This document shows positions 1-64,000 of a DNA stretch of 64,000 nt, piece by piece. This stretch comes from an uncultured Flavobacteriaceae bacterium. Lineage in GTDB: Bacteria > Bacteroidota > Bacteroidia > Flavobacteriales > Flavobacteriaceae. How positions within the stretch are numbered: the stretch's first letter is position 1; every line of letters starts with the position of its first letter. The position numbers were made by a program, and so were the translations under genes. The stretch lies in NCBI GenBank assembly GCA_947494205.1, contig CANLUH010000012.1, forward strand, positions 1 through 64,000, written 5' to 3'. The notes beneath the pieces are model-generated. The model ran no database searches and was not told the DNA's origin. It worked only from the letters and a program-made list of their open reading frames with translations.

Positions 1-3
1 CAC

Positions 4-40
4 AACAAAAAACCAGAGCTGTTAAATGCTCTGGTTTAAT
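4..40 (-). terminator. Rho-independent terminator after the Spy-like gene
   Basis: A 9-bp perfect stem (bases 11-19 with 28-36) around an 8-base loop is followed, on the minus strand, by a T-rich run. It lies about 47 bases past the stop codon of the minus-strand gene ending at 87, so it probably ends the sigma operon transcript. Confidence 0.7.
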
Positions 41-86
41 TTATTTTAAATCTGTCAACCTATTTTAGGACGACTCAGTTGTCTCT

Positions 87-560
87 TTAATGTCTAGGTT
101 CTCTCATTTGTCCTTTATCTCCTCTCATACCTCTATGTCGGTCTTTAAACTCTTCAATCATTTTTTTTCTGAAAGAGCGATCCGCTTGCATAAGTTTCAT
201 TATTTTTTTTGCTGACAATACTTTTTGAAGCTTTTGGTAGTATATTTTTTGAAGCTTTATACGTTCTTCTTCCATTTTTATTACATTATCTAAAAAGGCT
301 TTAGCTTCTACTTCTGTTAAATCTTCTGGTCTTTTACCTTTTAAACTACGTTTTATATCGCTTTTTTCTCTAGCTGTAGTTCTTGCTTCTTCATTAGCAT
401 TATATATTGGCCAAAACGCTTGTGCTTCTTGTTCTGTTAGGTCTAACTTACTTGTTATGTGTGCTATTTTTAATGCTTTTATTTTGTCTTTATTACGTTG
501 CGCTTGCACATTAAAAGCAAGTAATAATAATAGTATAGGGAGTAATCTTCTTATATTCAT
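87..560 (-). CDS. Spy/CpxP-like periplasmic protein
   Basis: A 157-residue exported protein. Residues 1-20 form a signal peptide ending in VQA. The mature part is charged and helical, with two LTxxE motifs (residues 41-45 and 81-85), the hallmark of the Spy/CpxP (LTXXQ) stress-chaperone family; a basic, Met/Arg-rich tail follows. It is the last gene of an ECF sigma operon: its ATG lies one base after the stop of the anti-sigma-like gene, so the two are probably translationally coupled. Inference: an envelope-stress sensor or chaperone output of that sigma factor. Family assignment rests on motif and context only. Confidence 0.7.
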   Translation of the reverse strand: MNIRRLLPILLLLLAFNVQAQRNKDKIKALKIAHITSKLDLTEQEAQAFWPIYNANEEARTTAREKSDIKRSLKGKRPEDLTEVEAKAFLDNVIKMEEERIKLQKIYYQKLQKVLSAKKIMKLMQADRSFRKKMIEEFKDRHRGMRGDKGQMREPRH

Positions 561-561
561 T

Positions 562-1140
562 TTATTGTAATATTAATTCGTTTTCGTCTAAATCTTCTAA
601 ATAACTATCTAGAGTATCGTCGCTTAAATTATAGTCTATAAAATTAGTGTTTTCTAATTCTGTTTCTGTAAATAAAGCAGCTATATCTGTCGCTTGGGTT
701 TCATTTAATACATAACTGTCTAATTGTTCTGTATCTACATCTGCATAAGAAAGCGTGTCTCCTTCACCAAAAATAGATAAACTAAAAAATAAAGCTACTG
801 CAGCTGCTATACTAGAGGTATAAAGCAACGTCTTTTTGCTAAAAAGAGATATTACTTTAGGGGCTTGTTTTGTAGTTTTTATAATAGTGTCTTCTACAGT
901 TTCAAAATAGTCTTCAGGGACTTTAAAACCAGTGTCGCTTACTTTATCGTTTAGTTTAGCTTTATTTAAAATAACATCTTCTAATCCTTCAAAATAATCG
1001 GTAGGAGTATTTAAACCAGAAGTTTCTACTGTTTCACTAAGTTTTGCTTCGCTTAAAATAGTGTCTTCTAGATATTCAAAATAATCCTCTGGAGTTTTAA
1101 ATCCTGAATTTTTAGTGTTATGTAAATTATTCTTTTCCAT
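562..1140 (-). CDS. Anti-sigma-like membrane protein with three 29-residue repeats
   Basis: A 192-residue single-pass protein. Residues 13-28, 42-57 and 71-86 are three copies of a G(F/L)xxPxDYFExxEDxI motif with an exact 29-residue period. A transmembrane segment spans about residues 104-124, followed by a very acidic C-terminal tail (many D/E up to residue 192). It sits between an ECF sigma gene and a Spy-like gene, the usual place of an anti-sigma factor. No zinc-binding anti-sigma motif (HxxxCxxC) is visible, so the anti-sigma role is inferred from position and topology. The repeats lie on the N-terminal, presumably cytoplasmic, side where a sigma factor could bind. Confidence 0.6.
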   Translation of the reverse strand: MEKNNLHNTKNSGFKTPEDYFEYLEDTILSEAKLSETVETSGLNTPTDYFEGLEDVILNKAKLNDKVSDTGFKVPEDYFETVEDTIIKTTKQAPKVISLFSKKTLLYTSSIAAAVALFFSLSIFGEGDTLSYADVDTEQLDSYVLNETQATDIAALFTETELENTNFIDYNLSDDTLDSYLEDLDENELILQ

Positions 1141-1195
1141 TTATATAATCACTTAGTGATAGTCTAACAGTAAGACTATTAAAGTATTAAATAGT

Positions 1196-1738
1196 TTAAT
1201 GCGTTGTTAAGTATTTTTCTAATTTTTTAATTGCTATATGATATGATGCTTTTAAAGCGCCTTCACTGGTTTCTAAAATATCTGCCATGTCTTTGTATTT
1301 AAGGTCTTGAAAATATTTCATATTAAAAACCAATTGTTGTTTTTCGGGTAAAGTTGCAATTGCTTTTTGTAATTTTAATTGAATGGCATCTCCTTCAAAA
1401 TAAACATCGGCTTGTAAATTATTTATTGCTAAATTTTGTACTTCTTCACTTGTTATTTGTAATCGCTTTGCATTTTTGTTTATTAATGTAATAGACTCGT
1501 TTGTTGCAATACGGTATAACCATGAATATAGTTTACTATCTCCTTTAAAGTTATCTATGCTTTTGTAAACCTTTATAAAAGTGTTTTGTAAAACATCGTC
1601 TGCATCGTCATGAGACTTTACTATATTTCTAATATGCCAATACAAACGTTCTTTGTAAAGACTAACAAGTGTTTTAAATGCTTGGTCTTTACTTGTTTTG
1701 GTTTGTAGTTGTTTTACGAGTTCGTTGTCTTTAGTCAC
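1196..1738 (-). CDS. ECF RNA polymerase sigma factor
   Basis: A 180-residue sigma-70 family protein of the extracytoplasmic function (ECF) group. Region 2 includes the DDADDVLQNTFIKVYKSID block (core binding and -10 recognition, about residues 43-61), followed by FKGDSKLYSWLYRIATN. Region 4 near the C-terminus has LPEKQQLVFNMKYFQDLKYKDMADIL-type helix-turn-helix sequence (about residues 129-154) ending in SEGALKASYHIAIKKL. It heads an operon with the anti-sigma-like gene (55-base gap) and the Spy-like gene. An AAC-N16-GTC element 20-45 bases upstream suggests autoregulation. ECF identity is certain; the stimulus is unknown. Confidence 0.93.
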   Translation of the reverse strand: MTKDNELVKQLQTKTSKDQAFKTLVSLYKERLYWHIRNIVKSHDDADDVLQNTFIKVYKSIDNFKGDSKLYSWLYRIATNESITLINKNAKRLQITSEEVQNLAINNLQADVYFEGDAIQLKLQKAIATLPEKQQLVFNMKYFQDLKYKDMADILETSEGALKASYHIAIKKLEKYLTTH

Positions 1739-1757
1739 AAAAATTAATTTCTTATTA

Positions 1758-1783
1758 GACTATAATAGTTTATAAAGGTTTAA
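1758..1783 (-). promoter_or_regulatory. Candidate ECF-type promoter of the sigma operon
   Basis: Reading the minus strand, TTAAAC (1783-1778) and AGTC (1761-1758) are separated by exactly 16 bases, close to the AAC-N16-CGTC layout common for ECF promoters. It lies about 20 bases before the sigma start codon. The same spacing with a better match occurs before the second ECF gene (41192-41217). The match is short, so chance is possible. Confidence 0.4.
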
Positions 1784-1844
1784 TACTTTTTTATATTTGA
1801 TATTTTTAAATATGTAAAATATTGTTTTACAGTGTTTTAAGTGT

Positions 1845-1880
1845 TTAATCATCGATTAAGTGTTGGTAATTATCGATTAA
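1845..1880. promoter_or_regulatory. Two operator-like palindromes 21 bp apart
   Basis: TTAATC-ATC-GATTAA (1845-1859) is a perfect inverted repeat. A second, weaker copy (GTAATTATCGATTAA, 1866-1880) follows with its centre 21 bp away, two helical turns. Both lie between the divergent promoters of the sigma operon and the candidate small RNA. This looks like a dimeric regulator site, but no regulator is identified. Confidence 0.35.
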
Positions 1881-1893
1881 AAGCATTATTTTT

Positions 1894-1924
1894 TTGTTTT
1901 TTATTACTTTTTGTTTTACTTTTG
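1894..1924 (+). promoter_or_regulatory. Bacteroidota-type promoter of the candidate small RNA
   Basis: TTG at 1894-1896 and TACTTTTG at 1917-1924 fit the Bacteroidota sigma-A consensus TTG-N19-TAnnTTTG, with a 20-base spacer. No open reading frame follows; a hairpin and terminator follow instead. Confidence 0.55.
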
Positions 1925-1930
1925 CACCAA

Positions 1931-2010
1931 CAAACATACTTATGTTGTTAGTCGTCCCCAAGTCTAGCAATAAACAAAAAAAGGATAAACATTACGTTTA
2001 TCCTTTTATA
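1931..2010 (+). ncRNA. Candidate small RNA, about 80 nt
   Basis: Between a good promoter (-7 box ending at 1924) and a strong terminator (1979-2007) there is no coding sequence. Instead bases 1943-1951 pair with 1964-1972 (9 bp including two G-U pairs), presenting a 12-base loop with the C-rich sequence UCGUCCCCAAGU. Promoter, one hairpin with an exposed C-rich loop and a terminator is the classic layout of a trans-acting small RNA. It has no similarity I can recognise to 4.5S RNA, 6S RNA or tmRNA. The Rfam Flavo-1 motif should be compared, but I cannot recall its sequence well enough to assign it. Confidence 0.5.
1979..2007. terminator. Bidirectional terminator
   Basis: AAGGATAAAC (1981-1990) pairs perfectly with 1996-2005 around a 5-base loop, with A-run and T-run flanks on the two sides. 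It can end the plus-strand small RNA and the minus-strand ABC transporter gene that stops at 2024. Confidence 0.75.
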
Positions 2011-2023
2011 TTTTGTTCAATTT

Positions 2024-3847
2024 CTATTCAAAACTTTGCATGTCTACAAGTTTTTTATAAACTCCGTTTTTAGCAATGAGCTCGTCATGTTTGCCTTGCT
2101 CTGTGATTTCTCCTTTTTGCATCACAATAATTTCGTCTGCATTTTGAATAGTAGATAATCTATGTGCAATAACTATAGAAGTTCTATTTTTCATCATGTT
2201 TTCTAAAGCGACTTGTACTGTGCGTTCACTTTCAGTATCTAGATTAGAAGTTGCTTCATCTAATATCATTATTGGCGGGTTTTTTAATACTGCTCTTGCA
2301 ATATTTAAACGTTGTTTTTGGCCTCCTGAAATTTTAGCTCCTGAGTCTCCAATATTATGATTAATTCCTTTAGGTAAGTCTTTTACAAATTCCCATGCAT
2401 TGGCTATTTTAAGGGCTTCGATGATTTGTTCGTCTGTAGCGTTTTCTTTACCAATTAGGATGTTGTTTTTTATAGTATCGTTAAATAGAATGGAATCTTG
2501 AGAGACAATACCCATTATATTTCTTAAAGAATGCTTAGTTAAGTCCTTTATGTTTTCTCCGTCTATTGTAATACTTCCATTGTTAACATCATAAAAACGA
2601 GTAACTAAATTAGCAATCGTACTTTTACCGCTTCCTGATTGTCCTACTAATGCGATAGTTTTTCCTTTTGGAATATCTATCGAAAAGTTTTTAAGAACTA
2701 ATTCGTCTTCATATTTAAAATCGATATTATTTATTTTAATACCGGTATTAAAACCAACTTTAGTTTTCGCATTTGGTGAATCTTCAATTGGGCTTTTACT
2801 TTCAAGGACTTCTAATACACGTTCGGCAGAAGCATTTCCTCTTTTTACACTATAAAGTGCTTTACTTATAGATTTTGCTGGTGTTAGAATGTTATAAGCA
2901 AGTAATAAAAAGCCTAAAAATTCTGCTTCGCCAAGTTGTTTTTGGAATACCATTTGTCCTCCATAAATTAGTATGGTTGCAATAGTTAATATCCCTAAAA
3001 ATTCGCTTGCGGGAGAGGCTAGGTTTTGCCTATTCATTAAGGAATTAGAAAATTTATAAAGTCTATGTGTAGAGCTTTCAAACTTATTTCTAAACACACC
3101 TTCTGCATTAAAACCTTTTATAACTCTTAAGCCGCCTAAAGTTTCTTCTAATGAAGATAGAAACATACCGACTTCATTTTGTACTCGATGCGATTTCTTT
3201 TTTAAACTCTTTCCTATAAATGAAATAATAAATCCAGAAATTGGAATAAATACAAAAACAAATAATGTTAATTTAGGGCTAAGTATTAACATTGAAATTA
3301 TTGCAAATAATATTGTTAATGGTTCTCTTACTATTAACTCAAGAACGGCAAGAAATGACATCTGTACTTCGCCAACATCTGAGGCAATTCTAGAAATAGT
3401 ATCACCTTTTCTTTTCTCAGTAAAATAGGATAAAGGGAGGTTAACAACCCTTTTAAACATTTCGTTTCTAAGATCTTTTAAAACGCCATTTCTTAGAAAA
3501 GTAATGAAGTATAAAGAGAAATAGCCAAATAGGTTTTTTAGTAAAAAAAGCACGACTATAATTCCTACTATATATAATAAGGCTCTTTCTTGTCCTATGA
3601 CTCCCATTTTTTGAGTTATAAAATAGTAGAAGGAATCCGATGCGTAATCTTTAAATTGTTTAATACCAGTCCAAGTTGGTTTAATATTAACCTGCTTGCT
3701 TTTATCAAAAAGTACGTTAACCATTGGTATTAAAGCAATCATAGATAAAGTGCTAAAAAGCGCATAGAAAACATTACAAATAATATTTAGGATACCATAC
3801 TTTTTATAGGGTAACGCAAAGCGTAGTATTTTTTTTAAATAATTCAT
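2024..3847 (-). CDS. ABC transporter, fused permease and ATPase (MsbA-like exporter)
   Basis: A 607-residue half-transporter of the type IV ABC exporter (MsbA/lipid exporter) family. The N-terminal membrane domain (to about residue 330) has six predicted transmembrane helices. The ATPase domain has Walker A GQSGSGKST (402-410), signature ISGGQ (506-510), Walker B MILDE (527-531) and the H-loop histidine (562). It functions as a homodimer or heterodimer in the inner membrane; lipid A or lipid-linked substrates are typical but not provable here. Its start overlaps the stop of the upstream phosphosugar mutase by one base (TAATG), indicating an operon. Confidence 0.85.
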   Translation of the reverse strand: MNYLKKILRFALPYKKYGILNIICNVFYALFSTLSMIALIPMVNVLFDKSKQVNIKPTWTGIKQFKDYASDSFYYFITQKMGVIGQERALLYIVGIIVVLFLLKNLFGYFSLYFITFLRNGVLKDLRNEMFKRVVNLPLSYFTEKRKGDTISRIASDVGEVQMSFLAVLELIVREPLTILFAIISMLILSPKLTLFVFVFIPISGFIISFIGKSLKKKSHRVQNEVGMFLSSLEETLGGLRVIKGFNAEGVFRNKFESSTHRLYKFSNSLMNRQNLASPASEFLGILTIATILIYGGQMVFQKQLGEAEFLGFLLLAYNILTPAKSISKALYSVKRGNASAERVLEVLESKSPIEDSPNAKTKVGFNTGIKINNIDFKYEDELVLKNFSIDIPKGKTIALVGQSGSGKSTIANLVTRFYDVNNGSITIDGENIKDLTKHSLRNIMGIVSQDSILFNDTIKNNILIGKENATDEQIIEALKIANAWEFVKDLPKGINHNIGDSGAKISGGQKQRLNIARAVLKNPPIMILDEATSNLDTESERTVQVALENMMKNRTSIVIAHRLSTIQNADEIIVMQKGEITEQGKHDELIAKNGVYKKLVDMQSFE

Positions 3848-5577
3848 TAAATAAGATTCATGTCTTTTAAAATGGCATCTATTTTAGTTTCTAAAGTGGC
3901 TTCAGTTTCAATAAAATAATCTATTGAATCTAAAGTTGTATTAACGCTAATGTAGAATTTTATTTTAGGTTCTGTACCACTTGGTCGTAAGGCTATTTTA
4001 CTGCCATCTTCTGTGTAGTAAATTAGTACATTAGATTTTGGTACTTCTATAGCGGTAACAGTATTAGTTACCATATTTTTAGATGTTGATAATTGGTAAT
4101 CCTCAATTCTAATAACATTAGAGCCATTAACTTGTTGTAAAGGATTTTCTCGGGCATCAATCATCATTTGTTTAATTTCTTTAGCACCTTCAATCCCTTT
4201 TTTAGTGATAGAGATTAAACGTTCTTTATATAATCCGTGTGCAACATATAGTTGTATTAATTCTTTATAAAACGAACTCCCTTTTGCTTTTGCTTGTGCA
4301 GCTATTTCACAAGCTAATAGGGCAGAAGTTACAGCATCTTTATCGCGAACAAAATCACCCACCATGAAACCAAAACTTTCTTCACCTCCTCCTATAAAGT
4401 CTAGCTCAGGAAAATCGTTAATCATTTTAGCAATCCATTTAAACCCTGTGAGTCCAATTTTACATTCTACATTATATGCGTTTGTTAAAACGGACATCAT
4501 TGGTGTAGATACGATAGTGCTACCTACAAATTCTTTTCCGTTTATTTTAGCATTGCTTTTCCATTGTTCTAATAGAAAATGCGTCATCATTACCATGGTT
4601 TGGTTACCATTAAGTAATACTAATTTATTATCTAAATCTCTTACAGCAATACCTACACGATCACTATCTGGGTCTGTTCCTATTACTATATCTCCATCTA
4701 CTGTATCTGCCAAGTCTAAAGCCATTTTTAGAGCTTCTGGCTCTTCTGGGTTAGGAGATTTTACAGTAGGGAAGTCTCCATTTGGTTCTCTTTGTTCCTC
4801 AACAATATGTACATTATTGTAACCTGCACGTTTAAATGTTTCAGGAATAGTCATTATAGAGGTACCATGTAAGGATGTAAATACTACATTTAGTCCATCC
4901 TTTGCATCTTGTGGAGTGTTAAAGCTTCCATTTTTAACGGATGCATTAATAAATACATCGTCTACTTCTTTTCCTATATATTCAATTAAATTATCGTTAG
5001 CTGTAAATTTAATTTCAGAATAATCTAAGTTATTTATAGTCTCAATAATTTCTGCGTCCTGTGGTGGTACTAATTGTCCGCCATCTTGCCAATACACTTT
5101 GTAGCCATTATATTCTGGTGGATTGTGAGATGCTGTTAAAACGATACCACAATGACAGTTTAAATGTTTTAATGCAAAAGACAATTCTGGGGTAGGGCGT
5201 AAGTCTTCAAATAAATAAACGTGTATGTTATTTGCCGAAAAGACATCTGCAACAATCTTAGCTAAGGATTTACTATTGTGTCTACAATCGAAAGCGATAG
5301 CTACTTTTAGATCTTCGTTTGGGAAGACCTTATGCATATAATCACTTAGGCCTTGCGTATTTTTTCCTAATGTATATTTATTAATTCTATTGGTACCAAT
5401 GCCCATAACACCACGCATACCGCCTGTTCCGAACTCTAAGTTTTTATAGAAACTTTCTTTTAGTTCAGATGGGTTTGTGCCAATTAAATGTTTTATATGG
5501 TCTTGGGTTGCTTTATCGAAAGCTGGTGTTAGCCAAGTATTAACTCTTGCTAATAATTCGGGTTCTATGTGTATCAT
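3847..5577 (-). CDS. Phosphoglucomutase/phosphomannomutase family protein
   Basis: A 576-residue alpha-D-phosphohexomutase, full length for the family. Diagnostic sites: active-site serine S150 in TASHNP (148-153), metal-binding DPDSDR near residue 305, sugar-binding GGGEESFG near residue 395, and the phosphate-binding RPSGTEPK loop near the C-terminus. It interconverts hexose 1- and 6-phosphates in the cytosol, feeding cell-envelope sugar synthesis. It is the first gene before the ABC exporter, with a one-base overlap. The exact sugar preference cannot be told from sequence alone. Confidence 0.9.
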
Positions 5578-5655
5578 AGTTTATTGTTATTGACTGCAAA
5601 AATAATCAATTATAAAAATGTTAAAACCTAAGATGGTGTTAATTTGAGTTTTTAA

Positions 5656-6603
5656 TTAGAAATTTAATTCATTTCCAATTAAATAGCGCTTTTTATCGCG
5701 TTTGGTACTTAATATAATTTCGCCTAGAAATCCTGCTACAAAAAATTGAGTACCAATAACCATGGTAACCAAGGCAATGTAAAATTGTGGACGTTGTGTA
5801 ATGAGTCTTCCTCCCGGATTTAAAAACAATTTATCTATACCTAAGTAGATAGAAAACATTGTGCCTATTAAAAACATAATAACGCCTAAAGCACCAAATA
5901 AGTGCATAGGGCGTCTACCAAAGCGTGAAATAAACCAGATAGTAATTAAATCTAAGAACCCATTAATAAAGCGGTCCATGCCAAATTTAGTTTCTCCATA
6001 TTTTCTGGCCTGGTGTTGTACTACTTTTTCTCCAATTTTGGTGAAACCTGCGTTTTTAGCTAATACGGGAATGTAACGATGCATTTCACCATTTACATCT
6101 ATGTTCTTTACAACATTTAAATTATAGGCTTTTAGACCGCAGTTAAAATCATTTAAAATAACTCCAGAGGTTCTACGCGCTGCCCAATTAAATAATTTTG
6201 AAGGTAAGTTTTTTGTTAATTTATTATCGAAGCGTTTCTTTTTCCATCCAGAAACTAAATCGAATTGTTCCTTCACAATCATATTGTAAAGTTCTGGTAT
6301 TTCTTCTGGATTATCCTGTAAATCTGCATCCATAGTAATAACTACTTCTCCTTGTGCTTTTTTAAAGCCAGCGTGTAATGCTTGAGATTTACCAAAGTTT
6401 TTAAGAAAACGTATACCTTTTACGCTATTATCTTGTTGAGATAAAGAGGTAATAATATCCCATGAACCATCTGTAGAACCATCATCTATAAAAATGATTT
6501 CATAAGAAAAATGATTGGATTGCATAACTTTTGCAATCCAATCATATAATTCTGTTAGTGATTCTTTTTCGTTAAGTAGTGGTATGACTACTGATATGTT
6601 CAT
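5656..6603 (-). CDS. Family 2 glycosyltransferase, DPM1/ArnC-like, membrane anchored
   Basis: A 315-residue GT-A enzyme. The N-terminus reads ISVVIPLLNEKESL, followed by the nucleotide-binding IDDGSTDGS and the metal-binding DADLQD motif. Two C-terminal transmembrane segments (about residues 233-255 and 272-298) anchor it in the membrane. Such enzymes move a sugar from a nucleotide donor to polyprenyl phosphate. It lies downstream of a DUF4199 gene on the same strand (36-base gap) and upstream of the phosphosugar mutase. Confidence 0.87.
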   Translation of the reverse strand: MNISVVIPLLNEKESLTELYDWIAKVMQSNHFSYEIIFIDDGSTDGSWDIITSLSQQDNSVKGIRFLKNFGKSQALHAGFKKAQGEVVITMDADLQDNPEEIPELYNMIVKEQFDLVSGWKKKRFDNKLTKNLPSKLFNWAARRTSGVILNDFNCGLKAYNLNVVKNIDVNGEMHRYIPVLAKNAGFTKIGEKVVQHQARKYGETKFGMDRFINGFLDLITIWFISRFGRRPMHLFGALGVIMFLIGTMFSIYLGIDKLFLNPGGRLITQRPQFYIALVTMVIGTQFFVAGFLGEIILSTKRDKKRYLIGNELNF

Positions 6604-6639
6604 AGAAAGTATTTGAAATTTAATGCTTCAAATATATAA

Positions 6640-7152
6640 TTAATCTTTGGTTCTTACTACTAAACCAGTTATTAAAGATACAATCAAACCATATACTAAC
6701 GACCCAATTATACCAATGGTACTTATAAAAGCAGGGGATGTAAAAATATTCATCATACTTATTGCTGTTTCTTCAGCTTCTGCTGGCATATCAGGGTTCT
6801 TAGCATACATATCTTCTAAGCCTTTAGTTCTTATGTTTTCTATAAATTCAGGTTGAATATAAGAGTAATGAAAATAGGTGTAAATAGCAAGAATAACACC
6901 TCCAATAGCAGCAGTTGCTAAACCAACTTTTATTGCTTGCCCTAAAGTTAACATGTTATTATTAGCCTTTTTATATGCTAAAATGGCAAAGACAAATATA
7001 GCTATAGTTCCAATAACATTTATAACTCCTATTGCTAGGTTTTTTTCCATGTCTAACATGTATAGCACTATAAGAATTACTATTGAAAATAGAGCGTAAT
7101 ATAGCCCGAAATTTAGAGCTGTAGCTTTAATAGGTGATTGTTGAGTTTCCAT
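6640..7152 (-). CDS. DUF4199 family membrane protein
   Basis: A 170-residue protein with four hydrophobic segments (about residues 13-31, 39-59, 76-96 and 140-165). The central GQAIKVGLATAAIGGVI stretch and the long polar loop before the last helix match the DUF4199 family, which is common in Flavobacteriia and often precedes a GT2 enzyme as here. The function is unknown. Family assignment is by overall pattern. Confidence 0.7.
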   Translation of the reverse strand: METQQSPIKATALNFGLYYALFSIVILIVLYMLDMEKNLAIGVINVIGTIAIFVFAILAYKKANNNMLTLGQAIKVGLATAAIGGVILAIYTYFHYSYIQPEFIENIRTKGLEDMYAKNPDMPAEAEETAISMMNIFTSPAFISTIGIIGSLVYGLIVSLITGLVVRTKD

Positions 7153-7244
7153 ATTTTTGTAGTTTAATAGTTAATTATGCTGGTTAGTATTCAAAGATAG
7201 CTAAACGTTACAAAAATAAGTTTAAAATTATTCTTGTAAATTTG

Positions 7245-7274
7245 TTGCTAGTTAATAAAAAAGGATTAAATTTG
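7245..7274 (+). promoter_or_regulatory. Bacteroidota consensus promoter of rpmE2
   Basis: TTG (7245-7247), a 19-base spacer and TAAATTTG (7267-7274) match the TTG-N19-TAnnTTTG consensus exactly. It lies inside a spurious upstream extension of the L31 reading frame, which helps place the true start at 7311. Confidence 0.75.
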
Positions 7275-7310
7275 CACCTCGAAAATAGAATAGAATTAAA
7301 GCATTTAGCG

Positions 7311-7562
7311 ATGAAAAAAGGTATACATCCAGAAAATTATAGATTAGTAGCATTTAAAGACATGTCAAACGAAGATGTGTTCATAACTAAATCTACAGCT
7401 AACACAAACGAAACTATCGAGTTTGAAGGTGCTGAATATCCATTAATTAAAATGGAAATCTCAAGAACATCTCATCCTTTTTATACAGGTAAATCTAAAT
7501 TAATTGATACAGCAGGACGTATCGATAAATTCAAAAATAAATACGCTAAATTCAAAAAATAA
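7311..7562 (+). CDS. rpmE2: 50S ribosomal protein L31 type B
   Basis: An 83-residue protein starting [17 protein letters not shown] and ending in a lysine-rich [15 protein letters not shown] tail. The zinc-binding cysteines of type A L31 are absent and the SHPFYTGK motif is present, which defines type B. The frame is open 23 codons further upstream, but that extension starts at TTG within the promoter, so the ATG at 7311 is used. A terminator follows. Confidence 0.95.
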
Positions 7563-7580
7563 TTTAAGCGAAATAATAGT

Positions 7581-7613
7581 TAAAGCCTTTCAAATTATTG
7601 AAAGGCTTTTTTT
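7581..7613 (+). terminator. Terminator after rpmE2
   Basis: AAAGCCTTTCAA pairs with TTGAAAGGCTTT across a short loop, followed by a T run. Confidence 0.85.
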
Positions 7614-7691
7614 GTTATATACATTTAAACTATTTTTGAATAGATGAATAAATAGTCTTTATTAATAAAGCGACTTAATTTTTAAGCTACA

Positions 7692-8867
7692 ATGAATTAC
7701 ATTCTTTTTGATGGGCCATCACGTAATCAACTATTACCATTTACTTATACACGCCCTGTTGCAGATATTAGAGTTGGAATTTTAACTATTAGAGAGAAGT
7801 GGGAACATTATCTTGAAACGACTACAACTACAGTAACCGAAGAGTATTTGTCTGATAAATATCCAATGGTAGAACTAGAAACTAATGTAATGATTAATGC
7901 TTCTTACTGTCCAAGTGCAGAATTAGTTGCTTTAATTATGGGGTTAAAAGAAAATCAGGCTATTTTTAAAGGAGAAGATGTTATTGCCTTTTTTACATTA
8001 GAATCTCAAGAAGATATAGACTTAAATAGTTTTGAAGCTATTGAGTTTAATGAAGCTATTTTGCAAATAGAGCATACTTGGGATATTTTTTCTAAAAATG
8101 CAGAAGCGATAGCTCAAGATTTTGCGTTATTAACTAAAGGGCGCCAATCGCAACCTATACCAAGTTCTAATAACTGTATTGCACCAGAAAATATTTTTAT
8201 AGAAGAAGGTGCTAAGCTAGAATTTACAACATTAAATGCAAGCTCTGGTCCTATATATATAGGTGAGAATGCAGAAATAATGGAAGGAAGTGTGGTAAGA
8301 GGTCCGTTGGCACTATGTGAAAATGCGACACTTAAATTAGCTACTAAAATTTATGGAGCAACCACAGTAGGGCCACATAGTAAAGTAGGAGGAGAGGTTA
8401 ATAATTCGGTGTTATTTGGATATTCTAATAAAGGACATGATGGCTTTTTAGGAAATTCTGTAATTGGTGAATGGTGCAACCTAGGAGCAGATACTAATAA
8501 TTCTAATTTAAAAAATAATTACGCAGAAGTAAGGCTTTGGGATTACGAAACAGAGCGTTTTGCAAAAACGGGATTACAGTTTTGTGGTTTAATGATGGGA
8601 GATCATAGTAAATGTGGTATTAACACAATGTTTAATACAGGTACAGTTATAGGTGTTAATGCTAATATATTTGGTAGCGGTTTTCCTCGTAATTTTGTGC
8701 CAAGTTATAGTTGGGGTGGAAGTTCTGGCTTTACAACATACAATACTACAAAAGCTTTTGAAGTCGCAAAAGTTGTTATGTCTAGACGTAATATAGAATT
8801 CTCTGAACAAGATGAGAAAATATTATTAGCTATTTTTGAAGATTCTAAAAAGTTTAGAAGAGAGTAA
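7692..8867 (+). CDS. GlmU-like sugar nucleotidyltransferase / acetyltransferase
   Basis: A 391-residue protein of the Bacteroidota GlmU-related family. The start MNYILFDGPSRNQLLPFTYTRPV is typical of this family, in place of the canonical GlmU LAAGxGTRM loop. The second half (about residues 160-365) is a left-handed beta-helix with hexapeptide repeats, including GENAEIMEGSVVRGPLAL and the N-N-S-N-L-K-N-N stretch near residue 275. The expected role is UDP-GlcNAc or a related nucleotide sugar for peptidoglycan and LPS. Because the canonical loop is missing, the precise donor and nucleotide are uncertain. Confidence 0.8.
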   Translation: MNYILFDGPSRNQLLPFTYTRPVADIRVGILTIREKWEHYLETTTTTVTEEYLSDKYPMVELETNVMINASYCPSAELVALIMGLKENQAIFKGEDVIAFFTLESQEDIDLNSFEAIEFNEAILQIEHTWDIFSKNAEAIAQDFALLTKGRQSQPIPSSNNCIAPENIFIEEGAKLEFTTLNASSGPIYIGENAEIMEGSVVRGPLALCENATLKLATKIYGATTVGPHSKVGGEVNNSVLFGYSNKGHDGFLGNSVIGEWCNLGADTNNSNLKNNYAEVRLWDYETERFAKTGLQFCGLMMGDHSKCGINTMFNTGTVIGVNANIFGSGFPRNFVPSYSWGGSSGFTTYNTTKAFEVAKVVMSRRNIEFSEQDEKILLAIFEDSKKFRRE

Positions 8868-8873
8868 TAGCGT

Positions 8874-9214
8874 ACTATGGTTAGGAATTTTATTAATATA
8901 CTTTTTAGGAAAATATTTTTTCGATTTAGCAGATAAATTCGACAAAAATAAATGGTTATTTAGTGTATTAGGATAGTGTCTTACTATTTTTGATCTATTG
9001 TTATTGGCGGTGTAGATTTGGTTCTGTTAGATATGTTTCTAGAATTAGGTATTGATTGGGATAGTACTCTAGATTTGTCTTTAATGTTATTACCTTTTGG
9101 CGTTGGTCTTCTTATTTATTTTATTATTTATTAAAGCGTAACTGGAGTAAGTCTGTAGTGACGATTAAAGACGAAATACAGGACATAGGTAAATATCAAG
9201 ACCACTTATCGTAA
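8874..9214 (+). pseudogene. Decayed small membrane-protein gene
   Basis: Three frames together spell one degraded protein. The first frame (from 8874) reads LWLGILLIYFLGKYFFDLADKF and on to a stop near 8975. The second continues IVSYYF, an in-frame stop, then VIGGVDLVLLDMFLELGI and PFGVGLLIYFIIY. The third ends KRNWSKSVVTIKDEIQDIG. The whole resembles a conserved flavobacterial protein of about 100 residues (GKYFYDLAEEFDKNKW type) of unknown function. At least two frameshifts and one internal stop mean it is broken. It fills most of the 457-base gap before the YhhN array; nothing else is visible there. Confidence 0.6.
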
Positions 9215-9324
9215 GTATCGAACTTAGGTGCTGATTTATAGTAGTTTGTCTATAAATTAGAATATAGAATCATTATGTTGTAAAAAAAATATATATTGCT
9301 TATGTATTGCCCTACAACCTATTT

Positions 9325-10020
9325 ATGAAATTAATTTTTAAGAACCTCTTATATTTTTCCATAGTATATTTTACTGTATTTATAATAGATAGCTATGTGA
9401 AAATTAACATAGACCCTTTTCCTAGTCGCTATATTTCAAAGGCTTCACTAATTTTCTTATTAGTCATATTCTTTTTATTTAATCAAAGTGAAGAAGAGTC
9501 AAATAAAAAACCAATAGTTATACTGGCACTGCTTAGTTTTATAGTAGGCGATGTTTTTTTTATTGGTGCAGACTCTAGCATAATGCTAGTTATAGGAACT
9601 GTCTTTTTTGCTATAGGGAAAGTACTTTATGCTATTCGATTTTCTAATAAGCGAGATTTTAATATTTTAAAACTCATACCTTTTCTACTATTTTGTTTTA
9701 TATATATGTGCTGTTTAATGGTAGCTATATATGATAATTTAGGAAATTACTTCATATTTTTATTGATGTTTTTGTTTATAGTAATGATTTTAGCTCAGTT
9801 TGCTTATTTAAGAAAAAATGAAGTAAATAGATTAAGCTATTGGTTAGTTTTAATAGGCGTGATACTATCTATGTTTTCAGATAGTCTAACGATATTAAAG
9901 CAGTTTTACGATAGAGATATTGCTTATAATAATATTACAATCATGTTATTTTATGGATTATCACAATATTTTATAATTTTAGGAATAACTAAAGAAAAAA
10001 AACAGATAAATGAAGTTTAG
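9325..10020 (+). CDS. YhhN-like (lysoplasmalogenase family) membrane protein, copy 1 of 4
   Basis: A 231-residue, very hydrophobic protein with about eight predicted membrane helices. YhhN/TMEM86 landmarks: RYISKAS near the start, FIVGDVF with the first conserved Asp, a GKVLYAIRF segment, FSDS with the second conserved Asp near the C-terminus, and YGLSQYFIILG at the end. Members that have been tested hydrolyse the vinyl-ether bond of lysoplasmalogens, but these sequences are divergent and activity is not assured. The frame is open to a TTG at 9307; the ATG at 9325 aligns best with the other copies. Confidence 0.7.
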   Translation: MKLIFKNLLYFSIVYFTVFIIDSYVKINIDPFPSRYISKASLIFLLVIFFLFNQSEEESNKKPIVILALLSFIVGDVFFIGADSSIMLVIGTVFFAIGKVLYAIRFSNKRDFNILKLIPFLLFCFIYMCCLMVAIYDNLGNYFIFLLMFLFIVMILAQFAYLRKNEVNRLSYWLVLIGVILSMFSDSLTILKQFYDRDIAYNNITIMLFYGLSQYFIILGITKEKKQINEV

Positions 10021-10142
10021 AAAAACTAAGAATAGTTATTAATAAGAATATTATTTATTAATAAAACTGATTTTTGCAATAATCTTAGGAGGTTACTATT
10101 CAATTTTAGATTATGTAAAGTTTCACTAAAAAAACAGTTGAT

Positions 10143-10838
10143 TTGTTGCTATCAATCCCTAAAAACATACTTAATTTTGCTTTGCTTTTTTTTGCTGTCC
10201 TAGCAACAGATATCTATGTTAAGCTATATTTAGATGTAGTGCCTTATAGATATATTTCTAAACCTATAGTAATGCTTAGTATTGCTCTATTTTATCTTAG
10301 TTATAAAAAGAGAGTTAATAAAAAGAATAGATTTTTTTTTGTAGGACTTTTATGTTTCTTGTTAGGTGATGTTTTTCTAATTAATGATGCAAATCAAATA
10401 TCCTTTTTGCTAGGAATGCTTTGTTTTATTGTAGGTAAGCTCTTATATGTTTATAGGTTTTTAAATAGCAAAGATTTTAATCTTATTAAATTAATTCCTT
10501 TGTTGTTGTTTAGTTTTATATATGTTGTTGGTTTGTTGTTATTTATATATAAAAACTTAGGTGATTTTATTATACCTGTGTTGATATATTACTATATTTC
10601 ACAAATACTATTATTAATGTCCTTTTTAAGGTTAGATACTGTAGATAAGAAGAGTTTCTTATGCGTTTTCTCAGGAGTTATTTTTTTTATAATTTCTGAA
10701 ACTATAGTTGCTTTGAGTATATTTCATGTTAAAATGGGGTATCAAGATTCTACTATAATGATTACTTACGGGATTTCTCAGTTTTTAATTTTAATAGGAA
10801 TTTTAATTGAGAACCCTATAGAAAAAGAATTAAATTAA
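10143..10838 (+). CDS. YhhN-like membrane protein, copy 2 of 4 (divergent)
   Basis: A 231-residue paralogue of its neighbours, with the same order of motifs: DIYVKL, RYISKPIVML, GDVFL, GKLLYVYRF, YGISQFLILIG. Two departures stand out. The second conserved acidic position is Glu (IISETI) where the other three copies have Asp, and the FLRKNxVNxxSY loop is replaced by FLRLDTVDKKSF. No ATG is available; a TTG at 10143 gives an N-terminus that aligns with copy 3 without gaps. It may have altered or lost activity. Confidence 0.68.
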   Translation: MLLSIPKNILNFALLFFAVLATDIYVKLYLDVVPYRYISKPIVMLSIALFYLSYKKRVNKKNRFFFVGLLCFLLGDVFLINDANQISFLLGMLCFIVGKLLYVYRFLNSKDFNLIKLIPLLLFSFIYVVGLLLFIYKNLGDFIIPVLIYYYISQILLLMSFLRLDTVDKKSFLCVFSGVIFFIISETIVALSIFHVKMGYQDSTIMITYGISQFLILIGILIENPIEKELN

Positions 10839-10872
10839 AAACTTGATGCAGAACATTTTGGTGTTATAATTT

Positions 10873-11553
10873 ATGAAAGAAGTAATTAGAAATAATATTT
10901 TATTTACGGTAGTATTTTTTATAATACTCTCTTTAGATATATACGTTAAATTAAATTTTAATGGAATGCCGTATCGTCTAATTACAAAACCATTAGTGAT
11001 GTTATTGTTGATTGGGTATTACTATTTAGCTAAAAGAGAGTCATCCATTAAAAAAAACAGATTAGTCATTATTGCGCTCTTTTTATTTCTATTTGGAGAT
11101 ATAGCATTTATCTTTTATGAATATCAAGTTATTTATATTTTAGGTTTGGTATTGTTTATTTTAGGTAAAATCTTTTATATTTTAAGATTTTCAAATCAAA
11201 GTGATTTTAAATTAGCTAGTCTATTACCATTCTTTACAGTATGTTTTGTATATATGTTGGTTATAATGTTTTTAGTAATAGATAATTTAGGGAACTTCTT
11301 TATACCTACTTTAATTTATCTCTTTGCTTGTTTAATCACTATTTTATTTGCTTTTTTAAGAAAGAATGAAGTGAATAGAGAGAGTTATGTATTCGTTTTA
11401 ATCGGTGTGTTTTTTATGGTAATTTGCGATAGTATTAGTTTATTGCAATCTTTTTATAATCCAGATTTACCTTACCATGAAATTTTAATAATGTTATTTT
11501 ATGGTATATCTCAGTATTTTATAGTTTTAGGAATTGTCAACGAGAAGAAGTGA
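10873..11553 (+). CDS. YhhN-like membrane protein, copy 3 of 4
   Basis: A 226-residue paralogue with an ATG start and a 34-base gap from copy 2. It carries RLITKPLVMLLL, GDIAF (first Asp), GKIFYILRFSNQSDFK, the IDNLGNFF loop, FLRKNEVNRESY, ICDS (second Asp) and YGISQYFIVLG. It is the copy closest to the YhhN pattern, with both conserved acidic residues. Probably co-transcribed with copies 2 and 4. Confidence 0.72.
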   Translation: MKEVIRNNILFTVVFFIILSLDIYVKLNFNGMPYRLITKPLVMLLLIGYYYLAKRESSIKKNRLVIIALFLFLFGDIAFIFYEYQVIYILGLVLFILGKIFYILRFSNQSDFKLASLLPFFTVCFVYMLVIMFLVIDNLGNFFIPTLIYLFACLITILFAFLRKNEVNRESYVFVLIGVFFMVICDSISLLQSFYNPDLPYHEILIMLFYGISQYFIVLGIVNEKK

Positions 11554-11589
11554 TTAAAAGTAATGTAAATTAATATATGGTTTTTATTG

Positions 11590-12297
11590 ATGAAGAAATT
11601 TCTGAAAAATAAAATTAGTTTCATAATAATTTTTGTAACTATCTTAATTTTGGATTTGGTAATAAAGGATACCTTAGATAATATCTTATTTCGTTATCTA
11701 TCTAAATCCTTAATAATGATTTCACTCATTATTTTTTACTTAATGCATCAAAAAGAAAAACAAAAAAGAAGTTTATATATTATGTGTATAGCTTTATTTA
11801 GTTTTTTATTGGGTGATATGTTTCTTATTAATTACGAGGATATTATCTTTTATATCTTAGGTGTCTTTTTGTTTATCTGTGGGAAACTATTTTATGTTTT
11901 CAGGTTTTCAAATCAAAAAGATTTTAAGCTATCAAACTTATTGCCTTTTTTAGGTTTAAGCTTTATATATATGTTCTTTATTATGCATTTAGTAATAGAT
12001 AATTTAGGAAGTTTTCTATTACCTGTATTTATTTATCTATTTATATGCTTAATGTTATTGTTGTTTTCTTTTCTTAGAAAAAATGCAGTTAACAGTACTA
12101 GTTATCTTCTGGTAGGTATAGGAGTATTATTATCTGTAATTAATGATAGTGTAACCGTTTTACAATCTTTTTATGACCCAAACATTATATTGCATTATGA
12201 TGTTTTTGTTATGCTAATGTATGGCGTTTCTCAATATTTAATAGTTTTAGGTATTATTAAAGAAACACAATCTCAAACAGAGGTTACTGTTTCTTAA
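11590..12297 (+). CDS. YhhN-like membrane protein, copy 4 of 4
   Basis: A 235-residue paralogue with RYLSKSLIMI, GDMFL, GKLFYVFRFSNQKDFK, IDNLGSF, FLRKNAVNSTSY, INDS and YGVSQYLIVLG. The frame opens with TTG-ATG; the ATG at 11590 is used. Its last 14 bases overlap the 3' end of the convergent solute-binding-protein gene and there is no terminator between them, so transcripts from the two sides must collide or overlap. Confidence 0.72.
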   Translation: MKKFLKNKISFIIIFVTILILDLVIKDTLDNILFRYLSKSLIMISLIIFYLMHQKEKQKRSLYIMCIALFSFLLGDMFLINYEDIIFYILGVFLFICGKLFYVFRFSNQKDFKLSNLLPFLGLSFIYMFFIMHLVIDNLGSFLLPVFIYLFICLMLLLFSFLRKNAVNSTSYLLVGIGVLLSVINDSVTVLQSFYDPNIILHYDVFVMLMYGVSQYLIVLGIIKETQSQTEVTVS

Positions 12298-13900
12298 CAC
12301 GTTTTAAATCCAATAAATTAATAGGGTTGTTTCCTAACCCTGAAACAGATTTTTGTGTAAAACGTACCACTTCATCATAATATAATGGTACAATGGGGGT
12401 TTCTCGCATTACCAAACTATCCATTTTGGTGTACAGTAACTCTCGTGACTCAGTATCTGTTTCTGTAAACGATTGCGTGTACCAAGTGTCAAATATATCA
12501 TTTTTAAAATGCGTATAATTAGGACCGTTAGGTGCAAAATTATCACTGTAATATAAAGACAAATAGTTTTGGGCATCTGGGTAATCTGCCACCCAACTAG
12601 CTCTAAACATATCTAACTTACCATTGGCTTTAGATGATTTTAAAGTAGATGCAGGAATAACATCTACAGCGACTAATAAACCAGTTTTTTGTAGTTCTCG
12701 CTGAATGTACTCACAGAAATTTAAATAATTACTTGTGGTTGTTATTGTTATTTTCGGGTTATTATTACCAGTTTCTTTTCTGTATTGTTCTATTAAAGCT
12801 TTTGCTTTCTCTGGGTTGTAAGTAAACCCAATAGAGCTATCATAACCGGGAAGCCCTTTAGGTATAAAACCACCATTGGCAGGAATACCAATACCGTTTC
12901 TTAAAAAGGTCATCATTTTTTGTCTGTCGAAGCCATAATTTACAGCCTGTCGTAATAATTTAGATTGCATTTCTGGAGCATCAGACTCCATAAAAAAAGC
13001 TAAGTACTCAGTATTTAAATAAGGCCCTCTAAGCATATCTATAGTGTTGCTATATTTCTCTCTAAGTGTGCCTTTTGCCGTTAAAATATCATCTTGATAC
13101 GATGCATCCAAGGAGTTTAAGAAATCTAAATTCCCTTGTATAAACTGTAAAAATTCACTTTGCTTATCGGGTAAGAAAGTAATGGCTACAGCTTCAAGAT
13201 AAGGTAGTGTTTTTCCCGAAGCGTCTGTTTCAAAATAGTTGTTATGCTTTCTAAAAACGAGTTTAATATTCTCTTCCCAGCGTTTAAATTTAAACGGTCC
13301 TGTACCAATAGGATTAGCTCTAAAATCTGTTCCGTAATGTTCTACTATTTCTTTAGGAACTACAGAGCAGTATTTCATAGTTAATAACCCAAGAAATGCT
13401 GGAAAGCCTTGTTTTAATTTAATATTAAAAGTGGTATCATTTATAGCAGAAAATGATTCAACTTTATTCATGACCCAACGACCAGGCGATGCTACTTTAT
13501 CATCAATTAATCGATTTAAACTATATTCAAAATCTGATGCAATAACGATTCTTGTAGAGTCTTTACCAAAAAGAGAATGTTTATGAAAAGGCACATCATT
13601 ACGAAGCGTAAATGTGTAACTTAATGCATCTTCCGAAATAACCCAATCTTTAGCTATACAAGGTTGTACATTTAAATCGTTATCCATTTGTACTAAGCCA
13701 TTAAATAATTGGTTAATGGCCCAGATGTCTGCATTGTCTTTTGCAAAAGCAGGATCTAATGATCCAATATTTTTATGTTCGTTATATCTAAAAACAAGAT
13801 GGTCTTTGTTAGCTTTCGTTTTCTGTTCACAAGAAAAAAAACAAAACAAAACACAAGAACATATAAAATAAAAAAAAGAGTCTCTTTGTTTAATAAACAT
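12284..13900 (-). CDS. Family 5 extracellular solute-binding lipoprotein (OppA/DppA-like)
   Basis: A 538-residue protein with a lipoprotein signal (Cys in CFFSCEQ at about residue 24). The mature part has the family 5 pattern: DNADIWAINQLFNGLVQMD, a core with GTGPFKFKRWE, the AVNYGFDRQKMM segment, and a C-terminal YPDAQNYLSLYYSDN region, as in peptide- and nickel-binding proteins. It is the last gene of a three-gene minus-strand cassette behind an ATPase and a large membrane protein, with only 19 bases between it and the preceding gene. No DppB/DppC-type permease is present. The ligand is unknown. Confidence 0.85.
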   Translation of the reverse strand: MFIKQRDSFFYFICSCVLFCFFSCEQKTKANKDHLVFRYNEHKNIGSLDPAFAKDNADIWAINQLFNGLVQMDNDLNVQPCIAKDWVISEDALSYTFTLRNDVPFHKHSLFGKDSTRIVIASDFEYSLNRLIDDKVASPGRWVMNKVESFSAINDTTFNIKLKQGFPAFLGLLTMKYCSVVPKEIVEHYGTDFRANPIGTGPFKFKRWEENIKLVFRKHNNYFETDASGKTLPYLEAVAITFLPDKQSEFLQFIQGNLDFLNSLDASYQDDILTAKGTLREKYSNTIDMLRGPYLNTEYLAFFMESDAPEMQSKLLRQAVNYGFDRQKMMTFLRNGIGIPANGGFIPKGLPGYDSSIGFTYNPEKAKALIEQYRKETGNNNPKITITTTSNYLNFCEYIQRELQKTGLLVAVDVIPASTLKSSKANGKLDMFRASWVADYPDAQNYLSLYYSDNFAPNGPNYTHFKNDIFDTWYTQSFTETDTESRELLYTKMDSLVMRETPIVPLYYDEVVRFTQKSVSGLGNNPINLLDLKRVKKQ

Positions 13901-13919
13901 GTAATACGTTTTTATGCAT

Positions 13920-15668
13920 TTATCCTTCGGGCAATGCTTTCCATTTTAAAACTGTTTTAGAAAATAAAAATACAAACAGAATTCCTATAATAAGTAAAAT
14001 ATAACTCCAATCTAATCCAAAATAGTCTATTAAAGAAGTGAATTCTGTATTCTGCTGTGTATATGGAATCTCATTCCAACGACTTCTTTGATGCATAGAT
14101 ATTAAACCAATTATTAGAAAAACATATGGGACGAATCCAACGAGCGTTATATTTATAAAAACGCTAATAATTTGTTTCTTCAACTTATTGGTTAAAAAGA
14201 GGGCTGTAAATAATATAAAAGTGCCGATAAAGAGTGTTAAATAGACAACGAAAAATTCGAGATTTTTTCCTCTAATTGAAAATATATAATCAAATACAGT
14301 AGCACATAATCCAATAACTATACCTAGGAGTCCAGAGGCTACAATAGAAAACAGCAAGGCTCTTAATCCAGTTAATCTAAACACAAAAATAAGCATGGCT
14401 ATAGTAAAGGAAATCCAAATAAAAATATGAATGTTTTCTGATATGATTTTCGTATCTCTAATTTCATCAATATTTTCAAAAGCGCTCTTGAGGTCACTAG
14501 ATTCGATGTAATAATTTGTAATAAGTGCCTTATAACGTTCTTCTTCTTCAGAATCATAATTAGAATATGGATAACCTTGTTTCTTCTTACGACCTCTAAT
14601 GAGTTTTTTTAGTTTAAAAGGATCTTGAGTGTAAATTAAATTAAACCAATTATCTATAGTTAAATTATGCTCTACACTATATTTGTTTAATAAAACAAGA
14701 TAATCTGATAAGAGTTGTTTTATTTCTTCAGGATTGTTTCTGTCTAGTAATTCCTGATTAGTTTTCTGTATTTTTTTTGCTAATGTTAATTCATGATCAT
14801 TAATATCACGATTTCTTATAGGGTAATAAATATTCTTATTAAAAAGTTTTTGTTGTGTTTTTGTGTAAAAAAGATCAGAATAATTATAGTAACTAGGAGC
14901 CGTAGTTTTTAAATGGGTAGTAACATCTACAACCTTGTCTTTAAGATAATAAACAGTGGAAGAGTCTAAGTTTTTATAATATGCTAGTTTATGTTTTAAA
15001 GAATCTTTAGTATCATAAAAAGACCTTGTATATTCTTCATCTTTTACAATAAACTCTTTTAATGAATAGTATTGGTAGTTTCTATTTCCATATTGGTAGT
15101 AAACTGAGGAAAAATCGATATAATCTTCATCGGTTTCACAGTATAAGGTATCAAACGGCTGTGGATATATAAGATTGTTTATAGTATAATCGTTAATGCT
15201 TTGAGATAGAAAAGGAGCTACTTTATTAGCTAATGCAATCTCATTTTCAACAGACTCTTCTTCATAAGTGTTAACAATATACGTTTTTACTCCTGCTGTG
15301 TAGGAATAGTAAAAAGAAGTAGAGAAAAGCAGTATTATAAAAAATAAGAGAAATTGTTTAAATAAAGCAAAAGCACTAGTGGGGTAAAAGTTTTTAAAAG
15401 CATTATTCTTAAATAAATAGATAAGCCATATCACTAGCATTAATATGGAAATCATAATACTAAAAAATACAGACCCATTTTCAAAGAAAATATAGAAAGC
15501 ACTTCTGTCATGTAATGTTTCCGGGTTCATTAAAGCCGTTAGACCAAATAAAAAGAAACAAATATGTAAAATTAAAGCCGTTGCTAACATCCATACCGCT
15601 TTGGTGTTCCACAATAAAGGATAACGTTCTAATAAATGTTGATTGGTTTTATATATAAATTTTTTCAT
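13920..15668 (-). CDS. Large unrecognised membrane protein of the ABC cassette
   Basis: A 582-residue protein I do not recognise. Three hydrophobic helices lie in the first 120 residues, then a soluble domain of about 280 residues rich in Tyr, Asp and Lys, then at least five helices (from about residue 412 to 575). This layout, with a large domain between the first helices and the rest, resembles ABC-2/MacB-type permeases more than peptide importers. It follows the ATPase gene by 14 bases and precedes the solute-binding gene by 19, so it is the likely membrane partner of both. The soluble domain is probably periplasmic. Confidence 0.55.
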   Translation of the reverse strand: MKKFIYKTNQHLLERYPLLWNTKAVWMLATALILHICFFLFGLTALMNPETLHDRSAFYIFFENGSVFFSIMISILMLVIWLIYLFKNNAFKNFYPTSAFALFKQFLLFFIILLFSTSFYYSYTAGVKTYIVNTYEEESVENEIALANKVAPFLSQSINDYTINNLIYPQPFDTLYCETDEDYIDFSSVYYQYGNRNYQYYSLKEFIVKDEEYTRSFYDTKDSLKHKLAYYKNLDSSTVYYLKDKVVDVTTHLKTTAPSYYNYSDLFYTKTQQKLFNKNIYYPIRNRDINDHELTLAKKIQKTNQELLDRNNPEEIKQLLSDYLVLLNKYSVEHNLTIDNWFNLIYTQDPFKLKKLIRGRKKKQGYPYSNYDSEEEERYKALITNYYIESSDLKSAFENIDEIRDTKIISENIHIFIWISFTIAMLIFVFRLTGLRALLFSIVASGLLGIVIGLCATVFDYIFSIRGKNLEFFVVYLTLFIGTFILFTALFLTNKLKKQIISVFINITLVGFVPYVFLIIGLISMHQRSRWNEIPYTQQNTEFTSLIDYFGLDWSYILLIIGILFVFLFSKTVLKWKALPEG

Positions 15669-15682
15669 GAATAGTAAGCGTT

Positions 15683-16837
15683 TTAAGAAACAAAGAATCT
15701 ACGAGTTGAGTTCGAAATATTACGAGTATAAGTAATGTCTATTTTATGTTTACCTAAAACTTCGAGAACAGAAGAAAAAGCCGTTTCTGCTTTAAAATAT
15801 GCAATAAAAACCCCGCCATTAAACATTATTTTTTCTAATCCTATTGGGTTAAATAACTCTAAAAGTTTGTCCCGATCGCAATGCGTTTCAATTTCTATAA
15901 TTAATTGATTTGTTGTTGTTTCAACTGCTACATTTTCGTTTTCAGTATACTTACCATCTTTCAAATAAATTACCTTGTTAGACACCTTTTCTACTTCATA
16001 TAATTGCTGAGAACTCAATATTAAGGCAATAGGATTATTTAGTGAGTTACAAATAGACTTTAAATCTTCTAAAATTATCTGTTGCGCTAAAACATCTAGA
16101 TTAGCCAGCGGTTCATCTAGCAAAAGTAATTCAGGTTGTCGTAATAATGTTCTGGCCAATTCAAACCGCATTTTATAACCAGAGGACAATTCACTCCATT
16201 TTAAATGTTTATAATTCCATAAACCAAGTCTAGCAATCATCATTAACACCCTAGTCTCAATTTCATCTGCAGGAACTCCGTAATTAGAAAGTACAAACTT
16301 TAAATTATCTTTTAAACTACCATACCATTTTTGAGTTCTTTGCGGAATATAGACTAAGCTAGACCGTAGTTTATATTCCGTATTAGTATCTCCATCAAGA
16401 TGATAATTAATAGAGCCTTGCGTGTATTTTAATTCTTTAGCCAAGACTCTAAGTAATGTTGTTTTTCCGTTACCATTTTCCCCAACTAAACCATAAACGT
16501 TTCCTTTCTTTATGTCTAGAGAAATTGGGCCGAGCTTAAATTTATTACTACCATAGCTTTTTGTAACGTTTTCTGCCTTTAAAATAGACTTAGACGTGTC
16601 GTAAACAGAAATGTCTACTTTAGAAATAGCTTCTAGTATCTCTAAGGAACGTTTTATTAATTCATCTTCTTTATCAGGATATTGTTCTTTCCAATCTGTT
16701 AAAGCAATAACAGACTTGTATATAGTTAAATCTTGAGTATCTATGGCACAATCCATAAGTTTACGAAACCCTAGAATGGTATCTTTATTTTTAAAAAAAT
16801 GCGATACTTCATCAATTCTTTCCTTTATTTTAGACAT
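15683..16837 (-). CDS. ABC transporter ATP-binding protein with N-terminal extension
   Basis: A 384-residue ATPase. The first 84 residues or so are a helical extension unrelated to the ABC fold. The ATPase domain has Walker A GENGNGKTT (119-127), a signature LSSGYKMR in place of the usual LSGGQ, and Walker B LLLLDEPLANLD. About 90 residues follow it, including GVFIAYFKAETAFSSVLEVLG, perhaps a regulatory domain. It heads the cassette with the membrane protein (14-base gap) and the OppA-like lipoprotein. ABC identity is certain; substrate and direction of transport are not. Confidence 0.85.
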   Translation of the reverse strand: MSKIKERIDEVSHFFKNKDTILGFRKLMDCAIDTQDLTIYKSVIALTDWKEQYPDKEDELIKRSLEILEAISKVDISVYDTSKSILKAENVTKSYGSNKFKLGPISLDIKKGNVYGLVGENGNGKTTLLRVLAKELKYTQGSINYHLDGDTNTEYKLRSSLVYIPQRTQKWYGSLKDNLKFVLSNYGVPADEIETRVLMMIARLGLWNYKHLKWSELSSGYKMRFELARTLLRQPELLLLDEPLANLDVLAQQIILEDLKSICNSLNNPIALILSSQQLYEVEKVSNKVIYLKDGKYTENENVAVETTTNQLIIEIETHCDRDKLLELFNPIGLEKIMFNGGVFIAYFKAETAFSSVLEVLGKHKIDITYTRNISNSTRRFFVS

Positions 16838-16999
16838 ATTTATGTACGATTAAGCGCTGTTTTTATAATTTTAAAGTAGTAAAATGAATAGAGGTTACTT
16901 ACTTGCAAACAATTATGTAAATTTGCAGTCTCTAAAAAAATAAAGAGACAAAGTAAATATAATCATTCTTGTTTAAGAATACCCTTATAATTTCTGAAA

Positions 17000-18316
17000 G
17001 TGATACATAAAAAGAAAGTTGCATTTTATACACTAGGCTGTAAGCTAAATTTTTCTGAAACCTCTACAATAGCTAGAAATTTTACAGAAGAAGGTTTTGA
17101 TCGTGTAGACTTTTCTGAAACAGCAGATATTTATGTCATTAATACCTGTTCTGTAACAGAAAATGCAGACAAACGTTTTAAATCTATAGTAAAGCAAGCG
17201 CAAAAAGCAAACCCGGAAGCATTTGTAGCCGCAGTAGGTTGTTATGCCCAATTAAAACCACAAGAATTAGCAGATGTTAATGGCGTAGATTTAGTTTTAG
17301 GAGCAACCGAAAAATTTAAAATTACAGACTATATAAACGACTTATCTAAAAACGACTTTGGAGAAGTGCATTCTTGCGAAATAGAAGATGCCGATTTTTA
17401 TGTTGGAAGTTATTCTATAGGCGATAGAACAAGAGCTTTTTTAAAGGTACAAGACGGTTGCGATTATAAGTGTACCTATTGTACCATTCCTTTAGCGCGA
17501 GGAATCTCTAGAAGTGATGCTTTAGAAAATGTATTAAAAAATGCAAAGGAGATTTCCGAAAAAGACATCAAGGAGATTGTATTAACAGGTGTAAATATTG
17601 GAGATTACGGTAAAGGGGAATTTGGTAATAAAAAACACGAACATACCTTTTATGAATTAGTAGAAGCTTTAGATACAGTTGAAGGGATAGAACGTTTACG
17701 AATCTCTTCTATAGAGCCCAACTTGCTTAAAAACGAAACTATAGATTTTGTCTCAAAGAGTAGAACCTTTGTGCCACATTTTCATATCCCGTTACAAAGT
17801 GGAAACAATGAAATTTTAAAATTAATGCGTCGTCGTTACATGAAAGAATTGTATGTAGATCGCGTAAATAAAATTAAAGAAGTGATGCCTCATGCCTGTA
17901 TTGGTGTAGATGTTATTGTAGGTTTTCCAGGGGAAACAGATGACCATTTTTTAGATACCTATAACTTTTTAAATACTTTAGATATTTCGTATTTACATGT
18001 GTTTACATATTCAGAAAGAGATAACACAGTTGCGGCTTCAATGGAAGGCGCAGTGTCAAAAAATGTAAGAGCTAAACGTAGTAAAATGTTAAGAGGGTTG
18101 AGTGCGAAATTACGTCGTTCATTCTATGAAAAGCAATTAGGAAGTAAACGCACAGTACTTTTTGAAAGTGAAAATAAAGAAGGCTATATTCATGGTTTTA
18201 CAGAAAACTATGTAAAAGTAAAAGCACCTTGGAATCCAGAGTTGGTAAATACATTACAAGACGTAGAATTAACCAAAATAGATGATGATGGATTAGTGAG
18301 ATTTGAGTTTGTCTAG
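17000..18316 (+). CDS. mtaB: tRNA t6A37 methylthiotransferase MtaB
   Basis: A 438-residue radical SAM enzyme that adds a methylthio group to t6A37 of tRNAs reading ANN codons. The N-terminal UPF0004 domain has the three cluster cysteines C14 (LGCKLN), C50 (NTCSVT) and C81 (VGCYAQ). The radical SAM triad is C154, C158 and C161 in CDYKCTYC. A TRAM-like tail with GYIHGFTENYVKVK ends the protein. LGCKLN places it with MtaB and not MiaB or RimO. A TAAATTTG -7 box lies at 16918-16925 but its -33 element is poor. Confidence 0.93.
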   Translation: MIHKKKVAFYTLGCKLNFSETSTIARNFTEEGFDRVDFSETADIYVINTCSVTENADKRFKSIVKQAQKANPEAFVAAVGCYAQLKPQELADVNGVDLVLGATEKFKITDYINDLSKNDFGEVHSCEIEDADFYVGSYSIGDRTRAFLKVQDGCDYKCTYCTIPLARGISRSDALENVLKNAKEISEKDIKEIVLTGVNIGDYGKGEFGNKKHEHTFYELVEALDTVEGIERLRISSIEPNLLKNETIDFVSKSRTFVPHFHIPLQSGNNEILKLMRRRYMKELYVDRVNKIKEVMPHACIGVDVIVGFPGETDDHFLDTYNFLNTLDISYLHVFTYSERDNTVAASMEGAVSKNVRAKRSKMLRGLSAKLRRSFYEKQLGSKRTVLFESENKEGYIHGFTENYVKVKAPWNPELVNTLQDVELTKIDDDGLVRFEFV

Positions 18317-18340
18317 CCTTATTAGTAATTTAATTTATAA

Positions 18341-18381
18341 ACATAAAAAAACCGAAGCTAATACTTCGGTTTTTTTATGTT
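18341..18381. terminator. Bidirectional terminator between mtaB and the small GNAT-like gene
   Basis: ACATAAAAAAACCGAAG pairs with its complement across a 6-base loop; A and T runs flank both sides. It serves the convergent genes ending at 18316 (+) and 18396 (-). Confidence 0.85.
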
Positions 18382-18395
18382 TTAATGTTTAGTAA

Positions 18396-18692
18396 TTAAA
18401 TTCTTACTCCAACAGGAAGTAAGCTTTTGTATTGCCTATTGCGTCTAATAAACTTTGCAATTTCAGGGCTTGTAGGGACAACACTTAAATTACGGTCTTT
18501 TACATTTTCGAATACTAATTTTAAAAATTCAGTAGTGAAGTTTTCATCGGAAATGCCTTCAGGAATAATTAACTTGGTAAGGAAGATTTTGCGTTCTTGA
18601 AGAGAGTATTCAATCTTTGCAAAATGATCGTCCATTTTTAATTCAAATTGACGTAAAAAATCATTGTCAACTAGTTCAGCAGCATCAATCAT
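18396..18692 (-). CDS. Small GNAT-fold (YjdJ-type) protein with degenerate acetyl-CoA loop
   Basis: A 98-residue protein resembling the single-domain GNAT family PF14542. Matching segments are FAKIEYSLQERKIFLTKLIIP (the beta strands) and LSVVPTSPEIAKFIRRNRQY, the VxPxCPxVxxYIxRHxxY signature. The RGxG acetyl-CoA loop expected between them is replaced by ISDENF, and the signature Cys is Ser, so acetyl-CoA binding is doubtful. The gene stands alone, with a convergent terminator at its 3' end. Confidence 0.6.
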   Translation of the reverse strand: MIDAAELVDNDFLRQFELKMDDHFAKIEYSLQERKIFLTKLIIPEGISDENFTTEFLKLVFENVKDRNLSVVPTSPEIAKFIRRNRQYKSLLPVGVRI

Positions 18693-18813
18693 AATATATA
18701 AAATTTAATTTTTTAAGTAGGAAATCAAAAATAGTACCACTATTTTTACAACTTTACTGCGCGAATTTACGAATTTTTTTTCGTTTTAACGTGTTGTTTA
18801 CTGTTAAATACTT

Positions 18814-19476
18814 ATGAATCAAGACCTAATACACGTGTATTTGATGCCTGGCATGGCAGCAAATCCTTCTATATTTGATAATATTAGCTTACTAGAATCG
18901 CAATTTAGAATTCATAAATTACATTGGTTTATACCAGAAGAAAACGAATCGCTAAGTGATTATGCATTACGAATGACTAAACATATAAAACATGAGAATA
19001 TTGTGTTAATTGGGGTGTCGTTTGGAGGAATTTTGGTACAAGAAATGAGTAGACACATTAAGTTGCGTAAACTTATAATTGTATCTAGTGTTAAAACAAA
19101 ACACGAATTACCTAAGCGTATGAAGGTTTTACGGGCCACAAAGGCATATAAATTATTACCTACACAATTAATGAGTAATATAGATTTATTAGCCAAGTTT
19201 GCTTTTGGAGATACCATTACTAAGCGTATAGAATTGTATAAAAAATACCTATCGGTTAACGATAAACGCTATTTAGATTGGGCTATAGAACAAGTAATTA
19301 ATTGGGGGCAAGATAAAGCCATGCCAGAAGTTATACACATTCATGGCGAAAAAGACGGTGTGTTTCCATGCGTTAATATAGAGGACTATATTCCAATTAA
19401 AAATGGAACACATATTATGGTTATTAATAAATATAAGTGGTTTAATGAGAATTTACCACAATTAATTTTAGGTTAA
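18814..19476 (+). CDS. Alpha/beta hydrolase
   Basis: A 220-residue cytosolic hydrolase. YLMPGMAANPSIF gives the oxyanion region, GVSFGG (67-72) the nucleophile elbow with S69, EKDGVFP the acid-bearing loop, and GTHIMV the catalytic His. Substrate unknown. It lies 53 bases before the lytic transglycosylase on the same strand. Confidence 0.82.
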   Translation: MNQDLIHVYLMPGMAANPSIFDNISLLESQFRIHKLHWFIPEENESLSDYALRMTKHIKHENIVLIGVSFGGILVQEMSRHIKLRKLIIVSSVKTKHELPKRMKVLRATKAYKLLPTQLMSNIDLLAKFAFGDTITKRIELYKKYLSVNDKRYLDWAIEQVINWGQDKAMPEVIHIHGEKDGVFPCVNIEDYIPIKNGTHIMVINKYKWFNENLPQLILG

Positions 19477-19529
19477 AAGAGACCTAGTTCTGCAAAATAG
19501 TTTTAAATTTACGTAAAACGTACCTGAAG

Positions 19530-20459
19530 ATGAAGATTATATACAAAACACTATCATTAATAGGCTGTGTATGCCTTGGCGGATTATTTATTAACGCCTA
19601 TCAAAATGCACCAACAGACGAGAATTTTGAAACCACACGTATAAACGATTACAATGTTTATGCTATACAAGTTCCAGATAATTTAGATTTTGCTGGAGAA
19701 GGCGTACCATTACAAAATCCAGACATTTTAGAACGTATGGATAAAGAATTGTTAGTAAACACCTATTGGCAATCTAATGGTTTGTTAATGTTTAAACGCG
19801 CCAAAAAATACTTTCCTATTATAGAGCCTATTTTAGAAAAAAATGGTATTCCAGAAGATTTTAAATACTTGGCTGTTATAGAGAGTGGTTTAACAAATGC
19901 AAAATCTCCTGCAGGAGCAAGTGGCGTTTGGCAAATAATGAAAGCCACAGGAAGAGAGAATGGTTTGGAAGTTAATAAAAACGTAGACGAACGTTATCAT
20001 TTAGAGAAAGCAACAGAGGTAGCCTGTAAATATCTTAAAAAATCTAAAGAACGATTAGGATCTTGGACGCTAGCAGCGGCAGCTTACAATGCTGGGAATG
20101 CAGGTGTTTCTAGACGTTTAAAGGCCCAAGACGTTACTACCTATTACGATTTATTATTAGGAGAAGAAACAGGGCGTTATGTCTTTAGAATAATAGCGTT
20201 AAAAGAAATTCTATCGCATCCAGATAAATATGGATTTAATTTTAGAGACAAAGATTTATATAAGAACATTCCAACTTATAAAGTAGGCGTAGACACTGCT
20301 GTTACAGATTTTTCTCAATTTGCTAAAAAATTCGATATTAATTATAAAATATTGAAACTGCACAACCCTTGGCTAAGAGAAAATATACTTAATAATAAGT
20401 CTAGAAAGCAATACTATATAGACATGCCAGAAAAAGGCTATTATTCTAAAGTAGAGTAG
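19530..20459 (+). CDS. Lytic transglycosylase (SLT/MltD family)
   Basis: A 309-residue exported murein enzyme. Residues 1-25 form a signal segment. The catalytic domain has E118 in AVIESGLTNAKSPAGASGVWQIM, followed by the AYNAGNAGV motif, both hallmarks of family 1 lytic transglycosylases that cut peptidoglycan to 1,6-anhydro products. No LysM repeat is visible at the C-terminus, although MltD often has them. A terminator follows at 20483. Confidence 0.9.
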   Translation: MKIIYKTLSLIGCVCLGGLFINAYQNAPTDENFETTRINDYNVYAIQVPDNLDFAGEGVPLQNPDILERMDKELLVNTYWQSNGLLMFKRAKKYFPIIEPILEKNGIPEDFKYLAVIESGLTNAKSPAGASGVWQIMKATGRENGLEVNKNVDERYHLEKATEVACKYLKKSKERLGSWTLAAAAYNAGNAGVSRRLKAQDVTTYYDLLLGEETGRYVFRIIALKEILSHPDKYGFNFRDKDLYKNIPTYKVGVDTAVTDFSQFAKKFDINYKILKLHNPWLRENILNNKSRKQYYIDMPEKGYYSKVE

Positions 20460-20482
20460 AAGCATAATAGTATAGAAAACAA

Positions 20483-20516
20483 TAAAGGCGCTAATTATTA
20501 TAATTAGCGCCTTTTG
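20483..20516. terminator. Terminator between convergent genes
   Basis: AAGGCGCTAATTA pairs with TAATTAGCGCCTT, followed by T-rich sequence. It separates the transglycosylase (+) from the TPR-like gene (-). Confidence 0.8.
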
Positions 20517-20535
20517 TTATGTTGCAATACTAAAA

Positions 20536-21117
20536 TTATCTTCTACCAGCACGACGTTGTTGTCTCATAGAACCCCCTTGTCCATAATGTTGTTTAGGCA
20601 TTTGTGCACGCTTCATATTATTCTTCATTTCCTTAATCTGCTCTTTTAGCATGCCTTGCTTATCTAATTTCTGAGCTTCATTAATTAATAAAGTAGCTTC
20701 TTGTTTTCTACGTTTAGAAAAAGCAATACCAGCTAAATTAAGTTTGGCCATGGCTAAATCTTGATCCATAGATAATCCTAAAGACACCGCTTTCTTAAAA
20801 TAACGTTCTGCCTCATTCATATCTGTTTGAGAAACTAGAATACCGTTTAAATAATTAAAATACCCTTGTTGTTTTGTAACTAAGGCTGCCTCAGGGTTTT
20901 TAATTTTATCTAACCAGTTTTTTGCACCAGCCATATCTTGCTTACGTAATTTTAAAAAGGCAAGTAATATAAATTCATTCTTAAAGTACAAGAATATAAA
21001 TATTAACGATAGTAATATTAACATAATTCCGTTACCAATACCACCTTCTGTAAACTGCCAAACTGCAGTTGCTATAATTAAACCAGCAATTATTAATTTA
21101 AATATTTTGTTATACAT
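20536..21117 (-). CDS. Membrane-anchored TPR-like protein
   Basis: A 193-residue protein with two N-terminal membrane helices (about residues 7-20 and 27-55). A helical region follows with pairs such as LRKQDMAGAKNWLDKI, NEAERYFKKAVSLGLSM and LAMAKLNLAGIAFSKRRKQEA, spaced like tetratricopeptide repeats. The basic tail is QHYGQGGSMRQQRRAGRR. Likely a protein-protein interaction factor at the membrane; function unknown. Confidence 0.65.
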   Translation of the reverse strand: MYNKIFKLIIAGLIIATAVWQFTEGGIGNGIMLILLSLIFIFLYFKNEFILLAFLKLRKQDMAGAKNWLDKIKNPEAALVTKQQGYFNYLNGILVSQTDMNEAERYFKKAVSLGLSMDQDLAMAKLNLAGIAFSKRRKQEATLLINEAQKLDKQGMLKEQIKEMKNNMKRAQMPKQHYGQGGSMRQQRRAGRR

Positions 21118-21320
21118 ATTGTATTTTTAATGAAAATGACGACTTAAAAAGCCTTCAAAAGTTGTTATTTATTAATTCAGATTGCAAAGAAACTAATTTT
21201 TAACGAAATAATAAGGCTAACAAAACGTAATTTATACTTTAAAAATTCCATTGTTTACAGGGGATATCTTCAAAAGAAAAAATAATATCTATAGTTATTA
21301 AAATATTTTTAAAATAAGGT

Positions 21321-21350
21321 TTGCGAAATAAAAAAGTCGTTGTATATTTG
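21321..21350 (+). promoter_or_regulatory. Bacteroidota consensus promoter of rpmH
   Basis: TTG (21321-21323), a 19-base spacer and TATATTTG (21343-21350) match the consensus exactly. The start codon lies 71 bases further on. The rest of the 304-base gap from 21118 shows nothing else recognisable. Confidence 0.75.
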
Positions 21351-21421
21351 CGCTCAGTTTTGGGGTTATACTTAAAACAATACAAAGCATATAATTTTTC
21401 AGATTTTAAAGATATTATAAA

Positions 21422-21583
21422 ATGAGTAAAAGAACGTTTCAGCCATCAAAAAGAAAGAGAAGAAACAAGCACGGTTTCAGAGAAAGAATGGCATCTGTTA
21501 ATGGTAGAAAAGTATTAGCTCGTAGAAGAGCAAAAGGAAGAAAGAAAATATCTGTTTCATCTGAAACTAGACATAAGAAATAA
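21422..21583 (+). CDS. rpmH: 50S ribosomal protein L34
   Basis: A 53-residue basic protein: [20 protein letters not shown], then [20 protein letters not shown], the full L34 signature. It has its own consensus promoter and a terminator before carB. In many bacteria rpmH lies beside dnaA; here dnaA is about 39 kb away. Confidence 0.97.
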
Positions 21584-21607
21584 TGATTAACAATTGTTAA
21601 CATATTT

Positions 21608-21639
21608 AAAGGCGTTACTTAGGTGTAGCGCCTTTTTTT
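21608..21639 (+). terminator. Terminator after rpmH
   Basis: GGCGTTAC pairs with GTAGCGCC (one G-U pair), flanked by an A run and followed by T7. Confidence 0.75.
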
Positions 21640-21682
21640 GTATCTAATTATTACTATTTTTGAAACTCTATAAATCAACACA

Positions 21683-24535
21683 ATGCCAAAGAATTCTAAA
21701 CTAAAATCGATATTAATTATTGGATCAGGTCCAATAATTATAGGACAAGCCTGCGAGTTTGATTATTCAGGAACACAAGCGTTAAGATCGCTTAGAGAAG
21801 ATGGAATTGAAACCATTTTAATAAATTCTAACCCTGCAACTATTATGACTGATCCCTCTATGGCGGATCATGTGTACTTATTGCCATTAAATACAAAATC
21901 GATTATACAAATCCTTAAAGAGCATCCTCAAATTGATGCTGTTTTACCAACCATGGGAGGACAAACTGCTTTAAATTTATGTATAGAAGCAGACGAAAAA
22001 GGAATTTGGGAGGATTTTGGAGTAGAGATTATTGGTGTAAATATAGACGCCATTAATATTACTGAAGATAGAGAGCAGTTTAGAGAGTTAATGCTTAAAA
22101 TTGGAATACCAATGGCGCCTCAAGCAACTGCAACATCTTATTTAAAAGGTAAAGAGATTGCTCAAGAATTTGGTTTTCCTTTAATTATTAGAGCCTCTTT
22201 TACATTAGGAGGAGCAGGAGCCTCATTTGTATATAAAGAAGAAGATTTTGATGAATTATTAACACGTGGTTTGGAAGTGTCTCCAATTCATGAAGTTATG
22301 ATTGATAAAGCCTTAATTGGTTGGAAGGAATATGAGTTAGAATTGCTTCGAGACGCAAACGATAATGTAGTTATTATTTGTTCTATAGAAAATATGGATC
22401 CAATTGGGATTCATACAGGAGATTCTATTACTGTAGCACCAGCAATGACTTTAAGTGATAAAACGTATCAAAAAATGCGTGATATGGCAATCCATATGAT
22501 GCGTAATATTGGTGATTTTGCAGGAGGTTGTAACGTGCAGTTTGCAGTTAGCCCAGATGAAAATGAAGATATTATTGCTATCGAGATTAACCCACGTGTA
22601 TCACGTTCGTCTGCATTAGCAAGTAAAGCAACAGGATACCCAATTGCAAAAGTAGCAGCAAAATTAGCTATTGGTTACCATTTAGATGAATTACAAAATC
22701 AAATTACAAAATCTACGTCGGCTTTATTTGAACCAACATTAGATTACGTTATTGTAAAAATACCACGCTGGAACTTCGATAAATTTGAAGGTGCAGACAG
22801 ACGCTTAGGACTACAAATGAAATCTGTAGGAGAAGTAATGGGAATTGGGCGTTCGTTCCAAGAAGCATTACACAAAGCAACACAATCTTTAGAAATTAAA
22901 CGTAATGGATTAGGAGCGGATGGAAAAGGTTATAAAAATTACGAACAAATTATAGAAAAATTAACCAATGCAAGTTGGGATCGTGTGTTTGTTATTTACG
23001 ACGCTATACAAATGGGAATACCATTAAGTCGTATACATGAAATCACAAGAATAGACATGTGGTTTTTAAAACAATACGAAGAACTATACCTTTTAGAAAA
23101 AGAAATTTCTACGTTCACGATAGATACTATAGAACGCGAACTGTTATTAGAAGCTAAACAAAAAGGATACGGAGACAGACAGATAGCACACATGTTGGGT
23201 TGTCTAGAAAGTCAAGTATACACTAAACGTGAAGCATTAAATATAAACCGAGTGTACAAGTTAGTAGATACTTGTGCAGCTGAGTTTGAAGCCAAAACAC
23301 CATATTACTATTCTACCTTCGAAAATGAAGTAGAAACAGCAGATGGCAAGCGTTTTGCAGATAATGAAAGTAAAGTATCCGATAAGAAAAAAGTAATAGT
23401 ACTAGGATCTGGACCTAATAGAATAGGACAAGGTATTGAGTTCGATTACTGTTGTGTTCATGGTGTTTTAGCTGCCGCTGAATGTGGTTACGAAACCATC
23501 ATGATTAACTGTAATCCTGAAACTGTATCTACCGATTTTGATACTGCAGATAAGTTATACTTCGAACCTGTATTCTGGGAACATATCTACGATATTATTA
23601 AGCATGAAAAGCCAGAAGGTGTTATTGTGCAATTAGGAGGACAAACCGCTTTAAAACTTGCCGAAAAATTAGAACGCTACGGTATTAAAATTCTTGGAAC
23701 TAGTTACAAAGCCTTAGATTTAGCAGAAGATAGAGGAAGTTTCTCTAATATATTAAAAGAGAATAATATTCCTTATCCAGAGTTCGATATTGCCGAAACA
23801 GCAGAAGAAGCATTGGTTGTTGCAGATAAATTAGATTTCCCAATATTAGTGCGTCCGTCTTATGTATTAGGAGGACAGGGTATGAAAATTGTAATTAACA
23901 AAAAGGAATTAGAAGAACACGTTGTTGATTTATTAAGAAGCATTCCTGGAAACAAATTACTATTAGATCATTATTTAGATGGCGCAATAGAAGCAGAAGC
24001 AGATGCGATTTGTGATGGCGAAAATGTTTACATTATTGGTATCATGGAACACATTGAACCTTGCGGAATTCACTCTGGAGATAGTAACGCAACATTACCG
24101 CCGTTTAACCTAGGGAACTTAGTAATGCAACAAATAAAAGACCATACTAAAAAAATTGCTTTAGCATTAAATACAGTAGGTTTAATAAACATACAATTTG
24201 CAATAAAAGACGATACGGTATATATTATTGAAGCCAATCCAAGAGCCTCTAGGACAGTACCATTTATAGCCAAAGCTTACGGAGAGCCATATGTTAATTA
24301 TGCAACAAAAGTAATGTTAGGAGATAAAAAAGTAACCGATTTCGATTTTAAACCAGAATTAAAAGGATATGCCATTAAACAACCCGTATTTTCTTTCAAT
24401 AAATTCCATAATGTAAATAAACAATTGGGACCAGAAATGAAGAGTACAGGAGAAAGTATCTTATTTATAGATGACTTAAAAGATGATGAATTTTACAACT
24501 TATACTCAAGACGTAAAATGTATTTAAGTAAGTAA
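21683..24535 (+). CDS. carB: Carbamoyl phosphate synthase large subunit, lacking the MGS domain
   Basis: A 950-residue protein with two homologous halves: SGPIIIGQACEFDYSG near residue 15 and the matching GSGPNRIGQGIEFDYCC near residue 575, each with an ATP-grasp domain and a GGQTALNL/GGQTALKL loop. It makes carbamoyl phosphate from bicarbonate, ammonia (channelled from CarA) and two ATP for arginine and pyrimidine synthesis. It ends soon after KSTGESILFIDD, about 120 residues shorter than the 1,073-residue E. coli enzyme, so the C-terminal MGS-like domain that binds UMP and ornithine is missing. No frameshift is visible at the end. Confidence 0.96.
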   Translation: MPKNSKLKSILIIGSGPIIIGQACEFDYSGTQALRSLREDGIETILINSNPATIMTDPSMADHVYLLPLNTKSIIQILKEHPQIDAVLPTMGGQTALNLCIEADEKGIWEDFGVEIIGVNIDAINITEDREQFRELMLKIGIPMAPQATATSYLKGKEIAQEFGFPLIIRASFTLGGAGASFVYKEEDFDELLTRGLEVSPIHEVMIDKALIGWKEYELELLRDANDNVVIICSIENMDPIGIHTGDSITVAPAMTLSDKTYQKMRDMAIHMMRNIGDFAGGCNVQFAVSPDENEDIIAIEINPRVSRSSALASKATGYPIAKVAAKLAIGYHLDELQNQITKSTSALFEPTLDYVIVKIPRWNFDKFEGADRRLGLQMKSVGEVMGIGRSFQEALHKATQSLEIKRNGLGADGKGYKNYEQIIEKLTNASWDRVFVIYDAIQMGIPLSRIHEITRIDMWFLKQYEELYLLEKEISTFTIDTIERELLLEAKQKGYGDRQIAHMLGCLESQVYTKREALNINRVYKLVDTCAAEFEAKTPYYYSTFENEVETADGKRFADNESKVSDKKKVIVLGSGPNRIGQGIEFDYCCVHGVLAAAECGYETIMINCNPETVSTDFDTADKLYFEPVFWEHIYDIIKHEKPEGVIVQLGGQTALKLAEKLERYGIKILGTSYKALDLAEDRGSFSNILKENNIPYPEFDIAETAEEALVVADKLDFPILVRPSYVLGGQGMKIVINKKELEEHVVDLLRSIPGNKLLLDHYLDGAIEAEADAICDGENVYIIGIMEHIEPCGIHSGDSNATLPPFNLGNLVMQQIKDHTKKIALALNTVGLINIQFAIKDDTVYIIEANPRASRTVPFIAKAYGEPYVNYATKVMLGDKKVTDFDFKPELKGYAIKQPVFSFNKFHNVNKQLGPEMKSTGESILFIDDLKDDEFYNLYSRRKMYLSK

Positions 24536-24555
24536 ATAAAATACATGTTATAATT

Positions 24556-24592
24556 AAAGCGCCTTAAAACTTGTTTTAAGGCGCTTTTTTTT
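24556..24592 (+). terminator. Terminator after carB
   Basis: AAAGCGCCTTAAAAC pairs with GTTTTAAGGCGCTTT across a minimal loop and is followed by T's. Confidence 0.9.
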
Positions 24593-24721
24593 AAAAAGGA
24601 CTAGTTTTTTTATGATTATGTCGTTTTATTACTAGATATAAAATGATAAAAATCAGTTTTTGATAAAAAAAATAGTAAATTTACTTGTTAATTATATCTA
24701 ATAAAAAACAACGTATTACTA

Positions 24722-25276
24722 TTGGAAAAAGCTACTAGATTCAATTTTATTAAAAAACAGACATTACTTTTATGTATTGTAATGCTATCTACCTGTGCCT
24801 TATTTGCACAAAAAACTGTTTTCGATATTAGTCGTTCTGGTACTGTAGCAGAACTTGACGAACTCTATAAACAAAATCCTAATATTATAAATACGGCTAA
24901 TGAGAATGGCTATTCACCTCTTGTATTAGCATGCTACAGTGGTAATGATGCTGTTGTTACATTTTTAGCAGATAAAGTAGAAAACATTAACGGAGCAACA
25001 AATTATGGCTCGCCTTTAATGGCTGCAACAGTAAAAGGCCATATTAAAATTGTAAACATATTATTAAAATACAAAGCCGACCCTAATATAACCGACGTAA
25101 AAGGAGTAACTGCTGCCCATTATGCGGTTATGTTTAGAAAATACAGTATTATAGAAATGCTAGTAGAAGCTAAAGCAGACTTTAGCTTAAAAGATAATAA
25201 TGGTAAATCTGCATTAGATTATGCCAAAAACTATAATGACGAAAAAATAAATAAATTGTTAAATATAAAACTATAG
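24722..25276 (+). CDS. Secreted ankyrin-repeat protein
   Basis: A 184-residue protein. The start appears to be TTG at 24722, giving a signal peptide that ends LFAQK (about residue 31). Four or five ankyrin repeats follow, with recognisable NENGYSPLVLACYSGNDAVV, TNYGSPLMAATVKGHIKIV and NGKSALDYAKNYNDEKI segments. It lies three bases before the DOMON protein gene, so the two are probably co-expressed. Likely a periplasmic protein-binding module; partner unknown. Confidence 0.8.
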   Translation: MEKATRFNFIKKQTLLLCIVMLSTCALFAQKTVFDISRSGTVAELDELYKQNPNIINTANENGYSPLVLACYSGNDAVVTFLADKVENINGATNYGSPLMAATVKGHIKIVNILLKYKADPNITDVKGVTAAHYAVMFRKYSIIEMLVEAKADFSLKDNNGKSALDYAKNYNDEKINKLLNIKL

Positions 25277-25279
25277 ACT

Positions 25280-26062
25280 ATGAAGAAAATTACTTTTTTA
25301 TTACTTTTTTTAGCTGCTAATACATTATTAGCGCAAACTTGGACAACAGGACAAGTGTCTCTAGATACTGGAGATAACTTTTCTGTTCAGTACGATATTA
25401 ACGTGGGGACTAGTACGGTTACTATGACTATGATAGGAAACCAAAACGTATGGTTAGCTGTAGCGCCTGGTGTTGCTGCTGGTAACGGTATGGGAAATGC
25501 TGGTGATGATGTTGCTGTTTATTCGTCTTCAGGGTTACAAGATAGAAATATGCCAGCTGGTACAGGAACTCCTCTTGTAGACACAAATGATTGGACTTTA
25601 GTAAGTGATAATACATCAGGTGGATTAGTAACAGTAATAGCTACAAGAGCTATAGATACAGGAAATGCTGACGATTTTGTATTCCCAACGTCTGCACAAG
25701 CGTTACCAATATTATGGGCTCATGGAAATGGTTCAACTGCATTTGGTTACCATGGTTTTGGAAACAAAGCTGGTGTAGTTGCTAATATTACATTAAGCAC
25801 ACCAGATTTTGAATCTGAAATTAGAGAATTCTCTATTCACCCTAATCCAAGTTCATCTACAATGAATATTGGTTTACCTTCTTTAGTTGATGGATTAACA
25901 GTTGAAGTATACGATATATTAGGAAAGAAAGTATACGCAGATAACTTAAATACATTATCTACAAGCATCGACGTGTCTACATGGAACAGCGGTATGTTTT
26001 TAGTTAAATTATCTTCTGTTGAAGGTGATATATCTTTAACTAAGCGTTTTGTGAAAATGTAA
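25280..26062 (+). CDS. DOMON-domain protein secreted by the type IX system
   Basis: A 260-residue protein with a signal peptide (cut near LLAQT), a DOMON-like beta-sandwich (about residues 20-175, with NVWLAVAPG and an HGNGSTAFGYHGFGNKAG tail resembling haem- or sugar-binding DOMON domains), and a T9SS type A C-terminal domain (about 188-260) with FSIHPNPSS, VEVYDILGKKVY and GMFLVKLSS. It should be exported across the outer membrane, where the C-terminal domain is removed. Ligand unproven. Confidence 0.8.
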   Translation: MKKITFLLLFLAANTLLAQTWTTGQVSLDTGDNFSVQYDINVGTSTVTMTMIGNQNVWLAVAPGVAAGNGMGNAGDDVAVYSSSGLQDRNMPAGTGTPLVDTNDWTLVSDNTSGGLVTVIATRAIDTGNADDFVFPTSAQALPILWAHGNGSTAFGYHGFGNKAGVVANITLSTPDFESEIREFSIHPNPSSSTMNIGLPSLVDGLTVEVYDILGKKVYADNLNTLSTSIDVSTWNSGMFLVKLSSVEGDISLTKRFVKM

Positions 26063-26086
26063 TATAGTTACATTATAAAATATTTT

Positions 26087-26120
26087 AAAAGCCTTCAATA
26101 CATATTGAAGGCTTTTTTTA
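26087..26120 (+). terminator. Terminator after the DOMON gene
   Basis: AAAAGCCTTCAATA pairs with TATTGAAGGCTTTT, then T's. The region from 26121 to 26311 has no open frame or structure I can support. Confidence 0.85.
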
Positions 26121-26311
26121 TGGGCTATATATACTGTTTTTTTAATGATACAGTTGTTATCAGCTTAAATTATAACATCATTAACAATAGACCAGAGAGG
26201 CTTTTAAAACCCGTCTAGTCTGTTAATTAGTTTGGAATGTTTCTATAGAAATGAAAAGAGCTTTTATTAGGCCGTTTTAAACTATAAATATGTTAAATTT
26301 TAAGCTTACGG

Positions 26312-26341
26312 ATACAAAAAAAAGCCTCAATTAAGAGGCTT
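26312..26341 (-). terminator. Terminator after the YceI gene
   Basis: AAGCCTC pairs with GAGGCTT; on the minus strand a run of T's follows. It lies 29 bases past the YceI stop codon. Confidence 0.8.
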
Positions 26342-26369
26342 ATATTTATATGTTTAGTAAGTAATTTAA

Positions 26370-26918
26370 TTACTTCTTTTTCAATTCAAAATTATAAGTA
26401 ACACTAACGTTATTAGATAATTTATCGCTTACTACTTTTGGGATATCAATATCAAAATCTGAAACTGTAACCGCAAATTCACCTACAGCTGTTATTTTTT
26501 CATCTACCATAGCAAGCATTAATTTTTCATTACTTAATGCTTTAGTTTTTCCGTGAAACGTTAAAGTCCCCGAAAAAGAATATGCCGTTGCTTCAGTAGA
26601 AAGTTTCGAGACATCAAAATTTGCAATATTACCCTTAAAAGTTGCTTTTGGATAATCGTCAGACTCTGCATAATTTTCATTAAAATGTTCTTCCATTAAG
26701 GCATTTTTAAAACGGAATCCCTTTACTAATATTAATGCTGCAAAATCACCGTTGGCAGTATTTATAATAGCGGTAGTTGATACATTTGTAGCTTTAACTT
26801 CTTCTACAGCCGGTACAGAAGCTTCAAATGTTGTACTTCCAGTTTTTGTGAAGTATTTTTGAGCAGTAGCTATAGAAGTTGTTAATGCTAAAGCTAATAA
26901 TAGTGCTATTTTTTTCAT
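26370..26918 (-). CDS. YceI family periplasmic protein
   Basis: A 182-residue protein with a signal peptide ending near TAQK and a lipocalin-like beta-barrel. YceI landmarks are FKGNIANFDVSKLSTEA and LTFHGKTKALSNE in the middle and FDIDIPKVVSDKLSNNVSV near the end. Family members bind isoprenoid or lipid-like ligands in the periplasm. It is the last gene of a run that also holds a cytochrome-like lipoprotein, a DUF5777 barrel and an OB-fold protein. Confidence 0.85.
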   Translation of the reverse strand: MKKIALLLALALTTSIATAQKYFTKTGSTTFEASVPAVEEVKATNVSTTAIINTANGDFAALILVKGFRFKNALMEEHFNENYAESDDYPKATFKGNIANFDVSKLSTEATAYSFSGTLTFHGKTKALSNEKLMLAMVDEKITAVGEFAVTVSDFDIDIPKVVSDKLSNNVSVTYNFELKKK

Positions 26919-26968
26919 AATCTTATTCGTTTATTAATACATAATCAAATAGTTTGCCAAAGCAGAAT

Positions 26969-27340
26969 TTAATTTTCTAGCAACCCATCGGCTTGCCATT
27001 GGTTTACTATATCTATAAAATTCTGTGGTAATCTAGGGCCTCCTAATGGCATAGCTCCTGGGTCTCCAGCTTGAGCAGAAATACGTCCAATTAAACCAAT
27101 GCTTTCTACAGCTGTTTTTACATCGTTATAGGTTACTAAAGGTACAGATGCTCCATTTACTGGTGGGTTATTGTGGCATACAATACAATTATTATCTATT
27201 ATAGATTTTACATTAGCATCGTAAGTAACAAATACATCAGGTTCTATTACTATAGGTTCTATTAAATCGTCTTCACTGGCATTGTCACAAGACATAAAAG
27301 CTAAAAATGCTAAGCAAAGCGTGTAGGTTATTTTTTTCAT
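26969..27340 (-). CDS. Cytochrome c-like lipoprotein with one CxxCH site
   Basis: A 123-residue lipoprotein (lipidated C18 in AFMSCDN). A single haem-attachment motif CIVCH (C52, C55, H56) follows SIIDNNC, and a DPGAMPLGGPRLPQNF segment probably supplies the axial Met. The ending IVNQWQADGLLEN is typical of small flavobacterial c-type domains. It probably carries electrons in the periplasm or at the outer membrane, beside the DUF5777 barrel and YceI. Confidence 0.82.
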   Translation of the reverse strand: MKKITYTLCLAFLAFMSCDNASEDDLIEPIVIEPDVFVTYDANVKSIIDNNCIVCHNNPPVNGASVPLVTYNDVKTAVESIGLIGRISAQAGDPGAMPLGGPRLPQNFIDIVNQWQADGLLEN

Positions 27341-27365
27341 TTGTTTAAGTTTTATTTTTTTGTGA

Positions 27366-28214
27366 CTAGAAGTTTCTGCTTAAGTTAAATCCGAAATAAA
27401 TATCACCATCTCCCCAATCTCCAGTTGCTTGACCTAAAAAACCATTAGCATTCATTGCTTGCGAGTTACTTAAGTGCATTTGGAATACGTGTCCACCAGT
27501 TTCTAAATCGAAACCAATAGATAAAGGATTTTTAAAAGGTGAGTTACTAGCTCTATTTAAATGCCAACCATAATCTGCGTTAAAAGACCAACGTTTACCT
27601 AGTTTATAACGTCCGCCCATACCTAATGCAAATTGAGAATTATCTTGTTCGTTTATAATAACAAAATTGTCGTGAAAAAATGTAGGAGCTAACTCTAAAG
27701 TTAATTTTTTATTTACTTTTCTTGCAATTAATAATTGTGCGGTATAACCCACACGGTGTTTAAATTCTAACTTAGGTAAATTAGCTTTGTCTAAAGCTGT
27801 GTTTATGTAAATAGAGTTATAACCAACCATTGTAAAAGGGAAACCGTTGTCTTGTTGTCTAGTTAATCTATATTTAAGTGCACCTTCGTATATTTTTTGA
27901 AATGAGCTTCTAGAAACACTAACATTAATGGCATCTGTTAAACCATAAACAAAGTTTAAACGTGTTACAGCATCGTCTAATCCAAAAAAGTTGTCTAGCC
28001 CTTTTTCTAGGCTTCCAAATCGGTGAGATACCACAAAAGTTAACTCTTTTTTTGCGACTAGTTTTGTCGATTCAAAATTTACAATTTTTAAGCCTTTAAA
28101 GCTCGCAGACGCATAATTTTTAGTATCGTCATCTGTATCTATTTCATCTAATAAATCATCTTGAGCAAAGAGTGTAAATGGGAGAAAAAGAATAATAAGT
28201 AGTAATTGCTTCAT
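27366..28214 (-). CDS. DUF5777 family outer-membrane beta-barrel protein
   Basis: A 282-residue protein with a signal peptide ending LFAQD. Alternating hydrophobic strands follow (SHRFGSLEKGLDNFFGLDDA, FPFTMVGYNSIYINTAL), and the protein ends in an aromatic residue (FNLSRNF), as outer-membrane barrels do. The SHRFG and FFGLDDA motifs are typical of DUF5777. It lies between the OB-fold gene (9-base gap) and the cytochrome-like gene (25-base gap). The function is unknown; a role in electron transfer or export is suggested only by its neighbours. Confidence 0.75.
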   Translation of the reverse strand: MKQLLLIILFLPFTLFAQDDLLDEIDTDDDTKNYASASFKGLKIVNFESTKLVAKKELTFVVSHRFGSLEKGLDNFFGLDDAVTRLNFVYGLTDAINVSVSRSSFQKIYEGALKYRLTRQQDNGFPFTMVGYNSIYINTALDKANLPKLEFKHRVGYTAQLLIARKVNKKLTLELAPTFFHDNFVIINEQDNSQFALGMGGRYKLGKRWSFNADYGWHLNRASNSPFKNPLSIGFDLETGGHVFQMHLSNSQAMNANGFLGQATGDWGDGDIYFGFNLSRNF

Positions 28215-28223
28215 AGTTTTAGT

Positions 28224-28610
28224 TTAGTTTTTAATACTGCATTGGTCTAATTTAACTTGCTCTAATAAGTCGTCGTAGCCTATACAACGTCCTTTAATAG
28301 TAATGTTGTCGTTTATTTTAAAGTTAGTAGTCTCATAACCTTCGTTTAAATTACAAAAGAGTGTATTATTTATAGTAATATCTTTTGCGTTTACTTCTGT
28401 TATGTTTCCAGAAACCATAATGGTTTTATTTAAATACTTGGTTTCAGCTGTAGCTGCATCGTTAGAGAATTCTGTAGCTATAGCTTGTGATGTTACGGTA
28501 AATTCTGGTGTTTCAGCATCAATATCTCGATGATCCTGATAAATGTAGTTGTATCCTAAAAAGCCACCAATAATAACTATTAATAAGATAATCCATAAAC
28601 GTTTTTTCAT
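28224..28610 (-). CDS. OB-fold (tRNA_anti-like) periplasmic protein
   Basis: A 128-residue protein with an N-terminal membrane or signal segment (residues 4-22). The C-terminal part (about 60-125) has the VSGNITEVNAKDITINN and ITIKGRCIGYDDLLEQVKL pattern of the PF12869 tRNA_anti-like OB fold. First gene of the run leading to YceI. Despite the family name, a membrane-anchored member is unlikely to bind tRNA; the role is unknown. Confidence 0.7.
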   Translation of the reverse strand: MKKRLWIILLIVIIGGFLGYNYIYQDHRDIDAETPEFTVTSQAIATEFSNDAATAETKYLNKTIMVSGNITEVNAKDITINNTLFCNLNEGYETTNFKINDNITIKGRCIGYDDLLEQVKLDQCSIKN

Positions 28611-28706
28611 AACTAAATATTTTTAGTAATATAAAAAATAATATGGACTTTATAATTTATTAGAAGTATTTATAAGAAATTACTAATACTATTTAATTGT
28701 AAAAAC

Positions 28707-29267
28707 TTAAGAACTATAGTTGTCCGGCAATTCTATTTTTACCTTATAGTTTTCTAATTGTCCAAGATACTCTTTAAGTGAAAAATTTTGATGATCAAAT
28801 TCTTGTTGACGTTCCTTTTTCATCGCATTACGCTTCAATGCTTTTAAAAAACGTTTTACTTCCTGTTTATCATTTAAAATTAAACCCGGAACTTCTACAG
28901 ATTGGCCGTCTTCATTTTTGGCAACCATTGTAAAATAAGACGAATTACAATGTTTTATAGCCCCAGATTGTATGTGTTCTGCCTCTACACGAATACCAAC
29001 AACCATAGAGGTACGTCCAACATAATTAACAGACGCTTTCATAGTAACGAGTTCTCCAACCTCTATTGGTGCTAAAAAATCTACAGTGTCTACCGAAGCT
29101 GTTACACAATAGGTTTTAGAATGTTTAGAAGCACAAGCAAAAGCAATTTGATCCATTAAACCTAAAATATAACCTCCATGAATTTTACCACTAAAGTTAG
29201 AGTGGGATGGGAGCATTAATTCCGAAATACTAATTCTTGAGGCGTCTACAGTTTTATAGGTTTTCAT
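28707..29267 (-). CDS. Acyl-CoA thioesterase, hot-dog fold
   Basis: A 186-residue hot-dog protein similar to YciA-type thioesterases. The helix segment KIHGGYILGLMDQIAFACASKHS has the typical GG...LMD arrangement, followed by VTASVDTVDFLAPIEVGELV. It hydrolyses acyl-CoA esters in the cytosol. A 35-residue C-terminal helix is charged. It lies 12 bases after the small membrane-protein gene. Confidence 0.87.
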   Translation of the reverse strand: MKTYKTVDASRISISELMLPSHSNFSGKIHGGYILGLMDQIAFACASKHSKTYCVTASVDTVDFLAPIEVGELVTMKASVNYVGRTSMVVGIRVEAEHIQSGAIKHCNSSYFTMVAKNEDGQSVEVPGLILNDKQEVKRFLKALKRNAMKKERQQEFDHQNFSLKEYLGQLENYKVKIELPDNYSS

Positions 29268-29279
29268 TATACTTCGTTT

Positions 29280-29525
29280 TTAAAGGTTATGCTCTCTTAT
29301 ATATTTTTCTATGTCTTTACTATAGTACAAGCCAACAATGATAAGGATAATACCTATAAGTGTCATTATAATAGATAAAAAGAAATTTGCTTCAGCAATG
29401 TCAATAAGTATATCATAACCTAGAAGTCCTTTAATGCCCATTATCATTACGGGTATTCCGCAACCAAATGCCCATAAATAATTAAAACGTAATGCCCATT
29501 TGTACATAGAATTATTGCTCTTCAT
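29280..29525 (-). CDS. Small two-helix membrane protein
   Basis: An 81-residue protein (start MKSNNSMYKWALRFNY) with two membrane helices (about residues 13-32 and 44-65) and a charged tail, YSKDIEKYIREHNL. The frame could also start at GTG 29537 or at ATG 29507. The ATG at 29525 overlaps rmuC by 14 bases; the one at 29507 would leave no overlap. It is not recognised beyond this; co-transcription with rmuC is likely. Confidence 0.6.
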   Translation of the reverse strand: MKSNNSMYKWALRFNYLWAFGCGIPVMIMGIKGLLGYDILIDIAEANFFLSIIMTLIGIILIIVGLYYSKDIEKYIREHNL

Positions 29526-30903
29526 TACTTTCGGCACGTTTTATAAAAGATTCAGGAAGTGCTTTTTTAGCTTTAGCTCCCATTTTCTTTAATTTTTCAA
29601 CACTAGTAATTAAGTTTCCACGTCCGTCTACTAGTTTGTTCATGGCTGCAGAATAATCTGTTTTCGCAGAGTCTAGTTTTTTGCCAACACCAGTTAAATC
29701 TTTTACTAAACCTTCAAATTTATCGTATAATGCACCAGCTTGTCTAGCTATTTCTATGGCATTACGTTGTTGTTTTTCGTTATTCCACATGGTGTCTATA
29801 GTACGTAAAGTAGCTAATAGGGTAGAAGGCGTAACGATTACGATATTGAGTTCAAAGGCTTTGTTGTATAGCGAATTATCTTCGTTTATAGCAATGGCGA
29901 AAGCGGGCTCTATTGGGATAAAAAGTAACACAAAGTCTGGCGATTCTATATCGTATAAATCTTGATAGTTTTTATCCGATAATTGTTCTACATGGCGCTT
30001 TATAGAATTTATATGTGCTTTTAAATGTAGTGCACGCTCTTCGTCTTCAGAGTTTACATAGCGTTCGTAATCGGTTAACGATACTTTACTATCAATAATC
30101 ATTTTTTTACTATCTGGAAGATGTAACACCACATCTGGTAATACACGAGAGCCATCATCCAGCGTAAAGTTTTGTTGTACAAAGTATTCTCTATCTTTCT
30201 CTAATCCCGATTTTTCTAATACACGCTCTAAAACCAATTCACCCCAATTTCCTTGCATTTTGCTATCGCCTTTTAAAGCTCGTGTTAAATTGGTAGCTTC
30301 CTTGGTCATTTGTTGGTTTAAGTCTTTTAAACCTAATAATTGTTCTTTTAAAGCCGAATGTAAACTGATGCTTTCTTTTTGAGTATCGTCTACTTTCTTT
30401 TCGAAAATTTGAATTTTCTCTTGTAACGGATTTAATATGTTTTTAATATTTTCTTTATTCTGAAGTGTGAATTTTTCCGATTTTTCATCTAAAATTTTAG
30501 TAGCTAATAACTCAAAATCTTTACGAAGCTGTTCTTGGCGTTCTTCTAATTCCGCATCACGTTTTAGGTTAAGTTGCTGTAAATTTTCAAATTCCGAATT
30601 ACGTTGTGCTAATTCTATATTTAAGCCTTCTCTTTCATCTCTAAAGACATCGCGTTCTTTTTCAATTTTAGAAATAGTAGCTTTTAAATCATCTAACTGT
30701 GCATTAAAAGTCTCGTTTTGTTTTTGATTTTCTACTTCCGAAAATTGCTTAAAGTCATTAAATTGTTGTTGTAAATTCAGGTTACGTTCTTCTAATGTAC
30801 TTTTTTCACTTTTGCTTTTCAGCTTAGTAAATAGCATACCTAAATAGCCACCAATAGCTGCGGAAACTAGGATTGCGATGATAAGAATGAGATTGTCGGT
30901 CAT
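29512..30903 (-). CDS. rmuC: DNA recombination protein RmuC
   Basis: A 463-residue protein with an N-terminal membrane anchor (residues 4-26), a long coiled coil (about 30-180) and the RmuC nuclease-like domain. The latter has GNWGELVLERVLEKSGL, DVVLHLPDSKKMIIDSKVSL and FIPIEPAFAIAI, matching the PD-(D/E)XK-like core of the family. RmuC limits inverted-repeat recombination in E. coli and protects against phage and foreign DNA in some settings. A -7-like box (TATCTTTG, minus strand) lies at 30923-30930. Confidence 0.93.
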   Translation of the reverse strand: MTDNLILIIAILVSAAIGGYLGMLFTKLKSKSEKSTLEERNLNLQQQFNDFKQFSEVENQKQNETFNAQLDDLKATISKIEKERDVFRDEREGLNIELAQRNSEFENLQQLNLKRDAELEERQEQLRKDFELLATKILDEKSEKFTLQNKENIKNILNPLQEKIQIFEKKVDDTQKESISLHSALKEQLLGLKDLNQQMTKEATNLTRALKGDSKMQGNWGELVLERVLEKSGLEKDREYFVQQNFTLDDGSRVLPDVVLHLPDSKKMIIDSKVSLTDYERYVNSEDEERALHLKAHINSIKRHVEQLSDKNYQDLYDIESPDFVLLFIPIEPAFAIAINEDNSLYNKAFELNIVIVTPSTLLATLRTIDTMWNNEKQQRNAIEIARQAGALYDKFEGLVKDLTGVGKKLDSAKTDYSAAMNKLVDGRGNLITSVEKLKKMGAKAKKALPESFIKRAESNEEQ

Positions 30904-30977
30904 TTATAAAATTAATTTAAATCAAAGATAATTTTTTTGAATGAAAGATAGAGAAGGAAAACCTTAAGTTTAATTTT

Positions 30978-31772
30978 TTACTTCCTGACCCTAAAACTCC
31001 CAGTCCCTTCATCAAAAACTATTAAATCTTCTGGAAATAAACTATTAAAAGCACCTTGTTTAATTAAGTTTTTAGGCGTGTCTGTTATAATACCATCTTT
31101 GGTCATTACAATTAAGGTGTCGCAGAGTTGTATGGCTAAATCAATTTCGTGAGACGAGAACAAAATGGTTTTATTAGTTTCTTTGGCTAAACGTTGCAAT
31201 AATTTTAATACATACGCTTTATGGTACATATCTAAATGTGTTGTAGGCTCATCTAGAATTATAATAGAAGTATCTTGAGCAAGCGCACGTGCAATCATTA
31301 CTTTTTGCAGTTGTCCGTCGCTAAGTTCGTAACATTTTTTATCTTTTAAATCGGTTAAATTGGTTTGCGATAATGCGGTATTTACTATAGAAATATCAGC
31401 TTCGGAAATAGTACCTACCCAATTAGTGTAGGGTTGTCTTCCTAAGGCTACTAATTCGAAAACAGATAAATTTTTTGAGGTAATACTTTCGGTTAATACA
31501 AGACTCAATGCTTTTGCTAAATCTAGGGCATTATAGTCTTTTAAATTTTTTGAATTTATAGTAATACTGCCACTAATTACTTCCTGTACATTAGTTAGAG
31601 TTCTTAATAGTGTAGATTTACCAATACCATTGGCGCCAACTAAGCCAATAAGTTCACCTTGATGCAATTCTAAATTAATATTAGAGGCTATAACGGTGTC
31701 TTCTTTTTTAGACGTGTAACCGATGGTAAGGTTTTCGGTTTTAAGGATGGTATTTTTGTTGTCTTTAGACAT
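30978..31772 (-). CDS. btuD: B12/haem-type ABC importer ATPase (BtuD-like)
   Basis: A 264-residue ATPase with Walker A GANGIGKST, signature ELSDGQLQKVMIARALAQ and Walker B IIILDEPTTHLD. The LVGANGIGKSTLLRTLTN and TTHLDMYHK patterns are typical of FecE/BtuD/HmuV importers of cobalamin, haem or siderophores. It lies downstream of btuC on the same strand but is separated by 328 bases of repeats. The B12 assignment rests on the adjacent riboswitch and btuB. Confidence 0.8.
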   Translation of the reverse strand: MSKDNKNTILKTENLTIGYTSKKEDTVIASNINLELHQGELIGLVGANGIGKSTLLRTLTNVQEVISGSITINSKNLKDYNALDLAKALSLVLTESITSKNLSVFELVALGRQPYTNWVGTISEADISIVNTALSQTNLTDLKDKKCYELSDGQLQKVMIARALAQDTSIIILDEPTTHLDMYHKAYVLKLLQRLAKETNKTILFSSHEIDLAIQLCDTLIVMTKDGIITDTPKNLIKQGAFNSLFPEDLIVFDEGTGSFRVRK

Positions 31773-31795
31773 TTTATAAATTTAATTCCATAGTT

Positions 31796-32048
31796 TTCTC
31801 GATACAATTCCTCATGCTTCGGAATCACTCGAAATGACGATTTTGGTTCAATTTTAAATTGGTCGTCACTTTGAGTGATTTTATGGAGAGCAACGTAATA
31901 AAATTGTATCGAGACGTTTTATTCTCGAATCTTTAAAGAGATTGCCACTTCCTTTGTTCTCGTAATGACGGATTTGTTTCATTTTAATTTCAATTTATAT
32001 GTGTTCTCGATACAATTTCTCGTTCCTCGAAATCACTCGAACTGACGG
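31796..32048. repeat. Cluster of dispersed palindromic repeats between btuC and btuD
   Basis: A TTCTCGATACAATT...CACTCGA.TGACG element of about 45 bases occurs at 31796-31840 and again at 32004-32048. An inverted copy lies at 31864-31914, so the first two can form a long hairpin. A related segment with GAGATTGCCACTTCC...CGTAATGACG lies at 31921-31973. Together they fill most of the 328-base gap; no open frame is present. Sequences of this type occur scattered in flavobacterial genomes; mobility and function are unknown. Confidence 0.75.
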
Positions 32049-32100
32049 ATTAACTTTTCCGTTTGAGTAAGCAACTCATAACTCATTTATCCAACTTCAA

Positions 32101-33132
32101 CTAAAACACCATTTTCTTTTTTCTAACTAATAACCAAACAACTACTGGCGCACCAATTAACGAGGTAATGGCGTTTATTGGTAAAGTATAATCTGTATTT
32201 GGTAGCTGTGCAATGCTATCGCAAATGAGCATAATAATAGCACCAAATAAAAATACTGCTGGTAATAGGGTTTTATGGTTAGAGGTGTTAAATACTTGTC
32301 GTGTTATATGCGGTATTGCTAATCCTATAAAGGCTATTGGTCCTGCAAATGCGGTAATTGTTCCTGCTAATAAACTGGTGGCTATTATAATAAGTAAGCG
32401 GCTTTGTTTTATGTTTAACCCTAAACTTTTAGCGTAATTTTCGCCTAAGAGTAGGGTGTTTAATGCTTTTATAGAGGCGATGCTAAATAGTAATCCTAGG
32501 CAATATATGGCAGCGAATAGTTTTAACTCGTCCCATTGTAAATCGCCTAAACTTCCAAATCCCCAAAAAATGTATTGTTGTAGGTCTTCGGCAGAACTAA
32601 AATAGGAGAGAACACTAACTACTGCAGCTGTAATGCTTCCAAACATTAAACCTATTATTAGTATTGCCATAGTATCTCTTACTCGAGAGGATACTATTAA
32701 TACAGTTAGTAATACTAAAAAACTACCTAAACTGGCAGCTATTACTAAACTCCATTTAGAGATTAATATAGTGGTTAAAATACCTCCTAATAGAGATGAT
32801 CCCATAATTACTAATGCTACGCCTAAGCTTGCGCCAGAAGTTATACCGAGCACAAAAGGTCCTGCTAATGGATTACGAAACAAGGTTTGCATTAATAAGC
32901 CTGAGATACCAAGTCCTGAGCCTACTAAAATAGCTGTTATGGCTTTGGGTAATCTATAATTTTGAAAAATATACTCGTTACTGGTGTAGTTTTCTGGGTT
33001 TGCAAAAAAACTATTAAAACACTCGCTAAAAGAAATCGATACAGAACCTAAACTTACATTAATAATGAAGAGTAGGAGAAGTACTAAACTTAAGAGTACA
33101 AAATATATTCTATACGATTGCGTTTTTACCAC
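32101..33132 (-). CDS. btuC: FecCD-family ABC importer permease (BtuC-like)
   Basis: A 343-residue integral membrane protein with about ten helices. FecCD signatures: YRLPKAITAILVGSGLGISG, LMQTLFRNPLAGPFVLGITSGAS, the coupling-helix region LLLGENYAKSLGLN, and GPIAFIGLAIPHITRQ. The start is GTG, directly abutting the btuF stop codon. It forms the membrane channel for cobalamin with BtuD and BtuF; B12 specificity is inferred from the locus. Confidence 0.83.
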   Translation of the reverse strand: MVKTQSYRIYFVLLSLVLLLLFIINVSLGSVSISFSECFNSFFANPENYTSNEYIFQNYRLPKAITAILVGSGLGISGLLMQTLFRNPLAGPFVLGITSGASLGVALVIMGSSLLGGILTTILISKWSLVIAASLGSFLVLLTVLIVSSRVRDTMAILIIGLMFGSITAAVVSVLSYFSSAEDLQQYIFWGFGSLGDLQWDELKLFAAIYCLGLLFSIASIKALNTLLLGENYAKSLGLNIKQSRLLIIIATSLLAGTITAFAGPIAFIGLAIPHITRQVFNTSNHKTLLPAVFLFGAIIMLICDSIAQLPNTDYTLPINAITSLIGAPVVVWLLVRKKKMVF

Positions 33133-34290
33133 TTAGTCTATTGGTTTAAAAAATACGGGTGTATAATCGGTTAGTAATTCTGGATGACAAATTTTAATAA
33201 TATCTTTTAATACTAAATCTGGTCTTGCCGAGCCTAATTCGTAATAAGTGACACCGCCTGTAGCGCCTGTTGTATTAGAAAAGGAATAGAGCTTTTTATT
33301 TTTAAAGGCTATAAATTCTGTGTAGTGTGCGTTTGCTTTTTCTAAAGCTTCTAAACTCGTGTAATAGGATGGGCTTAACCATAAATCGGCGTCTTTCGCC
33401 TTACTAAAAACGGTTTCGAAATTTAGTGTTAAGCTTCCTTTTCCTGTGGTTTCGCTCCATAAATAATTAGTATTGGCATCTTTTAAAAATATGGCTTCTG
33501 CACTTGTACCATTGGGTAAATACCATGTGTCTTTATACATTGCACCACATAAAATGGTAGGTTTATTAGTAGCTTTTAAGGCTAATGTTTTTGCGTTTAA
33601 ATAATCGGTTTCTATTTGTTTAAAAATGGTTTGTGCTTCTTGTTCCTTGTTGTACAATGCGCCAAAGAATTTAATCCATTCTGCTTTTGCTAATGGTGAT
33701 TTTTCCACCCAATCGCCATTATATATTACAGGAATATTGGCATTTTTAATGGTTTTTAACGATTTGCTTTTACCATCTACTCCAAAGGCAACCACTACAT
33801 TGGGTTGTAAACTTAACAGGACTTCGGTGTTTAAGCCTTCATTTTTACCTAATTCTCTAACGGCTTCATTATCTATTCGTGCTCTTGTTTTTGTAGACGA
33901 TACATAGTTGGTTCCTGGGAATCCTACTAATGTGTTTTCTACACCCAATAATTCTAGAGCAGGAATGTGCGTGGTAGACGTAACCACTATTTTTTCAATA
34001 GGCGTAATAATAATACCATCGTACTGATCTCGCATAAATGTTGTTTTCGCAGCTTCTTCGGCAGAGATTAACACATATTTAAAGTTGTCTTTAGAGTCTG
34101 GCCAAGGGCCGTTTATTTCTAAAATGGAATGATTACCGTTGTTTGTAATCGAGAATCCTTCCGCGTAAGCGTTAGCAGTAGTTGTAATAGTCGCACTTGT
34201 TTCTAAAGGCGGTAATTGGCGTTCTAAAGGCTTATTTTCCTTACAAGATAGGAAAGCGAGACAGATTAAAAGAGGTATAAAATATTTCAA
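33133..34290 (-). CDS. btuF: ABC importer substrate-binding lipoprotein (BtuF-like)
   Basis: A 385-residue lipoprotein (Cys in LAFLSCKENK near residue 16) of the helical-backbone periplasmic binding protein class. It has GTNYVSSTKTRARI, EVLLSLQPNVVVAFGVDGKS and a C-terminal SARPDLVLKDIIKICHPEL. It captures cobalamin, or another corrinoid or metal chelate, for BtuCD. A minus-strand TACTTTTG -7 box (34320-34313) lies in front of it, and no riboswitch precedes it. Confidence 0.8.
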   Translation of the reverse strand: MKYFIPLLICLAFLSCKENKPLERQLPPLETSATITTTANAYAEGFSITNNGNHSILEINGPWPDSKDNFKYVLISAEEAAKTTFMRDQYDGIIITPIEKIVVTSTTHIPALELLGVENTLVGFPGTNYVSSTKTRARIDNEAVRELGKNEGLNTEVLLSLQPNVVVAFGVDGKSKSLKTIKNANIPVIYNGDWVEKSPLAKAEWIKFFGALYNKEQEAQTIFKQIETDYLNAKTLALKATNKPTILCGAMYKDTWYLPNGTSAEAIFLKDANTNYLWSETTGKGSLTLNFETVFSKAKDADLWLSPSYYTSLEALEKANAHYTEFIAFKNKKLYSFSNTTGATGGVTYYELGSARPDLVLKDIIKICHPELLTDYTPVFFKPID

Positions 34291-34359
34291 TTGCGATGGG
34301 TTTTAAGTTTCAAAAGTAATATTATTTAATCTTTTGTGAATAAGATAAAACAAAAAGGT

Positions 34360-34367
34360 TACTTTTG
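34360..34367 (+). promoter_or_regulatory. -7 element of the btuB promoter
   Basis: TACTTTTG matches TAnnTTTG and lies just upstream of the riboswitch. The nearest TTG (34334-34336) is 23 bases away, longer than ideal. A divergent TACTTTTG on the minus strand at 34320-34313 serves btuF. Confidence 0.55.
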
Positions 34368-34374
34368 CAGCGAA

Positions 34375-34640
34375 TTTTGGTTCGGCTTTGCTTTAATGCG
34401 AAATCGATTAAAAGGGAATCAAGTGAAGCGATATATAATTGTCGATTTTTGATTTACGATTTTTGAATAACTCTAACGTAAATCTATTGGCTATTTAAAC
34501 TCAATAATTCTTGAACTGTTCCCGCAACTGTAATCTTAGTCGCCGTTAGGTGATGCTTATTATTAAACTTCTAACCACTGGTTTTAGAGAACTGGGAAGG
34601 TAAATAATAAGACGAGAGTCAGGAGACCTGCCATGATTTA
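34375..34640 (+). promoter_or_regulatory. Cobalamin riboswitch with an extended peripheral loop
   Basis: All hallmarks of the B12 riboswitch occur in order: AAAGGGAATCAAGTGAA (34411-34427), CTTGAACTGTTCCCGCAACTG (34510-34530), CCACTGG...ACTGGGAAGG, and the B12 box AGTCAGGAGACCTGCC (34617-34632), 50 bases before the btuB start. Between CAAG and its partner CTTG, where the usual loop is short, lie about 80 extra bases containing a perfect 8-bp stem (34451-34458 with 34477-34484). When cobalamin binds, btuB translation should fall. It fills most of the 391-base gap between btuF and btuB. Confidence 0.92.
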
Positions 34641-34681
34641 ACATCTAAATACGACACTCGGGTAAAGCGTCTTGAAGATTT

Positions 34682-36517
34682 ATGAGAAAAACACTTTGTA
34701 TATTAGGTATTTTAGTATCCTGTTTTTGCGGTTATGCACAAACACCAACAGATTCTATACAAACATTAGATGAGGTGGTGTTAAGTGATAATAAGCTTAA
34801 AAACTACTCGGCAGGTATAAAGATTGAAACGCTTAGTGATTCTACATTAGCTAAAAACCCCATGTCGTTAACTGGTGCACTAGCTTTTAATTCTAACATT
34901 TATTTTAAGGAGAATGGTTTTGGTATGATTTCTTCACCGTCGTTTAGAGGTACTAACGCCTCGCAAACCGCCGTGATTTGGAATGGTATAAACATAAACT
35001 CGCAACTTAACGGACAAACCGATTTTAATACCATTAATACAACTAATTATAGTTCTATAGACATAAGAAGTGGTGGTGGAAGTGTGCAATATGGTAGTGG
35101 TAGTATTGGCGGAAGTGTGCATTTAAATAACAAACTAGAATTTTATTCGCATTTTAAAAATAGAGTAGACCTGTCTTACGGAAGTTTTGAGACCAGACAA
35201 GCTAATTACACAACATCTTACGGAACTAATAGGTTTTCAGGTAATTTAGGTGTGAGTTATATAGATTCGGAAAACGATTATCGCTTTCTTGGTACAGATA
35301 ATGTAAACACTAATGGGCAGTTTAATAACTATAATATTAATGTTAATCTTGGGTATTTTATTTCGGATAAAGATGTGCTTAAACTGTATCAGCAAAGTTT
35401 TAAAAGTGAAAGAAACCTATCAGGAACTTTAGTAGCGCGTTCTAGAAGTAAGTACGATGACGAAAATTATCGCACCATGTTAGAGTGGTCTCGTCTGTCT
35501 GGCAAATATAACTCTAAACTAAAGGTTGCGCATTTGCAAGAACTCTTCCGTTATTTCGAAAATAAGGATAAAGCTAATTATTCCTTCGGAAAGTTGAATA
35601 CGTATTTAGTTAATCACAGTTTTAATTATCGTTTCTCTGAAACACTTCAGATAAAAACCATATTAGATTATAGTCGTTTTGAAGGTTCTGGTAGTAGTTT
35701 TGGTGAGCCACAACGTAATGCCTTCTCTGCTACGGCTTTGTTAAACCATAAACCAACAGAAGCGCTAAGTTATGGTGTAAATGTTAGAAAGGATTTTACT
35801 TCTGGTTTTACAAGTCCGTTTGTGTTTTCTATAGATGGTGCTTACCAATTAACAAAGCATTATACACTGCAACTAAATGGTTCTAAAAACTTTAGAGTGC
35901 CTACGTTTAATGATTTGTACTGGCAACCGGGCGGTAATTTAGATTTAGTACCAGAGTCGTCTTATCAATTAGATTTTGGACAGCAATTCAATTTTAAAAG
36001 CATAGCTTTAAAATTAAATGGCTACTATATTAATACTACCGATTTAATACAATGGCGACCAAATACTACTAGTGGTATATGGAGTCCAATAAATGTTGCA
36101 GAGGTAGAAAGTTATGGTGCAGAACTAGAATTACAGTCTCGATTTGCGTTAAAAAAACATCATTTTAATGTAACGGGACATTATTCGTATACGGTTTCGG
36201 AAGATGCAACAACCAAAGCGCAATTAATATACGTACCATTTCATAAAGGGAATATAGCGCTTGCATACCATTATAAGCAGTTTTCTATGTTTTACCAGCA
36301 TTTATTTAATGGTGAAGTATTTAAAATAGATAGAAAAACACTGTCTACTTACGATATTGGAAATATGGGGATTAGCTATGCTTTTAATACTAAAGGACAA
36401 ATTAATTATGAACTTGATTTTAGAGTGAATAATATATATAACAGATATTACGAAAACGTGGCGTTAAGACCAATGCCAAATAGAAACTATACATTACAAA
36501 CAACAATTAAATTTTAA
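34682..36517 (+). CDS. btuB: TonB-dependent B12 receptor (BtuB-like)
   Basis: A 611-residue outer-membrane receptor. Signal peptide ending GYAQT; TonB box-like LDEVVLSD near residue 30; plug domain with SFRGTNASQTAVIWNGIN and YGSGSIGGSVHL; then a 22-strand barrel ending NYTLQTTIKF with a terminal aromatic. It takes up cobalamin using TonB energy. The riboswitch directly upstream and the BtuG-like lipoprotein three bases downstream support B12 as the substrate. Confidence 0.9.
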   Translation: MRKTLCILGILVSCFCGYAQTPTDSIQTLDEVVLSDNKLKNYSAGIKIETLSDSTLAKNPMSLTGALAFNSNIYFKENGFGMISSPSFRGTNASQTAVIWNGININSQLNGQTDFNTINTTNYSSIDIRSGGGSVQYGSGSIGGSVHLNNKLEFYSHFKNRVDLSYGSFETRQANYTTSYGTNRFSGNLGVSYIDSENDYRFLGTDNVNTNGQFNNYNINVNLGYFISDKDVLKLYQQSFKSERNLSGTLVARSRSKYDDENYRTMLEWSRLSGKYNSKLKVAHLQELFRYFENKDKANYSFGKLNTYLVNHSFNYRFSETLQIKTILDYSRFEGSGSSFGEPQRNAFSATALLNHKPTEALSYGVNVRKDFTSGFTSPFVFSIDGAYQLTKHYTLQLNGSKNFRVPTFNDLYWQPGGNLDLVPESSYQLDFGQQFNFKSIALKLNGYYINTTDLIQWRPNTTSGIWSPINVAEVESYGAELELQSRFALKKHHFNVTGHYSYTVSEDATTKAQLIYVPFHKGNIALAYHYKQFSMFYQHLFNGEVFKIDRKTLSTYDIGNMGISYAFNTKGQINYELDFRVNNIYNRYYENVALRPMPNRNYTLQTTIKF

Positions 36518-36520
36518 ATT

Positions 36521-37543
36521 ATGAAAATGAATAAGTTAACGCTAATAGCTTTAGCAATAGGTTTTATCTTTACAGCTTGTACTAGCGATGACACAACTAC
36601 ACCAGTAGCTCCAAGAGGTGATTACGAAAATGGTATTTTAATATCTGAAGAGGGTAACTTTACAAATGGAAATGGAGCTGTTAGTTATTTATCTAATGAT
36701 TTAAGTACATTAGAAACAACAATTTATCAAAATGTAAACGGAGAACTATTAGGAAATACTGTACAGAGCATGGCTTTTAATGGCGATTTAGCTTACATAA
36801 TAGCCAACGGTTCTGATGAAATTGAAGTGGTTAATCGTTATACTTTTGAGAGTGTAGCAACAATTACTAGTACAATGATGGATAACCCTAGATACATGGC
36901 TTTCTCTAATGGAAAAGGTTATGTAACCAATTGGGGGGATTTTGGAGATGCTACAGACGATAAAGTTTTAATAATAGACTTAGCTTCTAATACAGTTTCT
37001 GGAAGTATAGCAACGAGTTATTTACCTGAGGATATTATTGCTAATAACAATACACTTTATGTAACAACAGGAATTTTTAGTACAGGAGACAAAGTAGATG
37101 TTATTAATACAGCTACAGATGCATTAACAACAAGTATTACTGTTGGAAATTCGCCAAACTCTATTCAATTTGATGGGCAAGGTGATATATGGGTGTTATC
37201 TTCAGAAAACTTAATAAAGATTAATGCTTCTAATAATGTAATTGCGCAAACACTTACAGTAAGTGGAGCTTCAAAATTATATTATAGCGGAGGTGATTTT
37301 TACTACTACGCCTCTAATGGTATTTATAAAATGTCGGATAGTGCTACAGACTTACCTACAGATGCAGAATTTACTGGCGTAAATTTATACGATTTTAGCG
37401 TACGTAATAACCAACTTTTCGGATTAGATAATAACAGTTTTTCTGGTCAGTCTAGTACTTTAAGAGTTTACGACTTAACTACAAATACCGAAACTAACAC
37501 TTTTAACTTAGGCCCTTTTGCTGGAGAAGTTTATTTTAATTAG
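36521..37543 (+). CDS. BtuG-like beta-propeller surface lipoprotein (DUF5074)
   Basis: A 340-residue lipoprotein (Cys in FIFTACTSDD near residue 20). Seven propeller-like blades are suggested by repeats such as AYIIANGSDEIEVVNRYTFE, GYVTNWG, VLIIDLASNTVSG and LYVTTGIFSTGDKVDVINTA. This is the pattern of the DUF5074/YncE-type propeller to which Bacteroides BtuG belongs; BtuG sits on the cell surface and hands B12 to BtuB. Its place three bases after btuB under the riboswitch supports that role. It is inferred from context, not motifs of the binding site. Confidence 0.78.
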   Translation: MKMNKLTLIALAIGFIFTACTSDDTTTPVAPRGDYENGILISEEGNFTNGNGAVSYLSNDLSTLETTIYQNVNGELLGNTVQSMAFNGDLAYIIANGSDEIEVVNRYTFESVATITSTMMDNPRYMAFSNGKGYVTNWGDFGDATDDKVLIIDLASNTVSGSIATSYLPEDIIANNNTLYVTTGIFSTGDKVDVINTATDALTTSITVGNSPNSIQFDGQGDIWVLSSENLIKINASNNVIAQTLTVSGASKLYYSGGDFYYYASNGIYKMSDSATDLPTDAEFTGVNLYDFSVRNNQLFGLDNNSFSGQSSTLRVYDLTTNTETNTFNLGPFAGEVYFN

Positions 37544-37567
37544 TAACCCCTCAATACTAATATTTGG

Positions 37568-37600
37568 AAAGGCTTTCAGTATAAAACTGAAAGCCTTTTT
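37568..37600. terminator. Terminator between convergent genes
   Basis: AAAGGCTTTCAGT pairs with ACTGAAAGCCTTT, with T's after it. It ends the btuB transcript and touches the 3' end of the minus-strand ATPase gene. Confidence 0.8.
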
Positions 37601-38293
37601 TTATTTAGTCTCTAAATCGCAAAACCAAAACCCTGTTTTGGTGTCTGCATTGGGTGTATCGTATTCTCGATATATTTTTTCGCCTATAGTAAATGGTACT
37701 GGATGTTTAAAAATTGGACCATCATAGCAAAATGTATGAAATTCTCCATTTTCTCCACAAGGGTCTACTGTTTCTGGAAGGTTTTCTATTAACGCTTTTG
37801 TAATCGTTTTACCCACAAAATCTTCATTAAAATATTTTGCGTTGGCACAAACAATAACGGCTTTAAATCCTAAATCTAAAAAGGTGTTTATAAGTGTTTT
37901 TGTGTCTTGTTTCCAAAGCGGAAATATTGCGTGTATATTTTGCTTGCTTAAATGTTGCTCTCTGTAGGTTTTTAAATCTTCTAAAAAAATATCACCAAAC
38001 ACACAATGCGTATAATGTTCTGCTTTTAAACCTTGCAAAGCATTACGCATAATATCTTCGTAAATGGCCATACTAGGTTGTTCTGGCAATTCTATAGTTT
38101 GTAACGGTATACCAATGGCTTTAGCTTGTTTTTGTAATAAATGGGTATGTAAACCATGCATAGACACTCTGTTGTAGTGTGAATTCACCGTAGTTACTAA
38201 CACATCTATAGAATAATTAACATCTTGTAATAAATAATACAAGGCTAAAGCAGAGTCTTTACCTGTGCTCCAGTTAAAGTAGGTTTTATGCAT
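37601..38293 (-). CDS. Dph6-type ATP pyrophosphatase (ATP_bind_4)
   Basis: A 230-residue N-type ATP pyrophosphatase. The start YFNWSTGKDSALALYYLLQ carries the SxGKDS PP-loop. HCVFGDIFLEDLKTYRE, FNEDFVGK and VDPCGENGEFHTFCYDGP are typical of the Dph6/COG2102 family, whose eukaryotic member makes diphthamide. Bacteria do not make diphthamide, so its substrate here is open. It converges on the B12 genes. A link with cobamide metabolism is only an inference from location. Confidence 0.8.
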   Translation of the reverse strand: MHKTYFNWSTGKDSALALYYLLQDVNYSIDVLVTTVNSHYNRVSMHGLHTHLLQKQAKAIGIPLQTIELPEQPSMAIYEDIMRNALQGLKAEHYTHCVFGDIFLEDLKTYREQHLSKQNIHAIFPLWKQDTKTLINTFLDLGFKAVIVCANAKYFNEDFVGKTITKALIENLPETVDPCGENGEFHTFCYDGPIFKHPVPFTIGEKIYREYDTPNADTKTGFWFCDLETK

Positions 38294-38303
38294 TTAATTT
38301 TAA

Positions 38304-39683
38304 TCAGTTTCTCAATGAAGGAAGAACTAAAGATCCATTTTTCTTTCTAAATTTCTTTTTGTAAATATCATTTATCATAACAGCGTAAACTCCTACTGGT
38401 AAGTTAGAAATATCAATAGTTTCTACTTGATTATTAAAGTTATATTGAAAAGCAGGTGTGTTAGGGTTGTTTATATTATATATTTTTAGATTAGTAGGAC
38501 CTGAGTTCTCAGTATAACTATAAGGGACTTCTACTAGTATATTATTACCTAAATCTAAATAAACTCTACCTCCAGAGTTTTCATATTTAAATTCCATGTA
38601 GAATATATTATCACTATTATTTTCATTAGATTCTATGATGTTGTTATCTGGATCTATATGTATAAACATATAATAAGTGGTATTCTCTTGTAATTGTAGG
38701 TTAGAGATGTTTTCATAAAGAGTTACAATGAATGTATCTGTTTCTTCAGAATTACCATTTATACTTCCTGCATTTTCACTCCTATAAAAATATACAGGAG
38801 TTGAATTAAGGTCTGGATAAGCATCACTAGATGTTGAGACTAATAGCTCATAAGGTGAACTACTTGCGTTTCCTGAGTCATCATTTTTAATTGTAAAGTT
38901 AAAAGTATGCTGTTCTCCATATTTAAAAATAGGAATAAAGTTCGAATTACTATTTGTATCATATGTAGTCCCGTCAACAGAAACAGTAATCTTCTCTAAA
39001 GTCAAATTAGGAAGAGTATTATCGTCTTCACAAACATCTCCTATTCCGTCATTGTTTGTATCTTCTTGATTTGGATTGAATATGTTTGGGCAATTATCTG
39101 TATCATTAAATACCCCATCATCATCATAGTCATTATCTACAGCAGGACATCTTTCTTCGTAATTGATGAAAGAGTCAGTATAAGTTGAGAAAACTTGGTA
39201 ATACATTAAATCAGGATAACCAAACAACTTGTATTCTTTTATTGTCAGAGACATAGTATAATTTTCAAAGTTGGGCTGTATTGAATCCAAGTCTAAAGAA
39301 CTAGAAGTGTATCTGTACTGTCCATTTGATAAAACGTAGTTATTTAAATCGAAGGTAACTGAACCTACATAGGTTGACGTATCATTACTAGAGTTTAATC
39401 CATAAATTTTAGCTTCTATTTCATAATACTCGTCATCAAAAGTAAAATCCTTATTCCCATCTAGTGTTCTGAAAAATTTTAAAGATACTCTAGCATGAGA
39501 TTTACAATTATCAGTTTGATTAGTTCCGAATAAATAGAGTCCGTCTGAAAAATTAGGATTATTATAAGTATTACTTAAATCAGAAAAATCACTTAAAGGG
39601 TAGGTTTCTCCAAATTGAGCTTGACATATGTTGGTAATATTTAAGATACTTATAGTGAGAAGAAGTTTAGTTAATAATTTCAT
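38304..39683 (-). CDS. Secreted protein with thrombospondin type 3 repeats and CARDB-like domain
   Basis: A 459-residue protein with a signal peptide (cut after CQAQ, residue 22). A calcium-binding thrombospondin type 3 stretch is visible as DDDGVFNDTDNCPNIFNPNQ then EDTNNDGIGDVCEDD (about residues 187-220). A CARDB-like beta-sandwich follows (about 225-370). The end, VETIDISNLPVGVYAVMIND, resembles T9SS sorting domains. Likely exported to or beyond the outer membrane. Ten bases separate it from the ATP pyrophosphatase downstream. Confidence 0.78.
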   Translation of the reverse strand: MKLLTKLLLTISILNITNICQAQFGETYPLSDFSDLSNTYNNPNFSDGLYLFGTNQTDNCKSHARVSLKFFRTLDGNKDFTFDDEYYEIEAKIYGLNSSNDTSTYVGSVTFDLNNYVLSNGQYRYTSSSLDLDSIQPNFENYTMSLTIKEYKLFGYPDLMYYQVFSTYTDSFINYEERCPAVDNDYDDDGVFNDTDNCPNIFNPNQEDTNNDGIGDVCEDDNTLPNLTLEKITVSVDGTTYDTNSNSNFIPIFKYGEQHTFNFTIKNDDSGNASSSPYELLVSTSSDAYPDLNSTPVYFYRSENAGSINGNSEETDTFIVTLYENISNLQLQENTTYYMFIHIDPDNNIIESNENNSDNIFYMEFKYENSGGRVYLDLGNNILVEVPYSYTENSGPTNLKIYNINNPNTPAFQYNFNNQVETIDISNLPVGVYAVMINDIYKKKFRKKNGSLVLPSLRN

Positions 39684-39715
39684 TGGTTTTTTTATTTCTA
39701 TATTGAAAAATAAAA

Positions 39716-41131
39716 TTAGTATGCTAAATACATATTGTTTTTTGTAGGTTTAAAATCGTTAGAGTCGGTTATAAGGTTATATGCCTTTTGTGTAACATTA
39801 GTAGCTTTCCCATTACCTGTTATGTGTTGTATGGCTCTTGCGAATAGTGGTTCATCAATCTGTCCAAGAATGCCCAGATTTGTCAAATCTTCAGGAAATG
39901 AGATGTCTGGATTTAAACCATCTTCATAATCTAAAAATCCAACAGCATTTTCATTTTTACCAACTAAAGGCTGCATTGCCCATAAATGACTTGGATTAGG
40001 CTGTCCGGAGCAGTCTGAAGTTCTTAGATAGTTACATTCTGGAACATCAAATATTGTAATAGAAAATTCATTTTTACCCGTAGTAGTATCTCCTATATGT
40101 ATAACATCTATATAAGGATTTAACCCATTTATAACAAGTTCGCTAGCAGAAGCAGAACTTCCTTGAGCCAAAATATATACTTTACTTAAATTAAGATGAC
40201 TTATAGCCGAGCCATTGTTTAAATTACTAACAAAATTACGTTTTAGTGAAGAATCTTCAAAAATAGATAACGCTTTACTATTCCATCGTTGTTTTAAAAA
40301 TAAATTACCTGTAAATTGACCAGTAATCATACTCGATAAGTTAATGGCCGAAGTAACACTACCTCCTGGATTATAGCGTAAATCTATAACTAACTCGTCT
40401 ATACCTTCAGCTAAAAAGTTTGCGAACGCATTATTAAGCTGCTCATCAAAATTACCTGTAAAACGGTTATACATTAAATAACCAATTTTTATATTATCTA
40501 CAGTAACAGTTTCAGTAATGTAAACAGGATTTTCTGTGTAAGGGATTTTTGTTAAAGTAATAGTTTCATTATTTAAAACAATATTATTATTAACAACGCT
40601 TGCCATACCTAGCGTATAATTAGTATTAGAAAGTAAGTTTCTGAAATTATTTTCCGTTAGTTGCTGACCATCTACTTCTAAGAAAAAATCCCCTCTTTGA
40701 ATGTTTTTTGTAGAAGCGACAGAATTTGGCAAAACATATCTAATATATCCCATAATTTCAGGACCATTACCTATTCTTACAAGTCCAAACTCTAAACCGT
40801 TTGATAAGAATACTCCATTTATTGAATTGTTTAAAGCAATATAATCATCAACAATCCAGCTGAAACGATCGTCTTCAAATAATAAACTATCAAATAATTC
40901 ATTAGGGCTATTAAATGAATTTAGGTAATTATTATATTCTAAATCTGATGAAAATCTATTATCTGCTAAATCAGGTACCGATTCTTGCCAGAAATACCAA
41001 CTGTTTAAACCTTTGTAAACAAAATCATTAATATCGGTAGAGCTTATAGGATTATCGTCTCTATCTTCAAAACAACTAGTAACTAATAAAGGAATAATTA
41101 ATAATAGAGCAATTTTTTGCATTCTTTTCAT
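39716..41131 (-). CDS. S41 family peptidase lipoprotein
   Basis: A 471-residue lipoprotein (Cys in LLVTSCFEDR near residue 20). An N-terminal helical region is followed by a PDZ-like part (IQRGDFFLEVDGQQLTENNF) and the C-terminal processing peptidase domain: DELVIDLRYNPGGSVTSAI and the catalytic serine in QGSSASASELVING. Such proteins degrade or process periplasmic or surface proteins. It lies 32 bases upstream of the thrombospondin-repeat gene and is divergent from the second ECF sigma gene. Confidence 0.85.
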   Translation of the reverse strand: MKRMQKIALLLIIPLLVTSCFEDRDDNPISSTDINDFVYKGLNSWYFWQESVPDLADNRFSSDLEYNNYLNSFNSPNELFDSLLFEDDRFSWIVDDYIALNNSINGVFLSNGLEFGLVRIGNGPEIMGYIRYVLPNSVASTKNIQRGDFFLEVDGQQLTENNFRNLLSNTNYTLGMASVVNNNIVLNNETITLTKIPYTENPVYITETVTVDNIKIGYLMYNRFTGNFDEQLNNAFANFLAEGIDELVIDLRYNPGGSVTSAINLSSMITGQFTGNLFLKQRWNSKALSIFEDSSLKRNFVSNLNNGSAISHLNLSKVYILAQGSSASASELVINGLNPYIDVIHIGDTTTGKNEFSITIFDVPECNYLRTSDCSGQPNPSHLWAMQPLVGKNENAVGFLDYEDGLNPDISFPEDLTNLGILGQIDEPLFARAIQHITGNGKATNVTQKAYNLITDSNDFKPTKNNMYLAY

Positions 41132-41191
41132 AATGTATCTATTTCTTTTTCAGCTTAAAAATAGGTACTTTAATTGAGATTAAAAATTTTT

Positions 41192-41217
41192 TGTAACAAA
41201 ATTGAAACTCGTTCGTC
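41192..41217 (+). promoter_or_regulatory. ECF-type promoter of the second sigma operon
   Basis: TGTAAC (41192-41197) and CGTC (41214-41217) are separated by exactly 16 bases, the classical ECF layout (compare TGAAAC-N16-CGTA of sigma W). It lies about 50 bases before the sigma gene, suggesting that the factor drives its own operon. Confidence 0.6.
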
Positions 41218-41265
41218 GTAATAATAAGAAGCGATAAAATAAGCTTTCATAACCACAACCAAAAA

Positions 41266-41775
41266 ATGACACAAAAGGAATTTTTAAATATTGTAACCCC
41301 TTTTAAAGACAAAGTCTTTAGGCTAGCAAAACGACTTTTAGTTTCGACTGAAGAAGCGGAAGATGCAACGCAGGAGGTTTTAATAAAATTATGGAATAAT
41401 AAAAAGAAGATACAAGAGTATAAAAACATTGAAGCGTTTTCAATGACTATGACAAAGAATTTTTGTTTCGATAAATTAAAATCTAAACAATCACAGAATT
41501 TAAAAATTGTACATAGTAATTACCAAGATCATAATGTTGCTTTACAAAAACAAGTAGAATTAAATGATAGTTTAGATTGGGTAGATCGCATAATGGAAGA
41601 TTTACCAGAGCAACAAAAATTAGTAATACAATTAAGAGATATAGAGCAATACGAGTTTAAAGAAATAGCCAAAATGTTAGATATGAACGAAACGGCGATT
41701 CGTGTAACCCTATCTAGAGCAAGAAAAACAATTAGAGAACAATTAACAAAAACACATAATTATGGTGTTAAATAA
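41266..41775 (+). CDS. ECF RNA polymerase sigma factor
   Basis: A 169-residue ECF sigma factor. Region 2 has RLLVSTEEAEDATQEVLIKLWNN (about residues 24-46), region 4 has LPEQQKLVIQLRDIEQYEFKEIA followed by LDMNETAIRVTLSRARKTIRE. It begins a four-gene operon: its last 14 bases overlap the anti-sigma-like gene, and two DUF4252 genes follow. The promoter is ECF-like. The stimulus is unknown. Confidence 0.93.
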   Translation: MTQKEFLNIVTPFKDKVFRLAKRLLVSTEEAEDATQEVLIKLWNNKKKIQEYKNIEAFSMTMTKNFCFDKLKSKQSQNLKIVHSNYQDHNVALQKQVELNDSLDWVDRIMEDLPEQQKLVIQLRDIEQYEFKEIAKMLDMNETAIRVTLSRARKTIREQLTKTHNYGVK

Positions 41776-42223
41776 TATAGAACAATTACTAGAAAAGTAC
41801 GAAAATGGTGAGACATCACTAAAAGAAGAGCAGCAGTTAAAAGACTATTTTTCGCAAGAAACTGTAGCGCCACATTTAGAAATGTATAAACCTATTTTTT
41901 GCTATTTTTTGGTAAACCACCAAGAACAGTTTACTAAACACGTACCACTAAAAACTAAAAAAGTATTTAACTATAAGTGGTTATCGGTTGCAGCAGTTAC
42001 CGTTCTTATGGTAGGCTTTTATTTAAATAATGAGATAAAAGAAAAAAAAGAAATTGCGTTAGCAGAACAACAATTAAAAGAGTCGTTAGCACTAGTTTCT
42101 AGACATTTTAACAAAGGTGTTTCTCAAATTAATTATTTAGAAACATTAGAAGTAGCAGGTAAGCAAGTTGCCTATCTAGATGAAATGAATGATCCTTTAG
42201 GTAGGATATTTAAAAACAACTAA
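41762..42223 (+). CDS. Anti-sigma-like single-pass membrane protein
   Basis: A 153-residue protein. The first 75 residues are charged and resemble a cytoplasmic anti-sigma domain (IEQLLEKYENGETSLKEEQQ). A membrane helix follows (about 76-93, WLSVAAVTVLMVGFYL), then about 60 residues outside. It overlaps the sigma gene by 14 bases. The ENGETSLKEEQQLKDYF motif is frequent in flavobacterial proteins encoded beside ECF genes. Anti-sigma function is inferred. Confidence 0.7.
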   Translation: MVLNNIEQLLEKYENGETSLKEEQQLKDYFSQETVAPHLEMYKPIFCYFLVNHQEQFTKHVPLKTKKVFNYKWLSVAAVTVLMVGFYLNNEIKEKKEIALAEQQLKESLALVSRHFNKGVSQINYLETLEVAGKQVAYLDEMNDPLGRIFKNN

Positions 42224-42256
42224 AACAAAAATTAAACCCTTAAAAAGACAAAAATT

Positions 42257-42856
42257 ATGAAAACAATAAATATAACATTCAATACAATGAAAAAGACAGT
42301 AGTATTATTCGCTTTAGCAGTACTATTAATGCCGCTAACTGCAATGGCACAGAATAACATATTCGATAAATATAGAGATAGTGGTGATGTTACTTATGTA
42401 TCTATTAAACCAAAAATGTTTCAAATGTTAGCCAAAATCGATATCGATACAGACGATAAAGATGCTAAAGAGTTCTTAGAAATGGTAAATAGTATTACTA
42501 GTTTTAAAACTATGATGACGGATAATAAAACAATAGCTGCAGATATAGCAAGCTGGGTAAAGTCTCGTTCTAACAAATTAGAAGAGTTAATGGAAGTTAA
42601 AGACGATGGTATGATTGTTAAGTTTTACGTTAAAGAAGGTAAAGACTCTGATCATGTTAAAGAACTTTTAATGTTTGTTAATGGATTAGATGCAATGATG
42701 AAAGATAGTAACATTAACATTAATGGAAAGAAAAGAAGTTTAGAAACTATTGTAATTTCCTTTACTGGAGATATCGATTTAAATCAGATTTCTAGATTAA
42801 CACAAAAAATGAACTTACCAGGAGGTAACGAATTAGAAAAGAAAGATAAAGAGTAA
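42257..42856 (+). CDS. DUF4252 family protein
   Basis: A 199-residue exported protein. The ATG at 42257 gives MKTINITFNTMKKTVVLFALA; the second Met (42290) would also give a signal peptide, ending AMAQ. The mature part has NIFDKYRDSGDVTYVSIKPKM and a repeated pattern matching DUF4252. It is followed within 24 bases by a second DUF4252 gene. Function unknown; likely an output of the ECF factor. Confidence 0.75.
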   Translation: MKTINITFNTMKKTVVLFALAVLLMPLTAMAQNNIFDKYRDSGDVTYVSIKPKMFQMLAKIDIDTDDKDAKEFLEMVNSITSFKTMMTDNKTIAADIASWVKSRSNKLEELMEVKDDGMIVKFYVKEGKDSDHVKELLMFVNGLDAMMKDSNININGKKRSLETIVISFTGDIDLNQISRLTQKMNLPGGNELEKKDKE

Positions 42857-42880
42857 TACACCAAAACCAACTCATCAATT

Positions 42881-43426
42881 ATGCAACAACTAATCAAAAT
42901 CGTCGTTCTAACTATTTTATCTGCTATTATGCTGTTAAGCTGTAAGAATGAGGCATCTATACAAACTTATATTGTAGAACACCAAGACTTACCAGATTAT
43001 AAAGCAATAGACATCTCTGCAAAAATTGTAGATTTTTCTAAGGCTGAATTAACAGAAGAGCAACAAGAAACACTTGGCGCTTTAGAAAAATTAAACTTCC
43101 TATTATATCGTGCTAAAAAAGACGATTTAGAAAGTTATAAAACTGAACTATCTAAAGTAAGAAAAGTGTTTAATAACGATAACCATAGCGAACTTATGGA
43201 ATTTAGTTCCGACGGAATGAAATTTCAAGTAAATTCTATTGGAGATGATAAAACAGTAGACGAAATATTAGTACTAGCAAGTTCTAGCGAATATGGTTTT
43301 GGATTGTTAAGAGTTTTAGGAGACGATATGAATCCTGAAAAGATGGTTGCATTAATTAGTAAGTTACAAAATGCAAATGTTGACGATAGTCAGCTTAGCG
43401 GAATTATGGATTTCTTTAAATCTTAA
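42881..43426 (+). CDS. DUF4252 family lipoprotein
   Basis: A 181-residue lipoprotein (Cys in IMLLSCKNEAS near residue 21). The body (about 40-180) parallels the preceding protein: helices with LEKLNFLLYRAKKDD and a DDKTVDEILVLASSSEYGFGL strand region. The pair may form a complex in the periplasm. Last gene of the sigma operon; a terminator follows. Confidence 0.7.
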   Translation: MQQLIKIVVLTILSAIMLLSCKNEASIQTYIVEHQDLPDYKAIDISAKIVDFSKAELTEEQQETLGALEKLNFLLYRAKKDDLESYKTELSKVRKVFNNDNHSELMEFSSDGMKFQVNSIGDDKTVDEILVLASSSEYGFGLLRVLGDDMNPEKMVALISKLQNANVDDSQLSGIMDFFKS

Positions 43427-43481
43427 ATAAGAAAAAGATTTTTATAGTTTATATGTTAATAGAACTTAAAAACGAGTTCAT

Positions 43482-43514
43482 AAAAAAAAGGATTGTTGGC
43501 GCAATCCTTTTTTT
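43482..43514 (+). terminator. Terminator after the ECF/DUF4252 operon
   Basis: AAAGGATTG pairs with CAATCCTTT around a 6-base loop, with a run of A's before it and T's after it. Confidence 0.8.
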
Positions 43515-43560
43515 GTTTTTCAGCGTTAATTAAACGCTATATGTTTATATAGTTAATTAA

Positions 43561-44904
43561 TTATATCCCAGTATAATTGCTAGGTGTAATCGCTTTTAGT
43601 TCTGTTTTAATAGCATCACTTACCTCTAAGGTATCTATAAAATTAGCAATAGACGTTTTTGTAATGGTTTCGTTAGTACGTGTTAATCCTTTTAAGGCTT
43701 CATAAGGATTTGGATACGCTTCTCTACGTAAAATGGTTTGAATAGCTTCTGCAACAACAGCCCAGTTATTCTCTAAGTCTTGTGCAAATTTAGCCTCGTT
43801 TAATAATAACTTTCCTAAACCTTTTAAAGTAGATTTAAAACCAATTAAGGTATGTCCAAAAGGAACACCTACATTACGTAATACTGTACTGTCTGTAAGG
43901 TCACGTTGTAAACGCGATACAGGTAGTTTTGCAGATAAATGCTCGAAAATAGCATTAGCAATACCTAAATTACCTTCACTGTTTTCAAAATCTATAGGGT
44001 TTACTTTGTGTGGCATAGCGCTACTACCAACTTCTCCAGCTTTAATTTTTTGCTTAAAGTAGTCCATAGATACATAAGTCCAAATATCACGATCTAAATC
44101 TATAAGAATAGTGTTTATACGTTTTAAACAATCGAACAATGCAGCCATATGGTCATAATGTTCAATTTGTGTAGTAGGGAAGGAGTGGTGTAAACCTAGT
44201 TTTTCTTGTACAAAAGTGCTTCCAAAAACTTTCCAATCTATTGTTGGATAAGCGACCTTGTGAGCATTATAATTACCCGTTGCACCACCAAATTTTGCTG
44301 CACTAGGGATATCGTTTAATAAATTAAACTGCTCTTCTAATCTCACTACAAAAACTTCAATCTCTTTACCTAATCTAGTAGGCGAAGCAGGTTGTCCGTG
44401 AGTTCTAGCTAGCATTGGGATATCTGCCCATTCCTTAGCTAAAACTTTTAGGCGCTCTAAAACGGCGAAATATTCAGGAACATAAACATCGTTCATGGCA
44501 TCCTTAATACTTAAAGGAACAGCAGTATTATTAATATCTTGAGAGGTTAATCCGAAATGGATAAACTCTTTATAATCACTTAAATTTAAAGCATCAAATT
44601 TTTCCTTAATAAAGTATTCAACAGCTTTTACATCGTGGTTTGTTACTTTCTCTATATCTTTTATAGCCTGAGCATCTTCCGAAGAAAAGTCCTTATAAAT
44701 AGCACGTAGTTGTTCGAAAACCGAAGCGTCTACTTTAGATAGTTGAGGTAGCGGTTGTTCGCAAAGCGCAATAAAGTATTCTATTTCTACTAAAACGCGA
44801 TACTTAATTAATGCTTCTTCAGAAAAGTAATTGGTTAAAACATCGACCTTATTTCTATAACGACCATCTATTGGCGAAATAGCATTTAATGTTGATACTG
44901 ACAT
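43561..44904 (-). CDS. purB: Adenylosuccinate lyase
   Basis: A 447-residue enzyme, full length. The fumarase/aspartase superfamily signature GEVGSSAMPHKVNPI is present near residue 290, with TSQDINNTA and ARTHGQPASPT upstream. It splits adenylosuccinate and SAICAR in purine synthesis. It stands alone; a HEAT-like gene lies upstream on the same strand 123 bases away. Confidence 0.96.
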   Translation of the reverse strand: MSVSTLNAISPIDGRYRNKVDVLTNYFSEEALIKYRVLVEIEYFIALCEQPLPQLSKVDASVFEQLRAIYKDFSSEDAQAIKDIEKVTNHDVKAVEYFIKEKFDALNLSDYKEFIHFGLTSQDINNTAVPLSIKDAMNDVYVPEYFAVLERLKVLAKEWADIPMLARTHGQPASPTRLGKEIEVFVVRLEEQFNLLNDIPSAAKFGGATGNYNAHKVAYPTIDWKVFGSTFVQEKLGLHHSFPTTQIEHYDHMAALFDCLKRINTILIDLDRDIWTYVSMDYFKQKIKAGEVGSSAMPHKVNPIDFENSEGNLGIANAIFEHLSAKLPVSRLQRDLTDSTVLRNVGVPFGHTLIGFKSTLKGLGKLLLNEAKFAQDLENNWAVVAEAIQTILRREAYPNPYEALKGLTRTNETITKTSIANFIDTLEVSDAIKTELKAITPSNYTGI

Positions 44905-45026
44905 AGTGTGTGTTGTGTTGTTGTTTTTTTGAAAGGGGCAAAGATAGGTTTTTGTATGCCGAATTACGAATTACGAATTATGATTTTTTGAAGTAATATG
45001 ATTTCTTATTTATAATAACCGAAATA

Positions 45027-45590
45027 CTATTTTTTAATTTGTTTTAAAATGCGTCTTGCTCTGGCTTTAAAACCTGAGCTTTGCATTTGGTAATCGCGTT
45101 CTAGAATCATAACCAGTTCTGGGTGAATCCAGTCGTATTCTCTACCTAATAAATACAACGTATTCATAGCGTATGCTTTAGGCGCTATCTTTTCATCGTT
45201 TATCATCCAGTCGAAACAGGCTTCAATAATTTTTTCACGATGTATTGGAGATAATGTAGATTGTATTCTGTTTTCGGTTTTAGCGTAATATGCGGTTATT
45301 AAATATTCGCAAACTTTAGCAACAGGTCTTACCGCAGAGTCTAAATGCACTTTATGTATTGAGCTTGTAAATGAATCTAAATACGGAATAACGGCCTCTA
45401 TATCTTTACCACACATAAACTCGAAAACCCATGCCGCTCTTGGGGAAATTTTATCGTTAACCATAAATAAAATATCTAATAGTATGGGCACTAAGTCTGG
45501 ATTATCTATAACTAAATTTGAATAATATAAACGTTTCTCACGAGAATGATTTACATAATTTAATTCCTGATATAAGTCTTCTTTAGTCAA
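45027..45590 (-). CDS. HEAT-repeat-like protein of unknown function
   Basis: A 187-residue protein of paired helices: DNPDLVPILLDILFMVND, SPRAAWVFEFMCGKD and AVIPYLDSFTSSIHKVHLDS look like HEAT-type repeats. No signal peptide or catalytic motif is visible. It lies upstream of purB and divergent from a haem-binding-domain gene (37-base gap). Cytosolic scaffold-like role suspected. Confidence 0.6.
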   Translation of the reverse strand: MTKEDLYQELNYVNHSREKRLYYSNLVIDNPDLVPILLDILFMVNDKISPRAAWVFEFMCGKDIEAVIPYLDSFTSSIHKVHLDSAVRPVAKVCEYLITAYYAKTENRIQSTLSPIHREKIIEACFDWMINDEKIAPKAYAMNTLYLLGREYDWIHPELVMILERDYQMQSSGFKARARRILKQIKK

Positions 45591-45627
45591 CGATTTTGTA
45601 TTTTGAGCGCTTTAAAAGTAATAAATA

Positions 45628-46104
45628 ATGAAACTACTCAAAAAAATACTATTCGTTTTATTGGCAATTTTTATAGTGGCTCAGTTTTTTGGACCAGAAA
45701 AAAATGAAGGAGATATGGCATCTATAAATGCATTTTTAGAAGATACTAATCCGCCAGAGCAAGTAAAAGCTATTTTGCAAGAAAGTTGTTTCGATTGCCA
45801 CAGTGATGTAACAAAATACCCTTGGTATAATTCTATAACGCCTGTTAATTATTGGTTGGCAGATCATATAGAACATGGTTCTAAACATTTTAATGTCTCT
45901 AAATGGGAAGGGAATTCTGTAAAACGAAAAGACCATAAATTTGAGGAACTTATAGAAATGGTAGAAGCTAAAGAAATGCCATTACCGTCTTACACATGGA
46001 CACATAGCGAGGCTAATTTAACAGATGAACAAATAGAAGCGGTTATTAAGTGGGCAAAAAATGTGCGCTTAAAATACCAATTAACTATGCCAAAACCAGA
46101 ATAA
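45628..46104 (+). CDS. Haem-binding domain protein (CxxCH)
   Basis: A 158-residue exported protein with an N-terminal membrane anchor or signal (residues 4-20). SCFDCHSDVTKYPWYN holds one CxxCH motif (about residues 54-58), followed by WLADHIEHGSKHFNVSKWE and KEMPLPSYTWTHSEANLT, the pattern of the flavobacterial haem-binding domain family. Probably binds one c-type haem in the periplasm. Confidence 0.82.
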   Translation: MKLLKKILFVLLAIFIVAQFFGPEKNEGDMASINAFLEDTNPPEQVKAILQESCFDCHSDVTKYPWYNSITPVNYWLADHIEHGSKHFNVSKWEGNSVKRKDHKFEELIEMVEAKEMPLPSYTWTHSEANLTDEQIEAVIKWAKNVRLKYQLTMPKPE

Positions 46105-46290
46105 TTAGCATAATTCTTACAGTTGTATGTTGTATAAGTCGTTGCTATAATGTTATTTAAATGCTAAAGTCCAGTTAAACAATAGGATATTTATTGGGAA
46201 TTTTAAGATTAGTATTTATATTTGTATTGTAGGAAAATTGAACTACTCAATTGCTATTAACCGTGTAAATTAATCCATTCCCTATACAAT

Positions 46291-47523
46291 TTGAAAAAAC
46301 AGTTACTAATTATTGGTTTCGTATGGCCTGAACCAAAGAGCTCTGCTGCAGGAAGCAGAATGATGCATCTTATAGAAATTTTCCAATCTAAAGCATACGA
46401 CATTACATTTGCGACATCTTGTGCAAAAAGTGACAATGCTTTCGATTTAGAAAGTATTGGTGTTATTACAAAAGCTATTACATTAAACGACTCTAGTTTC
46501 GATGTATTTATAAAAGAATTAAATCCAGATATTGTACTTTTTGATCGTTTTATGATTGAAGAACAATACGGTTGGCGCGTTGCAGAACAATGTCCACATG
46601 CTTTAAGACTATTGGATACAGAAGATTTACATTGTCTACGAAAAGGAAGAAAGCAAGCACTTAAAGATAACACTGTTTTTGATATTGATCATTTATATAA
46701 TGACGTTGCAAAACGAGAAATAGCAAGTATTTACAGGTGCGATTTATCTATAATGATTTCTGAAGTTGAAATAGAAATATTAAAACATCAGTTTAAAGTA
46801 GATGAGCATTTATTGCAGTATTTACCATTTTTATTAGATTCTATTTCCTTAAAATCTCAAAAAGAGTTACCAAACTACAAAAAGCGAGAACATTTTATAA
46901 CCGTTGGTAATTTTTTACACGAACCTAATGTTGATGGCTTAATTCATTTAAAGGAAAATATATGGCCTTTTATTCGTAAAAAACTACCTAAAGCAGAAAT
47001 CCATGTTTATGGAGCATACGAATCTCAAAAAGCAAACCAACTCCATAGTGTTGAAGATGGCTTTTTAATAAAAGGATTTGTAGAAGATATAAATGAAGTT
47101 ATGCAGCATTACAGGGTATGTTTAGTGCCACTTCGTTTTGGTGCCGGTCTAAAAGGGAAGATTGTAGATGCCATGTTAAATGGTACTCCTTGTGTAACAA
47201 CTAGTATTGGGGCAGAAGGTATGTATGGAGATTTAGATCCTAATGGCTTCGTAGAAGACGATCCAAAAGAATTTACTATTAAGGCGATTGAATTATACAC
47301 TAATAAAATATTTTGGGCAGGAAAACAGAAAAACGGTGTTAAAATTATTAATATTCGTTTTGATAAACTATTATTTACTGCCGATTTTTTACACCGATTA
47401 GAACTACTTCAAAATGGTCTAGAAGCGCATCGTAAAAGTAATTTTACAGGAACGATGTTAATGCACCATACATTACAAAGTACAAAGTATATGAGTAAAT
47501 GGATAGAAGAGAAGAATAAGTAA
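46291..47523 (+). CDS. GT4-like glycosyltransferase
   Basis: A 410-residue GT-B fold enzyme. The C-terminal half has REHFITVGNFLHEPNVDGLI, EIHVYGAYES and VCLVPLRFGAGLKGKIVDAM, the last two giving the donor-binding pattern with GxGLKGK followed by GTPCVTTSIGAEG. The start is TTG at 46291; no ATG or GTG in frame upstream. Its acceptor is unknown; it is isolated from other envelope genes. Confidence 0.8.
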   Translation: MKKQLLIIGFVWPEPKSSAAGSRMMHLIEIFQSKAYDITFATSCAKSDNAFDLESIGVITKAITLNDSSFDVFIKELNPDIVLFDRFMIEEQYGWRVAEQCPHALRLLDTEDLHCLRKGRKQALKDNTVFDIDHLYNDVAKREIASIYRCDLSIMISEVEIEILKHQFKVDEHLLQYLPFLLDSISLKSQKELPNYKKREHFITVGNFLHEPNVDGLIHLKENIWPFIRKKLPKAEIHVYGAYESQKANQLHSVEDGFLIKGFVEDINEVMQHYRVCLVPLRFGAGLKGKIVDAMLNGTPCVTTSIGAEGMYGDLDPNGFVEDDPKEFTIKAIELYTNKIFWAGKQKNGVKIINIRFDKLLFTADFLHRLELLQNGLEAHRKSNFTGTMLMHHTLQSTKYMSKWIEEKNK

Positions 47524-47669
47524 ATTCTCTTTTTATTTAAAGCTGATTTTAATTTTTGTTTTTAACTGTTTTTTAGGAAAGAGAAAAAATCAAGACCAGT
47601 TCTTAGCATATTATAGTTTTTTGATACTACTTTTTTTAAGTAAATTCACGGTATTAAATAACTTTAATT

Positions 47670-49220
47670 ATGAAGCACTTTTTTAAACTATTATTTGTTT
47701 TACTATTATCGATTAGTGTAAACGCGCAAATGAATTCTAAAGAGATAGATTCGTTAGTAAATTATGCTATGGGTAAATTTAATGTTGCAGGGATGTCTGT
47801 TGCAGTAGTTAAAGACGGTAAAATTATTCATAATAAAGGCTATGGAATTACATCTATTGAAACAAAACTGCCCGTAAACCAACATACACAATTTGCTATA
47901 GCATCAAATAGTAAATCTTTTACAACGGCAGCATTAGCTATTCTTGTTGAAGAAGGGAAGATTAATTGGTTAGATAAAGTGAAAGATCATATCCCAGAAT
48001 TTACAATGTATAATAAATATGTTGAAGATAATTTTAATATTCAAGATTTAGTAACACATCGTAGTGGTTTACCTTTAGGCATGGGAGATTTAATGTTCTT
48101 TCCTGATGGTTCAGATTTCACCATAGATGATTTATTAGCAAGTTTTCAGCATTTTAAACCAGAATCTGCTTTTAGGACAAAATGGGATTATGATAATTTA
48201 CTCTATCTAGTAGCTGGAGAACTTATAGCTAGAAAAAGTGGAATGACATGGGAAGATTTTATTGAAAAGCGTATACTAACACCATTAAATATGGATAATA
48301 CATACGCATCCTTAGATCATATTAAGGATACAAGCAATTTGTCTGCTTCGCATTCTACAGAAACAGGTGACATTAGAATAATACCTACATTTAAAGAAAT
48401 GATTAATGGTGCTGCTGGTGGTATTTTTTCTAATGTAGACGATTTGTCTCAATGGATGCTTTTACACTTAAATAAAGGTAAATATGGAACGGACTTAAAA
48501 GAACGTCTGTTTTCTGCAGAAAACCATAGAGAAATGTGGAAAATGCACACGGTTTTGGATAGCGGTTTTAACCCACGCTACAATACTCATTTTTCAGGAT
48601 ATGGACTAGGTTGGTTTATATCAGACGTAAAAGGAAATCTAAAAGTAGAGCACAGTGGCGGTTTGCCTGGTATGTTATCTAATACAGTAATGATTCCAGA
48701 TTTAAATTTAGGCTTTGTTATTTTAACAAATACTAGTAATGACGGAGGTCTTTTATTTTCGGCACTTAGTAATGCTATTGTAGATAAATATTTAGGATTA
48801 GATGATTTTAAATGGGTAGACAAGTATTCTAATTATTTTAATAATAAGGTTAAAGAAAATGATGGTTTCACAAAAAAAGTTTGGGAAGATGTAGCGTCTG
48901 CAGATACGTCAAAAATTAAACATGAAAATTATGTAGGGCAATACAAAGATAATTGGTTTGGTATTATGGAAGTATACAGAAAAGATGATAAATTATATAT
49001 AAAATCCCATCGTTCTCCCAAATTAAATGGAGAGCTTCAATATTATAAAAATCAAACTTTTGCTGTAAAATGGGAATACCAAGATATGAATGCAGATGTA
49101 TTTATAACTTTTGGTATAGATTTTAGAGATATAGCGCAAAACATGAAAATAAAAGGCATTTCTCCAGATATAGACTTTAGTTTCGATTTTCAACACCTAG
49201 ACCTAAAACGTATAAATTAA
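47670..49220 (+). CDS. Serine hydrolase, beta-lactamase/class C family
   Basis: A 516-residue exported protein (signal peptide to about residue 19, SVNAQ). The penicillin-binding fold has SxxK at S79-K82, YxN in WDYDNLLY, and HSG near residue 329 in place of KTG. About 130 residues of beta-rich C-terminal domain follow (from about residue 390). Such proteins are esterases or peptidases more often than true beta-lactamases. It lies five bases before the AhpD-like gene. Confidence 0.83.
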   Translation: MKHFFKLLFVLLLSISVNAQMNSKEIDSLVNYAMGKFNVAGMSVAVVKDGKIIHNKGYGITSIETKLPVNQHTQFAIASNSKSFTTAALAILVEEGKINWLDKVKDHIPEFTMYNKYVEDNFNIQDLVTHRSGLPLGMGDLMFFPDGSDFTIDDLLASFQHFKPESAFRTKWDYDNLLYLVAGELIARKSGMTWEDFIEKRILTPLNMDNTYASLDHIKDTSNLSASHSTETGDIRIIPTFKEMINGAAGGIFSNVDDLSQWMLLHLNKGKYGTDLKERLFSAENHREMWKMHTVLDSGFNPRYNTHFSGYGLGWFISDVKGNLKVEHSGGLPGMLSNTVMIPDLNLGFVILTNTSNDGGLLFSALSNAIVDKYLGLDDFKWVDKYSNYFNNKVKENDGFTKKVWEDVASADTSKIKHENYVGQYKDNWFGIMEVYRKDDKLYIKSHRSPKLNGELQYYKNQTFAVKWEYQDMNADVFITFGIDFRDIAQNMKIKGISPDIDFSFDFQHLDLKRIN

Positions 49221-49225
49221 TTAGT

Positions 49226-49831
49226 ATGAGTTGGATAAAAGTAATCTCCTATAATGAAGCAGAATCACGTTTAAAAAAAGTTTACGATAAAGTTAAAGGA
49301 CCAAACAATACTATAGATAATGTATTAACCATACACAGTTTAAGACCACACACTTTGATTGGGCATATGGCGTTGTATAAAAATGTGTTGCATAATTCTA
49401 ACAATACATTACCTAAATGGTATTTGGAAACGGTTGGTGTATATGTTAGTAATCTTAATAACTGTGAATATTGTGTAACGCACCATTTTGCAGGATTACA
49501 ACGCTTATTAAATGACAAAGAAAAGTCTGAGCAGCTTTACAAAGCAATTAAAGCAGATAGCTTAAAAGGTGCTTTAGAAGAAAAATTAATAGTAGGGTTA
49601 GAATATGCTAAACAGATTACTGTAGATCATAATAGTCTAAATGAAGGTGTTATTGTAAATCTTAGATTAAACGGATTTACAGATGGTGAGATTTTAGAGT
49701 TAAATCAAGTAGCGAGTTATTTTAATTATGTTAATAGAACTGTACTAGGGCTGGGAGTAACTACAGATGGTGATATTTTAGGGTTATCTCCTAATGATAG
49801 CGATGATGCAGAAAACTGGAACCATTCCTAA
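49226..49831 (+). CDS. AhpD-like carboxymuconolactone decarboxylase family protein
   Basis: A 201-residue protein. The redox motif NNCEYCVTHHFAGL has C80, C83 and H87, as in AhpD and peroxidase-related (YNFM/YurZ) proteins. EEKLIVGLEYAKQITVDH and DGEILELNQVASYFNYVNRT match the later helices. It probably reduces peroxides or acts as a thiol oxidoreductase; substrate unknown. Co-transcribed with the serine hydrolase. Confidence 0.85.
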   Translation: MSWIKVISYNEAESRLKKVYDKVKGPNNTIDNVLTIHSLRPHTLIGHMALYKNVLHNSNNTLPKWYLETVGVYVSNLNNCEYCVTHHFAGLQRLLNDKEKSEQLYKAIKADSLKGALEEKLIVGLEYAKQITVDHNSLNEGVIVNLRLNGFTDGEILELNQVASYFNYVNRTVLGLGVTTDGDILGLSPNDSDDAENWNHS

Positions 49832-49850
49832 CGATATTTTTTATAATATA

Positions 49851-49886
49851 AAAAGCCTAGCTATTCTTTTAGAATAACTAGGCTTT
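49851..49886. terminator. Terminator between convergent genes
   Basis: AAAGCCTAG(C)TATTC pairs with GAATA(A)CTAGGCTTT, with one mismatch. It serves the AhpD-like gene (+) and the J-domain gene (-). Confidence 0.75.
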
Positions 49887-49906
49887 ATTGTTTACAAACA
49901 TAATTT

Positions 49907-50353
49907 CTATGCTTCCTGTAAACTTTTCTTTATCTTTCTATAAGTATACGTATTGAAGATATTTCTTTTTGCAAAACGTGTTTGTTTATCCGATTGTGCA
50001 AATTTTATATATAAAGCTTTGTTTACCCCAAAAAACTCATAAGTATTGCCATCTAAAAAAGTGACTTCAAGTAAAAGTCCTTTATGTTTCCAATCCATAA
50101 TAACACTATTTATTGTAGTATTATACTCTTCTAAATTAGCTTCAATTGTTTCTGGAGCAATACTAACTAAAAAATGGTAACCATCTATTATTTGACGACT
50201 TTTAAGCTCAGCTTCCTTAGCTTTATCGTCTCCTTCTTGAAATTTATCTGGGTGCCATTCTTTTACTAAATTTCTATAAGATTTTTTTAATGTTTTTAAT
50301 GACATATCATTCTCAACATTAAATAACTTTTTGTATTCATTAATACGCTTCAT
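49907..50353 (-). CDS. J-domain protein with C-terminal KTSC-like domain
   Basis: A 148-residue protein. The N-terminal J domain (about 4-60) has HPD at H34-D36 in KEWHPDKF, required for stimulating DnaK. The C-terminal 60 residues, with LLLEVTFLDGNTYEFFGVNKALY and KIKKSL at the end, match the KTSC domain. KTSC lacks a known function; linked to a J domain it may bring a client to DnaK. No zinc-finger or Gly/Phe-rich region. Confidence 0.75.
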   Translation of the reverse strand: MKRINEYKKLFNVENDMSLKTLKKSYRNLVKEWHPDKFQEGDDKAKEAELKSRQIIDGYHFLVSIAPETIEANLEEYNTTINSVIMDWKHKGLLLEVTFLDGNTYEFFGVNKALYIKFAQSDKQTRFAKRNIFNTYTYRKIKKSLQEA

Positions 50354-50471
50354 AAGGCTGCTTTTTCTAAAATAAGGCGCAAAGGTAGGGTTTCTTTTAA
50401 GATTGGTAATTAGAATCTTAAAAAGATTTGTAGTTAATAATTAAGCGGTCTCTTTTAAAAGGGGCAATACT

Positions 50472-50909
50472 TTATGAGTTCGTCCAGAAATACTGTAAAT
50501 CGCTATCAATTTTCCAACCTAAGCTTTCATAGAGATGTTGTGCAGGGTTCGTTGTTGCTGTTTGTAAACCAATACCTTTATAGTTGAGTATTTTGCATTG
50601 TGCTTTGGCTTGATTCATTAAAGCAACACCAATCCCTTTTTTACGATAATTGACATCTACGTATAAATCGTTTAAAATAAATATGGGTTGCATGGCAACA
50701 GATGAAAAGCTATGGAATAGATGTGTAAATCCTGCAGGGGTATTATCTACATAAGCAATATAGATAATAGTGTCTTGTGCTGTTAAACGTGTTTTTATAA
50801 AAGGTTTTACACCTTCAATATCGCTATCTTGTTTGTAAAATACACGATAGCCATTAAATAAAGGTGCTAAATCGTTTAGGTGCGTTATGTCTGCTCTAAT
50901 AATTTTCAT
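50472..50909 (-). CDS. GNAT family N-acetyltransferase
   Basis: A 145-residue GNAT enzyme. The acetyl-CoA loop is RKKGIGVALMNQAKAQC (about residues 88-104), preceded by LNDLYVDVNYR and followed by GIGLQTATTNPAQHLYESLGW. Complete for a single domain. Substrate unknown. It follows the structure of aminoglycoside- or amine-type acetyltransferases only loosely. Confidence 0.87.
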   Translation of the reverse strand: MKIIRADITHLNDLAPLFNGYRVFYKQDSDIEGVKPFIKTRLTAQDTIIYIAYVDNTPAGFTHLFHSFSSVAMQPIFILNDLYVDVNYRKKGIGVALMNQAKAQCKILNYKGIGLQTATTNPAQHLYESLGWKIDSDLQYFWTNS

Positions 50910-50917
50910 AAGTATTC

Positions 50918-50954
50918 AAAAAAAAAATCTGTAACCAAAGTTACAGATTTTAAT
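50918..50954 (-). terminator. Terminator before the GNAT gene
   Basis: AAATCTGTAAC pairs with GTTACAGATTT around CAAA, with T's after it on the minus strand. It ends the upstream coiled-coil gene. Confidence 0.8.
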
Positions 50955-50969
50955 ATTTTATAAGTAAAA

Positions 50970-51605
50970 CTATTTATTGCCAGATTTATGTTTGTTTATT
51001 TCATCTTGTAATTGGCGTCTTACTTTTTGTTCTCTTTCTAAAGCGACCCTTCTATGTTCTTCAAATTGCTCTTCGGTTTCAGCTAATGTTGCTTTCGCTT
51101 GTTTAGTAATAGAGTTGCTGCTTTTAAATCTGTATATAAATAATAATAGTAATGCAAACAATCCTGCAATTATAGACCACATTAGTGTATTATAGCCTCC
51201 TTTGCTCATTTGTATACCAAATAGAGACATACTATCTTTTTCTGTATTAGTTAACTCTAACGTACCTTGTGTAGTTGAAAGGTCAGCTTTTAATTTTTCA
51301 ATATCCTGAGCTTGTTTACTCACTGTAGCTTTTGTATCGTTTAAATTTTTATGTACAGCTTTTAGAGAGTCTAGAACATTACCTTTTAATTTTAAAACCC
51401 AGTTTCTTTTTATTACTTCGTAAGATTGTCTGCGCTCATCATTCCAGTTACTCGATTTTGTAATAATATATTCAAACTGGTCGCTAATACTTCCACCATC
51501 TAAAGACAATGCTTTTTCTGTTGTGTTTTGAGGTGTTTGTGCTTGTGTGCTTAAAGAGAAAAAAGCGACTAAAATTAGTGCTAAAGTAAATTTAAATTGG
51601 TTCAT
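50970..51605 (-). CDS. Exported coiled-coil membrane protein
   Basis: A 211-residue protein. Signal peptide (MNQFKFTLALILVAFFSLST, cut near AQA), an extracytoplasmic coiled coil (about 85-125), one membrane helix (about 140-160) and a cytoplasmic charged helix (RRVALEREQKVRRQLQDEI). The frame extends to a TTG at 51632, but the ATG at 51605 begins the signal peptide properly. No methyltransferase fold is visible, whatever homologues are called. Function unknown. Confidence 0.6.
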   Translation of the reverse strand: MNQFKFTLALILVAFFSLSTQAQTPQNTTEKALSLDGGSISDQFEYIITKSSNWNDERRQSYEVIKRNWVLKLKGNVLDSLKAVHKNLNDTKATVSKQAQDIEKLKADLSTTQGTLELTNTEKDSMSLFGIQMSKGGYNTLMWSIIAGLFALLLLFIYRFKSSNSITKQAKATLAETEEQFEEHRRVALEREQKVRRQLQDEINKHKSGNK

Positions 51606-51671
51606 ACAGGGAGTTAGTTTAATTATACTCAATATTACGAAAAAAGATTAATTATAGAAATTTTTATAGTA

Positions 51672-51700
51672 AAAAGCCTCACTTTGGTGAGGCTTTTATA
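51672..51700 (-). terminator. Terminator after the GAPDH gene
   Basis: AAAAGCCTCAC pairs with GTGAGGCTTTT across a short loop, with T's on the minus strand. It lies about 55 bases past the GAPDH stop codon. Confidence 0.8.
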
Positions 51701-51755
51701 TATACGTTAAAATAACTGTGTTTAGATGTTTTTTAAAACACAATATTTTAGTCTA

Positions 51756-53204
51756 CTAGTAATAAGTAAAACGTCTTACTTTTGCAATATGCTTTGCTAA
51801 ACGAATAACTTGATGACTGTAACCATACTCGTTATCGTACCAAATGTATAGTACAGCATTTTTACCATCCTTACGAACAATAGTTGCTTTACTATCGTAA
51901 ATAGAAGGAGCAGAGCTACCAACAATATCGCTAGATACTAATTCGTCACTCATTTCATATTTAATTTGCTCTACTAAATCACCTTCTAAAGCATATTTTT
52001 TTAAAGTAGCATTCATGCTATCTACGCTTGCTTTAGATTCTAATTCTAAATTTAAAATAGCTAAAGACCCGTTTGGTACAGGAACACGAATAGCATTAGA
52101 AGTTAATTTACCTTCAAAACTTGGTAATGCTTTAGAGACAGCTGCTCCAGCTCCAGTTTCTGTAATAACCATATTTAATGCTGCTGCACGGCCACGACGG
52201 TATTTTTTATGGAAATTATCTACTAAGTTTTGATCGTTAGTATAGGCGTGAATTGTTTCTAAGTGTCCACTTTTTACACCGTATGTATCTTCAACGGCTT
52301 TTAAAATAGGTGTTATAGCATTTGTTGTACAAGATGCAGCAGAAAAGATATCTAATTCATCTGGATTGTTTTCTAAATGGTTTACACCATAAACAATATT
52401 AGGGATGCCTTTTCCTGGCGCTGTTAACAATACTTTGTCTGCACCTTTAGAAGATTGTAATCTTGTTAATGCTTCTTTATCTCTAAATACACCTGTGTTA
52501 TCAATAATTAAAGCATTATCAATACCATATTTAGTGTAATCGATATCTTCTGGTTGGTTAGCAGAAATTATTTTAACGGTTGTTCCGTTAATAATTAAAG
52601 CTTCTTTTTCTAGATCTATAGCTACAGTTCCAGAGAACTCACCGTGTACAGAATCGTTACGTAATAGAGCAGCTCTTTTTTCTAAAACAACAGCATCTAC
52701 TTTACCACGAGTTACAATAGCTCTTAAACGTAATTGACTTCCTTTTCCAGTTCTAGTCATTAACTCTCTAGCCACTAAACGTCCAATACGTCCAAAACCA
52801 TAAAGCACTACATCTTTAGGAGTAATAGCTTCGTTGTTGTTAGCATCTTTTAGTTTGTTAGCTACAAAAGCCATAGCATTGCTATACTTTTTCTCCTCTA
52901 AATGATACTCGTAAGTTAACTTACCAATGTCTAATTTTGCAGGAGGAACATCTAATGTTTTTATAGCTTGTGCTATTTCTACAGAATCGAAAACCGAAAT
53001 TGGCTTTTGTACAAACTCTCCAGCATATTCGTGAAGGTTTAAAATCTGGCTTACGTTTCTATCTATTAATTGATTTCTAAAAATCACTAACTCGATAGAC
53101 TTATCGTACCAAAGATCACTTACAATTTTAATAAACTCTACAGTAGCTCTACGTCTATCTGCTTGAAACGCTAATTCGCTTTCGTAACTTTCTTTAACAG
53201 GCAT
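51756..53204 (-). CDS. gap: Glyceraldehyde-3-phosphate dehydrogenase, N-terminally extended
   Basis: A 482-residue enzyme. The NAD-binding loop YGFGRIGRL (135-143) begins only after a 125-residue helical N-terminal region, whereas ordinary GapA starts with this loop. The catalytic SAASCTTNAITPI has the active-site cysteine C292. It converts glyceraldehyde-3-phosphate to 1,3-bisphosphoglycerate. The long form recurs in Bacteroidota and may differ in direction or cofactor use; that is not decidable here. A promoter candidate lies at 53240-53269. Confidence 0.93.
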   Translation of the reverse strand: MPVKESYESELAFQADRRRATVEFIKIVSDLWYDKSIELVIFRNQLIDRNVSQILNLHEYAGEFVQKPISVFDSVEIAQAIKTLDVPPAKLDIGKLTYEYHLEEKKYSNAMAFVANKLKDANNNEAITPKDVVLYGFGRIGRLVARELMTRTGKGSQLRLRAIVTRGKVDAVVLEKRAALLRNDSVHGEFSGTVAIDLEKEALIINGTTVKIISANQPEDIDYTKYGIDNALIIDNTGVFRDKEALTRLQSSKGADKVLLTAPGKGIPNIVYGVNHLENNPDELDIFSAASCTTNAITPILKAVEDTYGVKSGHLETIHAYTNDQNLVDNFHKKYRRGRAAALNMVITETGAGAAVSKALPSFEGKLTSNAIRVPVPNGSLAILNLELESKASVDSMNATLKKYALEGDLVEQIKYEMSDELVSSDIVGSSAPSIYDSKATIVRKDGKNAVLYIWYDNEYGYSHQVIRLAKHIAKVRRFTYY

Positions 53205-53239
53205 TAGTTTAAATGTTTTGTGTGTTGTTAAATTTTTTG

Positions 53240-53269
53240 CAAAAGTATAGATTTCAAACGTTTTCGTAA
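53240..53269 (-). promoter_or_regulatory. Promoter candidate for the GAPDH gene
   Basis: On the minus strand TTA (53269-53267), a 19-base spacer and TACTTTTG (53247-53240) fit the Bacteroidota consensus with one -33 mismatch. Confidence 0.5.
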
Positions 53270-53288
53270 AACTTTTAGCCTTAAAATA

Positions 53289-53325
53289 ACAAAAGCACTT
53301 TAAGGAGTGCTTAAAGTGCTTTTGT
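53289..53325. terminator. Strong 15-bp terminator hairpin
   Basis: Bases 53289-53303 pair perfectly with 53311-53325 around a 7-base loop. It lies between the HtrA stop codon (53374) and the GAPDH promoter and ends the HtrA transcript. Confidence 0.75.
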
Positions 53326-53373
53326 TTATCGTTACTATAACCTCAAAATAGGCTTAGAGATTATCAATTAACT

Positions 53374-54795
53374 TTATCTAAAGTAATGACGTTCTTTTTC
53401 TCCATTAGAATTAATAATTTCTATTCTAAATGGATCATATTCTGAGCTGTTTTTTAGAATATTTTTTACATCATCTATAGAGTTTACTTCCGTATCGTTA
53501 ATAGCTGTAATTATATCTCCTGGCTGTATACCGTTTTTATACCAATAGTTAGAATAGATTTGATTGGAAGTCATTTGAGAAAGTTTAACACCAAATTTTG
53601 TTCCAGCTTTTCTTAAATCTTTTGGTTTAGCATTTTTAAGTTTTCCAATATATGGAATATTATAAGTATTATTTTTTAGTAAAGTAACGTTAGTTTCTTT
53701 TTGATAACCTTTACGTAAAAAACTAACAGACACAACATCATTAGGGCTTTTAGTATTTAGAAAGCCTTTTAAATCAGAGAATTTCTTAATTTTTATATTA
53801 TCAATTTTATTAATAATATCTCCTTCTTGTAGCCCAGCTATATAAGCACCAGAATCTTCTTCTACTTCTTCAATATATATGCCTTCAGTTTCAGAGATAC
53901 CAAGCTTTTCGGCAGTGCCACTATCTAAAGATCTGGGAATAATACCTAAGATGCCATTTTGAACATTTCCAAACTCCATGATATCTTGTATTACCTTTTT
54001 AGCTATATTACTAGGTACAGCAAAAGAATAACCAACATAAGATCCAGTTTGTGAGGTGATGGCTGTATTAATACCTATTAATTCGCCATTAGCATTTACT
54101 AAAGCACCTCCAGAATTCCCAGGGTTTACAGCAGCATCTGTTTGTAAAAACGATTGACTACTATTAGCATTACCAGACAAATCTCTAGACTTAGCACTTA
54201 TAATTCCTGCTGTAACTGTTGAGGTTAAGTTAAACGGATTGCCTACAGCTAATACCCATTCTCCAATTTTTACAGTATCGCTATCTCCAAAAGTAGTATA
54301 AGGTAAATCCTCATCAGTTTCAATTTTTAATAAGGCGATATCTGTTTTAGGATCAGAGCCAATTATTTTAGCCTCAAGAGTTTTATTGTCGTTTAAGGTT
54401 ACGCTAAGTGCTTCAGAACCTTCAATAACATGATTGTTAGTAATAATGTAACCATCTGGAGAGATAATAACGCCACTACCAGTTCCTAATTGTCTACGTT
54501 GTTGTGTACGTCCAGAAAATAAATCTTGTAATGTAATTTGTTTACTGCCTAATGTAACATTCTTTACGTGCACAACAGCATTAACTGTTTTTTCTGCTGC
54601 AGTTACAAAACTCACGTTTTCCATTGCAGCTAAGTTGTTAGTGTTTACAGTGCTGTTAGTAGGTATGTATACAGGCGTTGTTTGTTGTGGTGCTATAGCA
54701 ACTTTTTGGTCTTCTTCAATTAAGGTTTTGTACGCTCCTAAGGTAATTGCACCACCTAATACCGAAACTAAAACCAGCGATAAAATCTTTTTCAT
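53374..54795 (-). CDS. HtrA/DegP-family periplasmic serine protease
   Basis: A 473-residue protein with a membrane or signal anchor (residues 1-22). The trypsin-like domain has the triad His in TNNHVIEG, Asp in PKTDIALLKIE and Ser in NPGNSGGALV. Two PDZ domains follow (about 280-370 and 380-470). It degrades or refolds misfolded envelope proteins, a natural partner of the envelope-stress operons in this window. Full length. Confidence 0.93.
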   Translation of the reverse strand: MKKILSLVLVSVLGGAITLGAYKTLIEEDQKVAIAPQQTTPVYIPTNSTVNTNNLAAMENVSFVTAAEKTVNAVVHVKNVTLGSKQITLQDLFSGRTQQRRQLGTGSGVIISPDGYIITNNHVIEGSEALSVTLNDNKTLEAKIIGSDPKTDIALLKIETDEDLPYTTFGDSDTVKIGEWVLAVGNPFNLTSTVTAGIISAKSRDLSGNANSSQSFLQTDAAVNPGNSGGALVNANGELIGINTAITSQTGSYVGYSFAVPSNIAKKVIQDIMEFGNVQNGILGIIPRSLDSGTAEKLGISETEGIYIEEVEEDSGAYIAGLQEGDIINKIDNIKIKKFSDLKGFLNTKSPNDVVSVSFLRKGYQKETNVTLLKNNTYNIPYIGKLKNAKPKDLRKAGTKFGVKLSQMTSNQIYSNYWYKNGIQPGDIITAINDTEVNSIDDVKNILKNSSEYDPFRIEIINSNGEKERHYFR

Positions 54796-54973
54796 GTGTT
54801 AAATGTTTATTGTTAAGGTTTGTTTTTTATAATACAATGGCTAGTTTTTAACCACTTGTAATAGATAACTATAAAATTAAAATATTATTGAGTGTCGTTT
54901 TCAATTTTAACGCGTATTTAACAGCGTAAATAAATTTCTAAAACAGTATATTTGTCGTAATTATTTAAGTTTA

Positions 54974-55753
54974 ATGACACATACCTTTTATAAATATCAA
55001 GGCACTGGAAATGACTTTGTGTTTATTGATAATCGACAACTAACATTTAACAAAAAAGATGCCAAATACATTGCTTTTTTATGCGATAGACGTTTTGGCA
55101 TAGGTGCAGATGGTTTAATCCTTTTGGAGAATGATGATGCGACAGATTTTAAAATGGTCTATTTTAATGCAGATGGTAACGAAAGTTCTATGTGTGGTAA
55201 TGGCGGGCGTTGTATAGTTGCTTTTGCAAAGTTTCTTAATATTATAGACAGTAAAACAACCTTTATAGCAATAGATGGTTTGCACCATGCTACTATAGAA
55301 AACAACTATGTGAAGCTACAAATGCAAGATGTAGAGGCGATAGAAAACTATACCGAGCATACTTTTTTAAATACGGGTTCTCCTCATCATGTAACTATGG
55401 TTACTAATTTAAAGACTTTTAATGTAAAAGAAGAAGGTGCTAAAATACGTTATGGGACACCATATAATGAGGCAGGAAGTAATGTTAATTTTGTAGAACA
55501 AGTAAATGATAATACATTTGGTGTTAGAACATACGAAAGAGGAGTAGAGGACGAAACCTTATCTTGTGGTACTGGTGTAACTGCTGTAGCCTTAGCAATG
55601 CATAATAAAGGTATAACAGCAAAAAATGAAGTAGAACTTAATGTAGAAGGCGGTGTCTTAAAAGTGTCTTTTGAAGCGCATAACCAAGGGTATAAAAATA
55701 TTTGGCTTCAAGGACCAGCCCATCAGGTTTTTAAAGGAGAAATTGTTCAATGA
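54974..55753 (+). CDS. dapF: Diaminopimelate epimerase
   Basis: A 259-residue enzyme with both catalytic cysteines: C74 in SSMCGNGGRC and C198 in ETLSCGTGVTA. It converts LL- to meso-diaminopimelate for lysine and peptidoglycan. A TATATTTG -7 box lies at 54947-54954 with no clear -33. It overlaps the next gene by four bases (ATGA), starting a run with a GNAT gene and mltG. Confidence 0.95.
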   Translation: MTHTFYKYQGTGNDFVFIDNRQLTFNKKDAKYIAFLCDRRFGIGADGLILLENDDATDFKMVYFNADGNESSMCGNGGRCIVAFAKFLNIIDSKTTFIAIDGLHHATIENNYVKLQMQDVEAIENYTEHTFLNTGSPHHVTMVTNLKTFNVKEEGAKIRYGTPYNEAGSNVNFVEQVNDNTFGVRTYERGVEDETLSCGTGVTAVALAMHNKGITAKNEVELNVEGGVLKVSFEAHNQGYKNIWLQGPAHQVFKGEIVQ

Positions 55754-56280
55754 TTACGCTAAAGGGAGAACATATATACCTTAGAGCTCTAGAGCCAGAA
55801 GATTTAGATTTTATACATAGTATTGAAAATGATGAATCTGTTTGGGAAATTAGTAGTACGATAACACCCTATTCAAAGTTTTTAATAAAACAATATCTAG
55901 AACATGCACACAAGGATATTTATGAAGTAAAACAACTCCGTTTAGTGATTTCTAGTTATGATGATGAGGCATTGGGTATGATTGATATTTTTGATTTTGA
56001 TATTAAAAATAGAAGGGCAGGAGTTGGTGTGTTAATTAAGGCTTCAGAAGATAGAAAAAAAGGATATGGAAGCGAGGCACTTAAATTACTGTGCAATTAT
56101 TGTTTTAATCACTTAGATTTGCATCAATTATATTGTAATATTTCTGAAGAGAATGAAGCTAGTATAAAACTCTTCACAACTCAAGGATTTAAAAACATAG
56201 GATTAAAAAAAGACTGGAATTTTCATAATGGTCAATTTAAAAACGAATATTTATTTCAACTTATAAATAATGTACATTAA
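55750..56280 (+). CDS. GNAT acetyltransferase, RimJ/RimL-like
   Basis: A 176-residue acetyltransferase. IYLRALEPEDLDFIHSIEND starts it as in RimJ/RimL/SpeG-type enzymes, and the acetyl-CoA loop is DRKKGYGSEALKLL (about residues 96-109). It overlaps dapF by 4 bases and mltG by 11, so translational coupling is likely. It may modify a protein N-terminus, amine or antibiotic; unknown. Confidence 0.87.
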   Translation: MITLKGEHIYLRALEPEDLDFIHSIENDESVWEISSTITPYSKFLIKQYLEHAHKDIYEVKQLRLVISSYDDEALGMIDIFDFDIKNRRAGVGVLIKASEDRKKGYGSEALKLLCNYCFNHLDLHQLYCNISEENEASIKLFTTQGFKNIGLKKDWNFHNGQFKNEYLFQLINNVH

Positions 56281-57313
56281 AAAAATACTTTTAGCCATTG
56301 TGCTTATTGGTTTAGCTGTTGCAGCTTACTTTGCTTATTTTGTTTACGGAGCAATGTTTTCTCCTAATACAGCATTCGATACCGATACGGTTTCAGTATA
56401 CATTTCTAGAGGGTCCAACTATCAAGATGTTAGAAAACAACTAGAACCATTATTAGAAGATATTGAAGCGTTTGATGCATTAGCAAATCAAAAAAAATAT
56501 GTAAACAATGTTAAGTCTGGACGTTACATTATTGAAAAAGGAATGACTAATAACGATATTATTAATTCTATTCGTAGAAATAATACTCCAATTAAAGTAA
56601 CGTTTAATAATCAAGAAACGATAGAAAAATTAGCGGGAAGAATTGCAGTGCAAATAGATGCCGATAGCTTAGCATTATTAAAAGCAATGACCGATAAAAC
56701 CTTTTTAAAAGAGAATGGTTTTAAAGAAGAAACGGCATTAGGTATGTATTTACCTAATAGCTATGAGTTATTTTGGAATAGTTCTGCAGAAGCGTTTCGT
56801 AATCGTATGCTAAAAGAATACAAAGCATTTTGGACAGATTCTAGAAAAGCTAAAGCTAAAAAACTAAATCTTACCGAATCAGAAATTATAGCATTATCCT
56901 CTATAGTCTATGAGGAATCTAAACAAGCAAAAGAGCAACCACGTATTGCTGGTGTCTATTTAAACCGTATAAGAATAGGAATGCCATTACAAGCAGATCC
57001 AACCATTCGTTTTGCAGCCTATAAACTACCAAAGTATAGTAATACTATTATAAAGCGTGTACTAAATGTACATAAAGAAATAGATTCACCTTACAATACT
57101 TATGTGAATTTAGGATTACCTCCAGGCTTAATTGCTATGCCAGATATATCGGCTATAGATGCTGTTTTAAATCATGAAAAGCATAAATACCTCTATTTTG
57201 TTGCAGATGCTAAACGATTAGGGTATCATAAATTTGCAAAAACATTAGCACAACATAATGCTAATGCTAGAGTGTACCACAATTACTTGTCCTCTCAAGG
57301 TATTTATAAATAA
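56270..57313 (+). CDS. mltG: Endolytic murein transglycosylase MltG
   Basis: A 347-residue protein with an N-terminal membrane anchor (residues 7-25), a LysM-like region (about 40-110) and the YceG domain. The catalytic Glu is in IVYEESKQAKEQPRIAGVYL (about residue 220), with GMPLQADPTI and SPYNTYVNLGLPPGLI following. It terminates glycan strand growth in the periplasm. It lies with dapF in a peptidoglycan-related run. Confidence 0.93.
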   Translation: MYIKKILLAIVLIGLAVAAYFAYFVYGAMFSPNTAFDTDTVSVYISRGSNYQDVRKQLEPLLEDIEAFDALANQKKYVNNVKSGRYIIEKGMTNNDIINSIRRNNTPIKVTFNNQETIEKLAGRIAVQIDADSLALLKAMTDKTFLKENGFKEETALGMYLPNSYELFWNSSAEAFRNRMLKEYKAFWTDSRKAKAKKLNLTESEIIALSSIVYEESKQAKEQPRIAGVYLNRIRIGMPLQADPTIRFAAYKLPKYSNTIIKRVLNVHKEIDSPYNTYVNLGLPPGLIAMPDISAIDAVLNHEKHKYLYFVADAKRLGYHKFAKTLAQHNANARVYHNYLSSQGIYK

Positions 57314-57315
57314 TA

Positions 57316-58224
57316 TTGAAGAAAAGAGTTCTATATTTCATTTTTGCTTTAGTGTCTTTCTCAGGATTGGCACAATCTAAACTTAATCAGTTTTTAAAAC
57401 CTAGCGATACATTACATAAACCTAGACGTAATGCTGTAGTAATTACAGAAGCTACGGCAGGGGGGTTAACCTTACTTGGTTTAAACCAGTTATGGTATAG
57501 TGATTTTGAACGCTCCAAATTTCAAACCATTAACGATAATAACGAGTGGCTTCAAATGGATAAGTTGGGACACGCTTTTACTGCGTACCAAGTTGGTAAG
57601 TTAGGAGCAGACGTTTTAAACTGGAGTGGTGTTAGCGAAAAAGATCAGTTGCTTTATGGTGCAACTTTAGGATTTTCTTTTTTAACAGCTGTTGAGGTTT
57701 TAGATGGTTTTTCTAAAGAATGGGGCTTCTCATGGGGAGATTTTGCTGCCAATGCATCTGGAACAGGATTGTATATTGGACAAGAGTTATTATGGAAAGA
57801 GCAACGTATTACATTAAAATATTCTTTTCATCGCACAGGATTTGCAGCACAGCGACCAGATAAATTAGGCATAGGACTTTTAGAAGAATCACTTAAAGAT
57901 TATAACGGACAAACCTATTGGTTAAGTGCAAATTTACACTCGTTTTTTAAGCAAAGTAAGCTTCCTAAGTGGTTAAATGTAGCATTTGGGTATGGAGGAG
58001 AAGGTTTGTTAGCTGGTACAGAAGCTAAACAAATAGAGCTGTTTGGTCAACATAATAGACGGCGACAATACTACTTAAGCTTAGATATAGATTTAACAAA
58101 AATTAACACTAACTCTCACATTTTAAGAACGTTATTTAACATTTTTAATGTAGTAAAAGTACCACTTCCTACGGTGGAGTTCACCGATAAAAATGACATA
58201 AAATTTCACGCTATATACTTTTAA
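57316..58224 (+). CDS. DUF2279 family lipid-anchored or exported protein
   Basis: A 302-residue protein with a signal peptide (cut near GLAQS). MDKLGHAFTAYQVGKL, a hydrophobic EVLDGFSKEWGFSWGDFAAN segment and TGLYIGQELLWKEQRI match DUF2279. The start is TTG at 57316, two bases after the mltG stop codon. The YPxPxVEFTDKNDIKFHAIYF-like ending (final VPLPTVEFTDKNDIKFHAIY) suggests a beta-rich C-terminus. Function unknown. Confidence 0.8.
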   Translation: MKKRVLYFIFALVSFSGLAQSKLNQFLKPSDTLHKPRRNAVVITEATAGGLTLLGLNQLWYSDFERSKFQTINDNNEWLQMDKLGHAFTAYQVGKLGADVLNWSGVSEKDQLLYGATLGFSFLTAVEVLDGFSKEWGFSWGDFAANASGTGLYIGQELLWKEQRITLKYSFHRTGFAAQRPDKLGIGLLEESLKDYNGQTYWLSANLHSFFKQSKLPKWLNVAFGYGGEGLLAGTEAKQIELFGQHNRRRQYYLSLDIDLTKINTNSHILRTLFNIFNVVKVPLPTVEFTDKNDIKFHAIYF

Positions 58225-58244
58225 TTGTAGTTTAACGATTAATT

Positions 58245-58274
58245 TTGCCATATCATTTTTTTTACATAATTTTG
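58245..58274 (+). promoter_or_regulatory. Bacteroidota consensus promoter
   Basis: TTG (58245-58247), a 19-base spacer and TAATTTTG (58267-58274) match the consensus exactly, 59 bases before the next gene. Confidence 0.72.
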
Positions 58275-58332
58275 CACGCTGAAATTTTAGGCATATCATT
58301 TAATTAAAAAATAGCCTAAGAAATTAAAAATT

Positions 58333-59013
58333 ATGAACAAGAAGAGTAGTGCAAGTTTTTTATTACTAGCGGTTACAATTTGTGTTTTAATTGTTGTGTC
58401 GCTATCAACAGAAGAGAAGTTAAATCATACAGAAGTAGAATATTTTTCTACTAAAGGTTTAGATTTAGATTATACAGTTAATCTAGAAGGATCTAAAGAC
58501 ATCGCATTTCTTGAAGAACAAGAAGTAGCGTTTACACCAGAGCTTGGTAAATCTTTTTTAGGATTTAAAGAGGCTTTAGGATTTAAAGAGTCGAGAAATA
58601 ATTATTTCTCAGTAAATACTTTAGGGTATTTAGGTAAATATCAATTTGGTAAAAGTACATTGAAACTTATTGGTATTAATAATGCAAGTCTATTTTTAAA
58701 GACACCAGAATTACAAGAAAAAGCATTTATTGCTAATACACAACGTAATAAATGGGTGTTAAGACGTGACATAAAACGTTTTGAAGGTAGATATGTAAAT
58801 GGTATTAAAATTACAGAATCTGGAATTTTAGCAGCTGCGCATTTAGCAGGCCCAGGAAGTGTAAAGAAATATCTAAGAAGTTACGGTAAGCAGGGATTCT
58901 CTGATGCTTACGGTACAACTATACGGTCGTACATGAAACGATTTTCTGGTTTCGATACATCTGTTATAAAAGCAAATAAAAGACCTAAAGTGTCTTTAAA
59001 GCTTAAAGCATAA
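58333..59013 (+). CDS. Exported lysozyme-like (peptidoglycan-active?) protein
   Basis: A 226-residue protein with a signal segment (residues 9-25). The middle holds ESRNNYFSVNTLGYLGKYQFG (about residues 89-109), the pattern of lysozyme/transglycosylase-fold proteins with the catalytic Glu and the GKYQFG loop, then ILAAAHLAGPGSVKKYL. No LysM repeat is visible, though homologues are sometimes named for LysM. It has a consensus promoter and is not part of the mltG run. Confidence 0.65.
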   Translation: MNKKSSASFLLLAVTICVLIVVSLSTEEKLNHTEVEYFSTKGLDLDYTVNLEGSKDIAFLEEQEVAFTPELGKSFLGFKEALGFKESRNNYFSVNTLGYLGKYQFGKSTLKLIGINNASLFLKTPELQEKAFIANTQRNKWVLRRDIKRFEGRYVNGIKITESGILAAAHLAGPGSVKKYLRSYGKQGFSDAYGTTIRSYMKRFSGFDTSVIKANKRPKVSLKLKA

Positions 59014-59020
59014 GCATTTT

Positions 59021-59737
59021 TTAATTTTTATGAATTATAAATAAGGTTGGTCTTTTATGAAGATCAACCTTTATTTTTTTCCATGCATTTGCAGACATTG
59101 TTTTAATATATTCTGTAGGAAGTGTAATATCGCAAGCCACACAAATGTCTGTATTGCCATTAAGAATGCTACATAAATCTTCTAGCATTTTATTATTCCT
59201 ATATGGTGTTTCTATAAATAGCTGCGATTGATTTTGCTCAAACGAGAGGCGTTCCAAGCGCTTTATTTCCTGTTTACGATCACCTTTGTCTATAGGTAAG
59301 TAGCCATTAAAAGCAAAACTTTGTCCATTCATTCCAGAGCCCATAATTGCTAACAAAATAGAAGACGGACCAACAAGTGGAACCACTTTTATATTGTTCT
59401 CATGTGCGATTTTTACAATATCTGCTCCAGGATCTGCTACACCTGGGCATCCAGCATCAGAAATTACACCTACATTAATGCCTTTTTTGCAAGCGTCTAA
59501 ATAACTAGGTAATTCACTTGGGTCTGTAAATTTATTAAGCGGTAATAAGGTTAGAGATGATTGTTGTTTACCAGAGCTTATTTTCTTTATAAATCGCCTT
59601 GCTGTTTTTTCATTTTCAACAATATATACATCTATTTGTTCTATCATTTTCTTTACAGTTAATGGTAAAACGTTTAAAGGTTCTGTATCTCCTAAAGTGG
59701 TAGGGATAAGGTATAAAGTTCCAAGAGTGGTATCCAT
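59021..59737 (-). CDS. RsmI-related SAM-dependent methyltransferase
   Basis: A 238-residue tetrapyrrole-methylase-fold protein. GTLYLIPTTLGDTE starts it as in RsmI (16S rRNA C1402 2'-O methyltransferase), GVISDAGCPGVADPGADIV is the conserved SAM loop and VPLVGPSSILLAIMGSGMNG the second. FIETPYRNNKMLEDL also matches. It is shorter than E. coli RsmI and has a divergent N-terminus (PTTLGD in place of PTPIGN). Either a second RsmI-type enzyme or a paralogue with a different target. It follows the phosphatase by 126 bases. Confidence 0.8.
   Translation of the reverse strand: MDTTLGTLYLIPTTLGDTEPLNVLPLTVKKMIEQIDVYIVENEKTARRFIKKISSGKQQSSLTLLPLNKFTDPSELPSYLDACKKGINVGVISDAGCPGVADPGADIVKIAHENNIKVVPLVGPSSILLAIMGSGMNGQSFAFNGYLPIDKGDRKQEIKRLERLSFEQNQSQLFIETPYRNNKMLEDLCSILNGNTDICVACDITLPTEYIKTMSANAWKKIKVDLHKRPTLFIIHKN
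59043..59080 (+). terminator. Terminator of the lysozyme-like gene, inside the convergent gene
   Basis: AAGGTTGGTC pairs with GATCAACCTT (one G-U pair), followed by T's. It lies within the 3' end of the minus-strand methyltransferase gene, so its sequence doubles as coding DNA. Confidence 0.55.
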
Positions 59738-59863
59738 TGTATAGTTATTAGGGCTTTTCTGTAAAGAGTAAAGTTAATGAAAAGAAAGTAAACGAGATGG
59801 TCGTTATTGGAAGTAACTTAAAAATAGAATAGCTAAATGTTTTAATTTTAAATTAGCTATTTT

Positions 59864-60322
59864 CTAATTATTATTTAATTTATCAGCAATACTATTACAA
59901 GCCTCATCTAACATTTTAAAAACATTGTCGAAACCAGAGTCTCCACCGTAATAAGGGTCGGGTACATCTAAGTTTTGATTTGGGACGCTTTCGTTTAGAA
60001 TTAGTTTTACTTTGTTTCTGTCTGAAGTATCTCTGGCTAATCCAATAATATTTCTGTAATTAGAATTGTCCATGGCGTAGATATAATCGAAGCGATCAAA
60101 ATCTATGGTTGTAAACTGTCTTCCTCTTTGTTTATTTATATCTATACCATAATGTTTTGCTATGGAAATAGAACGTGAATCAGGCTTCTCACCAATATGG
60201 TAGTTGCTTGTTCCAGCAGAATCTACAAAGAAATTATCTTCTGGTAATTTAGATTTTAAAATACCTTCGGCTAGTGGAGAGCGACAGATGTTTCCGAGGC
60301 AAACCATTAGTATTTTAGTCAT
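59864..60322 (-). CDS. Low-molecular-weight protein-tyrosine phosphatase
   Basis: A 152-residue enzyme. The P-loop VCLGNICRSPLAEG has C8 and R14 (CX5R), and the acid loop VPDPYYGGDSGFD is near residue 120. It removes phosphate from protein tyrosine, often on envelope-polysaccharide kinases. It lies 15 bases after dnaA and is probably co-transcribed with it, an order seen in several flavobacteria. Confidence 0.93.
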   Translation of the reverse strand: MTKILMVCLGNICRSPLAEGILKSKLPEDNFFVDSAGTSNYHIGEKPDSRSISIAKHYGIDINKQRGRQFTTIDFDRFDYIYAMDNSNYRNIIGLARDTSDRNKVKLILNESVPNQNLDVPDPYYGGDSGFDNVFKMLDEACNSIADKLNNN

Positions 60323-60337
60323 GTTTTAAGAAATATA

Positions 60338-61765
60338 TTAAACAGATAGTTTTTTAGTAAGATCTTCAACGTATTTTCTAAATTGCTTATCTGTAGAAGA
60401 TAAATTATCTACAGTTTTACAAGCATGTAATACAGTGGCATGATCACGTTTTCCTATTTGAGAGCCAATACTTGCTAGAGATGCTTTAGTAAATTTCTTT
60501 GCAAAAAACATAGCTAATTGTCTAGCTTGTACAATGTGACGTTTTCTTGTTTTAGACTGTAATGTGTCTACATCCATTTGGAAGTAATCGGACACTACTT
60601 TCTGTATGTAATCTATAGAAACTTCACGTTTGGTATTTTTTACAAACTTCTCTACAACTTGTTTCGCTAAATCTATATTAATTTCTTTTTTATTGAAAGA
60701 CGATTGTGCAATTAATGAGATAATGGCTCCTTCTAACTCTCTAATATTAGATTTAATATTTTTAGCAACATATTCTACAATATCATTTGGCATTTCAACA
60801 CCATCACGATATAATTTGTTCTTTAAAATAGAAACACGTGTTTCAAAATCTGGCGTTTGTAATTCCGCAGATAATCCCCATTTAAAACGAGATAGTAAAC
60901 GTTGTTCTATATCCTGCATGTCAACAGGTGCTTTATCACTTGTTAAAATAACCTGCTTTCCGTTTTGGTGTAAGTGGTTAAATATGTGGAAAAAGACATC
61001 TTGTGTTCCAGATTTTCCAGATAAAAATTGTACATCATCAATAACTAAAACATCTATAAGTTGGTAGAAATGAATAAAATCGTTTCTATTATTCTTCTTT
61101 ACAGAATCTATGTATTGTTGTGTAAATTTTTCAGCAGAGATATATAAAACAGTCTTCTCTGGGTATTTATCTTTAATATTAACGCCTATAGCGTGCGCTA
61201 AATGTGTTTTACCTAAACCAACACCTCCAAATATTAATAATGGATTAAAAGACGTTCCTCCTGGTTTTGCCGAAACTGCTAAACCAGCACTTCTTGCTAA
61301 ACGGTTAGAATCTCCTTCTAAAAAATTATCGAAATTATAATTTGGGTTCAGTTGCGATTCAATCTTTACATTACGGATACCAGGAATAACAAACGGATTA
61401 CGTAACTCAGGATTTTTATTGTTCAGAGGAACATCTACATCTTGAGCTTTTACTGCACTTCTATTAGAACTTGGTATTTTTTCTGTAAAGGGTTGTTTGT
61501 TACCATAGGTGTTTTCCATTTTAATAATGTAAACCAGTTTTGCGGTTTCACCTAGTTCTTTGGTAAGTGCTACTTTTAAAATTTTAACATAATGCTCTTC
61601 TAACCACTCGTAGAAAAATTTACTAGGTACTTGTATACTTAGGGCATTATCCGTTAGCTTAACTGCTATTATCGGTTCGAACCAAGTTTTATAAGCTTGT
61701 GGCTGAATATTGTCCTTTATAAAGTTTAGACAGTTATTCCAGACCGATTGCGCAGTTACACTCAT
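60338..61765 (-). CDS. dnaA: Chromosomal replication initiator DnaA
   Basis: A 475-residue initiator. Domain I at the N-terminus (SVWNNCLNFIKDNI), Walker A GGVGLGKTH near residue 180, Walker B VLVIDDVQF near residue 240, and domain IV with the DnaA signature IGKRDHATVLHACKTV near residue 440. It opens the origin. No DnaA-box cluster is evident in the 193 bases upstream, so oriC is probably elsewhere. The phosphatase gene follows by 15 bases. Confidence 0.97.
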   Translation of the reverse strand: MSVTAQSVWNNCLNFIKDNIQPQAYKTWFEPIIAVKLTDNALSIQVPSKFFYEWLEEHYVKILKVALTKELGETAKLVYIIKMENTYGNKQPFTEKIPSSNRSAVKAQDVDVPLNNKNPELRNPFVIPGIRNVKIESQLNPNYNFDNFLEGDSNRLARSAGLAVSAKPGGTSFNPLLIFGGVGLGKTHLAHAIGVNIKDKYPEKTVLYISAEKFTQQYIDSVKKNNRNDFIHFYQLIDVLVIDDVQFLSGKSGTQDVFFHIFNHLHQNGKQVILTSDKAPVDMQDIEQRLLSRFKWGLSAELQTPDFETRVSILKNKLYRDGVEMPNDIVEYVAKNIKSNIRELEGAIISLIAQSSFNKKEINIDLAKQVVEKFVKNTKREVSIDYIQKVVSDYFQMDVDTLQSKTRKRHIVQARQLAMFFAKKFTKASLASIGSQIGKRDHATVLHACKTVDNLSSTDKQFRKYVEDLTKKLSV

Positions 61766-61958
61766 TTGTTATTAAAAGACTTTAATTGTTAGTTGATTCT
61801 ACAACACAAAAAATGGATTAAATTCTGTATTGTTTTATAGCGTGACAAATATGTGAACAAATTTCTAAAAAAAAAAATCATTTGCTATTGATTATCTAGT
61901 TTTTTTTCCTCATGTTTAAATTATATTTTAAATTCCAAAAATAATACAATTAAAATCG

Positions 61959-62354
61959 ATGAAAAGCGATACAATAGAAATAAGAGTGAGATATGGAGAA
62001 ACCGATCAAATGGGTGTCGTTCATCATGCGAATTACGCATTATATCTAGAAATGGGACGTATTGAGTGGTTGCGAAAATTTGGACTGTCTTACAAGAAAA
62101 TGGAAGAGGAAGGTGTTGGGCTTCCGGTAATTTCGTTACAATTAAATTTTAAAAAATCTGCGCTTTATGATGACGTAATACGTGTGCAAACCAAATTGAG
62201 AAAAATGCCAAGAGCAACTATAGAATTTGATTATGAAATTGTTAATGAAGCTAACGAAATTATTGTTATCGCAAGTACAGTTTTGGCATTTATAGACTTA
62301 AAAACAAAACGCCCAACACGACCACCAAAATATCTGCTAGATGTTTTAAGTTAA
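61959..62354 (+). CDS. Acyl-CoA thioesterase, YbgC/4HBT family
   Basis: A 131-residue hot-dog enzyme. VRYGETDQMGVVHHANYALYL has the catalytic Asp (YGETDQMGVVHH) of the YbgC family, followed by EMGRIEWLRKFGLSYKKME. It hydrolyses short acyl-CoAs. It is divergent from dnaA and overlaps the convergent YigZ gene by four bases. Confidence 0.92.
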   Translation: MKSDTIEIRVRYGETDQMGVVHHANYALYLEMGRIEWLRKFGLSYKKMEEEGVGLPVISLQLNFKKSALYDDVIRVQTKLRKMPRATIEFDYEIVNEANEIIVIASTVLAFIDLKTKRPTRPPKYLLDVLS

Positions 62355-62971
62355 TGTTCGATAGTTTTAATATCTACTTTATACAATGCTTTAAAAATAG
62401 CTTCAATTTCTGAAGCCTTTTTTTTGCGAACAGAAATCGTAATCTGGCAATCTAATTCTAATTTCTGGGCAATAATATTTAAGTTCTTTTCTTTTATAAT
62501 ACGCATTACTTTATTCATATTAGCGTAATCGAAAGTAATCAAGAAGTCTATGTTAATGGTACGTTCTACAATCTCGGAAGCTTCTAATGCTAATTGTGCG
62601 CCAGTTCTATAAGCATTAATTAAACCGCCAACCCCAAGCTTTACACCACCAAAATAACGAACCACAACAATTAAAACGTTAGTAATGTCGTACGATTGTA
62701 TTTGACCGTAAATTGGCATACCAGCACTGTTGCTAGGCTCTCCATCATCATTAGCTCTATATTTTAGTTTTGTTGGATCTGTGCCTATTTGGTAAGCATA
62801 ACACCAGTGTCTTGCAGAATGGTGTTGTTTTTTTAAGGCTTCTATATTGGTTTTTACATCTTCTTCTGTTTTAATAGGAAATGCGTAACCAAAAAACTTA
62901 CTGTTTTTATCTTTAAACAGCGTTTCTTCAGAAGGGTTTACAATGGTTTTATAAGTGTCTTTAATTTCCAA
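62351..62971 (-). CDS. YigZ/IMPACT family protein
   Basis: A 206-residue protein. KNSKFFGYAFPI begins the domain; RANDDGEPSNSAGMPIYGQI and VVRYFGGVKLGVGGLINAYRTGA are the UPF0029/IMPACT signatures. The second half is the DUF1949-type domain. The start is TTG at 62971, two bases after the EamA stop codon. Role in translation or stress in homologues; unproven here. Confidence 0.9.
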   Translation of the reverse strand: MEIKDTYKTIVNPSEETLFKDKNSKFFGYAFPIKTEEDVKTNIEALKKQHHSARHWCYAYQIGTDPTKLKYRANDDGEPSNSAGMPIYGQIQSYDITNVLIVVVRYFGGVKLGVGGLINAYRTGAQLALEASEIVERTINIDFLITFDYANMNKVMRIIKEKNLNIIAQKLELDCQITISVRKKKASEIEAIFKALYKVDIKTIEH

Positions 62972-62973
62972 AT

Positions 62974-63834
62974 TTAAGTGCTTGCTACTAATAGTATACT
63001 AATAATGGCTAAGATAATACCTAACCAGTTTTTTTTAATTAATCGTTCTTTAAATATTACAATGCCTAATATAGTGGATAACATTACAATAGCCACATTA
63101 TTAATAGTAAATACGGTAGAACTATTTAAATTTTCGTTTTGTAATGCCTTTAGTAAATATACAATAGAGAAATAATTAGGAACACCCAAAAGGATACCGC
63201 CGATAACACTTTTTAATTTTAAATTGAAATCCCTTTTAATAAGTAAGGTTATAAAACCTACAATTCCAGCAAAACTAAAAACAACAGCAGAAAAATAAGG
63301 CACTTCGTTTGTAGCAATATAGTTAGTTTCCATATACTTTATAAATGTATCTATAATACCCGAACCTATAAATAAGGCAATAGGGTAAATCAGTGTTTTT
63401 TTATCGAAAGGAACCGTGTTGCTTTTTTCTTTAACCGAAGTAAAATAGACAGCCAATAATGCGATGATAATACCGACGATTTTTAAAAGGCCTAATTGTT
63501 CTTTATAAACAAAAACAGCAAATAATATAGGTATAACTACAGACATTTTACCAGACACCGAAGCAACCGATAAGCCGTTTTTTTGAGATGTTAATGCCAT
63601 TAAGTTAAAAATGAAAATAAACATAATACCCAATGCAATGGCGCCTATAAACCACGATTGCTCTGGGATAGTGCTAAAATTTACTTCGCCGTCGTATAAT
63701 AGAAAACCACAAGTACCTGCAACTATGTAATTTACTATAATAGCATGTAATGTGTTCACTTCGTATTTCTCGAAGTATTTAAAGAACACATAAAGCGAAC
63801 TAGAAAAAAGAATGCTTAATATAAGATTAATCAA
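62974..63834 (-). CDS. EamA/DMT-family transporter
   Basis: A 286-residue membrane protein with about ten helices in two EamA-type halves. VSGKMSVVIPILFAVFVYKEQL ends the first half and STVFTINNVAIVMLSTILGIVIFKERL the second; both carry the conserved KE pair before helix 5. The start is TTG, overlapping the HAD gene by four bases. Substrate unknown (metabolite or drug export). Confidence 0.87.
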   Translation of the reverse strand: MINLILSILFSSSLYVFFKYFEKYEVNTLHAIIVNYIVAGTCGFLLYDGEVNFSTIPEQSWFIGAIALGIMFIFIFNLMALTSQKNGLSVASVSGKMSVVIPILFAVFVYKEQLGLLKIVGIIIALLAVYFTSVKEKSNTVPFDKKTLIYPIALFIGSGIIDTFIKYMETNYIATNEVPYFSAVVFSFAGIVGFITLLIKRDFNLKLKSVIGGILLGVPNYFSIVYLLKALQNENLNSSTVFTINNVAIVMLSTILGIVIFKERLIKKNWLGIILAIISILLVAST

Positions 63835-64000
63835 AACAAGTCGCTTTTAATAGTAAATAAATTAACAACATCTTCCGTTTTAGGGTTGTTGTTCCAAACG
63901 TTAATACCTAGGGAAGAAGCTGCGTCTGTATTCTCTTTAGTGTCGTCTATAAACAAGCACTCTTCAGGGTTTAAATTGTTAGTGTTTAAAACAAAATTAT
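63831..64000 (-). CDS. HAD-family hydrolase, C-terminal part
   Basis: The window ends inside this gene. The visible 56 residues, ending in KSDLF, include LNPEECLFIDDTKENTDAASSLGI, the C-terminal motif of the HAD-IA family (metal-binding FIDDT followed by N..AA..LG). The rest, with the catalytic Asp, lies beyond 64000. It overlaps the EamA start by four bases, so HAD, EamA and YigZ form one operon. Confidence 0.8.
   Translation of the reverse strand, partial: NFVLNTNNLNPEECLFIDDTKENTDAASSLGINVWNNNPKTEDVVNLFTIKSDLF

Follow-up and report, generated by a model that had tools for sequence, protein, structure and literature searches.

A candidate decoy for a widespread flavobacterial small RNA, encoded beside an ECF sigma factor operon

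The 64,000-nucleotide stretch of Flavobacteriaceae DNA analyzed here (the window) carries on its minus strand an ECF sigma factor gene (1196-1738; Sigma70_r2 and Sigma70_r4_2 domains, supported by synteny), after which come an anti-sigma candidate (562-1140) and a gene for a 157-amino-acid protein (87-560). On the other side lies an ABC transporter gene, also on the minus strand (2024-3847; ABC_membrane and ABC_tran domains, with synteny). The gap between them holds, on the plus strand, a predicted small RNA of about 78 nt, RNA-1 (about 1930-2007), which is delimited by its promoter, fold, terminator and covariance model. RNA-1 is divergent from the ECF operon, as a preliminary description of this DNA had noted, and convergent with the ABC gene.

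The elements of RNA-1 can be read directly from the sequence, and the order of promoter and hairpin with a 12-base loop is as first described. A sigma-A promoter of the Bacteroidota type consists of TTG (1894-1896, the −33 element) and TACTTTTG (1917-1924), the latter matching the phylum's promoter consensus TAnnTTTG (PMC9723704), and its position is kept in relatives. The transcript would begin with a mostly unpaired segment, box B (1933-1946), which reads AACATACTTATGTT in the source genome and AACCTACTTATGTT in the family consensus. Hairpin 1 (1943-1972) pairs 1943-1951 with 1964-1972 through 9 pairs including two G-U, around the loop UCGUCCCCAAGU (1952-1963), and this loop contains most of a second segment, box A (CCCCAAGTCT, 1956-1965). 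The terminator (1979-2007) had been described as a perfect 10-bp stem; it is present, with a stem of 12 pairs, and works in both directions, so that the convergent ABC gene is served as well. The fold of the 83-nt region has a predicted energy of −22.8 kcal/mol (z = −7.2), and none of 200 shuffled sequences folded as well. The region had also been said to lack a reading frame. Frames of 41 and 59 amino acids can in fact be read across it, but none is conserved, as the insertions and deletions in relatives are not multiples of three. At the sequence level, the promoter, the terminator and the lack of a conserved frame are what an independent transcription unit would show.

No Rfam family was reached by the RNA-1 region at gathering thresholds, and the sole match in the window was a cobalamin riboswitch elsewhere (34361-34649, 79.4 bits). 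In the loci of five relatives (L010-L013 and L016), all matches from a permissive search stayed below threshold, Flavo-1 (RF01705) was not listed among them, and the covariance models do not place RNA-1 in that family, for which a check had been proposed.

When 99 relatives were searched at the DNA level, RNA-1 turned up in the same gap between the ECF sigma operon and the ABC transporter gene across many genera. A covariance model built from 14 of these relatives detected it in 79 of the 397 Flavobacteriaceae genomes sampled, which represent 54 of 237 genera; all have a single copy except for one tandem case. One pattern scan gave 75 named records with RNA-1, including those of Algibacter, Tamlana, Hyunsoonleella, Mariniflexile, Flaviramulus, Mangrovimonas, Xanthomarina, Seonamhaeicola, Formosa, Lacinutrix and others. 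Among 70 aligned matches, 97.1% of the cells in the stem of hairpin 1 are paired, double changes occur at six of its seven pairs, and the covariation was reached by none of 500 shuffles. These results bear out the preliminary view of a small RNA gene with an exposed C-rich loop, and they show this loop to be conserved. The locus could instead be an untranscribed DNA element, or only the bidirectional terminator of the ABC gene, which that structure does serve; this is extremely improbable given the position of the promoter, the covariation of the hairpin and the maintenance of the boxes on one strand across 54 genera.

Two segments are near-invariant in the 70 aligned matches, namely AACCUACUU in box B at the unpaired 5′ end and CCCCAARU in box A in the loop. 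The full boxes, AACCUACUUAUGUU (B) and CCCCAARUCU (A), are both conserved and unpaired. The single variable base of box A is G or A in a ratio of 41:29, and box B has CTAA in place of CTTA in 11 of the 70 relatives. A pairing of the two boxes inside RNA-1 (AAGU with ACUU) was considered and rejected, because box B is unchanged where box A has gone from G to A. A further CCCAAR lies within 60 nt after hairpin 1 in 66 of 89 RNA-1 loci, mostly in the terminator loop, as would be expected if extra binding sites were useful; it often reads CCCAAATCT, a second box A, which is absent from the source genome. As a separate observation, the RNA-1 loci L173 (2010-2114) and L113 have two tandem hairpins, the second of which keeps the loop or the boxes; the upstream hairpin of L113 has a different stem round an identical CCCCAAGT loop.

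When the complement of box A was searched for in six genomes, a second locus emerged, lying between sodB (superoxide dismutase) and purF; it encodes another predicted small RNA, RNA-2. This RNA usually occurs in two or three tandem copies, and in four to six in some genomes. It was detected in 350 of the 397 family genomes and 220 of the 237 genera (E ≤ 0.01), with purF and/or sodB adjoining nearly all inspected loci; outside Flavobacteriaceae only weak matches were obtained, and these were taken as chance. The source genome has two copies (G000:C4:135607-135682 and G000:C4:135808-135884), and arrays of six (G003:C16:456802-458046) and five (G034:C1:1751080-1751990) with a spacing of about 200-250 bp were noted elsewhere. 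Each copy consists of ACCAUAACAUAAGUAGGUUAAGUUCAUGGUAGAUUUGGGGC followed by a terminator: a hairpin with apical AACAUAAGUAGGUU precedes single-stranded AGAUUUGGGG, and TAnnTTTG stands just upstream of many copies. Rfam gave no match to RNA-2 above threshold, and no description of RNA-1 or RNA-2 was found in the open-access literature searched.

Both boxes of RNA-1 are the reverse complement of parts of RNA-2. The exact reverse complement of box B is centred on the loop of the RNA-2 hairpin, and that of box A lies in the single strand after the hairpin, where AGATTTGGGG pairs with the box A of the source genome. Furthermore, either variant of the single variable base of box A can pair with the U in RNA-2, while the CTAA variant of box B would weaken the pairing. 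Box B has one mismatch to RNA-2 in the source genome, and the same count in its two congeners. In eight genomes with RNA-1, exact AACATAAGTAGGTT is confined to the RNA-2 copies, the complement of RNA-1 where box B is unchanged, and one extra site in G030 (L291). The two longest exact complementary stretches comprise 14 + 11 nt in G036 and 14 + 6 in G102; no shuffle out of 3000 equalled the stretches in these two genomes or in G021, and 2 of 3000 were as good as those of the source genome (10 + 6). Plain duplex energies in the source genome were only moderately better than those of shuffles (18 and 49 of 1000), and this measure, a weak test when used alone, is not leaned on. The box order B-A prevents one continuous duplex between the two RNAs. 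The conserved boxes of RNA-1 thus complement the seed of a second small RNA encoded by the same genome.

This complementarity bears on the question of what the loop of RNA-1 recognizes. According to the preliminary description, the C-rich loop would regulate mRNAs directly by pairing with G-rich leaders. The loop is indeed conserved and exposed, but counts of its complement RGAYTTGGGG in the source genome and several others are near those of a reversed-pattern control, and the contexts inspected lie mostly within coding sequence. The direction is also wrong: boxes B and A carry the sense strand of mRNA start regions, so RNA-1 cannot pair with those starts, and its strongest conserved G-rich partner is RNA-2. 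Direct mRNA regulation by RNA-1 is accordingly given a low probability. RGAYTTGGGG is over-represented in two congeners, G001 and G002 (40 and 47 occurrences, against 6 each for the control), an excess that sits in coding contexts where inspected.

A role for RNA-1 in titrating an RNA-binding protein, in the manner of CsrB with its GGA loops, would account for the recurrence of CCCAARU across many genera, both in hairpin 1 and in the loop of the terminator, as well as for the tandem hairpins of L173 and L113. Such a role leaves no place, however, for the equally conserved box B, and each base of both boxes has its match in RNA-2, A/G changes occurring only where pairing to U persists; we regard it as very unlikely.

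The mRNA targets of RNA-2 were sought as sequence patterns. The pattern ACCTACTTATGA has 59 matches in 50 family genomes compared to 31 for the reversed pattern, although the 59 include orthologues and are not all independent. A likely start codon, defined as an ATG that opens at least 100 codons outside any longer frame, is found in 26 of the 59 ACCUACUUAUGA occurrences compared to 12 of 106 other TTATGA sites (p = 2e-10). Export signals, called by a simple and crude hydrophobicity rule, are present in 22 of the 26 start-like proteins and in 197 of 480 frames taken from the window together with the named loci (p = 1.6e-5). Such start sites are found in genes for a CAP-domain lipoprotein, for esterases and for an astacin metalloprotease, among other families, and one genome has one in a gene for a LytTR response regulator. 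An A-like site lies upstream of several of these starts (e.g., L435, L456 and L487); the enrichment is modest, with 7 of 26 reaching p ≤ 0.05. In the source genome, the leader of a gene encoding a secreted Sortilin-Vps10 protein contains CCCCAAATCTACC, an A site, and the orthologue in two congeners has AACCTACTTATG, a B site, at the start codon instead. The gene at G000:C33:17536 has a predicted target start in the source genome, and no target-type sites were found within the window. In L390, L468 and L472, a conserved hydrophobic frame of 22 codons (MKNIKRIIILVSLVVMVSKIFF) was observed with its start codon within AACCTACTTATG.

Collectively, these observations suggest that RNA-2 would pair with mRNAs at AACCUACUUAUG, in which the AUG is the start codon, and also with an upstream CCCCAAAUC(UACC) site. 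It probably blocks the initiation of translation on mRNAs that encode lipoproteins and secreted proteins, as judged from the position of the sites. RNA-1 holds both target boxes in swapped order, with B in the unpaired 5′ end and A within the loop of a hairpin, and may capture RNA-2 and so relieve its targets. On this sequence evidence, RNA-1 is probably a trans-acting sponge, or target mimic, of RNA-2, a core small RNA of the flavobacteria. Some genomes, among them G003, G009 and G020, have RNA-2 and target-like starts while a match to RNA-1 is absent, and the pair of RNA-2 and mRNA thus looks older than RNA-1. The pairing may also be real with the roles reversed, such that RNA-1 is a regulated relic of the start region of a lost target, or protects or matures RNA-2. 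The target-consensus AUG within box B and the narrower distribution of RNA-1 relative to RNA-2 fit this proposal, which is nevertheless unlikely: RNA-1 has its own promoter, preceded by conserved repeats that resemble an activator site, as well as a stem that covaries and additional A boxes, and these features suggest that it was selected for binding RNA-2.

These repeats provide a clue to the control of RNA-1. Two direct copies of CGATTAA (plus strand, 1853-1859 and 1874-1880) with a period of 21 stand just upstream of the −33 element and are a likely activator site. Pairs of CGAYDAA 20 or 21 bp apart occur in this position in 76 of 89 RNA-1 loci, compared to 0 expected from shuffles. Such a spacing typically marks the sites of LytTR activators, for example AgrA. 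The direct repeats upstream of the sigma-A promoter suggest that RNA-1 is probably switched on by a LytTR-type regulator. The stress role that had been suggested from the ECF operon has a different footing, its link to RNA-1 being adjacency only and the promoter being of the sigma-A type (TAnnTTTG) with these repeats upstream. Genome-wide, the loose pattern CGAYDAA-N13-15-CGAYDAA showed no enrichment, and, with its counts near the reversed control, no regulon is claimed. In G026, a LytTR response regulator gene (L445, 1509-2207) starts at a predicted RNA-2 site, and a feedback loop through this gene is possible.

Further RNA-like elements were observed. A second candidate decoy RNA lies beside a gene for an oligopeptide-transporter-like ATPase in L448 (about 1380-1520; G000:C3, site 98341), L459 and L226, and has CCCAAAUCUACC...AACCUACUUAUG imperfectly repeated several times in succession, with about four A-like sites in L226. 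A third element, in L389 and L291 (3′ of mazG in the latter), has the seed CATAAGTAGGTTA followed by a strong terminator, and similar sequence is present in L443, L444, L457 and L470.

On balance, we favor a near-universal and previously undescribed circuit of Flavobacteriaceae in which tandem RNA-2 would silence messages for exported proteins by covering AACCUACUU-AUG starts, in cells largely without Shine-Dalgarno signals, and decoys (RNA-1 and the multi-site decoy beside the oligopeptide transporter gene) would set the level of RNA-2. Targets are known for few of the small RNAs of Bacteroidota, and most members of the phylum initiate translation without pairing to a Shine-Dalgarno sequence, which bears on the mode of action of small RNAs there. 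RNA-2 provides a case that spans a whole family, and its proposed target site has two defined parts, one of which takes in the start codon; RNA-1 would be the natural inhibitor of RNA-2. With the target motif, regulons could be predicted for hundreds of genomes, and exported proteins would be the chief clients.

Compared to known systems, RNA-1 and RNA-2 exhibit several likenesses and differences. First, Rfp18 of Flavobacterium psychrophilum is a functionally tested small RNA that affects secreted metalloproteases, is conserved in the genus and is described with at least three stem-loops (PMC9723704); RNA-1 and RNA-2 have two each, a comparison made by description only, and Rfp18 may equal RNA-2. 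Second, the FopS family of Bacteroides (RF04319) is alike in comprising paralogous small RNAs in the phylum, but the RNA-2 locus scores 23.5 bits against its threshold of 56, on the opposite strand. Third, CsrB/RsmY-type titrating RNAs have a repeated loop motif in common with RNA-1, but that motif is GGA and the RNA-1 loops, in which repeated GGA was looked for and not found, carry CCCAAR; moreover, the partner found for RNA-1 is an RNA. Finally, bacterial RNA sponges have been experimentally demonstrated in Vibrio cholerae quorum sensing (PMC9732341), for RoxS of Bacillus subtilis (PMC8216469) and in Caulobacter (PMC12559287), and literature searches found none described in Bacteroidota. Like these sponges, RNA-1 complements the seed of a different small RNA, which it is proposed to titrate; unlike them, it is known from sequence alone and copies a two-part mRNA target with the order of the parts swapped.
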